59,780 nt of DNA. Source: Cenarchaeum sp. SB0675_bin_21. GTDB taxonomy: Archaea > Thermoproteota > Nitrososphaeria > Nitrososphaerales > Nitrosopumilaceae. The notes beneath the pieces were generated by a model. That model saw nothing but the letters and a program-made list of their open reading frames with translations. It was not told the origin of the DNA and searched no databases. The DNA lies in the NCBI GenBank assembly GCA_009843815.1, contig VYCS01000023.1, forward strand, positions 1 through 59,780, written 5' to 3'. The position numbers and the translations under genes were made by a program. Positions 1-59,780 of the stretch are shown in pieces (within the stretch, counting starts at the first letter, position 1; every line of letters begins with the position of its first letter).

Positions 1-143
1 ACATTAATTTAACCAACCATAATGGAACAGCTGAGTATGTGGTACAAGCGACACCTGAGAGTTTGAGGATGGTCATCCAAGTTGCCAAACTTCTTAGTGA
101 AGCAGTCGATGATATACGTATTATACACAAATTACTGGAATAA
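1..143 (+). CDS. C-terminal end of an unidentified protein (cut by window start)
   Basis: An open frame runs from base 3 to a TAA at 141-143 and gives 46 residues ending in IIHKLLE. The segment has an amphipathic look (ESLRMVIQVAKLLSEAVDD) typical of a C-terminal helix, so it is probably the tail of a real gene that starts before the window. No domain can be assigned from this piece. The gene would converge on thiL, with about 300 nt between that hold nothing I recognise. Confidence 0.5.
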   Translation, partial: INLTNHNGTAEYVVQATPESLRMVIQVAKLLSEAVDDIRIIHKLLE

Positions 144-440
144 AACAGGTAGATCTACAAAATACCAAGACCACTGCTAAATTATACTGGAATATTACAA
201 GTGTGGCATGAATGCCTTTCTATTGAAAATTATAACCTATTTACCACTCTAAAATACCACACAATACATCTAAAGAGATCAATCACCCACGAGATCTTGC
301 TTCTTTGGCGTTGTGTTAAACATCTCCAGCGGAGTGTTGTGGCTAATACACTAGTGTTGAAGTTAGAGTATGTTACTCCTGCTAATACACTCCATCATAC
401 TCTCATGATTTTTTAAATTATACGAATTATAGTCACTAGG
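144..440. other. Intergenic, no gene seen
   Basis: Stretch between the partial gene at the window start and the end of thiL. One 71-codon frame (201-416 +) has no protein-like composition, no start context and no recognisable motif. I see no RNA gene or repeat. Confidence 0.5.
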
Positions 441-1376
441 TTATGATTTAAATGACTGCCACCCTTTGTCATGTATTTTGTAACTCTGCCCATCTTTTTT
501 TACAAATACGCCACTGCCCTCCTCTACGAACCCTATCTGTATGAGTGGGGTATCTGTCTCTGATGCTATGCTGCATATCTTTGGTATGTATTTAGATGCG
601 GCGGTAAACACAATCTCGTACTCTTCCCCGCCATTATACAAGAGATCATCCATATTCAAATTATTTTTTCTTGCAAACTCTTCTATATTGTCTGCAATCG
701 GTTCGTGGGTCACTATAATGGATATGCCACTCTGTGCAGATATCTCGTTTAGAGTTGTGGATAGGCCATCACTAGAATCCATGGACGCATTGATGTAATC
801 TGCTATCTTTGCGCCAAACTCCAATCGAACTGTTGGATGTAGCACCGACCGGATATACTCATCAGATCCGTTTATGCTGTTTAACAACATGTGTAGTCCA
901 GCAGCAGATGTGCCAAACGGCCCACTCACAAACACCGCATCATGTATTTGGGCACCATGTCTGTAAGGCTTCTGCCGGCCTCTGCCCACTAGACATACAG
1001 TTATGGACATCTCTGTGCTCTGTTTTGTGTCGCCACCAACTATACTACATCCTAATTCAGTGGATGCATCTGCCAGCCCGCCGGCTATCTCTTCAAAATC
1101 TAATGTATGATATGTTAATGGCATACTAATTGATATTAATGCCCAGAGAGGTTTGATCCCCTTTGCTGCAAAATCACTTGCGCATGCAATCATGCTCTTT
1201 CTTGCGGCCTCCCTTAGAGACATGGATGGTGGCACATCGGTGTTATACGCCAATGTGTCTATATTTATGGCCAAATTTGTATTGTTAATTTGTATTCGTT
1301 CAACATCGTCCCATGCAGAGTTAATACCAAACTTTTGTCGAAATATTCGTATTATGTCATGTTCTTTGACCATCAT
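441..1376 (-). CDS. thiL: Thiamine-monophosphate kinase
   Basis: ThiL phosphorylates thiamine monophosphate to thiamine diphosphate with ATP, the last step of cofactor synthesis in the cytosol. The 311-residue protein has the normal length for the family. Visible family signatures are the GGDT motif near residue 115 (Mg/ATP binding), MDSSDGLS near 200, and NGGEEYE near 248, all characteristic of ThiL within the PurM/SelD-like ATP-binding fold. Two adjacent ATG codons make the exact start uncertain by one codon. The start overlaps the end of the upstream phosphosugar mutase by 20 nt, so the two are translated from one mRNA. Confidence 0.93.
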   Translation of the reverse strand: MMVKEHDIIRIFRQKFGINSAWDDVERIQINNTNLAINIDTLAYNTDVPPSMSLREAARKSMIACASDFAAKGIKPLWALISISMPLTYHTLDFEEIAGGLADASTELGCSIVGGDTKQSTEMSITVCLVGRGRQKPYRHGAQIHDAVFVSGPFGTSAAGLHMLLNSINGSDEYIRSVLHPTVRLEFGAKIADYINASMDSSDGLSTTLNEISAQSGISIIVTHEPIADNIEEFARKNNLNMDDLLYNGGEEYEIVFTAASKYIPKICSIASETDTPLIQIGFVEEGSGVFVKKDGQSYKIHDKGWQSFKS

Positions 1377-2625
1377 ATATTATTGATTTAACCTGATTAA
1401 TTACATTGCGACATTTGTCTAATGTGGGAGCCTCTGCAGACACTCTTATGATATCTTCGGTGTTGGATGGTCTGATTAATATCCATGTGTCGTCATTTAT
1501 GATTGTCCGTATGCCATCGGTGGTGTCCACTTGTGTTGATATCTGTGATATTTTGTCAATTATATTTTGTATTATATCTGCACTTCCAATAATTTTTTCA
1601 CGAATTATTGTACTACCTGTAATATCATTAAGTGTATCGTGCGCAAAACCATCATGTATCATGGATGCTATCAATGCAGAAGTAAATAGCCCATCTCGAC
1701 AGTAATTAAATTTACTAAAGATAAAACCGCCACTACTTCCCTCACCACCAACAAAAGCACCATTATGCGTCATTGCGTCTATGACATTTGCCTCACCAAC
1801 AGGAGCGCGCCATACTCTCCCTCCCCTATCTGTTATGTATCTCTCGATTAATACACTACTGTCCATACTTATGACAAATTTGCGATATCCTTGTTTTATT
1901 GCTGCTGCCACACCCAGACCCAGAGTTACATCCGGCGGCTGTACCGCCCCATTCATTACTAGGACCAGCCTGTCCCCATCCGTGTCAAAGGCTACCCCTG
2001 CATCATATTTTGTAGACTTGGTTACTAAATCTTCTAGACCGCCCGCGGTGGGATCAGTTCTGATGTGCGTATTGTGAATGATATCTGTCTGACATCCTAT
2101 TTTTTTGAGTATCTTTGAGGCAATATCTGTGGCAGCCCCACCTCCAGCATCTATCAGTATGGATGGCGTACCATCAACTTTGACTATATCCAGTATATCA
2201 TCGACATAGGATGATGTGTAATATTTTGTATTACCATAGGAGTTTTTATTTAATATATTATTTGTGCCAGACTTTATGCGATTTATCTCTGCCTTGTTTA
2301 CAGATCTTCCATTTATTATAAATTTTAGACCATTCCATTCTATAGTGTTGTGTGAGGATGTGATGACTATTCCAGCACCATATCTTCGTGCCTCTCGAAA
2401 TATAACCGGCGTTGGCATCACACCTAAATCTAATGTATCAATGTTGTAACTTGCCAGAACACTAGATACAATATTTGATATCATATTACTTGTGGGTCTG
2501 GTGTCCCGGCCAATCACGCAAGTCTTGCTATTCATTATGCCCACAAACCCTCTACAAAATGATATAGTATCCTGTAGTGTGTAGTCTTTTCCCACTATCC
2601 CCCTTATTCCTGAGATTGTAACCTT
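1357..2625 (-). CDS. glmM: Phosphoglucosamine/phosphomannomutase family protein
   Basis: This is an alpha-D-phosphohexomutase, which moves phosphate between C1 and C6 of a hexose or glucosamine; in archaea it feeds UDP-GlcNAc or GDP-mannose for glycan synthesis. Four domains are recognisable: TSSHN with the phosphorylated serine near residue 95, the metal loop DTDGDR, the sugar loop GEGSSGG, and the phosphate loop RPSNTED near the C-terminus. A longer frame begins at 2646, but a TATA-like box at 2653-2660 lies too close to that ATG; a GTG at 2625 sits about 32 nt from the box and directly precedes KVTISGIRG, the usual N-terminus. The substrate (GlmM versus ManB) cannot be settled from sequence alone. 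Confidence 0.88.
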   Translation of the reverse strand, partial: KVTISGIRGIVGKDYTLQDTISFCRGFVGIMNSKTCVIGRDTRPTSNMISNIVSSVLASYNIDTLDLGVMPTPVIFREARRYGAGIVITSSHNTIEWNGLKFIINGRSVNKAEINRIKSGTNNILNKNSYGNTKYYTSSYVDDILDIVKVDGTPSILIDAGGGAATDIASKILKKIGCQTDIIHNTHIRTDPTAGGLEDLVTKSTKYDAGVAFDTDGDRLVLVMNGAVQPPDVTLGLGVAAAIKQGYRKFVISMDSSVLIERYITDRGGRVWRAPVGEANVIDAMTHNGAFVGGEGSSGGFIFSKFNYCRDGLFTSALIASMIHDGFAHDTLNDITGSTIIREKIIGSADIIQNIIDKISQISTQVDTTDGIRTIINDDTWILIRPSNTEDIIRVSAEAPTLDKCRNVINQVKSIIYDGQRT

Positions 2626-2652
2626 CACTGTACAAACGTAACACATATGGGA

Positions 2653-2660
2653 ATTATATA
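2653..2660 (-). promoter_or_regulatory. TATA-like box of the glmM-thiL operon
   Basis: On the minus strand the box reads TATATAAT, centred about 26-32 nt before the GTG start chosen for the mutase. The spacing fits an archaeal promoter with a very short leader. Confidence 0.5.
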
Positions 2661-3016
2661 TTTGCCTTGTACTTTTATGAATAATCTCTTCCGTATGGGA
2701 AATTAATATCGGCCATCGATGAAAAAGATTAAATCATGCATTCAAATATTGTGCATCTGTATTTTCGACAAAAATACAGTAACAGCAGAGATCAAATCCG
2801 CCTTAAAATAACACACTTGAACTACATAATATATGATGATGACGATACATTGACACTTACATTCGTTAAACCAGAAAATTTATTTTTACACCTTGCTATG
2901 AATAATCAGATATTCTATCTTGTTGCCATGTATCATCTTGCATATGTCATTAGAGGTTTGTATAATGGCAGTTCTATGTCTTATTTGTTCACTAAATATT
3001 CTATTTGATATTGTAA

Positions 3017-3352
3017 TACCAAACGACTTATTTCCCAAAATATAATATATTATTTGCAGTGCAGACAGGCATACTGCCAAAAGTGTCTCAATTGTATAAA
3101 ATCGTGGATGTCACGTGTAACACTGACAAGAAAAGTTACACGTTACCATATGCAAAAATATGTCACCTAGAAAAATAACTGGTATATGTGGAGTTGACAT
3201 ATGCGGTGTGTATAGTCGCCGTACAGTCGGTTGGTAATGTCAGACTATATGAGAAGAATACCATGCGCAATATAGGGTATAAAAAAAACTCTTATGAGAC
3301 TACACAAAAAACTAGACTTTATCTACAGAAAGATGGTACACAGACAACTTGA
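3017..3352 (+). pseudogene. Decayed TnpB fragment
   Basis: One reading frame, interrupted by a TAA at 3176-3178 and ended by TGA at 3350, aligns to the middle of the intact TnpB at 23862-25160. YFPKYNIL corresponds to YFPKCNVQ, QLYKIVDVT is identical in both, and EKNTMRNI corresponds to EKDTLRNI. The region where the intact protein has its RuvC-I aspartate (GIDMGGKH) is scrambled and the Asp is gone. Traces continue weakly towards 3420. The flanking DNA (2661-3016 and 3353-3473) holds no other gene that I can support. This is a dead copy of an element of the same family as the one at 23.8-25.3 kb. Confidence 0.75.
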
Positions 3353-3473
3353 CAAACTTCCGAAAACTCACTATGATAGGTGGCCACATACGACAAGTCA
3401 ATGTGCCAGTCATACATATCTGTGAGACAGGTTCGATTACGCATAAATTCTAGTGTAGTGTAGAGCCCAATAT

Positions 3474-3547
3474 GCCTCGATAGCTCAGCCTGGTAGAGCG
3501 AACGCCTCGTAAGCGTTAGGTCGCGGGTTCAAAGCCCGTTCGAGGCT
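3474..3547 (+). tRNA. tRNA-Thr (anticodon CGT)
   Basis: A complete cloverleaf: acceptor stem GCCTCGA/TCGAGGC, D stem GCTC/GAGC, anticodon stem AACGC/GCGTT with loop CTCGTAA (anticodon CGT, reading ACG, threonine), T stem GCGGG/CCCGT with loop TTCAAAG. The discriminator is T, as is usual for archaeal threonine tRNAs. The CCA end is not encoded and there is no intron in the anticodon loop. Confidence 0.97.
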
Positions 3548-3642
3548 TTTTCATATTCAATGTCTATCTCCAACTCTTTACCTAGGCCTTTCCACCATTT
3601 TGGTACTCTCTGTGACACAGTAATTATACAACAGCATGCCCA

Positions 3643-3882
3643 TTATACCTTTTCCATTCTATCTCGGAGTCGCTTGCGGTACCAAATGACGGCCATGGCA
3701 ACGCCCGCGCACGCCCCAAATACATACCACCTGTAAGGACTATCCATCATGCCCAAAAATGAGTAGATGGTTCCTCCTATGGCTGCAAACCCGATCAACT
3801 CTAGTAATTTTATCAATCTGTTATGTGTTACGTTATACAGTGATATAATCCTGTAGCTGAGCTTGGGGTTTATCCCACACAA
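3643..3882 (-). CDS. Small membrane protein, function unknown
   Basis: A 79-residue frame with two probable membrane helices (LLELIGFAAIGGTIYSFLG and WYVFGACAGVAMAVIWY) and a basic C-terminus RKRLRDRMEKV. I do not recognise the family. The N-terminal 20 residues are less convincing, so the true start may be internal. A second minus-strand frame overlapping the start (3833-4033) is rejected as a shadow. It lies between the tRNA and a second small membrane protein on the other strand. Confidence 0.55.
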   Translation of the reverse strand: MCGINPKLSYRIISLYNVTHNRLIKLLELIGFAAIGGTIYSFLGMMDSPYRWYVFGACAGVAMAVIWYRKRLRDRMEKV

Positions 3883-4186
3883 GCTTGGGCGATACTACGC
3901 CGCATCTCTGAGATCGTCTGTCCGCCCTGTATGAGTGATGTTCTTGATGTCTCCTTTGTGATGTGCTAATAGCAGAACGCGCTAATGTGCTTTGGCGGTG
4001 TCCAGCGATAAGTGTTCTAAAGCGGCCCACCACACGCCTCGCTTACCTCCCACCAGGTTCATGTCACGCAGATTTACTAGTTCTTATGTGGTAATTCATA
4101 ACACTACACCTATCACATAAACTTGCGGGAAGGCGCCGAATTTAGTAATCGTTTTGTGGGGGGTGTGCACAATAATACACAATACA

Positions 4187-4369
4187 ATGTATGATCGCAA
4201 GCTGACAATGTTGGGCCTAGCGTTATTGGCCGTTACCGTGCTGTTATATTACATGGAGGATGAGACCATGCTCCAGTATGCATATGTGACCGGAGTGGCC
4301 ATGCTTGCCATATTTTTGCTATCCTTTATACGATTCAACTTCAAATATATGGGATCTAACAAGAAATAA
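4187..4369 (+). CDS. Small two-helix membrane protein, function unknown
   Basis: Sixty residues starting MYDRKLTM, with two hydrophobic helices (LGLALLAVTVLLYYM and YAYVTGVAMLAIFLLSFI) and a short basic tail ending GSNKK. A longer frame begins at 4154, but the ATG at 4187 gives a more natural N-terminus just before the first helix. It is 24 nt upstream of pyrG on the same strand and may be cotranscribed with it. I do not recognise the family. Confidence 0.6.
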   Translation: MYDRKLTMLGLALLAVTVLLYYMEDETMLQYAYVTGVAMLAIFLLSFIRFNFKYMGSNKK

Positions 4370-4393
4370 TAGCCCTACATTATACTAAAAAAT

Positions 4394-5989
4394 ATGAAAT
4401 ACATCTTTGTTACCGGAGGCGTGATGTCGGGCCTAGGAAAGGGCGTTGTCACCTCCTCCATTGCCAAACTACTTCAGCTGGCAGGACTAAAGGTGTCGTG
4501 TATCAAGATAGATCCTTATCTGAACTATGATGCAGGCACAATGAACCCCATAGCTCATGGAGAGGTCTTTGTTACTGAAGATGGTGGAGAGTGTGACATG
4601 GATATAGGCAACTATGAGAGATTCTTGAACATCAACATACCTAAAAACCACAATATAACCACGGCTCAGGTGTTTTCGGATGTCATAAGTGCAGAGCGGG
4701 ACGGCAAGTATATGGGTGAGTGCGTTCAGATCATACCTCACATAACCGAAGAGATACGGAGGCGCATAGCCATGGTGGGAATAGATGAGTCCCTGGACGT
4801 TCTAATTGTGGAGTGTGGCGGGACCGTTGGTGACATAGAGTCGTTGCCGTTCTTGGAGGCTCTCCGACAGATGAGGGCAACCTGCCAAGCTGGTGATAAT
4901 GTCTTGTTTGTACATGTGACACTTGCGCCCTCACTAGATGTAGTGGGCGAACAGAAGACTAAACCTACACAGCACAGCGTTCAGGAGTTGCGGCGTATTG
5001 GTATACAACCAGACTATCTGGCGGTGAGATGTACACAACCACTACAAAAGAAGACAAAAGAGAAGTTGGCCCTCTTTACAGGTGTGAATGAGTCTGATGT
5101 ATTGTCATGTCATGATGCAAATTCAATATTTGAGATTCCAGGCATATTGTACGAGCAGGGTATAGTGGACTCTATGTTTCGCAAGTTTGGCCATGTGGGG
5201 TTGATGGACTCTTCCAAAGACTGGGACACTTGGAATGGTGTAGTAAACTCGATGGTACAGGAAGGCAAAACTGTTCGTATTGCGATGGTGGGCAAATACG
5301 TGACACTCACCGACAGTTATGTCAGCGTGAATCAGGCGCTAAGACATGCTGCTGCAGACCTGGGCGTATCTATAAAGATTGATCTGGTAGATTCAGAGAG
5401 TATTCCCACAGGCATGGTATCCAAATATGATGGCATACTGGTTCCTGGTGGCTTTGGCATACGGGGGGCCGAGGGCATAATACAGACAGCTCAGGAGGCT
5501 AGAATATACGATACACCATACCTTGGAATCTGTTTTGGATTTCAACTTGCTGCTGTGGCCTTTGCTAGATATGCACTGAATATTCCCGATGCGCACACAT
5601 CTGAGATTGTATCTGACACCAATAACCCTGTGGTGCACTTGTTACCTGACCAAGTCTCTGATCATGCCACTGGCGGCTCTCTTAGGCTGGGCTCCCACAC
5701 CATAAAGATCAAACCAGACACACTGGCCCATAAAATATATCAAAATCACACAATACAGCGCCGCCACCGGCATCGCTACGAGATAAACCAAGATATGATA
5801 ACAAAACTAGAGGTGGCCGGCATGATATTCTCTGCGTATAGTGATGATTCCCGACGTATGGAGATACTAGAGATACCAGAATGTCGTTTTTACATGGGCG
5901 TGCAGTTCCATCCTGAGTTTAGCAGCAGACCTGGATTTCCAGAGTCGTCTTATCGTGCATTTGTAAAGTCCGCAGCCCGACTCAACTAA
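4394..5989 (+). CDS. pyrG: CTP synthase
   Basis: PyrG aminates UTP to CTP using ATP and glutamine. The 531-residue protein is of normal length. The synthetase domain opens with KYIFVTGGVMSGLGKG (P-loop), followed by KIDPYLNYDAGTMNP and the UTP/CTP contact region HGEVFVTEDG. The C-terminal class-I glutamine amidotransferase domain shows GGFGIRG, the nucleophile in LGICFGFQ (Cys380), and the His506/Glu508 pair in QFHPEF, so the full catalytic triad is present. Its stop overlaps the end of the convergent NAD kinase gene by 8 nt. Confidence 0.97.
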   Translation: MKYIFVTGGVMSGLGKGVVTSSIAKLLQLAGLKVSCIKIDPYLNYDAGTMNPIAHGEVFVTEDGGECDMDIGNYERFLNINIPKNHNITTAQVFSDVISAERDGKYMGECVQIIPHITEEIRRRIAMVGIDESLDVLIVECGGTVGDIESLPFLEALRQMRATCQAGDNVLFVHVTLAPSLDVVGEQKTKPTQHSVQELRRIGIQPDYLAVRCTQPLQKKTKEKLALFTGVNESDVLSCHDANSIFEIPGILYEQGIVDSMFRKFGHVGLMDSSKDWDTWNGVVNSMVQEGKTVRIAMVGKYVTLTDSYVSVNQALRHAAADLGVSIKIDLVDSESIPTGMVSKYDGILVPGGFGIRGAEGIIQTAQEARIYDTPYLGICFGFQLAAVAFARYALNIPDAHTSEIVSDTNNPVVHLLPDQVSDHATGGSLRLGSHTIKIKPDTLAHKIYQNHTIQRRHRHRYEINQDMITKLEVAGMIFSAYSDDSRRMEILEIPECRFYMGVQFHPEFSSRPGFPESSYRAFVKSAARLN

Positions 5990-6971
5990 TACTGTATATC
6001 TTTTGTCGAGAGTCAAGTATGGACACTTTTCTGTGAATATGACCCTTCTCTAATAGACGTGTCAATGCAATACGAACTGTTCTGGCTGGGAGAAAGGTCT
6101 TTGCTATAAGCTCTTTCTGTGACATCTCCCCTTCATACTCTAGCATCTTTAGTATGAGCTTTGAGCTGGGCGGCATGCGTAGAAGGTCCTCGGCTAGATG
6201 TACTTTCTTTATCATGGCCGATACACTGGTGGTGTTATCTTCCATACGTATGATATGAGCTGGTGATTTGAACTTTGAATACTTTACACTCTCCTTGACT
6301 TTTAGTCGATCTACGCCATCAAGTATAGTGTCGCAGCGTATATGTGAGGCAATCTCTGACACCTCTATCTTACTGCTACTGGGAACCACTATGGGTCGGC
6401 GCGTAACATCCTGTGAGTTGACTGGAACTATTCCAAACACATCTGACCCCTGAAATATTACCGGACCCCCTGTGGACATGGAGTATGCTGTTGAGCCCAT
6501 GGGAGTCGATACTATTATGCCATCCCCACTATCGTGCCATACCTCATGTTTATTGACACTCAAGGTGTACTCTATCAGCGTAGCACTCTTTGCCGAAAAG
6601 ACCGCAGCATCATTCAAAGCTATATGGGAGTTTTTGTCATCAACTATGACCTTTAACCGGGGTATCTCTACTATGTTGTAGTTTTTGGTGTTGTGTAGAC
6701 GGTCTATATGTAATCCTATCTCTTTACTGTCTAGTTGAGACAGAAAACCACCTGCATCGCCCTCGGATACTCCAAGTATGGGAGCTGGTGGAACGTTGGG
6801 ATTACGAAAGTATCTTCGTATGCCTTTATCTCCACCCGGTACTATTATGCACCCTATATCGCTTGATATATTGTCTGGTGTTACCTTCTTTATGCCATCA
6901 TACTTTAGCCTCTCCAGTAACGTCTTTACAGCATTGGGCACTATACCATCATCTAATATGCAAATCTCCAA
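5982..6971 (-). CDS. NAD kinase fused to a C-terminal winged helix
   Basis: Residues about 1-260 form an ATP-NAD kinase, which makes NADP from NAD. Visible motifs are VPGGDKG (Asp48 at the catalytic position), ALNDAAVF (Asn120-Asp121, the NE/D motif) and DGIIVSTPMGSTAYSMSTGGP. The usual GGDGT is altered to GGDKG. Residues about 260-329 add a winged-helix segment (SSKLILKMLEYEGEMSQKEL followed by a recognition-helix-like stretch with PARTVRIALTRLLEKG), resembling a MarR/TrmB-like DNA-binding domain. This fusion suggests redox- or NADP-linked DNA binding, but that is inference. It is 25 nt downstream of the PfkB kinase on the same strand and probably shares its mRNA. Confidence 0.85.
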   Translation of the reverse strand: MEICILDDGIVPNAVKTLLERLKYDGIKKVTPDNISSDIGCIIVPGGDKGIRRYFRNPNVPPAPILGVSEGDAGGFLSQLDSKEIGLHIDRLHNTKNYNIVEIPRLKVIVDDKNSHIALNDAAVFSAKSATLIEYTLSVNKHEVWHDSGDGIIVSTPMGSTAYSMSTGGPVIFQGSDVFGIVPVNSQDVTRRPIVVPSSSKIEVSEIASHIRCDTILDGVDRLKVKESVKYSKFKSPAHIIRMEDNTTSVSAMIKKVHLAEDLLRMPPSSKLILKMLEYEGEMSQKELIAKTFLPARTVRIALTRLLEKGHIHRKVSILDSRQKIYSIS

Positions 6972-6996
6972 TATTATACAATGCGTAATAGGTTGT

Positions 6997-7860
6997 TTAT
7001 ACTTGCCTATATTTGACTAAATTGTAAAAGTATGATGCATTGGTTTGAATGGCTCCTTTTTTGGGGATCTTTGCCAAACCTAGCGCCTTAGAGTCCAATG
7101 CTGCCTGTACTGCGCCTCCCGCAAAGCATAGCGCCCAGAGAGTATCCTTCTCTTTTAGCATTGTGCATAAAAAAGAGCCGCACAGTATGGCGCCCAAACC
7201 TGTAGTGTCATATATCTTCTTGTTGGGCAGCTCTATTGTGTATAACATGGTCTTGTCTAACATTACAATGTCTTTACCATTGGTGCGGATTACAGTTCTG
7301 GCACCCATCTTTTGTAGTCTCTTCATACCTTCTATCTCGTTGTCATCTCCAGTTATAGCCTGTATCTCGGCGGGATTTACTTTTAATGCATCAACATCAG
7401 TCATGTCTAGTGTGGCAGGAGATGTATGTATCATGTTGTCTTCACCTGTAGTGCGCAACAACCCTTGTGGATTATACAGTATGTAGCCATCTTGATTTTT
7501 TATTATATCTGGTGTTATCTCATGATATATGGGTGATATTATAATCCCGTCTCTGCTGTCGTTTTGTACCTGTATATCTTCACATTGATTTTGCAGGTAC
7601 ATCTTTCGTTTTAAGCCATCTATCACTATCTTGAATCTGGTGGTCGGTAATGCTGATGATGACGCATCATGTTTAATGTTGGCATTTTGTAGATATTTTT
7701 TTGGAAAATCATCTCCAAATTTTGTCTGTATGCTAACATTGGACTTGAACTCTCTGGCCATGAGTCCAGAGTAACACGCATCTCCGCCCGCCTGCTCATA
7801 TGTAGAGTCTCCTATGTGTAATCTGTCCATTGCACAATGGGATATTACACTAACGTTCAT
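6997..7860 (-). CDS. PfkB/ribokinase-family protein lacking the catalytic Asp
   Basis: A 287-residue PfkB-fold protein. The N-terminal glycine pair (QAGGDACYSG) and the C-terminal anion-hole region (YDTTGLGAILCGSF) are both present. In active family members the latter reads DTxGxGD, with the final Asp as catalytic base; here residue 224 is Ala (codon GCC where GAC would give Asp). The protein may therefore be inactive or use another base. The substrate is unknown. The start overlaps the upstream zinc protein by 11 nt, and NAD kinase follows, which suggests a three-gene operon. Confidence 0.8.
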   Translation of the reverse strand: MNVSVISHCAMDRLHIGDSTYEQAGGDACYSGLMAREFKSNVSIQTKFGDDFPKKYLQNANIKHDASSSALPTTRFKIVIDGLKRKMYLQNQCEDIQVQNDSRDGIIISPIYHEITPDIIKNQDGYILYNPQGLLRTTGEDNMIHTSPATLDMTDVDALKVNPAEIQAITGDDNEIEGMKRLQKMGARTVIRTNGKDIVMLDKTMLYTIELPNKKIYDTTGLGAILCGSFLCTMLKEKDTLWALCFAGGAVQAALDSKALGLAKIPKKGAIQTNASYFYNLVKYRQV

Positions 7861-8074
7861 TTCCGGCCGATTCTTCGTTTATACTGGAGCATTTATCGCA
7901 CAGTATTTTGCCACACACTATGGATACCTCTACATTTGATGTAAGGCAGCCATGACATAGTCCTCTCATGGAGTGTTGTGGTACGGGTTTGATTAATAGT
8001 CTTTTGTTGATTCCAGTATGTGGGGCTCTTTGTATCTGATGCGTATCCCCCTGAGTAGTATTGATATTATACAT
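7850..8074 (-). CDS. Small zinc-ribbon-like protein
   Basis: Seventy-four residues. The C-terminal half has two cysteine pairs, LCHGC and VCGKILCDKC, arranged like a zinc knuckle. The N-terminal half is polar and less conserved-looking. A TATA-like ATATAC at about 8095-8100 is roughly 26 nt before the ATG, which supports this start and a leaderless transcript. It overlaps the PfkB gene by 11 nt and heads that operon. The function is unknown. Confidence 0.65.
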   Translation of the reverse strand: MYNINTTQGDTHQIQRAPHTGINKRLLIKPVPQHSMRGLCHGCLTSNVEVSIVCGKILCDKCSSINEESAGNER

Positions 8075-9283
8075 AGTTGTACTAATACCAACTTGTATAT
8101 ATCTTGTATTATGTATAGTGTCGTAAAAATACTATTGGAATCTCCCAACTCGTGACCATGGCATGCCCATATAATTCTCTATTAATTGATTTATTGGGGT
8201 TGGTGTGCGGTCAGTCCTGCATGAATCATCCTTGGGGAAGGAGCTTGACACACAAATGCATGATGCAATACGGCAGTATACATGAAAGATTTGAGATGAT
8301 GCAGACCACAGGTATTATAAACTAGATTACGATGCCGAATTCAGACATATGGAGGCGTATATAATAAACTGACTTATTAATAAAATAAAAAATTAATTTT
8401 AATCTAATATCATACCAAGTCACAAGATGCAAACTTGAAGTGTTTAAATACAAAGATCATACCAGAAACAAAATTAGAAAACATAACTATCTAAAAAAAC
8501 CTATACTCATAGAAAGCCATTAACAAAATATACAATAAAAATCAAATTTTTAAAAAGGAAGATTGTACAGATTATCAAATATGCTATACATCATATGGTC
8601 GAGTTCTACAAACTATTCAGCAAACATTCGGGCTGTATTATTTCCTCACATATTTGGTGAGGCACAAGTACTGAGGATTAAAATTACATATTTCAAATAA
8701 ACGAATTACAACTTACACACTGCAGAATCGAATTTATGATCTTTGAACTATTACTGGAACGCATAAACAATCTAGATTTATCACATTCAGACTGAATAAG
8801 AATTAGGGTCAGAGTGGTAAGGGTTACCGTTATGTGCAGAATCTATACAAAACATCATGCCGCAATGCAGGAATCAAAACTCAGGCGTTCATCAAATGGT
8901 AGAGGTGGTCTACATCCAAAGTCTGGCGAACCGCCCATAGACAGTATAAAATACAACGAGTACCTAAACTAAAAATTGACAACATAATTTTACTTACTAG
9001 CTATCTTTTGTAAGAAACACTTATGCATTTTGATTAATGTGGTAAGGTTTGTGTCTGCTATTTTATCTGTGTATAATATGATCAAATTCATGTTTAATAT
9101 TTAAAAAACATTAAAGAATGTTATAGTCCAATCTGCCGCAATTAGAAACATTGCAATATTCAGAAAATAGATCAAAATAAACATTATTTATAATCAAGGC
9201 ACCTTAATATTCAGAAAGATGGTCAAACGACAAGTAATCAAAGTAAAATTTCATATAATATTTGTACTGCATCATATAATATA
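8075..9283. other. 1.2-kb AT-rich gene desert
   Basis: No frame of credible coding character was found. The stretch is strikingly AT-rich (especially 8340-8560 and 9000-9280). One perfect hairpin lies at 8644-8662. A 35-codon protein-like tail at about 8868-8972 (+), containing GGLHPKSGEPPIDSI, ends in TAA and could be the end of a decayed gene, but I cannot name it. No RNA gene was recognised. Confidence 0.5.
8644..8662. repeat. Perfect short hairpin
   Basis: CCTCAC and GTGAGG flank a 7-nt loop (8650-8656). It is isolated in AT-rich DNA. It could be a structural element of an unrecognised RNA or a terminator, but no T-run follows. Confidence 0.35.
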
Positions 9284-9481
9284 ATGCAGATAAGATGCTC
9301 ACTGTGTAACATGCTCTTTGATGATAGTGATGAGCTGATCCAGGAGAGAAAACGTAGACATGAGCAATGGCATCGTCTGGATATGACATCGTATAAGCGC
9401 AACGCCATTATTGGCGATGTGGTGTGGATTCCCAATGATGCCCCACGTGATACTGGTATTCAAAATAAGATAAAAAAGTGA
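9284..9481 (+). CDS. Small C2H2-like zinc-finger protein
   Basis: Sixty-five residues. The N-terminus has CSLC followed 19 residues later by HEQWH, giving a C-x2-C ... H-x3-H pattern of a zinc finger. The remainder is polar and ends NKIKK. A TATA-like stretch near 9252-9262 precedes the ATG by about 26 nt. The gene converges on radA, 3 nt apart. DNA or RNA binding is likely from the motif, but the target is unknown. Confidence 0.65.
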   Translation: MQIRCSLCNMLFDDSDELIQERKRRHEQWHRLDMTSYKRNAIIGDVVWIPNDAPRDTGIQNKIKK

Positions 9482-9484
9482 ATT

Positions 9485-10516
9485 CTACTGATCGGTAGTA
9501 TTCTCTGTGTCGGTTGGTGCAGTCTTTGTTTTTCTGGTAGTCTTTTTGGCTTTGGGATCTTCGGGATCAATTATACCGGCCTCACCAATACCAAATATGA
9601 CCTCCTCTTCAGGATGGTGCGGACTGTCCACCATACGTGCAATTCTCTTTTTACCAGATTTTTTAAAGTAGACTCGATAAGTACTGGTATGAGCCACCAC
9701 ATTGCCACCAATGGGCTTTGTGGGATCTCCAAAGAATACATCTGGTGATGCCATCACCTGATTGGTGGCCACCGCCGCACAGTTGTATGTCTCGGCTATG
9801 CGCACCAACAGATGTACAAAGTGGTTTAGCTTCTGCTGCCTCTCTGATAGCGTGCCCCGTCCTAGATACTCGGATCTGAATAGGCCCACTGCAGAATCAG
9901 CTACTAATAGCTTGATGTTACTCTCACGTATTATGGTGCCTGCTTCCTCAAGTATGAGTACCTGATGGGAGCTGTTGTATGCACGTGCTACTATGATATT
10001 GTCTAGTATCTGTTGCGGATCCATGCCATTGGCCTGGGCAATAGAGACTATTCTCTCAGGCCTAAAGGTATTCTCCGAATCTATATACAGCACACCGCCT
10101 TCAAGTCCGCCCTCTTGTATGCTCTTTTGTACCATGACGCATAGTGTGTGGCAGAACTGCGTTTTCCCACAACCAAATTCTCCATACACTTCGGTAAGGG
10201 CTTGCGTCTCAACACCTCCATCAAATAGTGTGTCGAGGCAGTCGGTTCCGGTGGATATCTTTCCTATCTCTTGTCTACGTTTGTAGATGTCTGCTGCACT
10301 AACGAACTCTTTTGCCAGTTGCCCACTTTCGGATAGATGTTTTCTAGCTTTGGTGACTAGTTTTTCAGCAGTCTCTTTCTCCATCCCGGTAATACTAGCA
10401 ATTTCAACAGGTCCTCGAACTATGAGATCCATCATATTGTGTATGCCTGCATCAGACAGTTTCCGTGTGGTTACTGGTCCGACACCTTCTAAACTGTCAA
10501 GTTTTATGTCTTCCAT
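9485..10516 (-). CDS. radA: DNA repair and recombination protein RadA
   Basis: RadA is the archaeal Rad51/RecA recombinase that polymerises on single-stranded DNA and drives strand exchange. An N-terminal helix-hairpin-helix domain (LEGVGPVTTRKLSDAGI) precedes the ATPase core with Walker A GEFGCGKTQ, Walker B LLVADSAV, and the L1-like SEYLGRGTLSERQQKL. The C-terminus is Lys/Thr-rich (KKTTRKTKTA). The open frame starts at 10540, but a TTTATA box at 10541-10546 places transcription start near 10517; the internal ATG at 10516 (MEDIKLDSLEGVG) matches a leaderless mRNA and the usual N-terminus, so I use it. Confidence 0.95.
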   Translation of the reverse strand: MEDIKLDSLEGVGPVTTRKLSDAGIHNMMDLIVRGPVEIASITGMEKETAEKLVTKARKHLSESGQLAKEFVSAADIYKRRQEIGKISTGTDCLDTLFDGGVETQALTEVYGEFGCGKTQFCHTLCVMVQKSIQEGGLEGGVLYIDSENTFRPERIVSIAQANGMDPQQILDNIIVARAYNSSHQVLILEEAGTIIRESNIKLLVADSAVGLFRSEYLGRGTLSERQQKLNHFVHLLVRIAETYNCAAVATNQVMASPDVFFGDPTKPIGGNVVAHTSTYRVYFKKSGKKRIARMVDSPHHPEEEVIFGIGEAGIIDPEDPKAKKTTRKTKTAPTDTENTTDQ

Positions 10517-10540
10517 TGTATAGCGTACGGTATCGTACAT

Positions 10541-10546
10541 TATAAA
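10541..10546 (-). promoter_or_regulatory. TATA box of radA
   Basis: TTTATA on the minus strand, centred about 27 nt before the ATG at 10516. It abuts the longer frame's ATG at 10540, which therefore cannot be transcribed as part of a leaderless message and is rejected as a start. Confidence 0.65.
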
Positions 10547-10824
10547 TATTGCTAGTCTTTCATCTGAGCTACAGAAACGTTATACGTTTCCACACATTTA
10601 GGGGTATGTGTGTCATACAGTACACTGCTATAAAAGACATTGAGAATAATTGCAATACGCATCAAAGTCTATCTTTACTCCCTTGCAGATGCAAAACCCA
10701 AAAATTAGTCAATTTTTGCTACTTTGGCTAAATTACATCTTGTGTATAAGAAAAACCACCACGAAGCATCTGGGAAGGTATGCGTATGTTACGCGTTTAT
10801 CCAATGATATAATTCTCAAGTATT

Positions 10825-11007
10825 TTGGTGAGTGGGCAGGCAACAGTTTTTTTATTACTGAACGGTGGAACAGTCTTGTCGTCATGTATTGTGTTTATGT
10901 CCCATATGGCAAATGCACATATCATCCGGGCAGGACCTTATGCCAGGTTTAGACTATTTAGAATCACACCAAGTTTTGCAGAAATAACTTTGGTCGAACA
11001 GTTTTAA
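10825..11007 (+). pseudogene. Possible signal-peptide/CopC-like remnant
   Basis: A 60-codon frame from a GTG has a hydrophobic leader (TVFLLLNGGTVLSSCIVFMS) ending MANAHII, then a segment ending in FAEITLVEQF. This resembles the export signal and first strands of a CopC/YobA-like copper protein (AH near the mature N-terminus), truncated by TAA at 11005. The similarity is weak and by eye only. It sits directly before the DUF3179 gene. The rest of 10547-10824 holds nothing I can support. Confidence 0.25.
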
Positions 11008-11011
11008 TGCT

Positions 11012-12139
11012 TTGAGATTCTTATCATTGCTGTTGAATACCACCATTGCGGCGTTCTGCATGGCAAATATCGGTCTTGTGGTGCTAATACTTGTGTTTCA
11101 GGGGGGTGGTATTACCGCATACGCCGAAGACAGTGAGGCTCAGGTACAATCTGAAAACCGCACCGACATAATGGAGACCGACGGTGTATTGCACACCATA
11201 CCGCTGGACAAAATAAGATATGGCGGCGTGCCAAAAGACGGGATACCATCCATAGATGAGCCAATATTTGTTAACTCTACAGATGCGGACTTTGTATCGG
11301 GTTCAGAGATTGTAATCGGACTGACATTAGGCAATGAAACAAAGGCATACCCGTTATTCATTCTGGTGTGGCATGAGATTGTAAACGATAACATCAACGG
11401 AACTTCAGTGGCCGTCACGTACTGCCCCTTGTGTTATACCAGTCAGGTATTTGAGAGGGTTGTAGATGAAAAAGATGTGGAGTTTGGAACCACAGGAAAA
11501 TTATACCAAAGTAACCTGTTGATGTATGATCGGCTCACTGACTCTTACTGGAGTCAGGCCCTGGGAATGGCTGTAAAGGGTCCACAAAGTGGGCAACATC
11601 TGAAACTTGTCCCGTTTGATCTCATGACTTGGGAAGACTGGCAGACTCTTTATCCGGATACAGTAATACTTGGAACCGATACAGGGCATATCCGCGCATA
11701 TAGTGTAGACCCGTACGGCTCGTATTATACAAGTCCGGGAATTTGGTTTCCAATAGATCATCACGATCCCAGAATGCAACCAAAGGAGATAGTCGTAGGG
11801 CTCGGATTTAACGGTACGTTCAAGGCGTATAGACAAGCTGATCTGGAGTCCGAAGTTGTCATTAATGATTCCATCGACTCCAGAGACATACTGCTACTTT
11901 CCATGTTTGAGGAAAACGCACGAGTATTTGACAGAACGTATGGCAACAACACCTTAGAGTTTACACTTGATTCTGAAAATATAACCGACACGAACACCGG
12001 TTCTGTGTGGAACTATGACGGGAAGGCTATCTCCGGTAATCTTACTGGAACCCAGCTTGTCCGACTTCCCATTGAACCCGGGTTCTGGTTTTCATGGTCC
12101 ACGTTTCATCCCTCGACATTAGTATATGGTGATCCATAA
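11012..12139 (+). CDS. DUF3179 family exported protein
   Basis: A 375-residue protein with an N-terminal membrane/signal segment (about residues 5-30, MANIGLVVLILVFQGGG) and an extracytoplasmic domain. DUF3179 hallmarks are VTYCPLCYTSQVF near residue 133, FGTTGKLYQSNLLMYDR, and TDSYWSQALG. The CPLC pair suggests metal or redox function, but the family has no established activity. The frame starts at a TTG; an ATG at 11060 is an alternative that would still keep the membrane segment. The downstream membrane protein begins 1 nt after its stop, so the pair is probably cotranslated and functionally linked. Confidence 0.85.
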   Translation: MRFLSLLLNTTIAAFCMANIGLVVLILVFQGGGITAYAEDSEAQVQSENRTDIMETDGVLHTIPLDKIRYGGVPKDGIPSIDEPIFVNSTDADFVSGSEIVIGLTLGNETKAYPLFILVWHEIVNDNINGTSVAVTYCPLCYTSQVFERVVDEKDVEFGTTGKLYQSNLLMYDRLTDSYWSQALGMAVKGPQSGQHLKLVPFDLMTWEDWQTLYPDTVILGTDTGHIRAYSVDPYGSYYTSPGIWFPIDHHDPRMQPKEIVVGLGFNGTFKAYRQADLESEVVINDSIDSRDILLLSMFEENARVFDRTYGNNTLEFTLDSENITDTNTGSVWNYDGKAISGNLTGTQLVRLPIEPGFWFSWSTFHPSTLVYGDP

Positions 12140-12140
12140 C

Positions 12141-12620
12141 ATGCAATCCATAATCAAGGGAGTGTCTGTTGCTATTATCACAATGTCGATATATCTTTTG
12201 GTGGTTGTAGTTACAACGCCGGCTCTGGATCCGCTGCCTGCCGTTTCGGCCGCGTTTCAGGCCAACGCCATAGTGATAGTGGGTATGGGTGTGGGCATAG
12301 GACTGCAAGTAATCCTCTCCGAGAAAAGCAAGACGATGGGCTGTAGGTTACCCGCCAAAAGGCGCATATTTGGCGGAAATACGGGGGCCAGTGCCTCCAC
12401 ATCGTTCTTTTCTTTCTTTTCGTTGATTCCACTAGGGTGTTGCGGCTGGTGGCTCTACCTGCTGTCTTTACTGCCCGGCGTATTGGGAGTTGGGGTCACA
12501 GCAGTTCTTATAGAGTACAGTCAAGTGTTGGCGTATGCCGGGCTTGTCATGGTGTTCGGATTTGTTGCGCTGGCAGCGTACCGTTTGAGACGTGAGCAAA
12601 GCATACGGCAGGCAGCATGA
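12141..12620 (+). CDS. Four-helix membrane protein, partner of DUF3179
   Basis: About 159 residues from the ATG directly after the DUF3179 stop (a longer frame starts at 12126). Hydrophobic segments near residues 8-30, 40-55, 90-125 and 130-150 suggest four membrane helices. The central GCCGWWLYLLSLLPGVLG region contains a Cys pair at a helix start. Base composition is more GC-rich than the neighbourhood. The family is not recognised; the tight coupling suggests it works with the DUF3179 protein at the membrane. Confidence 0.7.
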   Translation: MQSIIKGVSVAIITMSIYLLVVVVTTPALDPLPAVSAAFQANAIVIVGMGVGIGLQVILSEKSKTMGCRLPAKRRIFGGNTGASASTSFFSFFSLIPLGCCGWWLYLLSLLPGVLGVGVTAVLIEYSQVLAYAGLVMVFGFVALAAYRLRREQSIRQAA

Positions 12621-12635
12621 CTATACGGACCCACA

Positions 12636-12755
12636 GGTTCTTGTGTAAGCGCGGCTGTTTCCCAGCTTGTAACATTACACGTCACACCAGAGAACGATTG
12701 TACATGGAGTACCCAGTTATCCAGTCAGTGCTTGATGTTTCACAGGGGCGCCAAT
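12636..12755 (-). mobile_element. Relic of the 3' end of a TnpB element
   Basis: Read on the plus strand, this segment matches the reverse complement of 54839-54955, the 3' terminus of the intact element at 53.4-55.0 kb, over nearly its full length without large gaps. It covers the terminal repeat (GGTTCTTGTGTAAGCGCGG against GGTTCCTACTGCAAGCACGG), the spacer after tnpB, and the last codons of tnpB. The block beginning ACATTACACGTCACACC at 12672 is identical over about 21 bases. The rest of that tnpB is missing; a different relic follows on the other strand. Confidence 0.75.
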
Positions 12756-12787
12756 ATACGACCCCTCCATATCCAAGCGCCCCTTAA

Positions 12788-13006
12788 CATAGGTGCTACC
12801 GATCTAAGCCAGCAAGGAGGGTATTCCACGCGGATGTCAATGCCGCCTGGAATATTTTACATCGGGCAGCGTGGAACGTCGTCCTAAGACGGCCGGGGCA
12901 TAAGGAGGGCTACTACACACAACATCCCACCATGCTCCGTTCAATACAACGAGGCCGTCCGAAAAGGCATGAGTGTACAGCCGAGGCTGTGTACTTTTCT
13001 ATATAA
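12788..13006 (+). pseudogene. C-terminal remnant of a TnpB
   Basis: A 72-codon frame opens after a TAA at 12785 and contains VFHADVNAAWNILHRAAWN, the RuvC-III signature of TnpB (Asp of HADVNAA followed by NIL). Upstream only one cysteine of the zinc-ribbon remains (RCYRSKP). The tail (VVLRRPGHKEGYY ... AEAVYFSI) ends in TAA at 13004-13006, 11 nt before the promoter of the zinc-ribbon gene. The catalytic N-terminal two thirds are absent. This differs from the two intact copies, so it comes from another element. Confidence 0.8.
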
Positions 13007-13016
13007 TTCCCTAAAC

Positions 13017-13022
13017 TATAAA
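13017..13022 (+). promoter_or_regulatory. TATA box of the Zn-ribbon/aEF1B/CDC48 cluster
   Basis: TATAAA centred 27 nt before the ATG at 13047. The box rules out the longer TTG-started frame at 13035 and predicts a leaderless message that reads into the following genes. Confidence 0.6.
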
Positions 13023-13046
13023 TGATGAACGTGGTTGTATAGTAAT

Positions 13047-13226
13047 ATGTCCTCGCAGATATCGTTGCCAACGTGTAGTAGTTGCTTTAGGCCTATAATG
13101 CCCAATGACAAGTGCGTCAAATTTGAATGCCCTGACTGTGATACAACACGTATATGGCGCTGCGAGAGTTGTCGTGGGTCAGCGCGGCCATACACATGTA
13201 GCCAATGTGGGTTTGAGGGACCATAA
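13047..13226 (+). CDS. Zinc-ribbon RNA-binding protein (HVO_2753-like)
   Basis: Fifty-nine residues from the ATG favoured by the upstream TATA box. It has four CxxC knuckles: CSSC, CPDC, CESC and CSQC, the two-zinc-ribbon arrangement of the small archaeal family linked with translation. It lies 1 nt before aEF1B, a placement that fits a translation role. The protein is of normal length for the family. Confidence 0.85.
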
Positions 13227-13227
13227 G

Positions 13228-13509
13228 ATGGCCCGTCTACTGTTCATTACAAAGATACTTCCCACTGCCATTGATGTGGACCTAAAAGGTTTGGCTGCAA
13301 CAGTAAAGGATGCACTCCCTGATGATATGGAGCTAAAGAGGTATGCCACCGAGCCCATAGCATTTGGTTTAGAGTGCATAAAGGCTGAATTTATCATAGA
13401 CGATAGCGAGGGCCAAAGCGACGCGCTAGAAGATGCTGTACGCAGTGTTGAGGGCGTCAGTGAATTTGAGGTACTAAACATGAGCAGGATGTCTGTGGAT
13501 ATGAAGTAA
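13228..13509 (+). CDS. ef1b: Translation elongation factor aEF1-beta
   Basis: Guanine-nucleotide exchange factor for aEF1A. The 93-residue protein starts [13 protein letters not shown] and contains the family features [13 protein letters not shown] and a closing [13 protein letters not shown]; length and charge pattern match archaeal aEF1B. A longer frame beginning at 13105 is a read-through of the zinc-ribbon gene in another frame and is rejected; the ATG at 13228 follows that gene's stop directly. CDC48 begins 1 nt after the stop, so the three form one operon. Confidence 0.92.
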
Positions 13510-13510
13510 C

Positions 13511-15667
13511 TTGATAAGCTCAAAACCCTTACAGATGCGTGTGGCCGAAGCAATGAAACGAGACATAGGCAAGCGACGTGCCCGCATGGGCCCGGATGCC
13601 ATGGACTTTTTGGGCGCCTCTCCGGGCGATATAGTAAAGATAACCGGTATGCGGTCCAGCTGCGCAATAGTGTGGCCTGCCGATGAGGATGAGACGACTC
13701 CCGGTATAATACGCATAGACGGACAGACCAGGACAAACATGGGCGTCTCTATAAACGACACCATATCTGTGGTGAAGACGCAGGTAAAGACCGCACGTTC
13801 GGCAGTTCTTATACCCGTAAACGACTCTGTTACCATAGATGATGAGTTTACAAACTTTGTAAAAAATCGACTCTCTGATATTCCATTGATGCAGGGAGAT
13901 GAGATATCCGTTAAAATTTTAGGCAATTCAATGATGTTTCGTATAGGTAAAACAATCCCAAACTCTGTGATAAGCATAGCCGACTCCACATCTTTGGTCA
14001 TATCTGATGAGCCGCCGGTTAATCAGAGGGCGCGCATAACGTATGAGGAGGTGGGAGGTCTGACTCAAGAGATAGGTGCCATGCGTGAGATTGTCGAGCT
14101 GCCCCTACGCCATCCTGAACTGTTTACCAGATTGGGTGTGGAGGCGCATAGTGGTGTCTTGTTGTATGGTCCACCCGGCTGTGGTAAGACACTCATAGCT
14201 AAAGTACTGGCCAGTGAGTCTGATGCCAACATGTTCTCCATCAGTGGTCCAGAGATTGTAAACAAGTATTATGGAGAGACTGAGGCGCGTCTTCGAGAGA
14301 TATTCCAAGAGGCCAAAGAGAACGCCCCCAGTATAATATTCATAGATGAGATTGATGCAATAGCCCCAAAACGCGATGATGCCTATGGTGATGTCGAAAA
14401 ACGTGTTGTGGCCCAGCTATTGGCACTCATGGACGGACTTGACGAACGGGGAAATGTGATAGTTCTAGGTGCCACAAATCGGCCCGATAGCATGGAGGCT
14501 GCACTGCGCAGACCCGGACGATTCGATCGTGAATTTGAGATATCTGTTCCCAATGTAGATGGTCGACTGGACATACTACAGATACATACCCGCGGTATGC
14601 CACTATCACAAGAGATAAACCTAAAGGATTTGGCCGGACAACTATATGGCTATACAGGAGCTGATATCAAATCATTATGCCGTGAAGCGGCCACAAGAGC
14701 CATACGCAGATATCTGCCACAGATGGATTTGGAGTCTGAACGCATACCAACCAAAGTTCTCAAAACCATGGAGATAAAACTAGTGGACTTTTATTTGGGA
14801 ATGCACGAGGTGGTCCCCACCGCCATGAGGGAGTTTTATGTGGAGCGCCCCAAAGTCTTCTGGAAGGATGTGGGTGGCATGGACGATGTCAAGACTACAC
14901 TGACAGAGAACCTTTTAGTATCGATAAAGAATCCCTCAAAGTTCTCAAATATGGGTATAAGGCCACCTAAGGGAGTGTTGTTGTACGGACCGCCGGGCTG
15001 CGGCAAAACATTGGTATCAAGAGCATTAGCCGCAGAGAGTGGCGCCAATATGATACTGGTCCGAGGCCCTGAGATACTATCAAAGTGGCTGGGCGAGTCT
15101 GAGAAGGCAGTTCGGGAGATATTCCGTAAGGCAAAGGCATCCTCGCCATGTGCTGTAATATTTGATGAACTAGACTCATTGGCCAAAGTTCGGGAAGGTA
15201 GCGCCGGTGAGACCGTCTTGAGTCAGCTACTCACTGAGATAGAGGGGACCACTCCTGGGGTTGTAGTGATTGGCATCACCAACCGACCAGACGTATTGGA
15301 TGCATCTCTGCTACGGACCGGAAGGCTTGATATGTCAATATATGTGGGGCCCCCGGACGAGGCCAACCGTCTAGATATCATAAAGATACTGACCTCCAAG
15401 ATGCCTCTGGACTCTAGTGTAAATATTGGTGAGATAGCGGTAGCCACTAGTAACTATACTGGTGCAGACTTGGCAGCACTATGTCGGGAGACTGCTATCC
15501 GGGCCATGCGACACGATCAGAGTGCGATACACGATGTGGACTTTGCTGAAGCACTAAAAGTGATCAGACCTAGCATAACACAAGATATACATGACTGGTA
15601 CGAGAATGTGGGCCAAAACATATCAAAAACAATTCCCAAAAAAACAGACAAGGTGTTCTATGGATAA
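13511..15667 (+). CDS. cdc48: CDC48/VCP-type AAA ATPase
   Basis: A hexameric unfoldase that extracts and unfolds proteins, often for the proteasome. The N-terminal double-psi barrel (RVAEAMKRDIGKRRARMGPD ... FLGASPGDIVKI) is followed by AAA D1 (Walker A GPPGCGKT near residue 218, Walker B IIFIDEIDAIAP, arginine finger region RRPGRFDRE) and AAA D2 (GPPGCGKT near 495, VIFDELDSLA). The protein has 718 residues against the usual 720-760. The TTG start retains the complete N-terminal strand (LQMRVAEA); the ATG at 13535 would cut it. Confidence 0.95.
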   Translation: MISSKPLQMRVAEAMKRDIGKRRARMGPDAMDFLGASPGDIVKITGMRSSCAIVWPADEDETTPGIIRIDGQTRTNMGVSINDTISVVKTQVKTARSAVLIPVNDSVTIDDEFTNFVKNRLSDIPLMQGDEISVKILGNSMMFRIGKTIPNSVISIADSTSLVISDEPPVNQRARITYEEVGGLTQEIGAMREIVELPLRHPELFTRLGVEAHSGVLLYGPPGCGKTLIAKVLASESDANMFSISGPEIVNKYYGETEARLREIFQEAKENAPSIIFIDEIDAIAPKRDDAYGDVEKRVVAQLLALMDGLDERGNVIVLGATNRPDSMEAALRRPGRFDREFEISVPNVDGRLDILQIHTRGMPLSQEINLKDLAGQLYGYTGADIKSLCREAATRAIRRYLPQMDLESERIPTKVLKTMEIKLVDFYLGMHEVVPTAMREFYVERPKVFWKDVGGMDDVKTTLTENLLVSIKNPSKFSNMGIRPPKGVLLYGPPGCGKTLVSRALAAESGANMILVRGPEILSKWLGESEKAVREIFRKAKASSPCAVIFDELDSLAKVREGSAGETVLSQLLTEIEGTTPGVVVIGITNRPDVLDASLLRTGRLDMSIYVGPPDEANRLDIIKILTSKMPLDSSVNIGEIAVATSNYTGADLAALCRETAIRAMRHDQSAIHDVDFAEALKVIRPSITQDIHDWYENVGQNISKTIPKKTDKVFYG

Positions 15668-15957
15668 TGACTCTGCCCCTGCGCAACATAATACACGATA
15701 AGATTGTAGATGCCGGCTCACTGACCGACGAAGACCTATCAAAATCACTCTCCAAGGATGGACATAATGTCTCTACGGATATGCTAAACAAGATATTGTT
15801 GGGCCTAGAGATAGGTGGTATAATCAATGTCACGTGGTTTACAAAGGATATACGCAAAATCGAGGTTGCTGAGCTGGAAGAGGATGAGACCGACATTGAA
15901 GATAAAAAGATGCGTGAAAGAGAGTATGAGGCCAGCTTTCCTGGAGCTGATCACTGA
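15667..15957 (+). CDS. Winged-helix-like protein cotranslated with CDC48
   Basis: Ninety-six residues whose ATG overlaps the CDC48 stop by one base (TAATG). The first 70 residues (LRNIIHDKIVDAGSLTDEDL ... ILLGLEIGGIINVTWFTKDIRKIEV) look like a winged helix; the last 25 are acidic and charged. The tight coupling suggests an adaptor or regulator of the ATPase, or simply a transcription factor carried along; the sequence does not decide. I do not recognise a named family. Confidence 0.75.
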   Translation: MTLPLRNIIHDKIVDAGSLTDEDLSKSLSKDGHNVSTDMLNKILLGLEIGGIINVTWFTKDIRKIEVAELEEDETDIEDKKMREREYEASFPGADH

Positions 15958-15979
15958 TGTTATCTAACTTATAGTAAAT

Positions 15980-16564
15980 TTACAGGTCGCCCAAGGAGCG
16001 TGAGTGCTTGGCCGTATGAGGCCTCTCACCTGAGTATCTGCGGCGCATGTGCCCTGATGGCCTGCCGTCCAGCAACTCCAAAAACCATGCCTCGTGCTCT
16101 ATCTCTTCTGCTAGTATACTGGATGCTATCTCATATGTGGTGGGATCCTTGCCATGAGTCATCTTACAAACAATATCCCAGTTTACAATGGCGCCCTGTT
16201 CGGCCTTGAGACACTTTTCAAGTATTTGACGGAGTGTGGTCTTCTTTGTGGACTGTAGAAAGTCTGCTCCTGCCAACTTGCAAAACTCTGTAACATCGGT
16301 GGGGAACTCGCCGCCCAACTGATATATTCGGTCTATACAAGATTCAAAGTGACTCAGGTCCTCTAGTCTGGCATCCTCAATTACGCCCTTTATGCCCTCA
16401 CCTTCCATACCTGTACAGAATGCTCGCAAATTTGTAAAGTAATAGTATGCAACAAATTCCACAGATGCATTATACACCAAAGTCTCTAAGAGTTTATCCA
16501 CATCTACGCCGTTCTTTTTTAGTACCTCTACGCCTACTACTTTGTGTTTCTTTGCAGCTGCCAA
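15980..16564 (-). CDS. DPSL ferritin-like protein
   Basis: A Dps-like four-helix-bundle iron/peroxide protein of the archaeal DPSL type. The segment VGVEVLKKNGVDVDKLLETL is the family opening. Diiron ligands are visible as Glu36 (ASVEF), Glu68 and His72 (EDLSHFE), and the second pair in LAEEIEHEAWF. Cys50 and Cys76 are candidates for the thioferritin cysteine pair. It would oxidise iron with peroxide and store it, protecting DNA. The C-terminal 25 residues (HMRRRYSGERPHTAKHSRSL) form a basic extension that might bind DNA. It converges on the wHTH gene. Confidence 0.85.
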   Translation of the reverse strand: MAAAKKHKVVGVEVLKKNGVDVDKLLETLVYNASVEFVAYYYFTNLRAFCTGMEGEGIKGVIEDARLEDLSHFESCIDRIYQLGGEFPTDVTEFCKLAGADFLQSTKKTTLRQILEKCLKAEQGAIVNWDIVCKMTHGKDPTTYEIASSILAEEIEHEAWFLELLDGRPSGHMRRRYSGERPHTAKHSRSLGDL

Positions 16565-16671
16565 TCATCCTTCATGGCATGTTTTATTATATTAATATTG
16601 TCAGAATACGTTTCTTGAAGGCTATATGTACACCTGTAACACTTTTTACAACATTGCAAGCTCTATACATC

Positions 16672-17289
16672 ATGGTATTGCCTTCGGACCTTGAAGACCC
16701 GACACCTCCTCCCACACTGCAGGACTTTAAAAGACAGTCTATTGAATTTATACAGGATATATCAAACGGCTACAAAGAGTGGGTGGACTACTACAATCTG
16801 CCGCCTGAGGAGGATGCCAAACGACGTGCTGAGATTGATGATGTGGTGTCTCGTACATGCCAATGGATTACACAGGTACCACAGAATCGTAGCGGACTAT
16901 CTGTAATAACCGACGATGGTGTTCAAAAGATGGCCGAAGCTACAGCGGGTTGGCCCTTTCAGATAGGTGTCTTTGTAAATAATACATCCAGATACGTTTC
17001 AGTCACAGATGCACCTGTAAATATTCGGCTACGGGCGGTTGGCCAAAACGGACGAAGGGTGAAACTAGGACGTCACTATCAAAGTCGTCTTCGTATTGAT
17101 GCTACCTGCAAAGCCAGCATACCGGACGTTCCTGATGTTATATATGACTCGATGGATATAACACTCCAACTACACGTAGAGAGTTGCGCACCCGGAGACT
17201 TGGTATCGTTTACACCAATATTTGTAGAGATGGAAGAAGATAGAGAGTTTAGCAGTCGCGGTAAGACGACTCTGGTCTACTTTAAGTGA
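16672..17289 (+). CDS. Conserved-looking protein of unknown function
   Basis: The 205-residue protein starts MVLPSDLEDPTPPPTLQDFK. A longer frame from 16447 reads through the antisense ferritin gene and is rejected. The N-terminal half is helical and charged (FIQDISNGYKEWVDYYNLPPEED); the C-terminal half is strand-rich (QIGVFVNNTSRYVSV ... DITLQLHVESCAPGDLVSF), suggesting a beta-sandwich. I do not recognise the family. It converges with the nitroreductase-like gene, overlapping by 8 nt. Confidence 0.75.
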   Translation: MVLPSDLEDPTPPPTLQDFKRQSIEFIQDISNGYKEWVDYYNLPPEEDAKRRAEIDDVVSRTCQWITQVPQNRSGLSVITDDGVQKMAEATAGWPFQIGVFVNNTSRYVSVTDAPVNIRLRAVGQNGRRVKLGRHYQSRLRIDATCKASIPDVPDVIYDSMDITLQLHVESCAPGDLVSFTPIFVEMEEDREFSSRGKTTLVYFK

Positions 17290-17608
17290 TGTCTGATATG
17301 GGAGTTACTTTGATGGCTACGCGCCGCTCCTCTGCGCGCAGCTCATTTGGATACTTTATACTGGATATCAAACTTATCAATGATGTGTCGTGTATCCGCT
17401 CTGCCGTACCATGTATTGTCTTGTTATGATCAAAATATATCACAACCTCTGGATTATACAGTGCATTTAAAAACCAGTCTGAGTCCGGTCTATGTCGTGT
17501 AAAATAATACTCTCCATTATACAAGACGGCAGTTATCTTTACTGTGTGCGTCTGGCCAGTCTTCCTGCCGACGGTCTGCAGTCGTACTCGTATGGGTGGA
17601 TTTGCCAT
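17282..17608 (-). CDS. Deazaflavin (F420)-dependent nitroreductase-like protein
   Basis: A 108-residue protein of the split-barrel FMN/F420-binding family. The motif VGRKTGQTHTVKITAVLYNGEYYF is typical of F420-dependent nitroreductase-like proteins (GRKSG followed by strands), then DSDWFLNALYNPEVVIYF. It is shorter than most members. Thaumarchaea make F420, which fits, but the substrate is unknown. It lies 20 nt after the aquaporin gene on the same strand and may be the last gene of the arsC operon. Confidence 0.7.
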   Translation of the reverse strand: MANPPIRVRLQTVGRKTGQTHTVKITAVLYNGEYYFTRHRPDSDWFLNALYNPEVVIYFDHNKTIHGTAERIHDTSLISLISSIKYPNELRAEERRVAIKVTPISDIT

Positions 17609-17628
17609 ATACTAAATCAAATACAGGA

Positions 17629-18303
17629 CTAATTTGAGTGCTGTACAGATACCGTCTTCCGCCAGCGGTACAGTAAGGCTGGTGGCAGTACTCCTAGTAA
17701 TGGTGCTGTCATGTATAACCAGATGTCATTCATTATACCAGTAGTGATGACAGGCGCCAGAGACCTGATGGGGTTCATGGAGGCGCCAGATATGGGCCCA
17801 AAGAACCAGACATCAAAGGCTACCACACTTCCCACCACGAGTCCGGCCACCACTCCATGTACCTTGGTACTCACTATACACAGTATGCCGCCCATCAAGA
17901 GTATGGTGGCCAGCACCTCTATGCTAAAGAAGGTCACCAAGTCCAAAGAGTAGTCCGGCCGATTCAGTCCCAAATCTGCATGATATCCCAATGTATACAG
18001 AACAAAGACACTACCCAGTATACTTCCAATACCTTGAGCCACTAGGTATGTTGGCACATCGGACCATTTGGCATGGCGTGTTATGGCAAAACCTATGGTG
18101 ACGGCCGGGTTGAAGTGAGCCATCGAGTACTTGCCAAATACAGACACCAGTATCCACAAGCCCAACAGGTGCATCAAGGCAATAAACTCCAAACCCAGAG
18201 TCTGTGAATTAAACCCATCATATACAATAGAGCCGGTGGCGGCAACCAGGAGCCCAAAGGTTCCCACAAGCTCGGCTACAAATATACGAATGTTAAATTT
18301 CAT
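17629..18303 (-). CDS. Aquaporin/aquaglyceroporin (MIP family)
   Basis: A 224-residue six-helix channel. The first half-helix motif is HFNPAVT (canonical NPA); the second is GASMNPIRS, where NPA becomes NPI. The start codon overlaps the arsC stop (TAATG), so translation is coupled. The arrangement aquaporin-arsC-divergent arsR is known from bacterial arsenic loci, where the channel lets arsenite out. That role is inferred from context; osmotic or glycerol transport is the alternative. Confidence 0.85.
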   Translation of the reverse strand: MKFNIRIFVAELVGTFGLLVAATGSIVYDGFNSQTLGLEFIALMHLLGLWILVSVFGKYSMAHFNPAVTIGFAITRHAKWSDVPTYLVAQGIGSILGSVFVLYTLGYHADLGLNRPDYSLDLVTFFSIEVLATILLMGGILCIVSTKVHGVVAGLVVGSVVAFDVWFFGPISGASMNPIRSLAPVITTGIMNDIWLYMTAPLLGVLPPALLYRWRKTVSVQHSN

Positions 18304-18686
18304 TACAGACTCGTTACCATATCCTTTACCTTACTCTCTATCATGTCCCGGATTTTGCGTACATCCTCTATGTCTTTGCCCTTGGGGTCGGGCATGCCCC
18401 AATCTGATACTCTTTCAACAAATAGGGCTGGACACGACTCTGAGTCCATACAACCCATGTTTATAACATCTTCAGATTTGTCTATCATTTTGGTGGTGAG
18501 CATCTGGGGCTTTTGCGCAGAAATGTCTATACCGACCTCGCGCATGGCCTCGACCACCACACTGTTGGGCTTGGTCGCCGGCTGCGTCCCTGCACTGGAT
18601 ACACGTTCATGAGGAGCATACTTTTTAAGAAATGCCTCTGCCATTAGACTTCGACCTGCATTCTCCACACACACAAAGAGTACCAT
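18303..18686 (-). CDS. arsC: Arsenate reductase of the LMW-phosphatase type
   Basis: Reduces arsenate to arsenite with electrons from thioredoxin. The P-loop is CVENAGRS (Cys6 and Arg12, the CX5R motif). A second and third cysteine, Cys79 and Cys85 (GCMDSESCPAL), are placed as in thioredoxin-coupled ArsC, which uses three cysteines in a disulfide cascade; this favours arsenate reductase over a protein tyrosine phosphatase. Asp100 (GMPDPKGKD) is the general acid. The length of 127 residues is normal. It is divergent from arsR across 54 nt. Confidence 0.85.
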   Translation of the reverse strand: MVLFVCVENAGRSLMAEAFLKKYAPHERVSSAGTQPATKPNSVVVEAMREVGIDISAQKPQMLTTKMIDKSEDVINMGCMDSESCPALFVERVSDWGMPDPKGKDIEDVRKIRDMIESKVKDMVTSL

Positions 18687-18711
18687 TGTATAATTTACAT
18701 ATCAACAGTAG

Positions 18712-18721
18712 TTTATATAAA
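18712..18721. promoter_or_regulatory. Palindromic TATA box between arsC and arsR
   Basis: The ten bases TTTATATAAA are self-complementary. They are centred about 25 nt before the arsR ATG (18741) and about 31 nt before the arsC ATG (18686). One box could therefore serve both divergent genes. A second TTTATATG follows at 18729-18736 and overlaps the expected arsR transcription start, a plausible operator position for autorepression. Confidence 0.5.
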
Positions 18722-18740
18722 TCATCATTTATATGACAAG

Positions 18741-19061
18741 ATGTCTATACCTACGTATAACATGGATGGTCTTAGACTGCTGCGATGTATATGTGATGAG
18801 ATGCGATTTGGCATACTTGAACAACTAAGCCAGGGTGAGATGACTGTGGGTCAGATTGTACAGAAGATAAAAAGAGATCAACCATTGGTCTCACACCATC
18901 TAAAGACGCTAAAGGAGTGTGGGATTGTATCATCTGAGAGCCGTGGACGTCATGTCGTGTATCGTATATCCAGTGAACGTCTCTCTGCCTTGATTGTGCA
19001 GATACAGGAAGCTGGCGATGAGATAAACGATATCTGTGATAGTACGTGTTGCGCAAAATAA
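18741..19061 (+). CDS. arsR: ArsR-family transcriptional regulator
   Basis: A 106-residue winged-helix metalloregulator. The DNA-binding segment is QPLVSHHLKTLKECGIVSSESRGRHVVYRIS, the classic ArsR recognition helix and wing. Metal ligands are probably Cys16 and Cys18 (LLRCICDE) with the C-terminal CDSTCC cluster, which suits arsenite sensing. It is divergent from arsC-aquaporin and presumably represses that operon and itself. Confidence 0.88.
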   Translation: MSIPTYNMDGLRLLRCICDEMRFGILEQLSQGEMTVGQIVQKIKRDQPLVSHHLKTLKECGIVSSESRGRHVVYRISSERLSALIVQIQEAGDEINDICDSTCCAK

Positions 19062-19109
19062 ATTAGTGTAGTCGCTGTTATATGTTGCGATATTTACAGT
19101 AGTTACAAG

Positions 19110-19739
19110 TTGGAGGCCTATCTTGAAGTCATACTGAATCTGGCAGGGTTCTTGGTAGGTTTGGTTATTGGTATAATGTCGCTGATAGGGTTCAGAAATA
19201 CGGCCAGCCCAACACTACTTCGATTGTCACTGGCGTTCTTCTCAATCAGTCTGGGGTTTATGATAGTCTGGATTGGATACATGGTGGAACTACTCCCTTC
19301 TAAACCCGGCCAGGCAGGTTGGTGGCTGGAGACGCTGGGAGTGGGTGTGCAGACACTGGGGTACTTCTTTATTGCATTTTCGCACGGCATAAAGACATTC
19401 TTTCCCAAATCTAGATACTTTCGGGCAGTTGGCGTATTTCCGCTGTTTTTAATCTCTTCTGTACAACTAGGCCACATATTGAGGTCCATCTCGTTTGTAC
19501 TACTGGTGTATGGAGCAATTGAGACCATACTGTCATATTTAGAGAGCAGAAACCGTGGGGCCATATCCGTGGCCGTGGGCCTCTCTCTGCTGGCCTTGGG
19601 GGAGTTTCTCAGTTGGTACTCGATGGTCTTTCCAGGTACAATGGTCTATGCTGTATCGCTGATGATAAAGATAGGAGGCCTCGTATTCTTATTCATACCT
19701 GTAAGCCGCATACCATTTCAACGAATTCGGCTTGAATAG
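19110..19739 (+). CDS. Seven-helix membrane protein, function unknown
   Basis: A 209-residue protein with about seven hydrophobic segments, for example LNLAGFLVGLVIGIMSLIGF, LSLAFFSISLGFMIVWIGYM and SLMIKIGGLVFLFIPVS. It starts at TTG, 48 nt after arsR. The topology resembles sensor- or rhodopsin-like seven-helix modules of archaea, but no retinal lysine or other motif is evident and I do not assign a family. Confidence 0.7.
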   Translation: MEAYLEVILNLAGFLVGLVIGIMSLIGFRNTASPTLLRLSLAFFSISLGFMIVWIGYMVELLPSKPGQAGWWLETLGVGVQTLGYFFIAFSHGIKTFFPKSRYFRAVGVFPLFLISSVQLGHILRSISFVLLVYGAIETILSYLESRNRGAISVAVGLSLLALGEFLSWYSMVFPGTMVYAVSLMIKIGGLVFLFIPVSRIPFQRIRLE

Positions 19740-20044
19740 CTTTTACAGTTGGGCAATAATGCATCTATGAGGTATATCGGCTCAACTAATTATATAGTAC
19801 CAAATATGACTTCCATCCAAACCTCGATTTTACCCTCCACAATATACGCTCAAAATCATACGCATTTACGGCTAGACTTTGCCCCCCAAAACTGTCCTTA
19901 TATGGATACACGTACCGACCATCAATTGTACAATTTGGATAATCTAACTTTCAGTGGGGTACAGTATTTGTCAAGTTTTTTAATACTATTGGTGAAATTA
20001 TGATGACATTGCAGCATATTTAGTGACCTACATATGTAATAACG

Positions 20045-20314
20045 ATGGCTGGGTATAAGAGCAAAGTACAGATTATAGGCGACATGCTTACATGTGCTGG
20101 CGATGGCGCCTCAGTATCGGATATGATCCAACAGTCAAGTACATCGTATAATAGGATATCCTCAATTCTGGGAATACTGATATCTCAGGGTTTGATGGAG
20201 CAGTGTGCTAGGCGTGATGGCCGTAAATACCAGACAAGTAGCAAGGGCCAGAACTTTTTACAAGAGTATAAAGCATTTCAAAGATTTTCTGAGAACTATG
20301 GCATGACGATATAG
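20045..20314 (+). CDS. Winged-helix transcription regulator (ArnR1-like)
   Basis: Eighty-nine residues forming one winged helix: helices SKVQIIGDMLTC, VSDMIQQSSTSYNRISSILGILISQGLMEQ, then the wing RRDGRKYQTSSKGQNFLQEYK. This is the pattern of the ArnR1-like/PadR-like small regulators abundant in thaumarchaea. There is no sensor domain. It converges with a small membrane gene 4 nt away. The preceding 19740-20044 holds one 84-codon frame that I reject. Confidence 0.78.
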   Translation: MAGYKSKVQIIGDMLTCAGDGASVSDMIQQSSTSYNRISSILGILISQGLMEQCARRDGRKYQTSSKGQNFLQEYKAFQRFSENYGMTI

Positions 20315-20318
20315 CAGA

Positions 20319-20564
20319 TTACTCTTTTTTATTATTGCATTGGGGGCACCCGTCTTTGGTGACGGCGCTTCCACATTCGGCGCAGAATCCTAGTCCAGCC
20401 TCAAGCATTATGCTGCGTTTACGCCACACACTGAACCACTTGATTCCAAAAAAGACCGCTGCTGCTGTTATCATTGCAAATGCTGGCGTAGTAAATGGTA
20501 TCATGCCTATGGCCAACATGATTGCTCCTAATAGCAGTATGGTGTCACGTCTCTCAAACTTCAA
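20319..20564 (-). CDS. Small membrane protein with C-terminal zinc ribbon
   Basis: Eighty-one residues: two membrane helices (TILLLGAIMLAIGMIPF and FAMITAAAVFFGIKWF), then a zinc knuckle CAECG ... CPQC at the C-terminus. It starts at TTG; the T-rich TTTTTAATT at about 20588-20596 lies 26-27 nt upstream and may act as its TATA element, giving a leaderless transcript. The candidate ncRNA lies directly upstream on the same strand. The function is unknown. Confidence 0.68.
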   Translation of the reverse strand: MKFERRDTILLLGAIMLAIGMIPFTTPAFAMITAAAVFFGIKWFSVWRKRSIMLEAGLGFCAECGSAVTKDGCPQCNNKKE

Positions 20565-20600
20565 TTATACATCTGTGATTTGTGCATAATTAAAAAGATG

Positions 20601-20674
20601 ATGGGGGCTCGGCGTTGGTATACTCTGTCATCATTTTGTGCATCAACACTCTAACTCCTCCTCACAGCCCCCAT
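20601..20674 (-). ncRNA. Candidate structured ncRNA or 5' leader
   Basis: A perfect 9-bp stem joins ATGGGGGCT (20601-20609) and AGCCCCCAT (20666-20674), enclosing 56 nt. On the minus strand a TATA-like AAATATAG lies about 26 nt before the stem and a TTTTT run follows it, as for an archaeal transcript with a terminator. An alternative stem, AAGATGATG with CATCATTTT, is mutually exclusive with the first. The 7-bp GGGGGCT/AGCCCCC part mimics a tRNA acceptor stem, but D and T arms are missing. It lies 37 nt upstream of a small membrane gene. Confidence 0.4.
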
Positions 20675-20814
20675 GTGTAGTGTATTTGCACTATATTTTG
20701 ATTTAGTATGTTTAGGCGTGTAGGCCTATCACAAAGTTGGGTGATAACACATCTATAAGATTGTCTGTCGGATTAGCTGCTCCTGTAACCTTTATCATAT
20801 CTTGTAATGGACAC

Positions 20815-21546
20815 TTAGTTTTGGCCACCATCCAGCAGATTATTCACCATATCCAGTACAGTCTTGTCGTGAGGATCGCGGGGATATGGTAGTGTGTTTG
20901 GTATGTCGTGTGTGATGCGACCATCCAAAGCCGAGAGTTGTATGATGCGACTCCCCAACACTACGGCCTCCAGCAGGTGGTGTGTGACGAAGAGTACTGT
21001 TTTACCTGTCTGCTTCCATATGCGGTACATCTCACCCATCAGGGTTATTCGTGTCCCATAGTCCAGAGCCGAGAACGGCTCATCCATCAATAGTACGTCC
21101 GGATCAAGTGCTAGAGCACGAGCGATGGCAACCCTCTGCTTCATTCCCGTGGAGAGCTCGTGTAAGTACTTTTTTCCTTCACCGTCCAGATTCATCATGT
21201 GCAGCATCTCTTTAGACTTTGCTGCTCGTTTGTCGGCCGAAACGCCATGCATCTGTAGACCAAACTCTATGTTGTTGCGCACATTCAACCATGGAAAGAG
21301 TGCCCCTTCTTGAAAGACCATAACGGCTCGACCATGGGGACCTTTGATTGGCTCATTATCTATTAGTATGCTTCCCGCATCCGGTAACTCAAAACCAGCT
21401 ATCATGCGCAAAAGCGTGGTCTTGCCACACCCCGATGGGCCGGTTATGCATATAAAGTCACCACTCTTTGCTGTGAGGTTCACCCCCCCATATAATAAAG
21501 AGCCTCCTCCCAGCTGTTTCGATACGTTGCATACCTGTACATGCAT
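20815..21546 (-). CDS. ABC transporter ATPase (SsuB/TauB/NrtD type)
   Basis: ATP-binding subunit of an importer of the nitrate/sulfonate/taurine class. Walker A GPSGCGKTTLL, Q-loop VFQEGALFPWL, signature LSTGMKQRVAIARAL (LSTGM in place of LSGGM), Walker B VLLMDEPFSALD and switch His FVTHHLLEA are all present. The frame extends to 21561, but a box CTATAAAA at 21567-21574 places the leaderless start at the ATG 21546 (MHVQVCNVSK). No permease or binding protein lies beside it, so the substrate is open. Confidence 0.88.
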   Translation of the reverse strand: MHVQVCNVSKQLGGGSLLYGGVNLTAKSGDFICITGPSGCGKTTLLRMIAGFELPDAGSILIDNEPIKGPHGRAVMVFQEGALFPWLNVRNNIEFGLQMHGVSADKRAAKSKEMLHMMNLDGEGKKYLHELSTGMKQRVAIARALALDPDVLLMDEPFSALDYGTRITLMGEMYRIWKQTGKTVLFVTHHLLEAVVLGSRIIQLSALDGRITHDIPNTLPYPRDPHDKTVLDMVNNLLDGGQN

Positions 21547-21717
21547 GGAGTGGGTGCGCAACGGCGCTATAAAAACCGAGCAAGACCTACATGATGTGAC
21601 AGATCATGCAACATATGGTAGACTTGATGAATAATGTATGGTTAATTACAACCATCTGTGATGCGACTCGTAGATTCTACATAATGATATGAAACATTGT
21701 GTATGTGAAATTCGAGA

Positions 21718-23751
21718 CTATAGTATTATAATCGCCACAAAGGCGGGAACAAAGACTATGGCTACAGTGTTTAGTAGTTTTATTACAGTATTTAGTGCAG
21801 GACCGGCAGTGTCTTTGTAGGGATCCCCAATTATGTCGCCGACGACGGCCACCTTGTGTTGTTCACTACCTTTCTCGCCGCGCATCTCTACCAATTTCTT
21901 GGCATTGTCCCACGCGCCACCGGTGTTTGCCAGATGGTACGCCAAAAATATGCCCGTGACCACCGAACCCATCAATAGGCCGGCCACCGCCGTCGGACCC
22001 AACAGTACACCTAGTATGATGGGAGACGCTATGGCAATAATTGCAGACTTCCACAACTCACGTATGGATGCCACAGTGGCAATATCTACACATTTTGCAT
22101 AGTCGGGCTTGGTCTTGCCAGTTAAAATACCTGGACTCTCTTTGAATTGACGGCGCACCTCATCAACCATCTTGCTTGCCGCACGCGAGACACCATTAAT
22201 TAACTGACCAGTTATTATAAACGGCAACAGTCCGCCGACAATCAGGCCCACTATGACTGCTGGGTTGGTCAGCGAGTAGTCCAGACCCAATATGCCCTCA
22301 AATACATGAGCCGCCTCAAACTGAAATGCCTGTATCATGGCCAAGGCGGCTAGTGCCGCACTTGCTATGGCAAAGCCCTTTGTTACTGCCTTTGTTGTGT
22401 TACCCACTGCATCTATCTCATCGGTAACCTTGCGGTTTGACTCCCCCATTCCTGTCATCTCCACTATTCCGCCAGCATTATCTGCTATGGGACCAAACGC
22501 ATCTATACTTAGGACTATGCCTGCAAGACTTAGCATTGCCATGGCTGTTAATGAGGTTCCAAATATGCCATACAGAACAGGGTCGGCATCAGGAGGTGCG
22601 GCTGCCGAAGATATGGCAAATGATATGATTATGGCGGCTACAAGTGCAATCATGAACGGACCAGTGGACTGTAACCCTTTGATTATGCCCATGAGAGTCA
22701 AAGAGGCATAGCCCCAACGCGCCGACTCGGCTATCTCTATTACGGGGCCAAACTTGTAACTGGTATACCTATCGGTTATCTTTTGAATTACGGGTACCAG
22801 AGCCACGCCTACTATCGTGGCTCCAAACAGGGCATATGCAGCCTCACCTTCCACTAGTATGGTCAAAAATACAAAGTTTAGTGCTATGGCGATGGCTGCA
22901 GAAACATAGAATGATGTGTTTAGAGGCTTCATAACATCTGATATGTTGGTGCTTCGTACTATGATGACTCCAATTATTGATGCCAACATTCCAGAGGCGC
23001 CCACCAAAATTGGGTACATGAACAAATCCGGAGCACCTATCAGGGCGGCAATCAGGAGTGATGCCAAGATTGTAACTATATATGATTCATAGACATCCGA
23101 GCCCATGCCCGCAGCATCACCCACATTATCACCCACATTGTCGGCTATTGTGGCAGGATTGCGTGGATCGTCCTCTGGTATATTGGCCTCAACCTTGCCC
23201 ACCAGGTCGGCGCCCATATCTGCAGCCTTTGTAAATATACCGCCGCCTATACGTATGAAGAGTGCAATAAGGCTAGCGCCTATGCCCACACCTGCTATGG
23301 TTATGGGATCCGGAAATATCATGTATAGGCCAGCAATTGCCAGTAGCGCCATGGCTGGAATCGTCAGTCCTACAGTAGCTCCTCCCCGGAACGCCATGGC
23401 AAATGTCTTACCCAGACCCTCGCCACTCAGATTTGCTGCCCGAACAGCAGCCTTGACGGTAATCTTTAGTGATATCAGGCCTGCCACTGCTGAGAGTGCG
23501 GCCCCTACGGCAAATGCTATACCGTTGGAATAGTTAAGAAATGCCCCAATTATTACCGACAAGCCTATGGCCACAGGAATTATAATCTTCATCTCACGAC
23601 GCAAAAATGCTGCAGCTCCTACACGTACAGCTTCGGATATCTCCAACATCTGTGGTGTACCTGCATCCTGACGCGAGATCCACATGGCCAAGCCTACCGC
23701 AATTAAAATAGATGCAATGCCTGCGCCTATAGGTAACATCTCCAGCATCAT
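21718..23751 (-). CDS. hppA: Membrane-bound proton-translocating pyrophosphatase
   Basis: Hydrolyses pyrophosphate and pumps protons across the cytoplasmic membrane through about 16 helices. The substrate site shows DNVGDNVGDAAGMGSDVYES. The motif AVGNTTKAVTKGFAI carries Lys and Thr at the positions that distinguish K+-independent H+-PPases from K+-dependent ones (which have Ala there). The open frame begins at 23856, but the box TTTATA at 23781-23786 places the start at the ATG pair 23746-23751, giving 677 residues, the normal size; the extra N-terminal 35 codons run into the transposon end and are rejected. Confidence 0.93.
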   Translation of the reverse strand: MMLEMLPIGAGIASILIAVGLAMWISRQDAGTPQMLEISEAVRVGAAAFLRREMKIIIPVAIGLSVIIGAFLNYSNGIAFAVGAALSAVAGLISLKITVKAAVRAANLSGEGLGKTFAMAFRGGATVGLTIPAMALLAIAGLYMIFPDPITIAGVGIGASLIALFIRIGGGIFTKAADMGADLVGKVEANIPEDDPRNPATIADNVGDNVGDAAGMGSDVYESYIVTILASLLIAALIGAPDLFMYPILVGASGMLASIIGVIIVRSTNISDVMKPLNTSFYVSAAIAIALNFVFLTILVEGEAAYALFGATIVGVALVPVIQKITDRYTSYKFGPVIEIAESARWGYASLTLMGIIKGLQSTGPFMIALVAAIIISFAISSAAAPPDADPVLYGIFGTSLTAMAMLSLAGIVLSIDAFGPIADNAGGIVEMTGMGESNRKVTDEIDAVGNTTKAVTKGFAIASAALAALAMIQAFQFEAAHVFEGILGLDYSLTNPAVIVGLIVGGLLPFIITGQLINGVSRAASKMVDEVRRQFKESPGILTGKTKPDYAKCVDIATVASIRELWKSAIIAIASPIILGVLLGPTAVAGLLMGSVVTGIFLAYHLANTGGAWDNAKKLVEMRGEKGSEQHKVAVVGDIIGDPYKDTAGPALNTVIKLLNTVAIVFVPAFVAIIIL

Positions 23752-23780
23752 TATATATCGTGGAATCATGAACCCGTAAA

Positions 23781-23786
23781 TATAAA
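23781..23786 (-). promoter_or_regulatory. TATA box of hppA
   Basis: TTTATA (within GTTTATATTT) on the minus strand, about 32 nt before the hppA ATG at 23751. The TnpB element's target duplication begins only 12 nt upstream of it, at 23799, so the element displaced everything upstream of the core promoter. Confidence 0.6.
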
Positions 23787-23798
23787 CTAAGGCAACGA

Positions 23799-23833
23799 CT
23801 CTGAACTGGGCTGTGACGTTATCTACGCGCGTC
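23799..23833. repeat. Target duplication and terminal inverted repeat, hppA side
   Basis: CTCTGAAC (23799-23806) is repeated exactly at 25260-25267. The adjoining 27 bases (23807-23833, beginning TGGGCTGTGACGTTATCT) are the reverse complement of 25233-25259 with a single mismatch at position 19 (A against G). Confidence 0.92.
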
Positions 23834-23861
23834 GTATAACACACGCTGTACAACACAGCTG

Positions 23862-25160
23862 CTACACACTTGGGCTTTCACCCAATGCAACAAATGTTGG
23901 CAAATTACCATCCAGAGGAGTTTCCAAGAGACGTTCATTGTCGGTATGGCTTTGACGCCTAACCTGGTGACCGCCTGTACCGGCAATCACGTCATTAACA
24001 CCTGAAGGAATCGTGCAAGTGCCAAGATGTATCTTTCCTCTCGAGACCATTCCAGCCTCGTTGTATAGTTCGTAAACGCCCTGAGAGCGCTTACTCCATC
24101 GTATAATACGAAAAGCGAAAAGTATGTTGAAGGCGGCATTTACATCAGCATGGCATGCCATACCGCAGTTATAACACCTAAACTTACTACCCTCACGCCA
24201 TGTATTCATGCTACAGCACATGCAGCACTGCTTTGAGGTATTTTTGGGGTCTATCTCAATGTATTCTACATTATACCGTAGGGATTTTTGCGCAATATCA
24301 TTACGCGCCTTACCACACCTACTTTGTCGTGTTATGCGGTTCTTGGTCTTCTGACCCTTGCCTTTACTCGTCATGGTACGAAGGTTCATTCCCTCCATGA
24401 TGATTCTATCACATTGTTTCATTAATTTCTTGTTAAACTTGCGCATCTTGTCGGTCTGACGGTTTCCCATCTTTTTGTATATGCTATCTAACTGGTCGTA
24501 AAGTTTGCGCCACCTGTGGGAGTGTAGTTTACACCTGCTAATCTTCTTGTGAATCCGCGCTATGTTGCGCAGTGTATCTTTCTCTCGTAGTGTGAGCATA
24601 GCAATCGTACCATCGGACTTGCCTACAACTAAAGTGTGCTTGCCCCCCATATCTATACCTGCATGTACACCCGTACAGACGCGGGCCGGTACATGCTCCC
24701 GTATTGTGATATGTAGTTCAAACTGTCTTTCCTTATCGGCATTATTCGTAACATCTACAATCTTGTATAATTGTGAGTCTGAGGGTAGTTTACCTTTCTG
24801 TAGTTTGAATTGAACATTGCACTTTGGGAAGTATACTGTATTACCTTTGGATTTCTTGCCCAACGGCACATCACTAAACAGGGGATATGTCTTGCGCCCA
24901 TACCTCACATATCTGCAATTTTCCAGCTTGTATCCTTCCCGTATGGCGCCGCGAGCCCAGGTCTGGGGGATGGTCCGAAGTTTGGCGGCTATTTTTTGGG
25001 TGTCGAACACCGACAACCCAGCACGACGAGCCTCAATACCTGCATTAAGCCATATGTGGGATTCAGAATACATTGAGTCAAAGTATTTCGTAAGTTTGCT
25101 TGATGTCTTTAAACGGTACTGTAAAGTTTTTATGACGTACTTTTCTCCACGATACTGCAT
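23862..25160 (-). CDS. tnpB: TnpB RNA-guided nuclease homologue
   Basis: A 432-residue TnpB (IS1341/OrfB type), the ancestor-like relative of Cas12. RuvC-I Asp170 (GIDMGGKH), RuvC-II Glu256 (IIMEGMN) and RuvC-III Asp339 (CHADVNAAFNIL) are all present; the zinc ribbon is QCCMCC ... CYNC. It is therefore potentially active. After RuvC-III the protein has about 90 further residues of low-complexity character. A box TATTTAAG (minus CTTAAATA, 25182-25189) 25 nt before the ATG predicts a leaderless mRNA. The same box and spacing precede the third tnpB at 59012. It is related to the relic at 3.0-3.4 kb. Confidence 0.93.
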   Translation of the reverse strand: MQYRGEKYVIKTLQYRLKTSSKLTKYFDSMYSESHIWLNAGIEARRAGLSVFDTQKIAAKLRTIPQTWARGAIREGYKLENCRYVRYGRKTYPLFSDVPLGKKSKGNTVYFPKCNVQFKLQKGKLPSDSQLYKIVDVTNNADKERQFELHITIREHVPARVCTGVHAGIDMGGKHTLVVGKSDGTIAMLTLREKDTLRNIARIHKKISRCKLHSHRWRKLYDQLDSIYKKMGNRQTDKMRKFNKKLMKQCDRIIMEGMNLRTMTSKGKGQKTKNRITRQSRCGKARNDIAQKSLRYNVEYIEIDPKNTSKQCCMCCSMNTWREGSKFRCYNCGMACHADVNAAFNILFAFRIIRWSKRSQGVYELYNEAGMVSRGKIHLGTCTIPSGVNDVIAGTGGHQVRRQSHTDNERLLETPLDGNLPTFVALGESPSV

Positions 25161-25181
25161 GTATAATACACTACTTGGTGG

Positions 25182-25189
25182 TATTTAAG
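25182..25189 (-). promoter_or_regulatory. TATA box of tnpB
   Basis: Minus strand CTTAAATA, followed by ACCA and an AT-rich spacer to the ATG at 25160. The box and the following ACCA are identical to the promoter of the third tnpB (58982-58993). Confidence 0.6.
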
Positions 25190-25232
25190 CGGTAGAGGTT
25201 TGTCTACTATACAGTACATCGAGTTGTCTGGG

Positions 25233-25267
25233 GACGCGCGCAGATAACGTCACAGCCCACTCTGAAC
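25233..25267. repeat. Terminal inverted repeat and target duplication, AIM24 side
   Basis: 25233-25259 is the inverted partner of 23807-23833 (one mismatch in 27); 25260-25267 is the second copy of CTCTGAAC. Confidence 0.92.
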
Positions 25268-25527
25268 CCCTACGGGAGTGAGACATCCCTCTCATCATAA
25301 GAGATGGTGACTGTCCACATTATTTGGAGACATATGTTGGTAGAACGTACCCGAAATATGATTGAGTGAATACTCTAGTGATGAAACAAAAGAACTATGC
25401 GAAACAGTGACAGGCTGCTCAACATATTGCCCGTCATCAGCTCCGGAGGATGCTACAAAGGTTAGACTATCGCCTGAGTCGATGAATGAGTGCCAGTCAG
25501 GCATCACGTCCTGTATACAAGATACAT

Positions 25528-26205
25528 TCAGAACCGTCTCTCTTTTGGCAGTAGTGGTGATAAGGCGCGCGCAAACTCCATCAGATTCTTGGTCTGATAA
25601 TACACTACACCAGGACCGGTTATCTCTGTGACCAGCGCCTCACCACCAAATATGGTGGTCTTGAAGCTCCCATGTCGTCTAACATCATATTGTATCGTAC
25701 CCGACAGGGCCACCAGTTGATAGTTGTCTAAAATCATACTCTCATCTGCTTTTAGTGTAACCTTTCTGATGCCGCCCCAACCATCCACGAATACATCCCC
25801 TGTACCGATGGTCTTTAACATGAAGAGATTACTTCCGAATATCCCCTTTGTAAAGCCCTGCCACTTTGTGTCCAGTGTTATCGTACCAGTAGATGCCACG
25901 TACGAGCCTGATTGTATTATGTACTCCTCGTCTACATGTATGACATCTATATCTCCTAGTACATTACCTGTGACGCCCAGCATACAGTTATCCTCCTGAG
26001 CCGTAAACTCGTTGACAAAGAATGATTCGCCGGCCAGTACCGTTGATTTTAATGTCCTGAATAGACCACCCTCACGGGTCCTTGTGTTCGTAGTTATATC
26101 GCCACGCATGTACACCATCGCCCCTGCCTCGGCGGTAACTTTGTCATTCCAGTCCATAACAAAGTCCACCATGCCTACCGGGTTCTTGACTATGTCGTAT
26201 CGCAT
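25528..26205 (-). CDS. AIM24/TIGR00266 family protein
   Basis: A 225-residue beta-rich protein starting MRYDIVKNPVGMVDF. The repeated pattern VTAEAGAMVYMRGDI, GGLFRTLKSTVLAGESFFVNEF, and GDVFVDGWGGIRKVTL is that of the TIGR00266 (AIM24-like) family. The biochemical role of the family is not established; mitochondrial AIM24 affects inner-membrane organisation. The frame extends to 26286, but the family N-terminus is at the internal ATG. Confidence 0.85.
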   Translation of the reverse strand: MRYDIVKNPVGMVDFVMDWNDKVTAEAGAMVYMRGDITTNTRTREGGLFRTLKSTVLAGESFFVNEFTAQEDNCMLGVTGNVLGDIDVIHVDEEYIIQSGSYVASTGTITLDTKWQGFTKGIFGSNLFMLKTIGTGDVFVDGWGGIRKVTLKADESMILDNYQLVALSGTIQYDVRRHGSFKTTIFGGEALVTEITGPGVVYYQTKNLMEFARALSPLLPKERRF

Positions 26206-26348
26206 ATTGTACAATACATGGGGATGCGTAAAATGGTTTCGTAGAAGGAACACCATGAAACAGATGCCACCAGCAGTCTGATTCATTAGTAATGTGGCTC
26301 ATCCGCAACAACAGACAATACTAAAAATAAATAAAAAATATTCTCAAG

Positions 26349-26606
26349 TCAGGGACAGCCCTGCATCTTCTGTATGAAGTAGCCTTGAGATTTAATAGCA
26401 TCTTCTACAGGAGCCGGAGCGCCTTGGGAGTGACAGAACTGACACTCTTTGGTGGTCATAACTGCGTCACCCTCGCCGATGGATGTCAACCACTCCTTGC
26501 CATACTGTATGGCTTTATCGTGGTCGCGCTTGTCGGTGATGACATCAAAATGCATAGTGTGGCCATCAGAAGCCTTCACATATGTATCGTAGACGTGTAC
26601 TTCCAT
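26349..26606 (-). CDS. DUF2024 family protein
   Basis: Eighty-five residues opening MEVHVYDTYVKASDGHTMHFDV, the family signature, followed by KAIQYGKEWLTSIGEGDAVMT and a cysteine-containing tail (CQFCHSQ). DUF2024 proteins are small and of unknown function; the CxxCH pair here could bind metal. The spacing to neighbours (63 nt downstream of the AIM24 start, 33 nt from the JAMM gene) allows an operon. Confidence 0.82.
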   Translation of the reverse strand: MEVHVYDTYVKASDGHTMHFDVITDKRDHDKAIQYGKEWLTSIGEGDAVMTTKECQFCHSQGAPAPVEDAIKSQGYFIQKMQGCP

Positions 26607-26639
26607 GTATATGCTTGAGAATGATGGGATATTTAGATT

Positions 26640-27077
26640 TCACGCAGTATTCTCTGTTTGTATAGCGATTTCATGTATGTCATCGTCCATATGCCACGCC
26701 CTAAATGTGTGGTCCACACCTGAATGTATGACCCAGGCAACGGGGTTTACATGCATGTACTCTCTGTCGGTCTCAGACGGTATGGCCAAAGATGTTGGAT
26801 GTGAATGATATATCCCTACCACGTCCATACTGTTGTCGTATGCCTGTATTGTATCTTCATTGCTTATTGAAAATTGTATGGGTGATTTTGCAATATTCTC
26901 CACAAATGTTACATCCTGTACGATATACGTATCCTGTTTAATGATGCCATGCAATATGCCACAAGCCTCATTGGGAATACACTCTGCCGAGTGCATGGCT
27001 AGTCTATTTAGTGTCTGTTTATCTATGATGATTTTGGATGGCGGTATACCTTTACCCCTCCACTTCAGGAGTCTCAT
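26640..27077 (-). CDS. JAMM/MPN+ metalloprotease
   Basis: A 145-residue Mov34/MPN domain protein. The zinc site is complete: Glu near residue 33 (NEACGIL), HSHPTSLAIPSETD (His-x-His and Asp). This is the JAMM motif of deubiquitinase-like proteases; in archaea such enzymes cleave ubiquitin-like SAMP conjugates or process sulfur carriers. No ubiquitin-like or E1 gene is adjacent, so the substrate is inferred. The start overlaps the end of the upstream cupredoxin gene by 26 nt. Confidence 0.88.
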   Translation of the reverse strand: MRLLKWRGKGIPPSKIIIDKQTLNRLAMHSAECIPNEACGILHGIIKQDTYIVQDVTFVENIAKSPIQFSISNEDTIQAYDNSMDVVGIYHSHPTSLAIPSETDREYMHVNPVAWVIHSGVDHTFRAWHMDDDIHEIAIQTENTA

Positions 27078-27903
27078 CTGTTATAGTTTCATCAGGCATC
27101 ACTTGCGCATCCTGTATGGTAAATATGGACTGCATCCATGGATGTACTATGCAAAAGTAGGTGTATTCACCAACCGCTAGAGGTGTAGTATCCAAAAAGT
27201 ATGTGTCTCCTGCATTGATCAAACCTGAATCAAACGTTGCACCAACATCATCCATACTACTTACTGTATGCGCCACAAGATCCTCGTTAAACCACTCTAT
27301 ACCCGAACCCACACTCACCACCAACTCATCTGGCAGATAATCTGGATTGCCTTGTATGTCAGAGCCATTCAGTATGGTCGCTGTTACTATATTTCCTGTA
27401 AACGGCTCTGGCTCTGGCTCTGGTATCTCTTCTGGTACCTCTTCGGGTATGAGGTATGTATCTGGTCCCACCAGTCCAAATGCCATGTATGACACTATGC
27501 CTGCCGCCGCGGCCATGGCAAATATGGCGCCTAATGACTTTGTATACTGAGGCTTCTTTGTTGCTACATATGCCATTATGACTGCCGGAAATGTTATTGC
27601 TATCAATATTCCCGCAAATACACCGGTTGTACTTATTGTATTAAACAGGAATCCGGCCATTCCAAATGCCAAGACTATGGATAGGACCACTAACATTGTA
27701 GCTTTGGCCCTATTGCTTGTGGATATGCCGCCATCTAGTATCCCCGTGGCCAGAAATATCAACCCTATCATCATGGTGAGGCCTGTCAAGGCATGCATGC
27801 CATCAATGAATGTGTGTGCCAAGCCTGAGTAAGATATGACAACGCCCGCTAGCCCTATGGCTGTGAGCCCCATTCCGGGCATCATCAAGTCCCAATTACT
27901 CAT
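27052..27903 (-). CDS. Membrane protein with C-terminal blue-copper domain
   Basis: A 283-residue fusion. Residues about 1-155 hold six hydrophobic helices. A Pro/Glu linker (IPEEVPEEIPEPEPEPF) leads to a plastocyanin-like domain with copper ligands His (VAHTVSS) and Cys-His-Met in CIVHPWMQ. The helices would anchor the copper domain on the outer face of the cytoplasmic membrane, where ammonia oxidisers use many such proteins for electron transfer in place of cytochrome c. A direct role in the respiratory chain is inference. Confidence 0.9.
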   Translation of the reverse strand: MSNWDLMMPGMGLTAIGLAGVVISYSGLAHTFIDGMHALTGLTMMIGLIFLATGILDGGISTSNRAKATMLVVLSIVLAFGMAGFLFNTISTTGVFAGILIAITFPAVIMAYVATKKPQYTKSLGAIFAMAAAAGIVSYMAFGLVGPDTYLIPEEVPEEIPEPEPEPFTGNIVTATILNGSDIQGNPDYLPDELVVSVGSGIEWFNEDLVAHTVSSMDDVGATFDSGLINAGDTYFLDTTPLAVGEYTYFCIVHPWMQSIFTIQDAQVMPDETITDETPEVEG

Positions 27904-28175
27904 TTAATTACGATTTCTGTCATATCTAAATAATTCTTTGTTTCTATTATGCGAGAGTGGACACGTGCTCATCTACCTTCAAGTCATGGATGTAAATACT
28001 TCCTCAGACCTAACATATGACTAAACTGTCTTAATATTGAAATCCCTGCTATTTACTAATTTTATTATGTCAGATTTCTTTTACAAAGTTGGATGATGAT
28101 CTAAACTGTATAGCTGATGGACAGGACAGAGGTAGATGGAGTCAAAGTGTGCAGTCACAAACACATTTTGTGTGC

Positions 28176-29327
28176 TCATCTCCTTATTGCCCTCTGTATG
28201 TATGCTGATGCCCGACGCATCTCATTGGCGGTGATATCTTTGGCAATATGCGCCACTCCTCGAACCCCCAACAATGCAAGTATGGCGCCCACATGAAAGT
28301 CAAAGTCACCATCATCTGTTATCTGTTTTAATGTATGCGGTTGCACATTATGAAGTAAAGAGTCGATGGCTACATTGTCTAGGCGTGCCAATATCTTTCG
28401 TACTGTATGTTGAGCCTCAAACTCTCCTCCAAACCTCTTCTTCCAGATATGTGAATAGTTGAGATGGTTTCTGTCATCCGTCTCCAAATATTTGACAACT
28501 GCTCTGCCTGCCAGCATTCCACCAGCGCCACTAGAGTATATGCCGCCGCCGGTGGTGGGCTTTGTCTGCCCAGCGGCATCCCCCACTAGTATGGTATTGT
28601 CCCGAACCACATCTGGCAAGGGCCCGCCTACCCATATGGGAGCTATAATCCTGCGAAATATCGAATAGTTGCCCATGTCATCCAGTAACGACTGCATGGT
28701 TGCTGTAACATCAATGCGGTATCCTCCAACACCAACCTTGCCTATACCACTTCGTGTAGGTATCACCCATGCAAAGAATCCCGGATACTTTAGATTATCC
28801 AATATCACAGTCACCTCTCCTTGACGTATCCAGTCTGCACATATCTCGTATTGCGCCGATGCCAATAGGTTGGGACCACTCAATGTATGTGCTCCCCGCG
28901 CGTCTATCACTATACTGCACGGTATGTCTCCTGAGCTACTCTTTACTGTACCATCTGATGTGCCTTTAAAGGAGACTCCTGACCAGATGTGAGCACCATT
29001 ATTTTGAGCCTGTTCTGCCACATACTTATCCAGCATGCGGCGGTCCACCTCTAGTATGCCATCACCTGCGCCAACTTGTATACTGTGACCGTTTGGTGAC
29101 ACTATCTTTGCTGTTTTTATGTGATTGCCCGCTATCTGGCTTGATGGTATTACTCCAAGATAGTCTAGCGCTGCCCTACTTACCAGTCCGCCGCAGTGCT
29201 GTGGTGTACCTATCTCGTGACTCTTTTCTAATACTAGTACACTATACCCTTGAGATGATATCTCCCGGGCGCAGAGCAGCCCTGATATGCTTCCTCCTGC
29301 CACAACTACATCATATTTGTATGTCAA
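28176..29327 (-). CDS. Geranylgeranyl reductase family flavoprotein
   Basis: An FAD-dependent oxidoreductase that saturates isoprenoid chains of archaeal lipids (or related prenyl groups). The dinucleotide fold is YDVVVAGGSISGLLCAREIS, followed by CGGLVSR, the FAD loop GDAAGQTKPTTGGGIYSSGAGG, and the substrate-side PGFFAWVIP. From the TTG at 29327 it has 383 residues, the family's normal size; the frame upstream of that (to 29495) runs through the antisense pth2 gene and is rejected. It is divergent from pth2 across 52 nt. Confidence 0.88.
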   Translation of the reverse strand: MTYKYDVVVAGGSISGLLCAREISSQGYSVLVLEKSHEIGTPQHCGGLVSRAALDYLGVIPSSQIAGNHIKTAKIVSPNGHSIQVGAGDGILEVDRRMLDKYVAEQAQNNGAHIWSGVSFKGTSDGTVKSSSGDIPCSIVIDARGAHTLSGPNLLASAQYEICADWIRQGEVTVILDNLKYPGFFAWVIPTRSGIGKVGVGGYRIDVTATMQSLLDDMGNYSIFRRIIAPIWVGGPLPDVVRDNTILVGDAAGQTKPTTGGGIYSSGAGGMLAGRAVVKYLETDDRNHLNYSHIWKKRFGGEFEAQHTVRKILARLDNVAIDSLLHNVQPHTLKQITDDGDFDFHVGAILALLGVRGVAHIAKDITANEMRRASAYIQRAIRR

Positions 29328-29379
29328 CCTGATATGATGTACTCTAAAGGTTTTATCATGGTATCGATACGTTGATACT

Positions 29380-29727
29380 GTGATAAAGCAGGTCATAGCG
29401 GTTCGTACAGATCTAAAGATGGGCAAGGGCAAGATTGCTGCGCAAGTGGGACATGCCTGTGTAATGGCCTCGGAGACAGCACGTGTATCGTACAATGATT
29501 GGTGGTCGCAATGGTGGCAGGGTCAAGAGAAGGTAGTTCTAAAGGTACCCTCATATGGAGACTTGGAGCATATACGATGCGAGGCTGCCCGTATGAAACT
29601 ACCATACTGTGTAGTGAGTGATGCGGGTCATACACAACTAAGTCCGGGAACTGTTACGTGTGTATCGGTGGGCCCGGCGCCCGAACGCATGATAGATTCT
29701 ATAACCGGCGACCTGTCACTACTCTAA
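29380..29727 (+). CDS. pth2: Peptidyl-tRNA hydrolase, type 2
   Basis: Releases peptides from prematurely detached peptidyl-tRNA. The 115-residue protein matches the Pth2 family in length and in motifs: MIKQVIAVRTDLKMGKGKIAAQVGHA, VVSDAGHTQLSPGT and VSVGPAPERMIDSITGDL at the C-terminus. It starts at GTG; a TTTTAT box about 27 nt upstream supports a leaderless message. Confidence 0.95.
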   Translation: MIKQVIAVRTDLKMGKGKIAAQVGHACVMASETARVSYNDWWSQWWQGQEKVVLKVPSYGDLEHIRCEAARMKLPYCVVSDAGHTQLSPGTVTCVSVGPAPERMIDSITGDLSLL

Positions 29728-29859
29728 AACTTCCAAAGACGTATGATGTATAATTTCTTGTGTATCTCAATAAACCACTAAATGACGCATAGGAGGGAAT
29801 CATGGCACTGCATCAAAAGAGGTATGTGATAAGATGCCTTGCAGGATGTGATATAAGAT

Positions 29860-29956
29860 GCCGCTCGGCTGCTGCACGGTCCGGCGACGACCTGAACAGG
29901 TGTCGGGAGCACGCTGTCCCGCGCATTTGCGCGCCCGCGACCTCGGCCGCAGCGGC
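29860..29956 (+). ncRNA. GC-rich structured island, candidate ncRNA
   Basis: A sharply GC-rich block in AT-rich intergenic DNA (29728-30230). GCCGCTCGGC (29860) pairs with GCCGCAGCGGC (29946-29956) apart from a bulge. Inside are a hairpin CGAC-ACCT/AGGT-GTCG and a perfect CGCGC-ATTT-GCGCG hairpin, giving a compact three-way fold. Against an RNA, a 65-codon Cys-rich frame (29802-29999, +) begins after an ideal AGGAGGG site, and an antisense 84-codon frame also exists. I favour RNA. RNase P and SRP RNA signatures were looked for and not found. Confidence 0.35.
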
Positions 29957-30109
29957 TTGTATGGGGAAGGCCTGTCGCGAGAGTAAAGATATCATGTAGC
30001 GTTCCATCTCACAAATGTTACAGTATGCCCCACCTCGCAGAGCTGTTACAATCCCGAGATGAGACATTTGGCCAAATATTTTAAGTCTTGATGTACATCT
30101 TTGCTAGTA

Positions 30110-30124
30110 CCGGCGAGACGCCGG
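30110..30124. repeat. Perfect hairpin CCGGCG/CGCCGG
   Basis: Six-base-pair GC stem with loop AGA, about 107 nt before the start of the propeller gene. No T-run follows, so it is not an obvious terminator. It may belong to a leader or to an unrecognised RNA. Confidence 0.35.
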
Positions 30125-30230
30125 CCATACTGTCTTATCACTGGATATGTGATAGTATGATAGTATCCTCGTTGGCACACAATGCACTAAAATTGAGTAC
30201 AGATATAACTCACTTTATGTGGTTGGTAGT

Positions 30231-31844
30231 ATGACAAAGAAGCATAACTATGCTGGTTATCGTGGTTCAAGTAGCCGCAACACCAAAAGGTTGGGAATCA
30301 TTGTAGCCGCGTTCTTTGGGTTTATACTGTTATCTTCTACTGTCTTTATAGCGGCAAATCCCTCATTTCTGTTTGGTGGAGGTCCGCCTACCCCAGACCA
30401 GGTGACCATAACTGACACACCTCAAGATAACTATCCTGATGTACAGCGACCGCAGTTTTGTGGTGTGGCAGAACCATCCGCAAATGCGTTTATTGTTGAG
30501 TATAATATTCCCACACCCTGTACACAACCAAACCCCATAGTGGTTGATCCGACCGGTATGGTGTGGTTTGTTGGTACCAACACGGGCGATGTTGCATCAT
30601 TCCATCCCGTCACTGAAGTTATTACAGAGTACGAAAACCCACTCTGGGATGATAGTTCTGTATCCATGATATGGGATATGGAGTACAAAGATGGATATCT
30701 GTGGTATGCTGATGAATCCCATCAATCTGTATGGCGTTTTGATACTGCAACAAAAGAGTATAGACAGTTTGCTGATATCTTCTCCAGTGGCTCTCTACCA
30801 CAAGTGATACAACTATACGGCACAGACATAGTTATAAACGACTTTTTAGGCAACACTTTGGTCGTACTTGATGCCTCAGATTTGGAGTCTGGCCTTGTAT
30901 ATTATGATGTGCCATCTAATGTAACTTCGGCAGTAACTGCAGGATTTGATATTGATGATAATGATACAATATGGTATACTACATGGGTCCCCAATGTGGG
31001 AGGTTTACTGGTAAATGTGCATCTGGACTTGATCAAACGTGTAGAAGCGATACCGCCTCGTACATTTGAGTTACCTCCAGGTCTTCTGACTCCCAACGGT
31101 TTGACTATAGATAATTCAGGAATTTTGTGGCTGGCAGACACGAGCAGCTCGTACTTCTTCTCGTTTAATACAACATCTGAGACATTTACCCACTATGTCA
31201 CCAGTCCGCCGGATGTACTATCATACGGAAATATGACTGGTGTTATACAGACTCCTGTATCAAGACCCTACTGGATAGATATATCTGATAGCGGCAAGGT
31301 GATATTCAATGAGCAGACCGCCAATCGTATAGCCGTATTTGATACTGATACTGAGAGACTGATAGAGTACTCCATACCGTCCAGAAATCCATTCTGGTCT
31401 GACTGTGGAGGAATGGCGTCCTGTGGTATAGCACAGGCGCTGGGCATACAATCACACGAAGACAAGGTATGGTTCACTGAATGGGCAGAGAACCACATAG
31501 GCGTACTGGACACTGCGCAGCCCATACCTGTGGATATCAATCTTAGTGACAGGAGACTGACATTATACCCAGGTGAGAATGCTATGCTATCATATGATAT
31601 AATTCCTGACTCAAGTCGTCCTACATCCATCGAACCGATAATTGTACACACGCACAACTCTTTGGTGCCAATACAACTAGTGACTACTGGTATACAGATA
31701 CTGGACAGCCCCACTAGTGTACCCTTGCAGATTGTCAGTGAGAGTTGGGCTGAGCCTGGCATATACAAGATACTATTAGGTGTAAGGTCAGGATCAGTCT
31801 CGGTATCTGAATTTTTGACCGTCGAGATTCTACCCGAACCATGA
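30231..31844 (+). CDS. Membrane-anchored Vgb-like beta-propeller protein
   Basis: A 537-residue protein. Residues about 20-45 form one membrane anchor (LGIIVAAFFGFILLSSTVFIA); the rest lies outside. Repeats of the streptogramin-lyase (Vgb/SMP-30-like) propeller type occur: NPIVVDPTGMVWFVGTNTGDVASF, MEYKDGYLWYADESHQSVWRF, LTIDNSGILWLADTSSSYFF and KVWFTEWAENHIGVLD. Four cysteines could form disulfides. A beta-sandwich domain (about 440-537) closes the protein. The enzymatic activity is unknown. Its stop overlaps the truD start (ATGA). Confidence 0.82.
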   Translation: MTKKHNYAGYRGSSSRNTKRLGIIVAAFFGFILLSSTVFIAANPSFLFGGGPPTPDQVTITDTPQDNYPDVQRPQFCGVAEPSANAFIVEYNIPTPCTQPNPIVVDPTGMVWFVGTNTGDVASFHPVTEVITEYENPLWDDSSVSMIWDMEYKDGYLWYADESHQSVWRFDTATKEYRQFADIFSSGSLPQVIQLYGTDIVINDFLGNTLVVLDASDLESGLVYYDVPSNVTSAVTAGFDIDDNDTIWYTTWVPNVGGLLVNVHLDLIKRVEAIPPRTFELPPGLLTPNGLTIDNSGILWLADTSSSYFFSFNTTSETFTHYVTSPPDVLSYGNMTGVIQTPVSRPYWIDISDSGKVIFNEQTANRIAVFDTDTERLIEYSIPSRNPFWSDCGGMASCGIAQALGIQSHEDKVWFTEWAENHIGVLDTAQPIPVDINLSDRRLTLYPGENAMLSYDIIPDSSRPTSIEPIIVHTHNSLVPIQLVTTGIQILDSPTSVPLQIVSESWAEPGIYKILLGVRSGSVSVSEFLTVEILPEP

Positions 31845-33043
31845 TTGTACCACCACTGGACAAAGAGATAGGAATTGATTCGTACTATACAGATGGTCAA
31901 GGGTGCGGAGGCAGTATAAAGTCTAAACCTGATGACTTTGTGGTGTCTGAGATCATATCTGATGCGATACACAAATCCATAAAAGAAGAGGGAGAGTACG
32001 CTGTATACTCTCTATCCAAGCGAGGAGTGGATACGGCCCACTGCATATATGATGTGTATAGGCGATGCAGAGTTCGCCTCAAGGCGTTAGGACTGAAAGA
32101 CTCTAAAGCGTATACGACACAATATGTATGTGCAACATCCAAACGTGCCAATGTAACAGAACTACATACTGACAGATATGACCTTGTACTTTTAGGATAC
32201 GTCAAAAGACCCCTGACCAAAAAGGCTATGATCGGCAATCACTTTGTGGTTACGATTAAAGACCTACAGAACCCACCTGATAAATCTACCAATTATGATA
32301 TGGTGCCAAACCATTATGGATATCAACGGTTTGGTTCGCGTCGCCCTTTTACGCATCTCATAGGTCGGGCCATACTACATGGTGACTATAACAGTGCCAT
32401 ACACTTGATACTATATGAGGAGTCCATACATGACACGCCTCAGGCTACAGATACACGAAGACGCCTTGCCGATGCAACCACACATACTGAACGCCTGAGT
32501 ATACTGCCTAATTCAATGGATATAGAGAGAACCGTTCTAAAATCATTACACGAAAGTAATCATGACCACCGTACTGCCATTGCATCGCTGCCATTATACC
32601 TGCGTCGGTTGTATGTACAGGCATACCAATCCTACATATTTAATCTGACACTGAGTACTGCCATATCTGAAGGGTATAACATACAGGGCCCGACATCTGG
32701 TGATGTCTGCTTTGATGTACATGGTAAACTAGGAAAGTATGATGAGTACTCCAGCCAAATGCTGGCAATACCCACAGTAGGGTATGCATACTACAAAAAG
32801 ACCCGTTTTCATTCTATACTATCTGATATAATGAGTCGTGAAGGTATTGCCCCTAAAGACTTTTACATCAAACAGATGCAAGAGTTGAGTCTGGAGGGCG
32901 GCTTCAGGCAGGCTACCATATCCTGCAAGGATTATGCCATACATGATGAGCAGGTGTCATTTACGTTATCTAGGGGGTCGTTTGCAACTATGATTCTACG
33001 TGAAATTATCAAGCCTACGGACCCTATACGTGCCGGATTTTAA
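31841..33043 (+). CDS. truD: tRNA pseudouridine(13) synthase
   Basis: TruD converts U13 of certain tRNAs to pseudouridine. The catalytic Asp lies in LKALGLKDSKAYTTQYV; other family motifs are KPDDFVVSEI at the N-terminus, SKRGVDTAH, and HYGYQRFGSRRPFTHLIGRAILHGDY. The length of 400 residues with an inserted TRUD domain is normal. The start codon overlaps the propeller gene's stop, so translation is coupled despite unrelated roles. The 3' end overlaps a convergent small membrane gene by 20 nt. Confidence 0.94.
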   Translation: MIVPPLDKEIGIDSYYTDGQGCGGSIKSKPDDFVVSEIISDAIHKSIKEEGEYAVYSLSKRGVDTAHCIYDVYRRCRVRLKALGLKDSKAYTTQYVCATSKRANVTELHTDRYDLVLLGYVKRPLTKKAMIGNHFVVTIKDLQNPPDKSTNYDMVPNHYGYQRFGSRRPFTHLIGRAILHGDYNSAIHLILYEESIHDTPQATDTRRRLADATTHTERLSILPNSMDIERTVLKSLHESNHDHRTAIASLPLYLRRLYVQAYQSYIFNLTLSTAISEGYNIQGPTSGDVCFDVHGKLGKYDEYSSQMLAIPTVGYAYYKKTRFHSILSDIMSREGIAPKDFYIKQMQELSLEGGFRQATISCKDYAIHDEQVSFTLSRGSFATMILREIIKPTDPIRAGF

Positions 33044-33245
33044 TTATTGTAGATGTGGCTGTTACTATAATGCCAATTATGGCTATTGTTATGCCGTGAT
33101 TGATCCAATCCTGGCTCTGATACATGAAAGACTCCTCCGGTCCCACTACTCCCTGGCCTTGTAGATGAAATACGACACCAAACAATACAATCAACACTCC
33201 CATATACTGTATGTATCGTACAAGTGACTTTTTCATGCTACCCAT
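33024..33245 (-). CDS. Small two-helix membrane protein
   Basis: Seventy-three residues with helices YIQYMGVLIVLFGVVFHL and HGITIAIIGIIVTATSTIIKI and an acidic loop between. The family is not recognised. The start overlaps the upstream small gene by 8 nt, so both come from one mRNA; they may form a small membrane complex. Confidence 0.65.
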   Translation of the reverse strand: MGSMKKSLVRYIQYMGVLIVLFGVVFHLQGQGVVGPEESFMYQSQDWINHGITIAIIGIIVTATSTIIKIRHV

Positions 33246-33489
33246 CTAAGTCTACATATATACCAGAAACTGGATTGTTTATACGATCCCAGTATTTTTC
33301 ACATCCTTCGGCCTGAAAGTCGTTCTCTCTACATTCATTAAAGTGCGCCGTACTCTCTCGTTGCAGGTCGTCTGCGTATAGCACATCCTCTCCAATGGCC
33401 AAACCAATCAAGGCTATAATTGTCAGCGATGCTGACACTACAATCATTGAATAGCCTACCTTTGCATGATTCCTTTCAGGCTTCATCAT
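33238..33489 (-). CDS. Small single-helix membrane protein with Cys-rich outer domain
   Basis: Eighty-three residues: a basic N-terminus, one membrane helix (YSMIVVSASLTIIALIGLAIG), then an outer segment with two cysteines (NECRENDFQAEGCEKYWDRI), which could form a disulfide. The family is not recognised. It is translationally coupled to the next small membrane gene. The 276-nt stretch upstream holds no gene. Confidence 0.62.
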   Translation of the reverse strand: MMKPERNHAKVGYSMIVVSASLTIIALIGLAIGEDVLYADDLQRESTAHFNECRENDFQAEGCEKYWDRINNPVSGIYVDLDG

Positions 33490-33765
33490 ATATTTTCTTT
33501 GTATAGCAAATTTATGCCTTTATGCCATTTTTTACACTATTACGCAGCTCCTCCCACAAGCACACTGTGAGATGGCCTATCGGCCCTCTTGAGTGGCGGG
33601 CCTTACATCTAGAGGTTCGTTCTCAATATGCAGAGTTATAGCGTGCCAAAATGTGACATAACACAATCTAGAAAAAATATTTGTATCTGATTTTGTTATA
33701 TTAGATTATGTGGCCCGTTCATCTGTTAAAGAGAATACAGACGTCTATATCTGGAGGGTGTCACA

Positions 33766-34098
33766 ATGATTAGTATTCAGATACTTCACTATGAATTCTT
33801 GGGGCCCATACCTCTCCGGGAGTGGGGGCCTCCCATGGAGAAGGTGGTATACGTAATACTGTCCAGAGACAAAGATCAATTTCAAGTAATATATGCTGAT
33901 ACATGTGAGAGCACTAATGATCTGTCGTTCTTTGTTGATAATGATTCATTCTCATGCTGGATGAAACAGTCTGGCTCTGAGAACAACACGTATCTGGCAA
34001 TACTCCCCATGTTTGATGCCTCAGCAGATGACCGTAGGTATGTACTAGACAGGGTATTGGCCAGCATGAAACCTCCCTGTAACAAAAATAGTGCATGA
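33766..34098 (+). CDS. Conserved-looking protein of unknown function
   Basis: A 110-residue protein starting MISIQILHYEFLGPIPLREWGPPMEK, followed by alternating strands and helices (VVYVILSRDKDQFQVIYADTCES ... YLAILPMFDASADDRRYVLDRVL). It is preceded by a good Shine-Dalgarno-like GGAGGG eight bases before the ATG, unlike most genes here, so its mRNA has a leader. I recall the EFLGPI...EWGPPMEKVVY pattern as a thaumarchaeal protein, but no function is known to me. Confidence 0.72.
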   Translation: MISIQILHYEFLGPIPLREWGPPMEKVVYVILSRDKDQFQVIYADTCESTNDLSFFVDNDSFSCWMKQSGSENNTYLAILPMFDASADDRRYVLDRVLASMKPPCNKNSA

Positions 34099-34101
34099 AT
34101 G

Positions 34102-34353
34102 TCAGTCCGCTCTCTGCTGGTTTATCGCCTGACTTACTTTAAAGACCTCCAATGTTACCATGTCTATGGCCTTCTTTAGATGGGCAAACTCATTTAATGA
34201 GTGAATCTGTCCCTGTACCAACTCTCGCAATATTTTTGCAGTCTTGGTCTGGAACTCGTCCTTTGAAGTGACCTCCAACGCATTTATCTGAGCCAATAAA
34301 ATCTCCATGTCTTCTAGTAGTTGATCTGGCGGTGCATGATTTTTTGGATTCAA
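34102..34353 (-). CDS. Small helical protein, function unknown
   Basis: Eighty-three residues, almost entirely helical and probably coiled-coil forming (LLEDMEILLAQINALEV ... LKKAIDMVTLEVFKVSQAINQQRAD). There are no cysteines or membrane segments. It converges on the preceding gene 3 nt away and lies 23 nt downstream of the 48-residue Cys protein on the same strand. Confidence 0.6.
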   Translation of the reverse strand: MNPKNHAPPDQLLEDMEILLAQINALEVTSKDEFQTKTAKILRELVQGQIHSLNEFAHLKKAIDMVTLEVFKVSQAINQQRAD

Positions 34354-34376
34354 TATGTTGTGGTATAATCATAGCC

Positions 34377-34523
34377 CTATGTTAACTCTTCATCAATTCT
34401 ATGTATTCTGTCTATAAACGCATTACAGGTACAGCCGGGTATGCGACAGGCTCCCTTTCGCATAAGCGAGTTGCCGTCTCCGGCGTGAGCCTCATGCGTG
34501 TGAAAGCATCTGGCGCAGTTCAT
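34377..34523 (-). CDS. 48-residue cysteine/histidine-rich protein
   Basis: A short gene with starts and stops clearly defined: MNCARCFHTHEAH ... ACRIPGCTCNAFIDRI and ends DEELT. The spacing C-x2-C, two to three histidines, then C-x5-C-x-C suggests a single zinc site. Its ATG overlaps the stop of the dehydrogenase remnant (ATGA). The pattern resembles small thaumarchaeal zinc proteins, whose function I do not know. Confidence 0.7.
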   Translation of the reverse strand: MNCARCFHTHEAHAGDGNSLMRKGACRIPGCTCNAFIDRIHRIDEELT

Positions 34524-34732
34524 TGTGTATGATTTATGGAATTAGTACTGTCCGGGCAACCATCTCTGAACCCTTTTTGTAACACGTGGCTTGCCTCCTC
34601 TAGGGGGAACGTCTCGTATATTGCCTCTAATCTCTTCTGGCCGACTATCTTGACTATATCTTTCATATCTTTGGTTGTTTCAATATGCATCTTTACCATG
34701 CTACATCTAACGATGTTTAGTATTTTTATTGC
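34520..34732 (-). pseudogene. C-terminal remnant of an alcohol dehydrogenase (MDR family)
   Basis: A 70-codon frame without a proper N-terminus contains DMKDIVKIVGQKRLEAIYETF followed by PLEEASHVLQK, the conserved last part of zinc-dependent alcohol dehydrogenase-like MDR proteins. The expected ending (about 15 residues after VLQ) is replaced by GFRDGCPDSTNS, and all of the catalytic and Rossmann domains are missing upstream, where the sequence switches to a GC-rich segment. The gene is broken at both ends. Confidence 0.7.
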
Positions 34733-34937
34733 TTACCCTTGTGATTTTGGAAATTATGCACTTGAGTAGACATGTCATCTGTGCGGGTTCTGGTAAGTTG
34801 GCGGGACATGGTTCTACCCGTTAACTTCCAGGACGTGAAACCAGCTAGTACGTTGCCGCCGTCTCCTCCACCCAGGTTCTGATGGAGTCGGCGCCCTCTC
34901 CCCCGTCCACGTAGCGGCCGTCTAACAGGTCGGCCTT

Positions 34938-35150
34938 GTCGCTGATGTGGCTGCCTACCTGGGTACCAGAACTCCTCCATCCGGGATATCTGCCTCCGGC
35001 TGGCCGCCCGGGGACTGATCCGACGGGTAGCCAACGGAGGGCTGGCGGAGGATGGACGCTGAAGTCATCAAGTGTCTCCACCGGTACGACGCCGACCTTG
35101 AAGAGATATGGCGCTGGCTCAGGAAGGGGCGGTGTATCGTATCCGACTAG
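34938..35150 (+). pseudogene. Frameshifted helix-turn-helix remnant
   Basis: Three frames must be joined to give a protein-like chain: VADVAAYLG, then YQNSSIRDICLRLAARGLIRRVANGGLAE, then MDAEVIKCLHRYDADLEEIW and RWLRKGRCIVSD ending at TAG 35148-35150. The middle part looks like a winged-helix recognition segment. The last stop shares its CTAG with the stop of the convergent gene at 35147. Coding direction is uncertain because other minus-strand frames overlap it. Confidence 0.4.
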
Positions 35151-35470
35151 CCGCCAGGGCAGGCCGTCTCCCGTATGGCTGCGTACCTTCTGTCCATCTC
35201 CCCGGCGCGGGCCAGGACCTCTTCAATCCCGTACGACCCCTTTGGGAAATACCACCGTATGGGGATGTGGCGCCCTATGCCGTCTATATCGTGGATGATG
35301 CCCCTCTCGGTCTCTACCGACTGGAGATTCTCATCGGGAACACGGTCCACGGCGCCCAGCCCGTCCTTGGTGGAATCTTCAAGTATGTAGTGGGCATCGT
35401 CCTCCCGGATACGGTATGATATCCCCTTGCCAACGACGGGCAGCTCCTCGATGGCTGGTGATGCCGTCAT
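35147..35470 (-). CDS. Protein of unknown function cotranscribed with the sulfurtransferase
   Basis: A 107-residue protein starting MTASPAIEELPVVGKGISYRI, rich in Asp/Glu and Gly, ending ETACPGG. It begins directly after the sulfurtransferase stop, so both are on one mRNA. There is no membrane segment. The family is not recognised. It is part of the GC-rich island and shares its composition. Confidence 0.6.
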   Translation of the reverse strand: MTASPAIEELPVVGKGISYRIREDDAHYILEDSTKDGLGAVDRVPDENLQSVETERGIIHDIDGIGRHIPIRWYFPKGSYGIEEVLARAGEMDRRYAAIRETACPGG

Positions 35471-36319
35471 CTACTTTTCGATGGGGTTTCCGATCATGTT
35501 GCCCCACTCCGTCCAGGATCCATCATAGTTTCTTACCCGGGGGTATCCCAGCAGGTACTTGAGCACGAACCACGAATGCGAGGACCTCTCGCCTATCCGG
35601 CAGTAACAGATGACGTCCTTGTCGGGCGTGACCCCCTTGGGGGCATAGTTCCGGGCAAGCTCGTCGGCAGGCTTGAAGGTGCCATCCACATCGTTTACCG
35701 CGGTGGCCCACGGAATGTTGTTGGCCCCGGGTATGTGACCACCCCTCTGCGCCTGCTCCATCGGGTACTCGGGCGGAGCGACTATCTCACCGGTAAACTC
35801 CTTGGGGGAGCGCACATCTACCATCACCGTACCCTCCTCGTCAAGAGCCCTCTTGACGTCAAAGAGGTGGGCGCGCAGTCCCTCGTCGGCCGGCGTCGCC
35901 GTGTAGGTGGTGGGCTCCGTTTGAGATTCCTTGGTGGCGTACGGCCTGTCCTCCAGCTCCCACTTCTTTCTACCGCCGTCCATTATCCTTACGTTCTTGT
36001 GTCCGTAGTACTTGAAGACCCAGAAGGCAAAGGCGGCAAACCAGTTGTTAAAGTCGCCGTACAGGACGACCTCGCTATCCGGAGTGATGCCGTTCTTGGA
36101 CATCAGCTCCTCGAACTGTTTCTTGTTGATTATATCCCGGGTGGTGTCGCGGTTGATGTCGCGTCTCCACCAGATGAGGGTGGCCCCGTCTATGTGGCCG
36201 CTGTGGTAGCCGTTCTCGGGGTCGTAGTCGACCTCCACAACCCTCCTTTTCTCTCCATCAGGCGGGTTGTCGGCGACCCACTGGGTGCTCACCAGCACTT
36301 CGGGATGCGTATAGCTCAT
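35471..36319 (-). CDS. sseA: Thiosulfate/3-mercaptopyruvate sulfurtransferase
   Basis: A 282-residue two-domain rhodanese. The N-terminal inactive domain contains VEVDYDPENGYHSGHIDGA and VVLYGDFNNWFAAFAFWVFK; the C-terminal active domain contains MVDVRSPKEF, GGHIPGANNIPW and the active loop ICYCRIGERSSHSWFVLK with the catalytic Cys in CRIGER. It transfers sulfur to cyanide, thiols or another acceptor. The frame extends to 36415, but the domain begins at the internal ATG (MSYTHPEVLV). It is strongly GC-rich compared with the genes on either side. Confidence 0.92.
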   Translation of the reverse strand: MSYTHPEVLVSTQWVADNPPDGEKRRVVEVDYDPENGYHSGHIDGATLIWWRRDINRDTTRDIINKKQFEELMSKNGITPDSEVVLYGDFNNWFAAFAFWVFKYYGHKNVRIMDGGRKKWELEDRPYATKESQTEPTTYTATPADEGLRAHLFDVKRALDEEGTVMVDVRSPKEFTGEIVAPPEYPMEQAQRGGHIPGANNIPWATAVNDVDGTFKPADELARNYAPKGVTPDKDVICYCRIGERSSHSWFVLKYLLGYPRVRNYDGSWTEWGNMIGNPIEK

Positions 36320-36570
36320 ATGGATGATTTTGCTTGCAGGCACATTTAATGTTTGCTGGATAGCGGGTGTGGACTTGCGTCGGCACCCATCCGGGCGCCG
36401 GAAAGTGCGCTGCACTGCACAAAAAAATCGTGTCTGGACATGCCCGGGATTTGGGCGTGCCTCTATAGAACACCAAATTGTTTTTACTTATGCGATATGG
36501 CTATACGCCTGTGGCTACTGGGCAACAGCGAATCGTACCGAGATTCTAACGTCGGGGGTGGCATACGGGC

Positions 36571-37325
36571 ATGGTGACTGTACTGGTTGCCGCGGTGGCG
36601 ACAATTGCACTGGCCGGATACCTGCTTCCTTCCGGACTTGCGGTGGACTATGCAGTGATGTTGGGACGGCCCGACACGATGTTCTCTGATAAAATGGCGG
36701 CAACACTTTTTGACTATGCGAGGTATGATGCAGACAGCGTAGATTCCAGGGTTCAGACGGCTGTCGTAGGGGTGCTGATGTTGTATTGGGAGGAGGGTTC
36801 CGATGTATTCGAGATGATCACGCCCGAAAAAGCGCTCATCACCGACACCATATACCCGTTCGTCTTGGATGCTGAGACCCTTGAGGCGGTGGCGCACGGA
36901 GCGTTACCGGAACTTGCAGGCGTGATCCCCGACACACTGAACCGGGCGGACAGCCCTGTTGATATCATACTCGCCGACCTGGAGCGGGACGGGGCATCTG
37001 GGTCGAGTGCACGGCCACAAATCCAGCCAACGGGATTATGCGCCCAAAGCGCTCCTGGCTGTACATGCATGACGGCTACATGTTCTGCTCCGGCTACTAC
37101 ATCTAGGACCCCCGAGCCTAGCTGGTCGCCTAGGCCATAATTTTGTACCATACCAACGACGAGGAAGCGTTTGACATCATAACACTGGAGGTCGCCGACC
37201 CTCTGGCCCTGCAGTCCGCCTTCGTGCTAGACGAGATGCAAACCGTCGCTGAAGGCGGTACGGTGTCACAAAAATATCTGCAAAAAATTACATTAAATTT
37301 ATCCAGATTATTGACAGATTATTGA
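36571..37325 (+). pseudogene. Broken membrane-anchored sensor (Cache-type) gene
   Basis: The first frame gives a membrane helix (VTVLVAAVATIALAGYLL) and an outer domain with ITPEKALITDTIYPFVLD. Near 36985 coding moves to another frame, where ANGIMRPKRSWLYMHDGYMF is followed by CSGYYI, a Cache-domain-like ending. Stops at 37104, 37116 and 37128 interrupt it, and a last piece (DEEAFDIITLEVADPLALQS) continues to a TGA at 37323. At least one frameshift and several stops make it a pseudogene. The KRSW...DGY.F.SGYY ending resembles the C-terminus of the receptor at 42543-45185 (GNHIFGSGIYVP). Confidence 0.65.
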
Positions 37326-37326
37326 C
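37305..37326 (+). repeat. Tandem 11-bp direct repeat
   Basis: AGATTATTGAC occurs twice in direct succession (37305-37315 and 37316-37326), close to the switch from GC-rich to AT-rich DNA. It may mark a junction or replication slippage. Confidence 0.5.
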
Positions 37327-37424
37327 GCAAAACAAGATTGTGATTGTGCGACCAAATCAAAGCGCTGTCACTCATCAATTTACAGTCTTGAGCAAGACTA
37401 AAACAATTTTTGAGCGGCTCGTAA

Positions 37425-37667
37425 TTTATCTTCACTACCAGAACTGTCATCAAGACAATCAGTTCCTCCTCCTATACCACACGTTGTGCATCCCTTACAC
37501 CGAAGAACCGCTATGGGTACGAGGGTTTGAACTACACAGATATTGCGCACACGTACTTTGCTAAATACGGTGGAGCACCAATATTTTATTTTACAGATAA
37601 ATTATTTCATGACCTTGAATTTGATCCAGACTTTTCCATTGTTATTATTATAATATTAGAAAACTAA
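37425..37667 (+). pseudogene. Fragment of an unidentified protein
   Basis: The frame ending in TAA at 37665 reads PKNRYGYEGLNYTDIAHTYF and then AKYGGAPIFYFTDKLFHDLEF, clearly protein-like, but its upstream part (37425-37495) is low-complexity (SSSS) and no start or partner frame restores a whole gene. I do not recognise the family. The rest of 37668-38041 is AT-rich and holds nothing I can support. Confidence 0.45.
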
Positions 37668-38041
37668 CATCACCTTTTGACCACAAATTACATGGATTTG
37701 ATTAAAAATAGAGTTACGCAAAACCAATAAAAACATGCCTTAATTTGTGGTTAAAATTGATTATATTTTGATTTACTATGACAAGTATTATCATTACAAA
37801 GACCACTCATGTATAGTTATTATACACTACAGATGTCAACTCTACGGCGAGCCAGCGCCATGTACAGCATAAGGTTTTGGTAATCTGAGAGAAGTTAGTC
37901 GTGGTATGTATACGACATTTTGTATACGCTACTCAAGAAGAGCGCTGGGACGACAGGCTATTCCAAATATACATAATCGCCAAACTTTGGTGAGTGAAAC
38001 ATCAACAACAAAAAAATAAAGCCCACTTGAATCAGTATGTG

Positions 38042-38281
38042 ATGGATGTTGGCCCCACTCCTGAAGATGCGGAACGTATTCGTCTGCTGCGCAAAGTGAC
38101 CAGCACCAAACAAGCTTTCAATCAGATGACATTGGACGAATTAAAACGACTACAATTTTTAGTAGAAAAAAAGGATTATACACATAACAAAAAGGCACGT
38201 CGCTCAAAGAGAAAACTACTTCGAAGTATTAATGCCAGAATATATGAACTAGAGGAAGGCAGAAGTATTTGGGGCGCATAA
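38042..38281 (+). CDS. Small basic helical protein, function unknown
   Basis: Seventy-nine residues starting MDVGPTPEDAERIRLLRKV, ending EEGRSIWGA. It is highly charged with a basic stretch NKKARRSKRKLLRSI, suggesting nucleic-acid binding. An AATAAAGC box about 26 nt before this ATG favours it over a GTG at 37994. The family is not recognised. Confidence 0.65.
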   Translation: MDVGPTPEDAERIRLLRKVTSTKQAFNQMTLDELKRLQFLVEKKDYTHNKKARRSKRKLLRSINARIYELEEGRSIWGA

Positions 38282-38712
38282 ACTATAATATCTTCTGAGC
38301 ATTGAGTACAAAAATAGACGTTAGGTCAAGTCATACTTCGACACTTGAACAATAATTACATAATTTTATTAATATTTTATCATCATTAATGATACTACGC
38401 TAAGAATACAAAATTGCGCAATATCAACATGCAGAATGCCAAATAGCAGTCAAGTGTTGCGTAATGGTTCATGCTAAAGCAGTATGCCAAGTCAATGAAT
38501 TATTATGTGATTGCCACGCTATTGAGCTATGTTTCATTCAAGCCACGGTAGGGAAGGCGGTGGTATGACATTACCATATGTATATACACTCAGGCTTTGG
38601 CAGTCATTACTTGCAGTTTTTGTATGGGCAAAGGCGCGATGTTATGTTGTATGATTACCAAACTTTGATGGACAGGACACATGTTCCGCCCAAAGACTAG
38701 CTGAATAAAACC
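38282..38712. other. Intergenic, no gene seen
   Basis: About 430 nt of AT-rich sequence with no credible coding frame, RNA fold or repeat. Confidence 0.5.
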
Positions 38713-39579
38713 TCATTTAAACGCCGTACGTAGATTGAATTGGCGCGCGATTGGCTGGTTACTGTCATGATATAATTGTCTGAGGTATGCAAGCTCACCC
38801 TCCACACCTTTTGTATCATACAACCTCCACCAATATTTGTCTGCAGAGTTCCAATGATATCCGCGCCGCTTGAGAGTATCTTTGGTCTCAATTGGAGCTC
38901 CCATCGCCATCACCTTCATGGATGGCGCCAGCAATATATTCACGGTATCGGGTACTACGTGTAACATCCACGCCATTGCAAGACAGTCTGGTAATGACCT
39001 GTGTGCATCAAAGAACCATCCTTCACGTTCTAATATTGTACCAAGACCTACTGAGTCGTGACCCAAATCCTTCCAAGGAATTCCCACCATGGTACACGCC
39101 CAACGACAGTCATTTGAAAGTATACGCTCGAATAGCGGACGGTCAAACGCAGCGTTATGGGCCACTACAAAAGGATCATCATGTAACATGCTTTGGACAA
39201 GATTCTTGTCTATATGCTTGCCCCTGACCATAGCATCTGTAATGCCGGTCATACTTGTGACGTCTAGTGGAATGGGTATACCGGGGTCCTGAAGCATGGA
39301 TAATGCATCATCGACGCTGGTAAGCTGCCCGGACTTGTTGTATCGGCAGCGAACCATGCCCATCTCTATGACTTTGTCGTTATAGCTCAGTCCGGTGGTT
39401 TCGCAATCTACAACCACTATACTGATATCATCATCATGGGGTTCGCGTAACTTTATTGGTATGTTGTTTGGCATCAGAGGTACACGCTCCAGCATGCGAA
39501 ACTTATCTGGAGATTTCAGTATATCGTTGATGCGTGCATCAGATGACTGTTTTTTCACACCAGATGGAGTTCTCCACAT
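38713..39579 (-). CDS. DnaQ-like DEDDh 3'-5' exonuclease
   Basis: A 288-residue protein. The exonuclease core carries the DEDDh motifs: ExoI VVVDCETTGLS, ExoII VAHNAAFDRPLF, ExoIII HRSLPDCLAMAW (His and Asp). An N-terminal extension (about 45 residues) and a C-terminal domain of about 70 residues (KDTLKRRGYHWNSADKYWWRLY) flank it; the latter resembles a small domain appended to DnaQ-like proteins. It may proofread DNA synthesis or degrade RNA/DNA ends; there is no polymerase gene nearby. Confidence 0.85.
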   Translation of the reverse strand: MWRTPSGVKKQSSDARINDILKSPDKFRMLERVPLMPNNIPIKLREPHDDDISIVVVDCETTGLSYNDKVIEMGMVRCRYNKSGQLTSVDDALSMLQDPGIPIPLDVTSMTGITDAMVRGKHIDKNLVQSMLHDDPFVVAHNAAFDRPLFERILSNDCRWACTMVGIPWKDLGHDSVGLGTILEREGWFFDAHRSLPDCLAMAWMLHVVPDTVNILLAPSMKVMAMGAPIETKDTLKRRGYHWNSADKYWWRLYDTKGVEGELAYLRQLYHDSNQPIARQFNLRTAFK

Positions 39580-39783
39580 GATGCCACATTATACGCAGAC
39601 TAGAAAAGTGTTGTCTACAGGTATTCATCCAGATTAGTGGTGATGCCCAAAACTAAAGTGCTGCAACAGTTGTTGATACAAAAAGGGAGTAATAAACATG
39701 ATACTCTTGTATTTTTTTAATATATTGTAACCATTTATCTTTACAGAAGATTTGGCATTTTTAGGATATGATTCAAATTATAG

Positions 39784-41823
39784 ATGTGTTGGTTGATGTA
39801 TGTGTCAAAAAACCTTTTGGGTGCAGAGAGTAGTCCATATCTACTTCAGCACGCCGAAAATCCCGTACACTGGTATCCGTGGGGGCCCGAAGCCTTGGAC
39901 AGAGCCCGTCGCGAAGATAAACCTATATTTCTTAGCGTTGGGTATAGCGCCTGCCATTGGTGTCATGTTATGGCACACGAGTCTTTTGAGGATGAGAATA
40001 TTGCTAAAATAATGAACGAAAATTTTGTCAATATAAAGGTAGACCGGGAAGAACGTCCTGATATAGATGTCATATATCAGTCCGCCTGTCAGATGGCAAC
40101 TGGCCAGGGAGGGTGGCCTCTCAGCGTCTTTCTGACCCCAGATCAAAAACCATTCTATGTGGGAACATACTTTCCAGTCTTGGATGGGTATGGTAGGCCT
40201 GGCTTTGGTAGTATACTGCGCCAGCTATCGTTGGCATGGAAGGAGAAGCCCGCAGATATAAAAAAATCTGCTGATAAATTTTTACAAAAAATAAAATTTA
40301 ACGCACAGCCCCCAAACCACTCAACTCTGGACATGACGATACTTGATGAGGCTGCATTTTCCCTGTTGTCGATGGGTGATCCTATATATGGTGGATTTGG
40401 CGATGCCCCAAAATTCCCCAATATAGCAAATGTCTCGTTTCTACTTCGATACGCTACAATATCTAATGTCTCTAAATTCAATAAATTTGGACTAGATTCT
40501 CTTAGACAGATGGCCAAGGGTGGAATATTCGATCAAATAGGAGGTGGCTTTCACCGATACTCCACTGACAGGATGTGGCTGGTACCACACTTTGAAAAGA
40601 TGCTATATGACAATGCACTCATACCAATCACATACGCCGAGGCGTACCAGATTACAAAAGACGAATTTTATCTTGATATAATGAAAAAGACATTGAATTT
40701 TGTATTAAATGAGATGACATCGCCGGCGGGCGGATTTTATTCGGCTCTGGATGCTGACTCCGAAGGTGAGGAAGGGCGGTTCTATGTGTGGTCTAAATCC
40801 GAGATAAATAAAATATTAAACGATGATTCCAAACTATTTTGCTTATACTATGATGTGACCGAGGGTGGAAATTGGGAGGGAACCAATATTCTGCGCAACA
40901 ACATTAGACTGTCTACTGTAGCGCAGGCCTGCAATATGTCTGAGGCTGAGGCAAAGCGTATCATATGTACGTCTGAAAGAAGATTATACGAGATACGAAG
41001 TCTTCGTGTACGTCCTGGATTGGATGATAAAATACTGACATCTTGGAATGCAATGATGATATCTGCATTTGCCAAAGGGTATAGGGTGTCCCATGAAACT
41101 AAATACTTGGACGCAGCCAAAAAAGCTACTAATTTTATCATTAATAAAATGATGGATAAACAGGGACTATTCCGTACGTTTAAGGAGGAGGCGACCATAA
41201 GGGGATTTTTAGAGGATTATTCGTATATGGCATCTGCCTTGTTGGATATATTCGAAGAGAGTCCTGACGTTAAATATTTGGAGACTGCCGAATATCTAGG
41301 TGAATACATACTAGAGCATTTTTGGGATGGCGAAAACAACTTTTTCATGACTCCAGATAATCATGAGTCATTAATTGTTCGTCCACAGAACAATTATGAT
41401 ATTCCTATACCATCAGGAGGCTCCATGGCTACAATGGCGTTCATAAAATTATATCATCTGACCGGTAAGAAAAAATTTTTAGATGCTGCCAAAAAGTATA
41501 TGGGAATGCGATTACAGGAGGCCGCCGACAACTCGTTTGCATACTGCTACCTGTTAAGCACTGCATACATGTACATGCTTAAACCAATTGAGATTACCAT
41601 ACTGAACACCAAAGATAACTCCATAAAAGATGAAATACATACAAGATTTATTCCCAACGGCATAGTGGTATCTGTACAGAATGAGGGACAAGCTCAAAAT
41701 TTAGCCAAATACCCATTCTTTGCTGGAAAGACATTTTCAGATAAAACGCAGGTATTTATCTGCAAAGATATGACCTGTACGCCACCTCTGACCACACTAC
41801 CTGAGATTCTAGACAAACTATAA
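39784..41823 (+). CDS. DUF255 thioredoxin-fold protein (YyaL/SSP411 family)
   Basis: A 679-residue protein. The N-terminal thioredoxin-like domain opens [19 protein letters not shown] and contains [13 protein letters not shown], with CHWC at the redox position, and [14 protein letters not shown]. The C-terminal two thirds form an (alpha/alpha)6-barrel like that of N-acylglucosamine epimerases ([38 protein letters not shown]). The reaction is not established for this family. A TATA-like element about 26 nt upstream supports the ATG. Confidence 0.9.
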
Positions 41824-41826
41824 TCT

Positions 41827-42162
41827 TTATTTTGTTCCAGGAGTGATCTTTGTAAAGTCCAACGTCAGAATATCTCCAACTCCGGGGCTTCCAATATTCT
41901 GATATCTTGACTTTGGCATGGCAATGGTGACCTGAGTCTGCCTATAGCTCTTGACCTTTATTGTGGGCTGTGCCTGTAGTATGGCGTATAGCACCGGCAT
42001 TATCTGTTTGCGAGTCTCGGCATCGAGTTTTTTTGACAGATTCTCCATTATCATCTGTTTTTGGGATAGAGGTTCAGTGGAGACGTTCTCTGTGAGTGAA
42101 AGTTGAACTACTTGGCCACTATCTATGGTTTGAGTAATTTTAAACTCATTGGTCTCAGACAC
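41827..42162 (-). CDS. Protein of unknown function
   Basis: A 111-residue protein starting MSETNEFKITQTIDSG, with an N-terminal strand-rich part, a central helical stretch (SQKQMIMENLSKKLDAETRKQI) and a C-terminal strand region (KVKSYRQTQVTIAMP ... GDILTLDF). It converges on the DUF255 gene with 3 nt between. The family is not recognised. Confidence 0.65.
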   Translation of the reverse strand: MSETNEFKITQTIDSGQVVQLSLTENVSTEPLSQKQMIMENLSKKLDAETRKQIMPVLYAILQAQPTIKVKSYRQTQVTIAMPKSRYQNIGSPGVGDILTLDFTKITPGTK

Positions 42163-42542
42163 ATTATAATTTTACACTCAAGTAATTTAATACTATGGGT
42201 TCAGGCTCCTTAGGGTGTCTAACATCAACTTAAACTAAGAGTTTTAGCTGTAAAATATGCCAATTATTCTGTAAACAAATTATAATTTTTGTATAAGAGT
42301 TTATACGCTGCTGATAGAATTGCGAAAACACAACTCCCATGGTATTCGTACAATAAAACAGTCTGTTATGTATTAGAATACTATACATTGGATATCCGCA
42401 CACTGCTATGGCACCCATACTGTATCGCCGTATACGTATAATGTGTAATGTTTCGCCCTCCAAGAGATAGTCTGAATTGAGATCCCAGTATAGTATAACA
42501 TCCTAGACAGCGTTTTATATCTTGAAATTTTATTTGTATCTG
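42163..42542. other. Intergenic with promoter of the receptor gene
   Basis: AT-rich, no gene supported; a 77-codon minus-strand frame (42230-42463) is unconvincing. A TTTTATATC box at about 42512-42520 lies 26-27 nt before the ATG at 42543 and is the likely promoter of the large receptor. Confidence 0.5.
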
Positions 42543-45185
42543 ATGCATGTGCAATCCTACCTGATTCTTGTTGGCATGGTTAGTGTGCTTGCCATGCCAC
42601 TATCTTTTGCTGATATACAGGGTGATGTTTTGGTGGGTGTCCTAAATGCCGAAGACGACCTTTCAGATAGGGCAGTGCAGATATCCCTGGCAATACGGGA
42701 AGGTGTCTCCGACTTTAATGAGTTTCTTGAGGATATGAACGCAGATTGGCGTATTATACCAGATGTGTCATTTGATATAACTCAGGATGTGGATATGATT
42801 TTGGGGCCCATCCATGATGGCACTCTAAATATCGTTGAGTATGCCCAAGCAAATAATATACTTGTAGTTGGCTGCTGCAACGCCGTTACAGAGATGGCAA
42901 TACCCGGCGATACTGTATTTCAGATATATCCTGATGCCATAAAACAAGGCAGTACACTTGCACACATACTACATGCCCAGGGAGTCGATGTTGTGGTTCC
43001 CATGTATAGTGATACTGCAAACGGTTATGCATTGTGGCGAGCAATGACCGACACCTTCACTGCTCGTGGCGGCATCGTTGATGAGGGCGTACGATATATT
43101 CCCAGTGATGGGTTCTCCTCGGAGGTAGAACGTCTAGCCAAAAGAGTACAAGATAATTTGAACACCCATGACTCGGATGTAAATATAGCCGTACTATTAA
43201 TGGCCCACGATGAGAATCTACACGTATTTGAGTCGGCATTACTGCACGATGTCTTGTATATGGTACCCTGGTTTGCTGATGAATATATGACCGAGAATCC
43301 TGCTCTTATACAGAATAGTACCATATCGAGCTTTTTAGAAAGTGTAAACTATACATCGATACAGATGGCCAAGACGCTAAATGCGCAGCATGATGGCCTA
43401 AAGGAAACCATACTGGACACTAACAATATGTCACCTGGCGCCTTTGCTTATACGGCATACGATGCAGTGTGGATTCTAGGCATGTCCATACTGATGGCTG
43501 ACACCACTGATATAGCATCCGTATCTGCTGTATTGCCTGATGTGGCTTATAATTACACCGGCATAATGGGGAATATAACACTGGATATCTCTGGTGACAT
43601 GCGGTCTGGTGATTATACGCTGTGGTCTATTCGGGACTCTACATGGGAGCGTACATCTAGATACATTCATGAAACTCAACAAATTATCCCTGTACTGCCA
43701 TCCACCGTTATAATACCGGTTATCGCAGATATCACCGGTGATCTCTCTGTGTTGGGTCGGGAAGGGTTGGCTGGCATGGCGTTGGCCACTGATGATTTTA
43801 ACGCAGACCAACAAGAGATGTCTGCTGACTGGAGGCTTGAATTAAATATAATGGACTCTGAGACTGACCCAGAAAAACATCTAGAACTGATACAAGATGT
43901 AGATGGTGGCATAATACTAAGTTGCGCCTCCAGCAACTCGCTTGCCAAATCCCTTGATTATATCAATGAACGTGGATTGGTTGTCGTATCATCTTGTAGC
44001 ACTTCTGCGGAGCTGTCCATACCTGATAGCCTGTATAGACTGTCTCCTGATGATGGAAATATCATCGATCTCTTGACTACGCAGTTGGAGGATAGATACA
44101 CCATCATAATAGTTCGCAATGACTCTTGGGGCATAGCACAGAGCCTTCAGATATCTGAACGACTAAATAATTACACCATTGTGTCATATTTGCCAGATGC
44201 ACAAAACTACACTAACATAATACATGATACGCTTGATGCCATCACTGTACATGGTACACAAAATACAGCCATACTGCTACTGGGGTTTGCAGAGTCTGCA
44301 GATATACTATCTGCTGCCGCGGACCATGATGTTTTGTATGATGTACCATGGTTTGGCTCCAACGGCAACGCCCGCCATCCAAAGATTGTAGATGATGCTC
44401 GCTCATCAAACTTTGCAGAACTAGTCTCATTTACCGCTCCGATGAACGCTGATGCCACCATACCTGCCAAGCTACAATTGAACCTATCATATTCGGGAAC
44501 CATGCCTGTGACAGACTTAGCTCAAACCACACTACGACTGGACCATTATGTATCAGATCGTGTTCCGGTGGCATATGCGTCCGGCCCAGTCGCATATGAC
44601 TCTGTATGGCTTACTGTAATGGCACTCAACAACATACAGTCCTTGGAGCCTGAAGCATTTCAGAGTGCCTTTGTTGATGTGGCGGCTTCATATGATGGTA
44701 TTATAGGACCTACCACACTGAATGAGGCCGGAGATATTTCATTGGCATTATATGATATATGGACTGTACAGAACGGAGACTGGACATTTCAGTCTCGTTA
44801 TAATGATGGCGTACTCTTATCTGTTGATGATATGAGGTTGCAGTCCTTGGCGACGTTGGTGGTGGAGAATGCTATTGCTGACTTTAATGCAAATCATACT
44901 GTATCACTCCAGAATGATGAGGTGTCTCTGTTTATACTAGATACCTCTACAGATGAGATTATATCACACAGTGCGCACCCGAGTCTTGTCGGTACATCAT
45001 ATTATGATTTGATCAACCTTCAAGGAGTGAACATTGGAGAATTAATTATACGTGAGGCTACCACTTCTGGGTCATGGGAATTACATGCGTGGCCCAATCC
45101 TGATACTGGTGTGGATGAGACTATAACCGCATGGATAAAGTCTCATGGCAACCATATCTTTGGCTCGGGGATATACGTGCCATAG
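42543..45185 (+). CDS. Exported receptor with two tandem periplasmic-binding domains
   Basis: About 880 residues. A signal segment (YLILVGMVSVLAMPLSFA) is followed by two consecutive type-1 periplasmic-binding (LivJ/branched-chain amino-acid receptor-like) domains: the first around GDVLVGVLNAEDDLSDRAVQ with GPIHDG, the second around ITGDLSVLGREGLAGMALAT with GGIILSCASS. The C-terminal 150 residues (NAIADFNANHTVSL ... LFILDTSTDEIISHSAHPSL ... GNHIFGSGIYVP) look like a Cache-type sensor domain. No C-terminal anchor is evident, so the signal segment may serve as one. Ligand and partners are unknown. The start is supported by a TATA box. Confidence 0.82.
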   Translation: MHVQSYLILVGMVSVLAMPLSFADIQGDVLVGVLNAEDDLSDRAVQISLAIREGVSDFNEFLEDMNADWRIIPDVSFDITQDVDMILGPIHDGTLNIVEYAQANNILVVGCCNAVTEMAIPGDTVFQIYPDAIKQGSTLAHILHAQGVDVVVPMYSDTANGYALWRAMTDTFTARGGIVDEGVRYIPSDGFSSEVERLAKRVQDNLNTHDSDVNIAVLLMAHDENLHVFESALLHDVLYMVPWFADEYMTENPALIQNSTISSFLESVNYTSIQMAKTLNAQHDGLKETILDTNNMSPGAFAYTAYDAVWILGMSILMADTTDIASVSAVLPDVAYNYTGIMGNITLDISGDMRSGDYTLWSIRDSTWERTSRYIHETQQIIPVLPSTVIIPVIADITGDLSVLGREGLAGMALATDDFNADQQEMSADWRLELNIMDSETDPEKHLELIQDVDGGIILSCASSNSLAKSLDYINERGLVVVSSCSTSAELSIPDSLYRLSPDDGNIIDLLTTQLEDRYTIIIVRNDSWGIAQSLQISERLNNYTIVSYLPDAQNYTNIIHDTLDAITVHGTQNTAILLLGFAESADILSAAADHDVLYDVPWFGSNGNARHPKIVDDARSSNFAELVSFTAPMNADATIPAKLQLNLSYSGTMPVTDLAQTTLRLDHYVSDRVPVAYASGPVAYDSVWLTVMALNNIQSLEPEAFQSAFVDVAASYDGIIGPTTLNEAGDISLALYDIWTVQNGDWTFQSRYNDGVLLSVDDMRLQSLATLVVENAIADFNANHTVSLQNDEVSLFILDTSTDEIISHSAHPSLVGTSYYDLINLQGVNIGELIIREATTSGSWELHAWPNPDTGVDETITAWIKSHGNHIFGSGIYVP

Positions 45186-45479
45186 TTATATCTGGCAACG
45201 CTGTCGAGAGTCTTGTATTGCCAGATGTATATCTTGTCTCCTCTTTCTTATGATGTCATGCAGCTCTACAATACTGTCTGTATTTGGTGATAGTGACTGG
45301 GTACTGCATGCATGAATGAATCCTACATATATGCCACCTAAAATTATCCCAAATGTTGTATCCTCTAATGATCTTGCATCACAGTGCTCCTTTGCAACCA
45401 ATAGATACATGTCGATCTCCTCAATGTAGTAGTCAATCTGTGTTATGATAAAGTTACGTATGTCTATGGGCATTGGCAT
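45186..45479 (-). CDS. Small helical protein, function unknown
   Basis: Ninety-seven residues (MPMPIDIRNFIITQIDYYIEEIDMYLLVAKEHCDA...), largely helical, with a hydrophobic middle GIILGGIYVGFIHAC and a basic end RKRRQDIHLAIQDSRQRC. The family is not recognised. It converges on the receptor gene with no gap. Confidence 0.6.
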   Translation of the reverse strand: MPMPIDIRNFIITQIDYYIEEIDMYLLVAKEHCDARSLEDTTFGIILGGIYVGFIHACSTQSLSPNTDSIVELHDIIRKRRQDIHLAIQDSRQRCQI

Positions 45480-45575
45480 GACCCATTTGGGTGTGACTGA
45501 TTATTTTGTTTTGCCCTACGATTATGAGATGCTTGCCTTTACGGTTTATATTATGTCCTAAAAGTTGTTACCATT

Positions 45576-45878
45576 ATGGAATATGTCTATGCTGCTTTAC
45601 TTCTTCATAAGCTGCAAAAGGATGTTACCGAGGATAACCTCAGGGCGGTGGTCTCTGCATCAGGTGCTGATGTCAATGAGGCCCAGTTAAAGTCACTGGT
45701 CGCAGCATTGGCTGATGTAGATATAAACGAGGCAATAAAAGCTGCCCCTGTTGCTGTAGCTGCTGCCCCTGTTGCAGAGGCTGAGCCTGCAGAGGCAGAA
45801 GAAGAGAAGCCTGAAGAGAAGAAAGAAGAGAAGAGTGAGGAGGCTGCCATGGAAGGTCTCTCTTCACTATTTGGCTAG
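45576..45878 (+). CDS. rpl12: Ribosomal protein L12 (P1)
   Basis: The acidic stalk protein that recruits elongation factors. One hundred residues: N-terminal dimerisation domain ([20 protein letters not shown]), Ala/Pro/Glu hinge, charged [14 protein letters not shown] run and the conserved ending GLSSLFG. A TTTATATT box is 28 nt before the ATG. It is on the opposite strand from L10 and L1, although these genes usually form one archaeal operon with L12 last. Confidence 0.95.
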
Positions 45879-45915
45879 ATCAGAGATTATATACTGATCG
45901 GTTTTTTTGATACTG

Positions 45916-46779
45916 TTAATTAGGAGTATAATCTGTGTCTTTTATAACGGACAGAGCTTGATTATGCGCCTTGCCTAGTATATCGTTTCGTGTCTCATCT
46001 GTCATGTAGCCTGATTCGATGGATACGGATCTGGCAGATGTGGCGGCCTTGGCTAATATGGCTTGTATGGTGTCCACTGTAGCGTAGCCTGCCTCAACTG
46101 CAAGGTTTAGCGCCTCCTGATGAGCTGTGGCTATCATACCTGATGTGACATCCAAATCTATCACCAACTCTTCCTGAGTATATCCAATACCGTCTTGAAC
46201 TGCCGTATACAGAGAGATGCTGGCCTCTATGGGTTTTATGTCCAGCTTGCCCAGCATGGATGCAAGTTTTTCGTCAATAACATCACCCTTTTTGGCCGGC
46301 GTGGTGTCTTTTGCTATCCAGATTGTACCTTGATCTATCTTTGTGGGTATACCTGCATCTTTGAATTCGGTCAGCATGGGACCAGGAGCTATTCCGGTGT
46401 TGCGCGCGGCTATTACAACATCAATGCTGGCAACATCCCCGCCCCGGGCTGATACCATGGTCTTGTTTTTGGCCAACAGTAGATTGAGCCGGAATGGTGA
46501 CATGTTGGAGAATAGTAACATGCACTGACCGGTCAGCTCCCGTATGATATCTTTGACTCCCGGCAGAGCTAACTTTTCTAAAGCATGAATTACAACCCGG
46601 TTTTTTATACTGACAAACTCTACTTCGCCTTTTAGCTTCTTTTTTAATTCTAATATCTGTGATGCTCGAACCTTCTCTAGTCGTATGAGTGCCATTGAAT
46701 TGTACTTTGTGGACATCTCTTGTATGTTGGAATACATGCGAGCCTTCTTCTCAGGGTATGTGGTACGGTTCTCACGCAT
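45916..46779 (-). CDS. rpl10: Ribosomal protein L10 (P0)
   Basis: Base of the ribosomal stalk. The sequence TTYPEKKARMYSNIQEMSTK ... VSIKNRVVIHALEKL ... GAIPGPMLTEF-like segment (GIAPGPMLTEFKDAGIPTKI) is typical of archaeal L10. It ends VIKDTDYTPN without the acidic GLxxLFG tail seen in euryarchaeal and eukaryotic P0. An ATG at 46791 is an alternative; the one at 46779 precedes RENRTTYPEKK. It overlaps the end of L1. Confidence 0.93.
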   Translation of the reverse strand: MRENRTTYPEKKARMYSNIQEMSTKYNSMALIRLEKVRASQILELKKKLKGEVEFVSIKNRVVIHALEKLALPGVKDIIRELTGQCMLLFSNMSPFRLNLLLAKNKTMVSARGGDVASIDVVIAARNTGIAPGPMLTEFKDAGIPTKIDQGTIWIAKDTTPAKKGDVIDEKLASMLGKLDIKPIEASISLYTAVQDGIGYTQEELVIDLDVTSGMIATAHQEALNLAVEAGYATVDTIQAILAKAATSARSVSIESGYMTDETRNDILGKAHNQALSVIKDTDYTPN

Positions 46780-47422
46780 TGTGTTTTGCACCTTTTATAA
46801 TTTTGCCCATGGTGGTTTTTATCATGACATCCCGAATATTCTTCTCACCATTGGGTAACTTCTTCTCAATGGTCCTTAATACAACCATGGCGTTGGCAGC
46901 AAGACTTGCATCATCCATGCTTTGATTGCCAATCTTTGATGATATGGAAAGCGATCCCCTTACACGTACTCGTATGGATTTTTTAAATCTCTGCAAGAAT
47001 GCTTCGATGGGTGCATTGAACGGCACCGGGGTCGGCATCTTCCCTCTGGGCCCCAACAATTGGCCCAATGACTTTCCGACAGTGGGCATTATCTGCGTAT
47101 CTGCCAAGAAAAAGTCATACTTGTTGATGAACTTACGTGCCGCCCTCTTGTCTGTAGATAGTCTACCTAACTCATCTGCGTCTACTACGGCCGTAGCATT
47201 GGCCTCTCTAGCCTTTGTCCCCATATCTCCACCTGCTAATACGCATACTGCCGCATCTGAGCCTATCTGCGGCAACTGTACCACCTCATTTATCTGAAAT
47301 CCCTTCTTGACATCTATGTCCTTGAATACAACTATGATCTCAACACTCTCCACAAAGTTGCGGCCTTTGGAGGACTCTTTGGCCTCTTGTATCATCCCCT
47401 GCATTTGAGACTCTGTTATCAT
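46772..47422 (-). CDS. rpl1: Ribosomal protein L1
   Basis: A 216-residue L1, binding the 23S rRNA stalk. Motifs include SKGRNFVESVEIIVVFKDID, the linker FFLADTQIMPTVGKSLGQLL and LGPRGKMPTP, and the C-terminal strand KTTMGKIIKGAKHNA. It overlaps the L10 start slightly, forming a two-gene operon. In many archaea L1 mRNA is bound by L1 itself for feedback; no such site was checked here. Confidence 0.95.
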   Translation of the reverse strand: MITESQMQGMIQEAKESSKGRNFVESVEIIVVFKDIDVKKGFQINEVVQLPQIGSDAAVCVLAGGDMGTKAREANATAVVDADELGRLSTDKRAARKFINKYDFFLADTQIMPTVGKSLGQLLGPRGKMPTPVPFNAPIEAFLQRFKKSIRVRVRGSLSISSKIGNQSMDDASLAANAMVVLRTIEKKLPNGEKNIRDVMIKTTMGKIIKGAKHNA

Positions 47423-47495
47423 ACAGGTGCGTTCTATCTGAGTCTCTTAAAATCGTTTTGAATTTTTTTATTAAAGTCACACATCTTGGCATCAT

Positions 47496-48005
47496 CTATG
47501 TCAATATTTTGAGACTTCTACACACCGAGTATACTGTTCTTCTCAAGTTTTTGTCCAGAAGTGTGTCTCTGCGGTGTCTGAGTATCCTTTTGGCCTCATC
47601 TTGTTCCTCTCCAGGTGGTAATGAGAGTACCTTGTTTAGTAATTCTGAGAGGGACTCTCGTACCCAACCATCAATTGTAGTGTATACTTTTGGTGGTATG
47701 ATATCGCACCGGTCACGATCCAGATCCAGTATGGCTGTGTAGTTGTCATGCTCTATCCTGTATACGAGGCCCAAAATTATGTTATCTGGCGTGGGGTTGG
47801 TGAGTATTTCAACGGATCTCTGGCCGGTCTTACCCTGCTCTACCTTGTTTTTGAGGCCCACCATGTTGACCCGGATTCCGTTTATTCCTATCTGTCTACC
47901 TTCCATACCGGTTACTGCGGCAACTACAAAGTCCTTATATTCGCCATTTTGTATTGTGCTAAAGACATATGTGCCCTCCTTTAGTGTGGGTTTTTTGCCT
48001 AACAT
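47496..48005 (-). CDS. Protein of unknown function upstream of L1
   Basis: About 169 residues from MLGKKPTLKEGTYVF, chosen because an ACTAAAAAC box lies about 27 nt upstream. Strand-rich N-terminal half (DFVVAAVTGMEGRQIGI) and a helical C-terminal half (SLSELLNKVLSLPPGEEQDEAKRILRHRRDTLLDKNLRR). The family is not recognised. It is 73 nt upstream of L1 on the same strand. Confidence 0.65.
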   Translation of the reverse strand: MLGKKPTLKEGTYVFSTIQNGEYKDFVVAAVTGMEGRQIGINGIRVNMVGLKNKVEQGKTGQRSVEILTNPTPDNIILGLVYRIEHDNYTAILDLDRDRCDIIPPKVYTTIDGWVRESLSELLNKVLSLPPGEEQDEAKRILRHRRDTLLDKNLRRTVYSVCRSLKILT

Positions 48006-48272
48006 GATGTATGCTGGCACAATCGGAGTTTTTAGTGTTGTTCTATATACTATCTTGCCGAAGAGTGACTCGTGTGTAGAGTGGCATTATGCTTTTTTTG
48101 GCTTGAGTTGTTAGTTGGTGGCTGCGCGCTCTTAGGTATTCGACAGGTGTGCAGACTTTATTGTATATACTCAGCTGTAATGATATAGTATGAGTCCTGT
48201 TATGAGTATAATTTTGAGTATTTGGCATAGCCACAGGCAACATATTTATTTTTAATGTGTAAGTATTCGAGT

Positions 48273-48671
48273 ATGGCCATCAACAAGCAGCGTCTAAAGA
48301 TACGCCATCAAGTCAAAAAACGAAAGCCCAACTTTGTCAGGCCAGAAAGTTGGCGATATGATCGACTCAAGCAGCGATGGCGAAAGCCAAAGGGCGTGGA
48401 TCATCATCAGCGTAAACAAAAGAGCCGAGGCAGACCAGGCTTGGTAAAGATAGGGTACGGCGGGCCACGCGTTGCAAAATACTTGCACCCGTCTGGCTAC
48501 ACAGACAATCTGGTTTATCGTCCAGAAGATTTGAGCGGACTAGACCCAAAGGTTGATGGTGTGAGAATAGGCGGATCTGTAGGAACCCGTAAGAGGATTC
48601 AAATCATAGGTTTAGCCATGCAGGAAAAATTCAAGATATTTAATGGTAGGGTGAACATGCATGGTGATTAA
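48273..48671 (+). CDS. rpl32e: Ribosomal protein L32e
   Basis: Starts MAINKQRLKIRHQVKKRKPNF, followed by WRYDRLKQRWRKPKGVDHHQR and KIGYGGPRVAKYLHPSGY, the L32e family signatures. 132 residues, normal length. A TATA-like stretch about 26 nt before the ATG supports this start over the frame's upstream codon at 48255. It overlaps L19e by 11 nt, the same order as in the spc operon of other archaea, although the rest of that operon is absent here. Confidence 0.95.
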   Translation: MAINKQRLKIRHQVKKRKPNFVRPESWRYDRLKQRWRKPKGVDHHQRKQKSRGRPGLVKIGYGGPRVAKYLHPSGYTDNLVYRPEDLSGLDPKVDGVRIGGSVGTRKRIQIIGLAMQEKFKIFNGRVNMHGD

Positions 48672-49116
48672 TCTACACTCCAAAAAGAAGCTGATATCTC
48701 GTGTTACCGGCGTAGGGGTGCATCGGTTGCGCCTTGACCCAGACAAACTCGATGAAGTGGCTGATGCCATTACAAGAAACAACGCTCGGGGTATGATCAC
48801 GGCAGGATTTGTAACCATAAAACCCATAAAGGGTACCTCGCGAGGACGGGCTCGATTTAAGAAGATACAGCGCTCAAAGAGGGGCACAAAATCTGGTTCA
48901 AAACAGGGTCGTAAAGGGGCACGAACCGCCCGAAAAGCGGCATATGTGGCAAAGGTCCGTTCCCTGAGACGACTCTTAAAGATAGCAAAGGAGCGCAAAG
49001 AGATAACAAATCCTGAGTTTTGGAGTTTGTACAAGAAGGTGGGTGGTAACACCGTCCGAAACAAGGCTCACCTAAGATTACTTGTACAAGAGACCATATC
49101 AAAACGCAAGGATTAG
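48661..49116 (+). CDS. rpl19e: Ribosomal protein L19e
   Basis: A 151-residue basic protein: INLHSKKKLISRVTGVGVHR at the N-terminus, ARGMITAGFVTIKPIKGTSRGRA and the arginine-rich RGTKSGSKQGRKGARTARKA, all typical of L19e. It overlaps the L32e stop and converges on the alkyltransferase gene with 4 nt overlap. Confidence 0.95.
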   Translation: MVINLHSKKKLISRVTGVGVHRLRLDPDKLDEVADAITRNNARGMITAGFVTIKPIKGTSRGRARFKKIQRSKRGTKSGSKQGRKGARTARKAAYVAKVRSLRRLLKIAKERKEITNPEFWSLYKKVGGNTVRNKAHLRLLVQETISKRKD

Positions 49117-49418
49117 TCTGGAAAGTAGTATATTCGAGTCTTATCTCGCACGCGGTTTCCTTCTATGGGAACTCCCTCCTTCTGTAGCATGTTTGCCTTT
49201 ACATTAGTGCCACCATACCCGTAACCTCCCAGTTTGCCATCTGACATTATGACTCTATGACAAGGAACTATACCTGGATATGGATTACGACTCATTATGC
49301 GTCCCACTGCTCGGGAACCGTTGACCATCCCTGCCGCCCGGGCCAGCTCGCCATATGACACCACCATGCCCGATGGAACCTCCATCAACTTTTTGTAGAC
49401 TCGTTCTGCATTATTCAT
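49113..49418 (-). CDS. O6-alkylguanine alkyltransferase-like protein (single domain)
   Basis: A 101-residue protein consisting of only the DNA-binding/active-site domain of MGMT/Ogt. The helix-turn-helix with arginine finger (GSRAVGRIMSRNPYPG) and the active site IVPCHRVI with Cys53 are present. Because the cysteine is kept, it is not an ATL protein (those have Trp); it may repair alkylated DNA without the usual N-terminal domain. Its ATG overlaps the dtdA stop (ATGA). Confidence 0.85.
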   Translation of the reverse strand: MNNAERVYKKLMEVPSGMVVSYGELARAAGMVNGSRAVGRIMSRNPYPGIVPCHRVIMSDGKLGGYGYGGTNVKANMLQKEGVPIEGNRVRDKTRIYYFPD

Positions 49419-50203
49419 ACACGAACAACCTCTAGATTAGTCTCGTTTAGTAGATTCAAGACCCTTCGCCGGTGTGGGCCCATGTTATCCCAGTCCAGCA
49501 GGGCCGCCTGGACCTTAACGTTTCGTTCAATTATATGATCCAGCAGACTTTTGTTGATATACTGCATAGCATGCTTTGGTATTATACTCCCAAATGAATA
49601 CTTTCCATGTATTACTTCGTGTGTGAACCGTCGTGGATAATGAGTCCCTCCAAAACCAATTGCAGTCGTGTAACGTGTAGTATCGTCAGACTGTGTAATG
49701 GCGCGCTCCAAAATTGCGGCTACATCATGACATAGTGATGCGTCATTCCATTCTGAGATGGTCGTTCCAATCTCTACGAATATTGAGGGTTTGGAGAGTG
49801 CAGTAGGCCCATGGTGGGTTGTCTCAAGTGTTATGTCAAACTTGGAGAATCTGTCTTGTTCCTTCCAAAGATTCACAAAGTATCTCTTTTGCAATGATGG
49901 GAACGGGACTGCCACCTGCTGCGGATTGCCTCCTAATGTAGCCTCATCAAAGTTTCCCGTGGAGTGACATGTCAACGCCAGCACACCAGACTTTGCTGCA
50001 TGTTTTGATAGAAAGACAAATCCATCATAATCAAACTTTGACTCTAACCAATCCGCAGATATTACAGGTGTATCTAATAGTATCAGATCAAATGACTTGC
50101 CTTTGTATATGGGACCATTCTGCGTCATATCTTGCATAAAATAGTCTGCCATATTTTTGCCAGCAGGGTCTTTATCATATGCAGCAAGTAAGTACAACGA
50201 CAA
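49415..50203 (-). CDS. dtdA: D-aminoacyl-tRNA deacylase
   Basis: The archaeal/plant GEK1-type Zn-dependent enzyme that removes D-amino acids from tRNA. The N-terminus AAYDKDPAGKNMADYF matches the family opening; later motifs are LALTCHSTGNFDEATLGG, ETTHHGPTALSKPSIFVEIG and IGFGGTHYPRRFT. The frame runs to 50359, but the family begins at a TTG (50203 or 50197). A TATA-like ATAAATAC lies about 22-28 nt before it and is shared with the divergent secE region. Confidence 0.9.
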   Translation of the reverse strand: MSLYLLAAYDKDPAGKNMADYFMQDMTQNGPIYKGKSFDLILLDTPVISADWLESKFDYDGFVFLSKHAAKSGVLALTCHSTGNFDEATLGGNPQQVAVPFPSLQKRYFVNLWKEQDRFSKFDITLETTHHGPTALSKPSIFVEIGTTISEWNDASLCHDVAAILERAITQSDDTTRYTTAIGFGGTHYPRRFTHEVIHGKYSFGSIIPKHAMQYINKSLLDHIIERNVKVQAALLDWDNMGPHRRRVLNLLNETNLEVVRV

Positions 50204-50261
50204 AATTATATTACTAGAGTATTTATTTCCAACAGTGAATCCAAGACTATTTCTTAAGAAT

Positions 50262-50408
50262 ATGATGAACACCGTAAAACTAACCAGGAAACCAGACAAA
50301 GATGAATACAAACAGTATATGCGACTGGTGTTGTTGGGAATAGGTGCGGTGGGCACCATTGGCTTTATAATTCAGTTTGTCTTTTCGGTAGCTACGTATG
50401 GTCGATAA
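50262..50408 (+). CDS. secE: Preprotein translocase SecE/Sec61-gamma
   Basis: Forty-eight residues: short amphipathic helix (RKPDKDEYKQYMRLVLLGIG) and a single membrane helix (AVGTIGFIIQFVFSV), the minimal SecE. A longer frame from 50157 overlaps dtdA and is rejected; two adjacent ATGs at 50262 and 50265 are possible. It lies 2 nt before spt5, the conserved secE-nusG order. Confidence 0.9.
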   Translation: MMNTVKLTRKPDKDEYKQYMRLVLLGIGAVGTIGFIIQFVFSVATYGR

Positions 50409-50410
50409 AA

Positions 50411-50863
50411 ATGTCTGATACTACTTCACATCTGTACGCTGTAAAGACCAGCATGGGCCAAGAGAAGAAGGTCATGAATCTGTTAGAGGCTAAATTACGT
50501 GCTGGTGGCCAGAATATACAGGCGGTCCTGGCAGTGGAGGACTTGCGGGGTTATGTGGTAGTGGAGGCACTGGACTCTAGTGATGTATATCATGCTGTAG
50601 ATGGTGTTCGACATGTTCGTCAGCAACTTCGAGGCGAGTTGGCGTTTTCAGAGATTGAAGGGTATCTTGTGAAAAAGTCTGCTGTATCCACACTGAGTGT
50701 AGATAGCACAGTCGAGATCACCGGCGGTCCATTCAAGGGCATGAAGGCCACAATTACACGAATTGACACAGAAAAGGAAGAGGCCACAGTCATACTATTG
50801 GACGCGATGTATCAGTTGCCTGTGACAGTAGATGCCAACTATCTAAAGATAGCTACTGATTAA
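50411..50863 (+). CDS. spt5: Transcription elongation factor Spt5/NusG
   Basis: A 150-residue protein: NGN domain (LYAVKTSMGQEKKVMNLLEAKL ... GYVVVEALDSSDVYHAV) that binds the RNA polymerase clamp, and a C-terminal KOW domain (STVEITGGPFKGMKATITRID). It acts with Spt4 in processivity. It follows secE by 2 nt and precedes L11 by 40 nt. Confidence 0.95.
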   Translation: MSDTTSHLYAVKTSMGQEKKVMNLLEAKLRAGGQNIQAVLAVEDLRGYVVVEALDSSDVYHAVDGVRHVRQQLRGELAFSEIEGYLVKKSAVSTLSVDSTVEITGGPFKGMKATITRIDTEKEEATVILLDAMYQLPVTVDANYLKIATD

Positions 50864-50903
50864 CACGCAAAGGATTAAATTTTCAATATGGAGTCTTGTA
50901 TGT

Positions 50904-51395
50904 ATGGCTTCAACCCAAAGCGTCTCATCATTGGTTACCGGAGGAGCTGCCTCGGCAGGACCGCCACTAGGCCCATCCTTGGGACCTTTGGGTGTCAACA
51001 TAATGGAGGTTATCAATACTATCAACGATAAGACCAAAGACTTTGAGGGTATGAAAGTACCTGTGACTGTTGTAGTCGATACAGATACCAAAAAGTACGA
51101 GATAAATGTAGGCATACCATCTGTGGCCCCACTGATATTCAAAGAGGCTGGAATTCAGAAAGGATCTGGTGCGTCTGGTACAGAGTGGGTCGGTGATATC
51201 ACCATGGACTCACTCATAAAGATAGCCCGCACAAAGTTGGAGAGCTCTTATGCGTCTAGCCTAAAATCAGTGGTAAAGACCGTGGCTGGAACGTGTCTGG
51301 CTGCGGGCGTAAAGATAGAGTCCAAGAATCCCCGAGAGATAACTGCTGAGATAAATCAGGGTGTATGGGACGAAAAGATAGACTCTTCAAACTAA
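50904..51395 (+). CDS. rpl11: Ribosomal protein L11
   Basis: A 163-residue L11 binding the GTPase-associated centre. Motifs: GGAASAGPPLGPSLGPLGVN near the N-terminus and KSVVKTVAGTCLAAGVKIESK near the C-terminus. A TTAAATTT box centred 26 nt before the ATG suggests that L11 has its own promoter besides read-through from secE-spt5. L1 and L10, usual L11 partners, lie 4 kb away on the other strand. Confidence 0.95.
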   Translation: MASTQSVSSLVTGGAASAGPPLGPSLGPLGVNIMEVINTINDKTKDFEGMKVPVTVVVDTDTKKYEINVGIPSVAPLIFKEAGIQKGSGASGTEWVGDITMDSLIKIARTKLESSYASSLKSVVKTVAGTCLAAGVKIESKNPREITAEINQGVWDEKIDSSN

Positions 51396-51397
51396 TT

Positions 51398-51862
51398 TTA
51401 TGGTTGCAGATATTCAGGATCCTTATCTACCCGGTCTAACTCTACAAACGTTTCGGTATTGTGAATACCTTCTATGCGGCTTATCTTATTTGTTACAGTC
51501 CCGTGCAATGTCTCCAAATCCGGCACATGCACAGTTACTATTATGTCAAATCTGCCAGTCACCTCAGTGATGGATACGACCTCGGGTGTCTCAATCAACT
51601 TTTTATGTATATCATTTTTGCGCCGCGGACTTCGGTTTATTCCTACTTCGGCGCGTACACCCATGCCGAGCTTTGACTCATCTACCTGTATGGTGAATTT
51701 TTTAATAACCTTGTTTCTGACCAGTCGTTTTATTCGACTATACAGAACAGAGTTGTTGGAGTTCAACTTCTTTGATAATGTGGGAATTGATATGGCTCCG
51801 TCATGATACAACTCGTATAACAAACGTCGATCTAAGTCATCTTCTACGATCATGATACACAA
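51398..51862 (-). CDS. Lrp/AsnC-family regulator
   Basis: A 154-residue protein: N-terminal helix-turn-helix (DRRLLYELYHDGAISIPTLS ... NNSVLYSRIKRLVRNKVI) and a C-terminal RAM ligand-binding domain (TPEVVSITEVTGRFDIIVTV). Members bind amino acids and act as octamers. The frame begins at TTG 51862, about 26 nt after a TATAAAAG box; an ATG at 51853 is equally plausible. It converges on L11 with 2 nt between. The 244-nt stretch 51863-52106 holds no gene. Confidence 0.88.
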   Translation of the reverse strand: MCIMIVEDDLDRRLLYELYHDGAISIPTLSKKLNSNNSVLYSRIKRLVRNKVIKKFTIQVDESKLGMGVRAEVGINRSPRRKNDIHKKLIETPEVVSITEVTGRFDIIVTVHVPDLETLHGTVTNKISRIEGIHNTETFVELDRVDKDPEYLQP

Positions 51863-52106
51863 TATACTTTCACGCTTTTATCTTTTATAGGGGTTGTGAT
51901 CTGCTCTCCCACTAATAGTGCATATCTTAAAGCGGCACCTAGAGTGGAGCCATAGGTGGAATATACATTAGGCAAGCAGAGTGGTTATGGAGTCATATGA
52001 ATTTCAGATCTTTTTTTTGCCGAGACCATCGTACCTTTGCAACATAGTCACAAGTCTTGCTGGGAGGACCGACATTATGTCTATTTAGTGCTGTATCGTC
52101 TTTGGT

Positions 52107-53393
52107 TTACCCTTTTGGGTGACCTGAGATCATTAGACCGATATCTGCTAGATTGGTGTTTGTGTGCCCAGTCTTTATCAGGCCGTTATGTCTTTCAAAG
52201 TACGTAAAAGAGTCATTGTCCTGCATACATGATGCGGCCAAGTTCTTGTCTTGTAGCAACCCCCTGTGTATGGCTCCAGCTATCCGAGTGTTACCATCTA
52301 TGCCATCTGTTCCCATGGATGCTACTATGAGACTCTGATCAGTATTCATCTGGGCAATTCGTAGAACCAACTCCTGATTTCGACCCCCTCTCCCTTTTCC
52401 TGTGACATGCACTGTAGGCTCACCGCCAAATATTACACACTCGCCACTTTGAGGTGATGATCTTACCAGGGAGTCCGCTACACCACCAATGTCGCCATAA
52501 TGTTGTATCATGCTGGCGTTGTACCCCTTGTTCTGCGCATCATGTATCATAGCCTCAAGACATGTATTGTTGTTTGCTACTATTTGGTATGGTATGATTT
52601 GGTGCTTTGGCGTCTCGCTTATCTGACCTGCTGAACCATCAAGCAGTCTATCAAGTATCTCTTTGTGTATCTTTTCGGTCAGATTAAATCTCTCCATAAC
52701 TTGCAGGGCATCCTCAAAAGTGGTCGAATCCATATAGGTGGTTCCCGATGCTACAGTTTCAGGATCATCTCCTTCTACATCGGACATTATCAAGGATGCC
52801 CCACTACACGTCATATGCTCGAGTAGTTTTCCTCCCTTTACTTTGGATATGTGCTTTCGAACACAGTTTATCTCTGATATGGAGGCCCCAGACTGTAACA
52901 AAGTCTGTGTACAATGCATCTTATCTGATAGTGATATGCCATCTGGTAGTGCCAACAGCGATGATGCCCCTCCAGATACAAGAAACAGCACAAAGTCGTC
53001 CCGCCTTCTATTACTCAGAAATTTTATAACACCTTTTGCTGCAGTCACACTATGTCTGTTCGGGTAAGGATGCCCTGCGCGATACAGCTTGAACTTGTTT
53101 CCTCTAATGTATGGTTTTGAATCAGTGGGCATTACGATTATTCCGCCCCTTACGTCTAACAGACGATTCACAACCCGACTCATTGAGTCGGCGGCCTTAC
53201 CAAAGGCCACTGTGTATATACTGTCATATTTATCAAGGTTTGTTGCATCGTCGTTGATACGTATGGTATTCTCTTGAACAAAGTTTGGGAGTATATTTGC
53301 AGGATTGGCGGCGTCTAGACCAGCTTCAAGTATGTCTATGGCATCTTGCGCCCGTCTTGTGTTGCATATTTGGGCACTGTTTCTTATTATCAT
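52107..53393 (-). CDS. Glycerate 2-kinase (MOFRL family)
   Basis: Phosphorylates glycerate to 2-phosphoglycerate. The 428-residue protein has the GckA/MOFRL features: FLVSGGASSLLALP, INCVRKHISKVKGGKL, SDVEGDDPETVASG, and the C-terminal MOFRL motif GRGGRNQELVLRIA followed by ASMGTDGIDGNT. The start lies about 30 nt after an AT-rich TATA-like TAATTATTA; the target duplication of the second TnpB element begins just upstream. Confidence 0.9.
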   Translation of the reverse strand: MIIRNSAQICNTRRAQDAIDILEAGLDAANPANILPNFVQENTIRINDDATNLDKYDSIYTVAFGKAADSMSRVVNRLLDVRGGIIVMPTDSKPYIRGNKFKLYRAGHPYPNRHSVTAAKGVIKFLSNRRRDDFVLFLVSGGASSLLALPDGISLSDKMHCTQTLLQSGASISEINCVRKHISKVKGGKLLEHMTCSGASLIMSDVEGDDPETVASGTTYMDSTTFEDALQVMERFNLTEKIHKEILDRLLDGSAGQISETPKHQIIPYQIVANNNTCLEAMIHDAQNKGYNASMIQHYGDIGGVADSLVRSSPQSGECVIFGGEPTVHVTGKGRGGRNQELVLRIAQMNTDQSLIVASMGTDGIDGNTRIAGAIHRGLLQDKNLAASCMQDNDSFTYFERHNGLIKTGHTNTNLADIGLMISGHPKG

Positions 53394-53431
53394 GATAGTG
53401 ATATTATTGCACTACTAATAATTAGACATTG

Positions 53432-53460
53432 CACATGTCGGTTCCTCCCGCAAGGACGGG
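53432..53460. repeat. Target duplication and left inverted end, second TnpB element
   Basis: CACATGTC (53432-53439) recurs exactly at 54956-54963. The adjoining 21 bases (53440-53460, beginning GGTTCCTCCCGCAAGG) match the reverse complement of 54935-54955 at 18 positions. Confidence 0.88.
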
Positions 53461-53485
53461 TGCCATATATCACACCTCAACTATC

Positions 53486-53493
53486 TTTTTAAA
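53486..53493 (+). promoter_or_regulatory. TATA box of the second tnpB
   Basis: TTTTTAAA centred about 27 nt before the ATG at 53517, inside the element. It predicts a leaderless tnpB message. Confidence 0.55.
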
Positions 53494-53516
53494 CATGTGG
53501 ACCGTACTATAAGCTA

Positions 53517-54923
53517 ATGGTACTACGTACATACACATTCGGCGTTAGATTCCGTAAAGGGTTCAAGAAGGAGATGTTGGCCAGACAGGCCGGCATGGAC
53601 AGGTACGTGTATAACAAACTATTGGAAACCTTCAAGGAGGAGTACCGTCGAGCTGGGAGGGTCAACACTACGCGTGGTAGGATAAACGCGTGGTATACGG
53701 ACTTGCGCAACCATTCAGGTCCGCGTTGGATGCGTCAATCCATATCCGGGGTGACGCGCCAAATATTACATGACTTGGGCAGGCATTATGACCAATATGT
53801 GGAAACAGAGAAGCTGAAGGCTGTCAACATCAAACCTAAGGCGGAGTTTGGTGAACCGCACTTTAAGAAATATGGAGGTCACATCTCCATCCCGTTTACA
53901 ATAACGCATGATGGCACTATTGGTCAAGCGCGCTTCACCGATACACGTACAATCAAGATAGCCAAGATGGGCGAGGTTAAACTGTCGCGGGAGTTTCCCG
54001 TCTTGAATTACCGATACAAGACGGCCCAACTGTTTCAACTACCGGATGGCGGGTGGAGGATTACCATATCCTGTGATATACCCGATGAGAAGCCAACCGT
54101 GACGGAACCGACTGTTATTGGTATAGACCGGAATGTCGGTAATGTGGCCACACCTGACTGTGTGATGATAATACCCGAAAAGGTGGCACGCCGCATGAAC
54201 AACGCCGAAAAAACAGCCTCTAAGGCACAAAAGATAGCGTCACGCAGGCAGAAACCCGACTATACGAATCGTAAACCTGGTTCTCGACGGTGGGTGAAAG
54301 CCGCTAAGAGGGCTGCCAAGAACAAACGCAAAGCTGCAAACATTCGAAAGACCACCGCGCATAAAATATCACGCGTTATATCGGACAGCACCACACATGC
54401 AGCCTTTGAGAAACTTCCTATACAAAACATGGCAAAGTCCGCCAAAGGTACGGAAGAAAACCCCGGCAAAAACGTTGCGCAGAAATCTGGTCTCAATAAG
54501 GCCATCCTGGAGCAGTGCTGGGGGCTGTTGGCATTACTGTTGGCGTACAAGTTGGCTGGAGAGATAATTTGGGTTGCGGCAGCGTATACAAGCCAACGGT
54601 GCTACTCGTGCGGTTATACACATAAGGACAACCGGGATGGTAGAAAGTTCTTGTGTAAGAAGTGTGGCTACACGTATCATGCAGACTGTAATGCGGGCTC
54701 AAACATAGAGGATGTGGGGCTGAAGAAACTCGGCCCGGGGGCTAGGCATGGCCAACTAAACTTACGAAACTTGCCGGACAATACCGGCAGCACCCATTGT
54801 ACAAGGGGTGTCTGGACGTGGAGGGTTCTTGCGTTAGCTCCACTGAGAAACGTCAAGCACAGACCGGGGAACGAGATGCATCATGTATTGTCGTCCTCTG
54901 GTGTGACGTGTAATGTATTGTAG
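53517..54923 (+). CDS. tnpB: TnpB RNA-guided nuclease homologue
   Basis: A 468-residue TnpB. RuvC-I Asp204 (VIGIDRNVG), RuvC-II Glu298 ([11 protein letters not shown]) and RuvC-III Asp390 ([11 protein letters not shown], where the common VNAA is CNAG) are in place; the zinc ribbon is RCYSCG ... CKKCG. A basic helical stretch ([23 protein letters not shown] precedes it by position, near 255-280) is typical of the family. The C-terminal 70 residues after RuvC-III are unlike other TnpBs and their DNA is conserved with the 12.6-kb relic, suggesting an RNA function for this end. Confidence 0.92.
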
Positions 54924-54941
54924 GTGCGGGAACCCCCGTGC
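54924..54941 (+). other. Hairpin at the 3' end of the second tnpB
   Basis: GTGCGGG pairs with CCCGTGC (two G-T pairs) around loop AACC, immediately after the tnpB stop. In TnpB systems the RNA scaffold lies at the 3' end of tnpB and runs into the element end, so this stem is a candidate part of a guide-RNA scaffold; the flanking sequence after 54955 would then be the guide. That role is inference. Confidence 0.45.
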
Positions 54942-54963
54942 TTGCAGTAGGAACCCACATGTC
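54935..54963. repeat. Right inverted end and target duplication, second TnpB element
   Basis: 54935-54955 is the inverted partner of 53440-53460; 54956-54963 is the second copy of CACATGTC. Confidence 0.88.
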
Positions 54964-55140
54964 AAAACCGCAGACTTGAAGTCATACGATATATGATACA
55001 AAAAATAACTAGTTAGAATATAAATCATTTTTTTCTTGATAACCGTGCATTCCCTAATATTACTACACATACAAGAGTCTCTTTATCTAATTACATTCAT
55101 CAAGACTATTGTATATGCCAAATGTTCTGTATGTAATGAC

Positions 55141-55452
55141 CTAAAAGTCCCTGGGCACGTGTGACTTTTCCTTTAGCCACTCTACCTGTGGTAGTGTAAA
55201 ACGCCACACAATGTCGCCCATCTCACTCTCTTTAAAGTCCCAAGGCGCAATAATTACAATATCGTTGTCTCGAATCCAGACTCGTCGTTTAAGTTTGCCC
55301 CTTATGCGACCACGCCTAGTTAGACCATCAGTACACTTTACCATGACGTTCTCTCCGCCCATGATCTTTAAAACTCGACCAAAGACCTCGCCCTCCTCAG
55401 GTAGCCGTATCTCCTTTAGATCACTTTCACTCTTAACTTGACGCTTTCCCAC
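55141..55452 (-). CDS. eif1a: Translation initiation factor aIF1A
   Basis: A 103-residue OB-fold factor that binds the A site of the 30S subunit. The sequence RLPEEGEVFGRVLKIMGGEN ... GLTRRGRIRGKLKRRVWIRD ... NDIVIIAPWDF is that of archaeal/eukaryotic IF1A. The length is normal. It is divergent from purM across 83 nt. Confidence 0.95.
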   Translation of the reverse strand: MGKRQVKSESDLKEIRLPEEGEVFGRVLKIMGGENVMVKCTDGLTRRGRIRGKLKRRVWIRDNDIVIIAPWDFKESEMGDIVWRFTLPQVEWLKEKSHVPRDF

Positions 55453-55535
55453 TTGTTTAGTAACGTTACTGAGTAATATAATTGGTGGGTTCCAATTTAC
55501 AAATTCTTTTATCAGCTGGTGTATGATAGCCTTGC

Positions 55536-56558
55536 ATGGGGATTACATACAAGGATGCAGGCGTAGATGTTGATGCCATAAAGAAGAGTCAAGAGTCCAT
55601 TGGCCGATTGATAAGAACAACTCATAATAAAACATCTACAATTCATGGCTTTGGACACTATGCAGGATTGGTGGAGATACCCGGCAATATGTTACTAGCT
55701 ACCCACACCGATGGTGTAGGCACCAAGGTTGCAGTAGCAAATCTAATGAAAAAATTTGACACTGTGGGAATTGATTGCATTGCCATGAATGTGAACGATG
55801 TCATATGCGTGGGGGCGACACCGACATCGTTTGTGGATTATATTGCTGCCAACAGAAACGAACCTATGATATTTGATGAGTTAATACAAGGACTCTCTGT
55901 GGGTGCCCGGCAGGCAGAAGTTCCCATAGTGGGTGGCGAGACCGCCATTATGACAGATATGTTTGCTGGTGATGACTTTGCATTTGATCTGGCCGGTACA
56001 GTGACAGGCTTGGTCTCAAAAGACCGCCTTGTATTGGGTGATGCGATTCGGCCTGGCGATGTTATAGTGGGTGCACACAGCTCTGGCATTCACTCCAATG
56101 GTTATACTTTGGTGCGTAATGTATTATTCCCCAAATACTCGATACATGATAACATCAAAGGTATGGGTTGTATTGGTGATGCTCTACTGGCACCTACCCG
56201 CATATATGTACTTCCTGTACTAGATATACTACAAGAGTGTACTGTGCATGGACTAGCACACATTACTGGTGGGTCATTTGCCAAACTCAGCAGACTTGCC
56301 AACGTCGGCTTTGAAGTGGACTCCCTGCCGCCCATACCGCCGATAATGGAGCTGATACAGGCACAGGGAGTCGATGATGATGAAATGTACAAGACCTTCA
56401 ATATGGGAGTAGGGTTTTGTGTGATACTATCCAAAGATCAGGCTGACTCTGCAATATCAATATTTAAGAGATATAATATAGAGTCCAATGTAATCGGATA
56501 TATAACCAACTCAAAAGGAGTTCGCGTAAACTCCCATATACTGTCTTATATTGGGTAG
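55536..56558 (+). CDS. purM: Phosphoribosylformylglycinamidine cyclo-ligase
   Basis: AIR synthase, the fifth step of purine synthesis. The 340-residue protein opens ITYKDAGVDVDAI and contains LLATHTDGVGTKVAVA, MNVNDVICVGATPTSFVDYI, VPIVGGETAIM and HSSGIHSNGYTLVR, all typical of PurM. A CTTTTATC box about 26 nt before the ATG supports the start. The antiporter gene follows 15 nt downstream. Confidence 0.95.
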   Translation: MGITYKDAGVDVDAIKKSQESIGRLIRTTHNKTSTIHGFGHYAGLVEIPGNMLLATHTDGVGTKVAVANLMKKFDTVGIDCIAMNVNDVICVGATPTSFVDYIAANRNEPMIFDELIQGLSVGARQAEVPIVGGETAIMTDMFAGDDFAFDLAGTVTGLVSKDRLVLGDAIRPGDVIVGAHSSGIHSNGYTLVRNVLFPKYSIHDNIKGMGCIGDALLAPTRIYVLPVLDILQECTVHGLAHITGGSFAKLSRLANVGFEVDSLPPIPPIMELIQAQGVDDDEMYKTFNMGVGFCVILSKDQADSAISIFKRYNIESNVIGYITNSKGVRVNSHILSYIG

Positions 56559-56573
56559 ATTGTCAGGTTCTTC

Positions 56574-57818
56574 ATGGCAGCAGAAGGCAACATCGTAGCA
56601 ACAATAGTGGCAGTGGGCATACTCTTATTTGCATCAAAACTGATGGCAGAGCTGTTTCTGCGATTCAATCTCCCCATGGTGCTAGGTGAACTGATTGCTG
56701 GGATGATTATAGGGCCGTTTGCACTGGGGGCCTTCATTATATGGCCGGATGGCACATCAATGCTGACCCTTACTCCAGAGATCAAAACACTGGGAGAGAT
56801 TGGTGCTATTGTAATACTGTTTATGGCCGGTTTGGAGATGACCCCCAAGGAGTTTATTCGAGGCGGGAAGGCATCGTTCACAGTGGGGACCCTAGGAGTC
56901 GTAGTTCCATTCTTTACCGGCCTGCTGATATTTCAGGCATTTGGCTTTGATGCGTACCAGTCCATGCTTATAGCTACTGCATTGACCGCCACAAGTATAG
57001 CCATATCGATACAGGTTCTGAACGAGTTTGGTAAGTTGAAGACTCCTGAAGCTCGTCTTATTATAGGTGCTGCCGTAGTGGACGATATACTAGCCATAGC
57101 GGTACTGTCGGTGGTGATATCCATTGGTGGAGATGGCGACCTATCGGCGGTATCTCCCATGGACGTGACTATTAGCATACTTCAGGTTCTGGGATTCTTT
57201 GGCGCAATGATACTAGTTTCAGTTCTGGTGATGCCTCGTATATTGGCCAAGCGAATATGGAGCGGTAAAGGCAGTATAGAGGCCATAGCTACCGCCTCCT
57301 TCTTTGGAGCTGCGGGTCTGGCCGGTACACTTGGCCTGTCGCCCATTGTGGGCGCCTTTGCTGTGGGTATGGCCCTGTCGACCGCCCGGGAATTCAAGAG
57401 GATTGAGAACTTTACAGAAAAGATTGGCCTGATATTTGCCCCACTATTCTTTGTCATAATAGGGGCCCAGGTGGACCTCAGATCAATTGATCTAAACATA
57501 CTGATGCTGAGTGGGATTATAGTGGCAGTTGCAATACTCACAAAACTACTTGGATGCGGTCTTCCCGCGATGCTGTTCCTCAAAGACAGAGCACGTGGCA
57601 TGCGGGTTGGCATTGGCATGATATCCCGTGGTGAGGTGGGTCTGATTGTGGCTGGCGTTGGTGTTGCCGCTGGGTCTCTGTCCAATGAGACATACTCTAC
57701 AATTATACTCATGGTGGCTATTACGACTGTTATTACGCCTATATGGCTCAAGGCCGAATATAGAAAGGAGACTAAAAAATCTGGTACTAGTCCGCCTGCT
57801 GTAAAAGATAACTCATAA
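56574..57818 (+). CDS. CPA2-family cation/proton antiporter
   Basis: A 414-residue membrane protein with about 12-13 helices, exchanging Na+ or K+ for protons. The opening (FNLPMVLGELIAGMIIGPFAL), the unwound core with paired acidic residues (GAAVVDDILAIAVLSVV) and GMISRGEVGLIVAGVG are hallmarks of the NapA/KefB-like CPA2 group. The two adjacent Asp residues indicate an electrogenic exchanger. There is no C-terminal RCK/TrkA domain. It is probably cotranscribed with purM. Confidence 0.9.
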   Translation: MAAEGNIVATIVAVGILLFASKLMAELFLRFNLPMVLGELIAGMIIGPFALGAFIIWPDGTSMLTLTPEIKTLGEIGAIVILFMAGLEMTPKEFIRGGKASFTVGTLGVVVPFFTGLLIFQAFGFDAYQSMLIATALTATSIAISIQVLNEFGKLKTPEARLIIGAAVVDDILAIAVLSVVISIGGDGDLSAVSPMDVTISILQVLGFFGAMILVSVLVMPRILAKRIWSGKGSIEAIATASFFGAAGLAGTLGLSPIVGAFAVGMALSTAREFKRIENFTEKIGLIFAPLFFVIIGAQVDLRSIDLNILMLSGIIVAVAILTKLLGCGLPAMLFLKDRARGMRVGIGMISRGEVGLIVAGVGVAAGSLSNETYSTIILMVAITTVITPIWLKAEYRKETKKSGTSPPAVKDNS

Positions 57819-58981
57819 TGTTGTGTGGTTAGGTTTCTATCTTGATGTTGAACAATGATCTAAATTGTATAGTGTAAATAACCCGCACGGATGTGATTTG
57901 GTCACCATTGTATGTATGTCTCTGAATATTGTGGCCTTTTACTATTCTAATCTCTGTTATGATGATTAATATTAAAAGACCATGAATTCAACTTTCCTGA
58001 CCATCGCCCGACCTTGAAGAGGCGCTCTATCTTGGACTCCGGCCCATCTGGGGTGAATGATTCTATTAACCTATGTGATCTGATCATATAAAATAAACAC
58101 TAATGTATCCTTGATAACCTTGGTGCATGGTCGCTGCCTCTTACTGTCCATCGCTTAATGTATCTGGCAGGCGTGTCGTTTTTTGGATTCGATATTGTTT
58201 ACAATACGATTCCAACGATAGAGCAGCTTTACATGATATGTGGTCATGTGTTTTATTGAGTTGTCTGTTTTAGACATCTAGCCTATACAAAAATTATATT
58301 ATATTGGGCGGTAGCTAATGAGGTGCCACAAATATAGATGGAGTCATCGGCACGGACAAACACTATGTAATGCGACAACCAGCGAAGGATCGGAGAATCA
58401 AGGTGGTATATGTCGAGTTAAGCATATCACAGTGGCACATTCAGCGGTTATGGCAGAGTGTGTCAAGACAGGGAAGTACCCGCCAAGGTTTATCAGTTGA
58501 CCAAAGAAACTCACACCTTCAGATGTAGCGGTTCTGGGCATTAAGGACTTGTTGTGTAGTTGACTACGGTGTACATTTGGTAAAGGCATATGCAAACATG
58601 TGGCTGTAGTTAACGTCTGGCTTGTCGCTTTGACAGAATGACTTACAAGAAAAGTACTACGTTAATATCTGAACTTCTAATATCGTATCGTTATGGGTGT
58701 AAAATCTCCCGGAGTACTTGTGACTGATGGTTAAAATGATTTTATCAAACCTACCAAAAGTGTGTTCGAGTGTAGTGCCGTGTGCGAATTCGTGCATCTA
58801 AGATACATGACAGACCAAGTTTAACCATAATAACGTACATGAGATTTAACGGAAACACCACTCGTTGCTTTGTAAACGTGGCGACTTGAAGGTAAAAATT
58901 GGGAATTATATACAAAAGTACACAACCCCGATTCTGAGAGTTAATGCCTGAACTACGGAACGCGTCCATACAGCAACTCCC
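57819..58981. other. 1.2-kb intergenic stretch before the third tnpB
   Basis: No supported gene. Frames at 58318 (+), 58398 (-) and 58751 (-) lack family features and proper starts. The left end of the third TnpB element should fall within its last 100 nt, judging by the other two, but I cannot define it without the right end. Confidence 0.45.
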
Positions 58982-58989
58982 CTTAAATA
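58982..58989 (+). promoter_or_regulatory. TATA box of the third tnpB
   Basis: CTTAAATA followed by CCA, with the ATG 26 nt downstream of its centre. It equals the box of the tnpB at 23862-25160 (CTTAAATACCA in both). Confidence 0.6.
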
Positions 58990-59011
58990 CCAGTATACCG
59001 TATTACACATC

Positions 59012-59780
59012 ATGATACGGATAGTCAAGGTACCGCTACGAAGGGATGTGTTGTTTGCAGAGTGGGCGCACCGCACGAATCATGCGTCAAGATATGTGTA
59101 CAACCGCGCCGTATCAGAGTATTTGTTTGGTGGCGAATATATGGAGAGGGTGGTAGTGGACATCCTGCAGCCCTTCAAACTGCCGGGCAAGCTGGATTTT
59201 ACATCAGGTATGCTGGACGATGACTACCATACATATGATTTTGGGCCGTCAAAGAGGGCATTAAAGTACGGCATGCACAAACAGCTTACGGGGTGGCGCG
59301 CCAAACATACATGGCTGCGCGAGTGCCCCACATCGTTTGGTAGGGGCGCCATACAGGATGCATCTATTGCCTGTCGAAGAGTCATGGATGACAACTCCGG
59401 CCACGCGCCATACCGCCGCAAAGACGGCCGCATCATACTTAGCTGTATAAATCCGCCTGTACGAAAAGGTGAGCACACCATACATATCCCCGGATATGGT
59501 ATTGTAGAGACCACCAAGTCCATCAATGTATTATGGGACATGCGGTCATTCAAGATAGTTGATGTCACCAAACGTATAGACAAGCATACCAAAGTATCCG
59601 ACCACATGTTTGAGCTGCATATTGCCATACATGAACCGGTGGAACCGCACCGTACTACGGGTACAATACGGGGTGTCGATGTGGGCGGCAAGCATCTCGC
59701 CGTCACTGTCGACACAAATGGTAATGTTACAATACACAACACCCGCCATAGAGCAATCCTGCGGGAGATTGACGCGCTAA
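59012..59780 (+). CDS. tnpB: TnpB homologue, C-terminus beyond the window
   Basis: An uninterrupted frame of 256 codons runs from the ATG to the window end. It opens MIRIVKVPLRRDVLFAEWAH, with HRTNHASRYVYNRAVSEYLF in the N-terminal helical domain, and reaches RuvC-I as IRGVDVGGKHLAVTV (Asp223). The start is preceded by the same TATA box as the first tnpB. RuvC-II, the zinc ribbon and RuvC-III lie outside the window, so integrity is unknown. The N-terminal part before RuvC-I is about 50 residues longer than in the first copy. Confidence 0.88.
   Translation, partial: MIRIVKVPLRRDVLFAEWAHRTNHASRYVYNRAVSEYLFGGEYMERVVVDILQPFKLPGKLDFTSGMLDDDYHTYDFGPSKRALKYGMHKQLTGWRAKHTWLRECPTSFGRGAIQDASIACRRVMDDNSGHAPYRRKDGRIILSCINPPVRKGEHTIHIPGYGIVETTKSINVLWDMRSFKIVDVTKRIDKHTKVSDHMFELHIAIHEPVEPHRTTGTIRGVDVGGKHLAVTVDTNGNVTIHNTRHRAILREIDAL

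What the first reader, a model, noticed from the sequence alone, without database searches (positions are those of the whole stretch)
23799..25267. TnpB element with long TIRs and an 8-bp target-site duplication
The ends 23807-23833 and 25233-25259 are inverted copies with one mismatch in 27, directly flanked by CTCTGAAC on both sides. IS200/IS605 (HUH tyrosine) and IS607 (serine) elements, the known prokaryotic carriers of TnpB, have neither TIRs nor duplications. The structure is that of a DDE-transposase product whose only cargo is an apparently intact TnpB. This resembles eukaryotic Fanzor in TIR transposons and may be an undescribed class of TnpB-bearing archaeal element mobilised in trans.
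Basis: partly seen in the sequence, partly recalled or inferred. Interest (0 to 1): 0.88.

Follow-up and report, generated by a model that had tools for sequence, protein, structure and literature searches.

The report
TnpB carried by TIR/TSD archaeal transposons
The RNA-guided DNA-cutting gene tnpB, in bacteria and archaea known only from transposons without terminal repeats or target duplications, here sits in a large family of classical inverted-repeat transposons (8-bp target duplications, no transposase of their own) in sponge-dwelling ammonia-oxidising archaea, a prokaryotic parallel to eukaryotic Fanzor elements.

Summary
The window element (23807-25259; 27-bp TIRs, 26/27; exact 8-bp TSD CTCTGAAC) has a full-length sister on another contig (78% identical, same TIRs, 7/8 TSD). 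The window comes from a Cenarchaeum-type sponge symbiont. A joint TIR+TSD test over 27 tnpB loci of this genome finds most TIR-bounded. Including a second Cenarchaeum species, 29 loci have TIRs of at least 14/20; 17 have exact 8-bp TSDs, 22 at least 7/8. Among 812 mismatched flank pairs, none was exact. Homology between copies stops at the TIR ends, so boundaries rest on independent insertions. Several TnpB clades and TIR families are involved; one clade groups with bacterial IS605-type TnpB, suggesting at least two captures. TnpB is under purifying selection (dN/dS 0.13-0.30). No copy carries a transposase, so DDE mobilisation in trans is likely; the partner was not found. Two clades show a one-sided motif exactly 5' of the TSD (G at -9 in 14/14), where a TAM would lie if the guide were TSD plus flank, suggesting RNA-guided retention. 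The novelty judgement rests on an open-access literature library only.

The parts
23799..23806 (.). 8-bp target-site duplication CTCTGAAC, left copy
   Evidence: read directly; identical to 25260-25267; exactly 8 bp is the rule across 22 elements
23807..23833 (+). terminal inverted repeat at the tnpB 3' side (TGGGCTGTGACGTTATCTACGCGCGTC)
   Evidence: 26/27 against the other arm; same TIR on C17 and C9
25233..25259 (-). terminal inverted repeat at the tnpB 5' side
   Evidence: homology to the sister element on C17 runs from end to end (offsets 0..3) and stops there
25260..25267 (.). 8-bp target-site duplication CTCTGAAC, right copy
23862..25160 (-). tnpB, 432 aa, RuvC D170/E256/D339 present
   Evidence: dN/dS 0.13 median within its clade
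25180..25192 (-). likely BRE/TATA promoter of tnpB (CCGCTTAAATACC), about 25 bp upstream of the ATG
   Evidence: read in the sequence; similar in e17, C3, C12, C37 copies; inference
23807..23920 (-). presumed omegaRNA scaffold: tnpB 3' end with hairpins, running through the 3' TIR to the element end
   Evidence: folds to -40.1 kcal/mol over the last 110 nt; position by analogy with TnpB and Fanzor1 (PMC10711439); no Rfam match; inference
53440..54955 (+). second TnpB-TIR element in this window (clade D), TIR GGTTCCTCCCGCAAGG.../GGTTCCTACTGCAAGC..., TSD CACATGTC at 53432-53439 and 54956-54963
   Evidence: tnpB ORF 53517-54923, 468 aa
58901..59780 (+). left part of a clade B TnpB-TIR element cut by the contig end, TIR GGGAATTATATACAAAAGTACACA
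12960..13011 (-). remnant: 3' end (TIR plus hairpin) of a clade B element without recognisable tnpB

Best explanation
It is one member of a class of non-autonomous cut-and-paste (DDE-type) transposons whose only gene is tnpB. A DDE transposase encoded elsewhere, now or in the recent past, binds the TIRs and inserts the element with an 8-bp staggered cut, which gives the TSD. TnpB keeps its usual job: the transcript of the tnpB 3' end, running through the 3' TIR, would make an omegaRNA whose guide is the first bases after the element (the TSD plus right flank). TnpB would then cut an emptied or unoccupied site, TAM-TSD-flank, so that repair from an occupied copy restores the element. Shown: TIRs, TSDs, boundaries, intact TnpB under selection, no transposase inside. 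Inferred: DDE in trans, omegaRNA and guide boundary, retention by cleavage.
For: TIR plus exact 8-bp TSD here and in the sister on C17. Joint TIR+TSD scores of at least 24/28 in 19 of 27 tnpB loci, null maximum 23 in 60. Four tnpB elements of a second species with 8/8 TSDs. 29 elements with TIRs, 17 exact and 22 near-exact TSDs against 0 and 1 of 812 mismatched pairs; agreement 0.91-1.0 at exactly eight positions and low outside. Copies 95-98% identical at unrelated sites, with homology ending at the TIR ends. dN/dS 0.13-0.30. D/E/D motifs aligned to solved TnpB. One-sided motif at the TAM position: clade B G at -9 in 10/10 left flanks against 2/12 right flanks, p = 1e-4; clade D TTG in 4/4 against 1/5. 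Control TnpB loci from plasmids, a Bacilli genome and two other loci of a congener score at most 21.
Against: No matching DDE transposase was found. No precise empty site was recovered. Clades A (the window element) and C show no clear motif 5' of the TSD. Covariation of the clade C terminal hairpin is not significant against shuffles. Genomes are fragmented assemblies. Genome-wide absence of a Y1 or serine TnpA was not tested.
Confidence: 0.8

Rival explanations
1. Ordinary IS200/IS605 (IS1341-type, tnpB-only) or IS607 elements whose flanking repeats are coincidental.
For: tnpB-only elements are common in archaea (PMC3119063, PMC10640517); clade D groups with bacterial IS605-type TnpB.
Against: 17 exact 8-bp duplications at fixed boundaries against 0 of 812 controls; perfect or near-perfect TIRs; homology between copies ends at the TIRs; plasmid and Bacilli TnpB controls lack both.
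Confidence: 0.03
2. The same DDE-moved class, but TnpB is a passenger or is kept for another use (regulation, interference with plasmids or viruses), with no part in retention of the element.
For: Clades A and C show no clear motif beside the TSD; some copies have altered zinc-ribbon cysteines (C3:25093, C38, C37).
Against: The one-sided motif of clades B and D lies exactly where a TAM is needed.
Confidence: 0.2
3. The motif 5' of the TSD reflects an asymmetric target preference of the transposase, not TnpB.
For: The motif differs between TIR families (clade B AG|T, clade D TTG), as a transposase preference might.
Against: A two-ended DDE complex normally gives a symmetric preference, and the mirrored right side lacks the motif; inference from general knowledge.
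Confidence: 0.3
4. The mobilising enzyme is an IS6-like transposase of the same genome.
For: The IS6 family makes 8-bp TSDs (general knowledge); three IS6-like DDE genes are present, two with a SWIM domain; a T3-like end GGAACTGTCAAAAA lies 0.7 kb from one of them.
Against: No TIRs with a TSD could be assigned to these genes; the ends GGGAATTATATA and GGTTCCTCCCGC do not match.
Confidence: 0.15

Closest known systems
Fanzor1 (and some Fanzor2) in eukaryotic DDE/TIR transposons
   Same: TnpB-type nuclease as sole gene of TIR elements with TSDs, some non-autonomous; Fanzor1 reported in IS4-type elements with 8-bp TSDs (PMC3627910, PMC10711439).
   Different: Prokaryotic TnpB rather than Fanzor; the motif here suggests that the TSD belongs to the guide, whereas in Fanzor1 the TSD is reported as part of the reRNA scaffold.
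IS200/IS605 elements, tnpB-only IS1341 group
   Same: tnpB with a structured 3' end as the only gene; presumably mobilised in trans; TAM beside the left end (PMC8612924, PMC10640517).
   Different: IS605 has subterminal palindromes, no TIR and no TSD; here TIRs and 8-bp TSDs, with the TAM-like motif eight bases away from the left end.
IS607 elements
   Same: Carry tnpB.
   Different: No TIRs or TSDs in IS607 (PMC6188088); both present here.
MITEs
   Same: Non-autonomous, TIR, TSD, moved in trans.
   Different: These carry an intact, selected protein gene; the C9 copy (1054 bp, tnpB deleted) is the MITE-like derivative.

Membership tests
IS200/IS605 or IS1341 | TnpB protein | tested here: met
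   Pfam and NCBIfam above cut-off
IS200/IS605 or IS1341 | no TIRs, no target duplication | tested here: not met
   TIRs and TSDs present
IS200/IS605 or IS1341 | Y1 (HUH) TnpA in the element or the genome | tested here: inconclusive
   the elements hold no room for a second gene beside tnpB; genome-wide search not run
IS607 | no TIR or TSD; serine TnpA | tested here: not met
   TIR and TSD present; serine TnpA not searched genome-wide
DDE-type TIR transposon | terminal inverted repeats at both ends | tested here: met
DDE-type TIR transposon | target duplication of fixed length | tested here: met
   exactly 8 bp, 22 of 29 with at least 7/8
DDE-type TIR transposon | cognate DDE transposase | tested here: inconclusive
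   IS1595, IS6-like and IS481-like genes exist, none with matching ends
DDE-type TIR transposon | empty site with one TSD copy | tested here: inconclusive
   element absent upstream of hppA in G001 and G002 but flank diverged; no junction hit among fetched loci
RNA-guided nuclease TnpB | RuvC catalytic D, E, D | tested here: met
   alignment to solved TnpB chains; invariant in alignment A1
RNA-guided nuclease TnpB | omegaRNA with guide at the element end | not testable with these tools
   hairpins predicted, no Rfam match, needs RNA-seq
Fanzor | eukaryotic or viral TnpB homologue of the Fanzor clade | not tested
   no Fanzor sequences in the tree

The most novel reading that the evidence does not exclude
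TnpB and its guide RNA take part in choosing where the DDE transposon lands, or in homing it, so that insertions occur or survive only beside a TAM: a TnpB-based, transposase-in-trans, RNA-guided transposition system that arose at least twice in these archaea.
Probability: 0.1. Interest if true: 0.97.

Novelty: new variant of a known kind. Interest (0 to 1): 0.87.

Why it matters
Prokaryotic TnpB has been described from IS200/IS605 and IS607 elements, while its eukaryotic relative Fanzor lives in many TIR transposons; how that shift happened is open. Here the shift has happened inside archaea, apparently at least twice, in a genome with dozens of tnpB copies, many intact and some 95-98% identical. 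It makes testable whether TnpB is a general retention device that works with any cut-and-paste transposase, where the guide starts relative to a TSD, and whether TnpB leaves a TAM imprint on insertion sites that the transposase itself does not choose.

Tried and rejected
Coincidence of repeats: rejected. IS1595 on C37 as the autonomous partner: its TIR-like arms are different. IS6-like transposases: ends not resolved, only a T3-like end nearby. TIR pattern in genome contigs and viral contigs: nothing; GGGAATTATATACC in viral contigs gave one phage contig, judged a chance match. TnpB relatives in viral contigs: none. Empty sites: hppA upstream regions in congeners are rearranged or diverged; joined-flank search in all fetched loci gave none. 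Candidate 4.3-kb element on C33 with TTATAAAT flanks: only about 11 bp of TIR, left open. Structure prediction of the window TnpB from four sequences failed (mean pLDDT 33) and was not used. Covariation of the clade C terminal hairpin: not significant against shuffles. One search was an empty look-up of no value.

Full report
Observation. Window 23807-23833 and 25233-25259 are inverted copies, 26 of 27, flanked directly by CTCTGAAC on both sides. The element is 1453 bp and holds one gene, tnpB on the minus strand (23862-25160, 432 aa). The protein passes the NCBIfam guided_TnpB cut-off and aligns with solved TnpB chains over the RuvC motifs.

Same element elsewhere in the genome. The whole window lies on contig C14 of a 1.61-Mb, 48-contig genome. 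The TIR occurs exactly six times, as three inward-facing pairs, and in none of 60 relatives. The C17 copy is 78% identical over the whole element with flanks CTTAGTCA/CTTGGTCA. The C9 copy is 1054 bp, keeps only the last part of tnpB and has no TSD. The nearest outside hit, in Cenarchaeum sp. SB0662_bin_33, places the host in or near Cenarchaeum, a sponge symbiont.

Other tnpB copies also have TIRs. Copies on C3 and C12 related to the window's tnpB have different outer TIRs (GGAACTGTCAAAAAGTAGG; TGGGCTGGTAACTAAACGTCGCG) but exact 8-bp TSDs CTTGCGCA and TAGACTAA (scored). The genome holds 44 tnpB-like matches in several clades. A joint score of 20 TIR and 8 TSD positions was computed for 27 loci: 19 reach 24 or more, while left flanks joined to right flanks of other loci reach at most 23 in 60 trials. 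Clade B and C ends begin GGGAATTATATA, clade D ends GGTTCCTCCCGCAAGG. The motif GGGAATTATATA (up to one mismatch) occurs 67 times against 2 for the reversed control.

Second species. In G001, a congener, four complete tnpB loci have TIRs GGGAATTATATACC-like (18-20 of 20) and exact TSDs GTTCTGGA, TACTACGC, GGCCGCTG and GAGATTCA. In G167, of another genus of the family, one tnpB has TIRs of 18/20 with a decayed TSD (5/8) and another ends in the same ATATAATTCCC. The clade A tnpB itself was found in only 2 of 250 family genomes.

Statistics. Of 29 elements with TIRs of at least 14/20, 17 have exact and 22 near-exact 8-bp TSDs; among 812 mismatched flank pairs, 0 and 1. Agreement between the two flanks is 0.91-1.0 at the eight positions and 0.05-0.45 outside. 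Pairwise alignments of copies stop at the TIR ends, often to the base, which fixes the boundaries without assuming TIRs; several pairs are 95-98% identical, so movement is recent. Contigs C20, C31, C38, C41, C15 and the window itself end in or near clade B copies, as expected if near-identical copies broke the assembly (inference). Control tnpB loci from three plasmids, an E. coli IS605, a Bacilli genome and two other loci of a congener score at most 21.

TnpB is maintained. dN/dS medians are 0.13, 0.19, 0.20 and 0.30 for clades A to D. A tree puts clade D with bacterial IS605-type TnpB (100/100) and A, B, C, E together on the other side, so at least two associations with TIR elements are likely; long branches make the deeper joins unsure.

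Mechanism. TIRs plus a fixed 8-bp duplication are the mark of a DDE transposase, and none is encoded inside, so mobilisation in trans is inferred. DDE-like genes in the genome are IS1595, IS6-like (two with a SWIM domain) and IS481-like; none could be given matching ends. A T3-like end lies 0.7 kb from one IS6-like gene, a weak lead.

TAM imprint. On the tnpB 5' side, immediately outside the TSD, clade B has G in 10 of 10 flanks (mostly AG, followed by T), and clade D has TTG in 4 of 4. The mirrored right side has G in 2 of 12 and TTG in 1 of 5. Fisher p is 1e-4 for clade B and 3e-6 for both pooled (the C34 flank counted in the 10 is). The position was not chosen blindly: it is where a TAM must lie if the restored site reads TAM-TSD-flank and the guide is TSD plus flank. 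In IS605 the TAM abuts the left end (PMC8612924, PMC10640517). In Fanzor1 the TSD is reported as part of the RNA scaffold (PMC10711439); the present pattern suggests instead that here the TSD is part of the guide. Clades A and C show no clear motif, so this does not bear on the window element itself.

Literature. Bao and Jurka state that prokaryotic TnpB is encoded by IS200/605 or IS607 elements and describe Fanzor in TIR transposons, including IS4-type ones with 8-bp TSDs (PMC3627910). Yoon et al. describe independent capture of Fanzors by TIR transposons (PMC10711439). Searches for TnpB with TIRs, TSDs, DDE or Thaumarchaeota found no prokaryotic TIR/TSD carrier. The library lacks most subscription papers and ISfinder, so priority cannot be claimed.

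Limits. No empty site was shown, no transposase was found, Y1 and serine TnpA were not searched genome-wide, and the genomes are fragmented assemblies.

Noticed in passing
window 53440-54955: A second TnpB-TIR element with exact TSD CACATGTC and a different TIR family (clade D), preceded by ATTG.
   Followed up: yes
L013 (C26:31000-44500), about 3432-10472: A 7-kb element with the C12-type TIRs at both ends, TSD 7/8 (TTATACTC/TTACACTC), carrying McrB-like and McrC-like restriction genes and truncated tnpB; possibly a cargo-bearing version of the class.
   Followed up: partly
L014 (C9:1000-9500), 3809-4862: A 1054-bp derivative with the window element's TIRs, tnpB deleted except its 3' end; inserted in a gene that has an intact paralogue nearby (L014:1942-2706) and abutting an IS481-like transposase fragment.
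   Followed up: partly
window 13000-13011 (-); C5:13956 (-); C24:32130 (-); C6:5900 (-): Solitary 3' ends (TIR plus hairpin) without a recognisable tnpB; remnants, or RNA-only units.
   Followed up: no
L080 (C13:43000-47000), 2951, 3383 and 3399: Closely spaced ends GGAACTGTCAAAAAC..., GGTTCTGTCAAAT... and GGTTCTGTCAAGT..., two of them separated by exactly 8 bp (TTTTGGAA), downstream of an intact IS6-like SWIM-DDE gene.
   Followed up: partly
L080, about 555-695: Tandem 18-bp repeats TTGGCCGTAGGCCTCGTA upstream of the IS6-like gene.
   Followed up: no
L149 (C33:22500-28500), 865-5125: Possible 4.3-kb element with GGGAATTATAT ends and TTATAAAT on both sides around a 1328-aa secreted repeat protein; may be chance.
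   Followed up: partly
C3:25093, C38:24448, C37:18180: Otherwise intact TnpB copies in which a zinc-ribbon cysteine is tyrosine (CSVYGY, CCVYGS).
   Followed up: no
window 3020-3274: Fragment of a clade A tnpB with a stop codon, 370 bp from a GGGAATTATATA motif at 2649.
   Followed up: no
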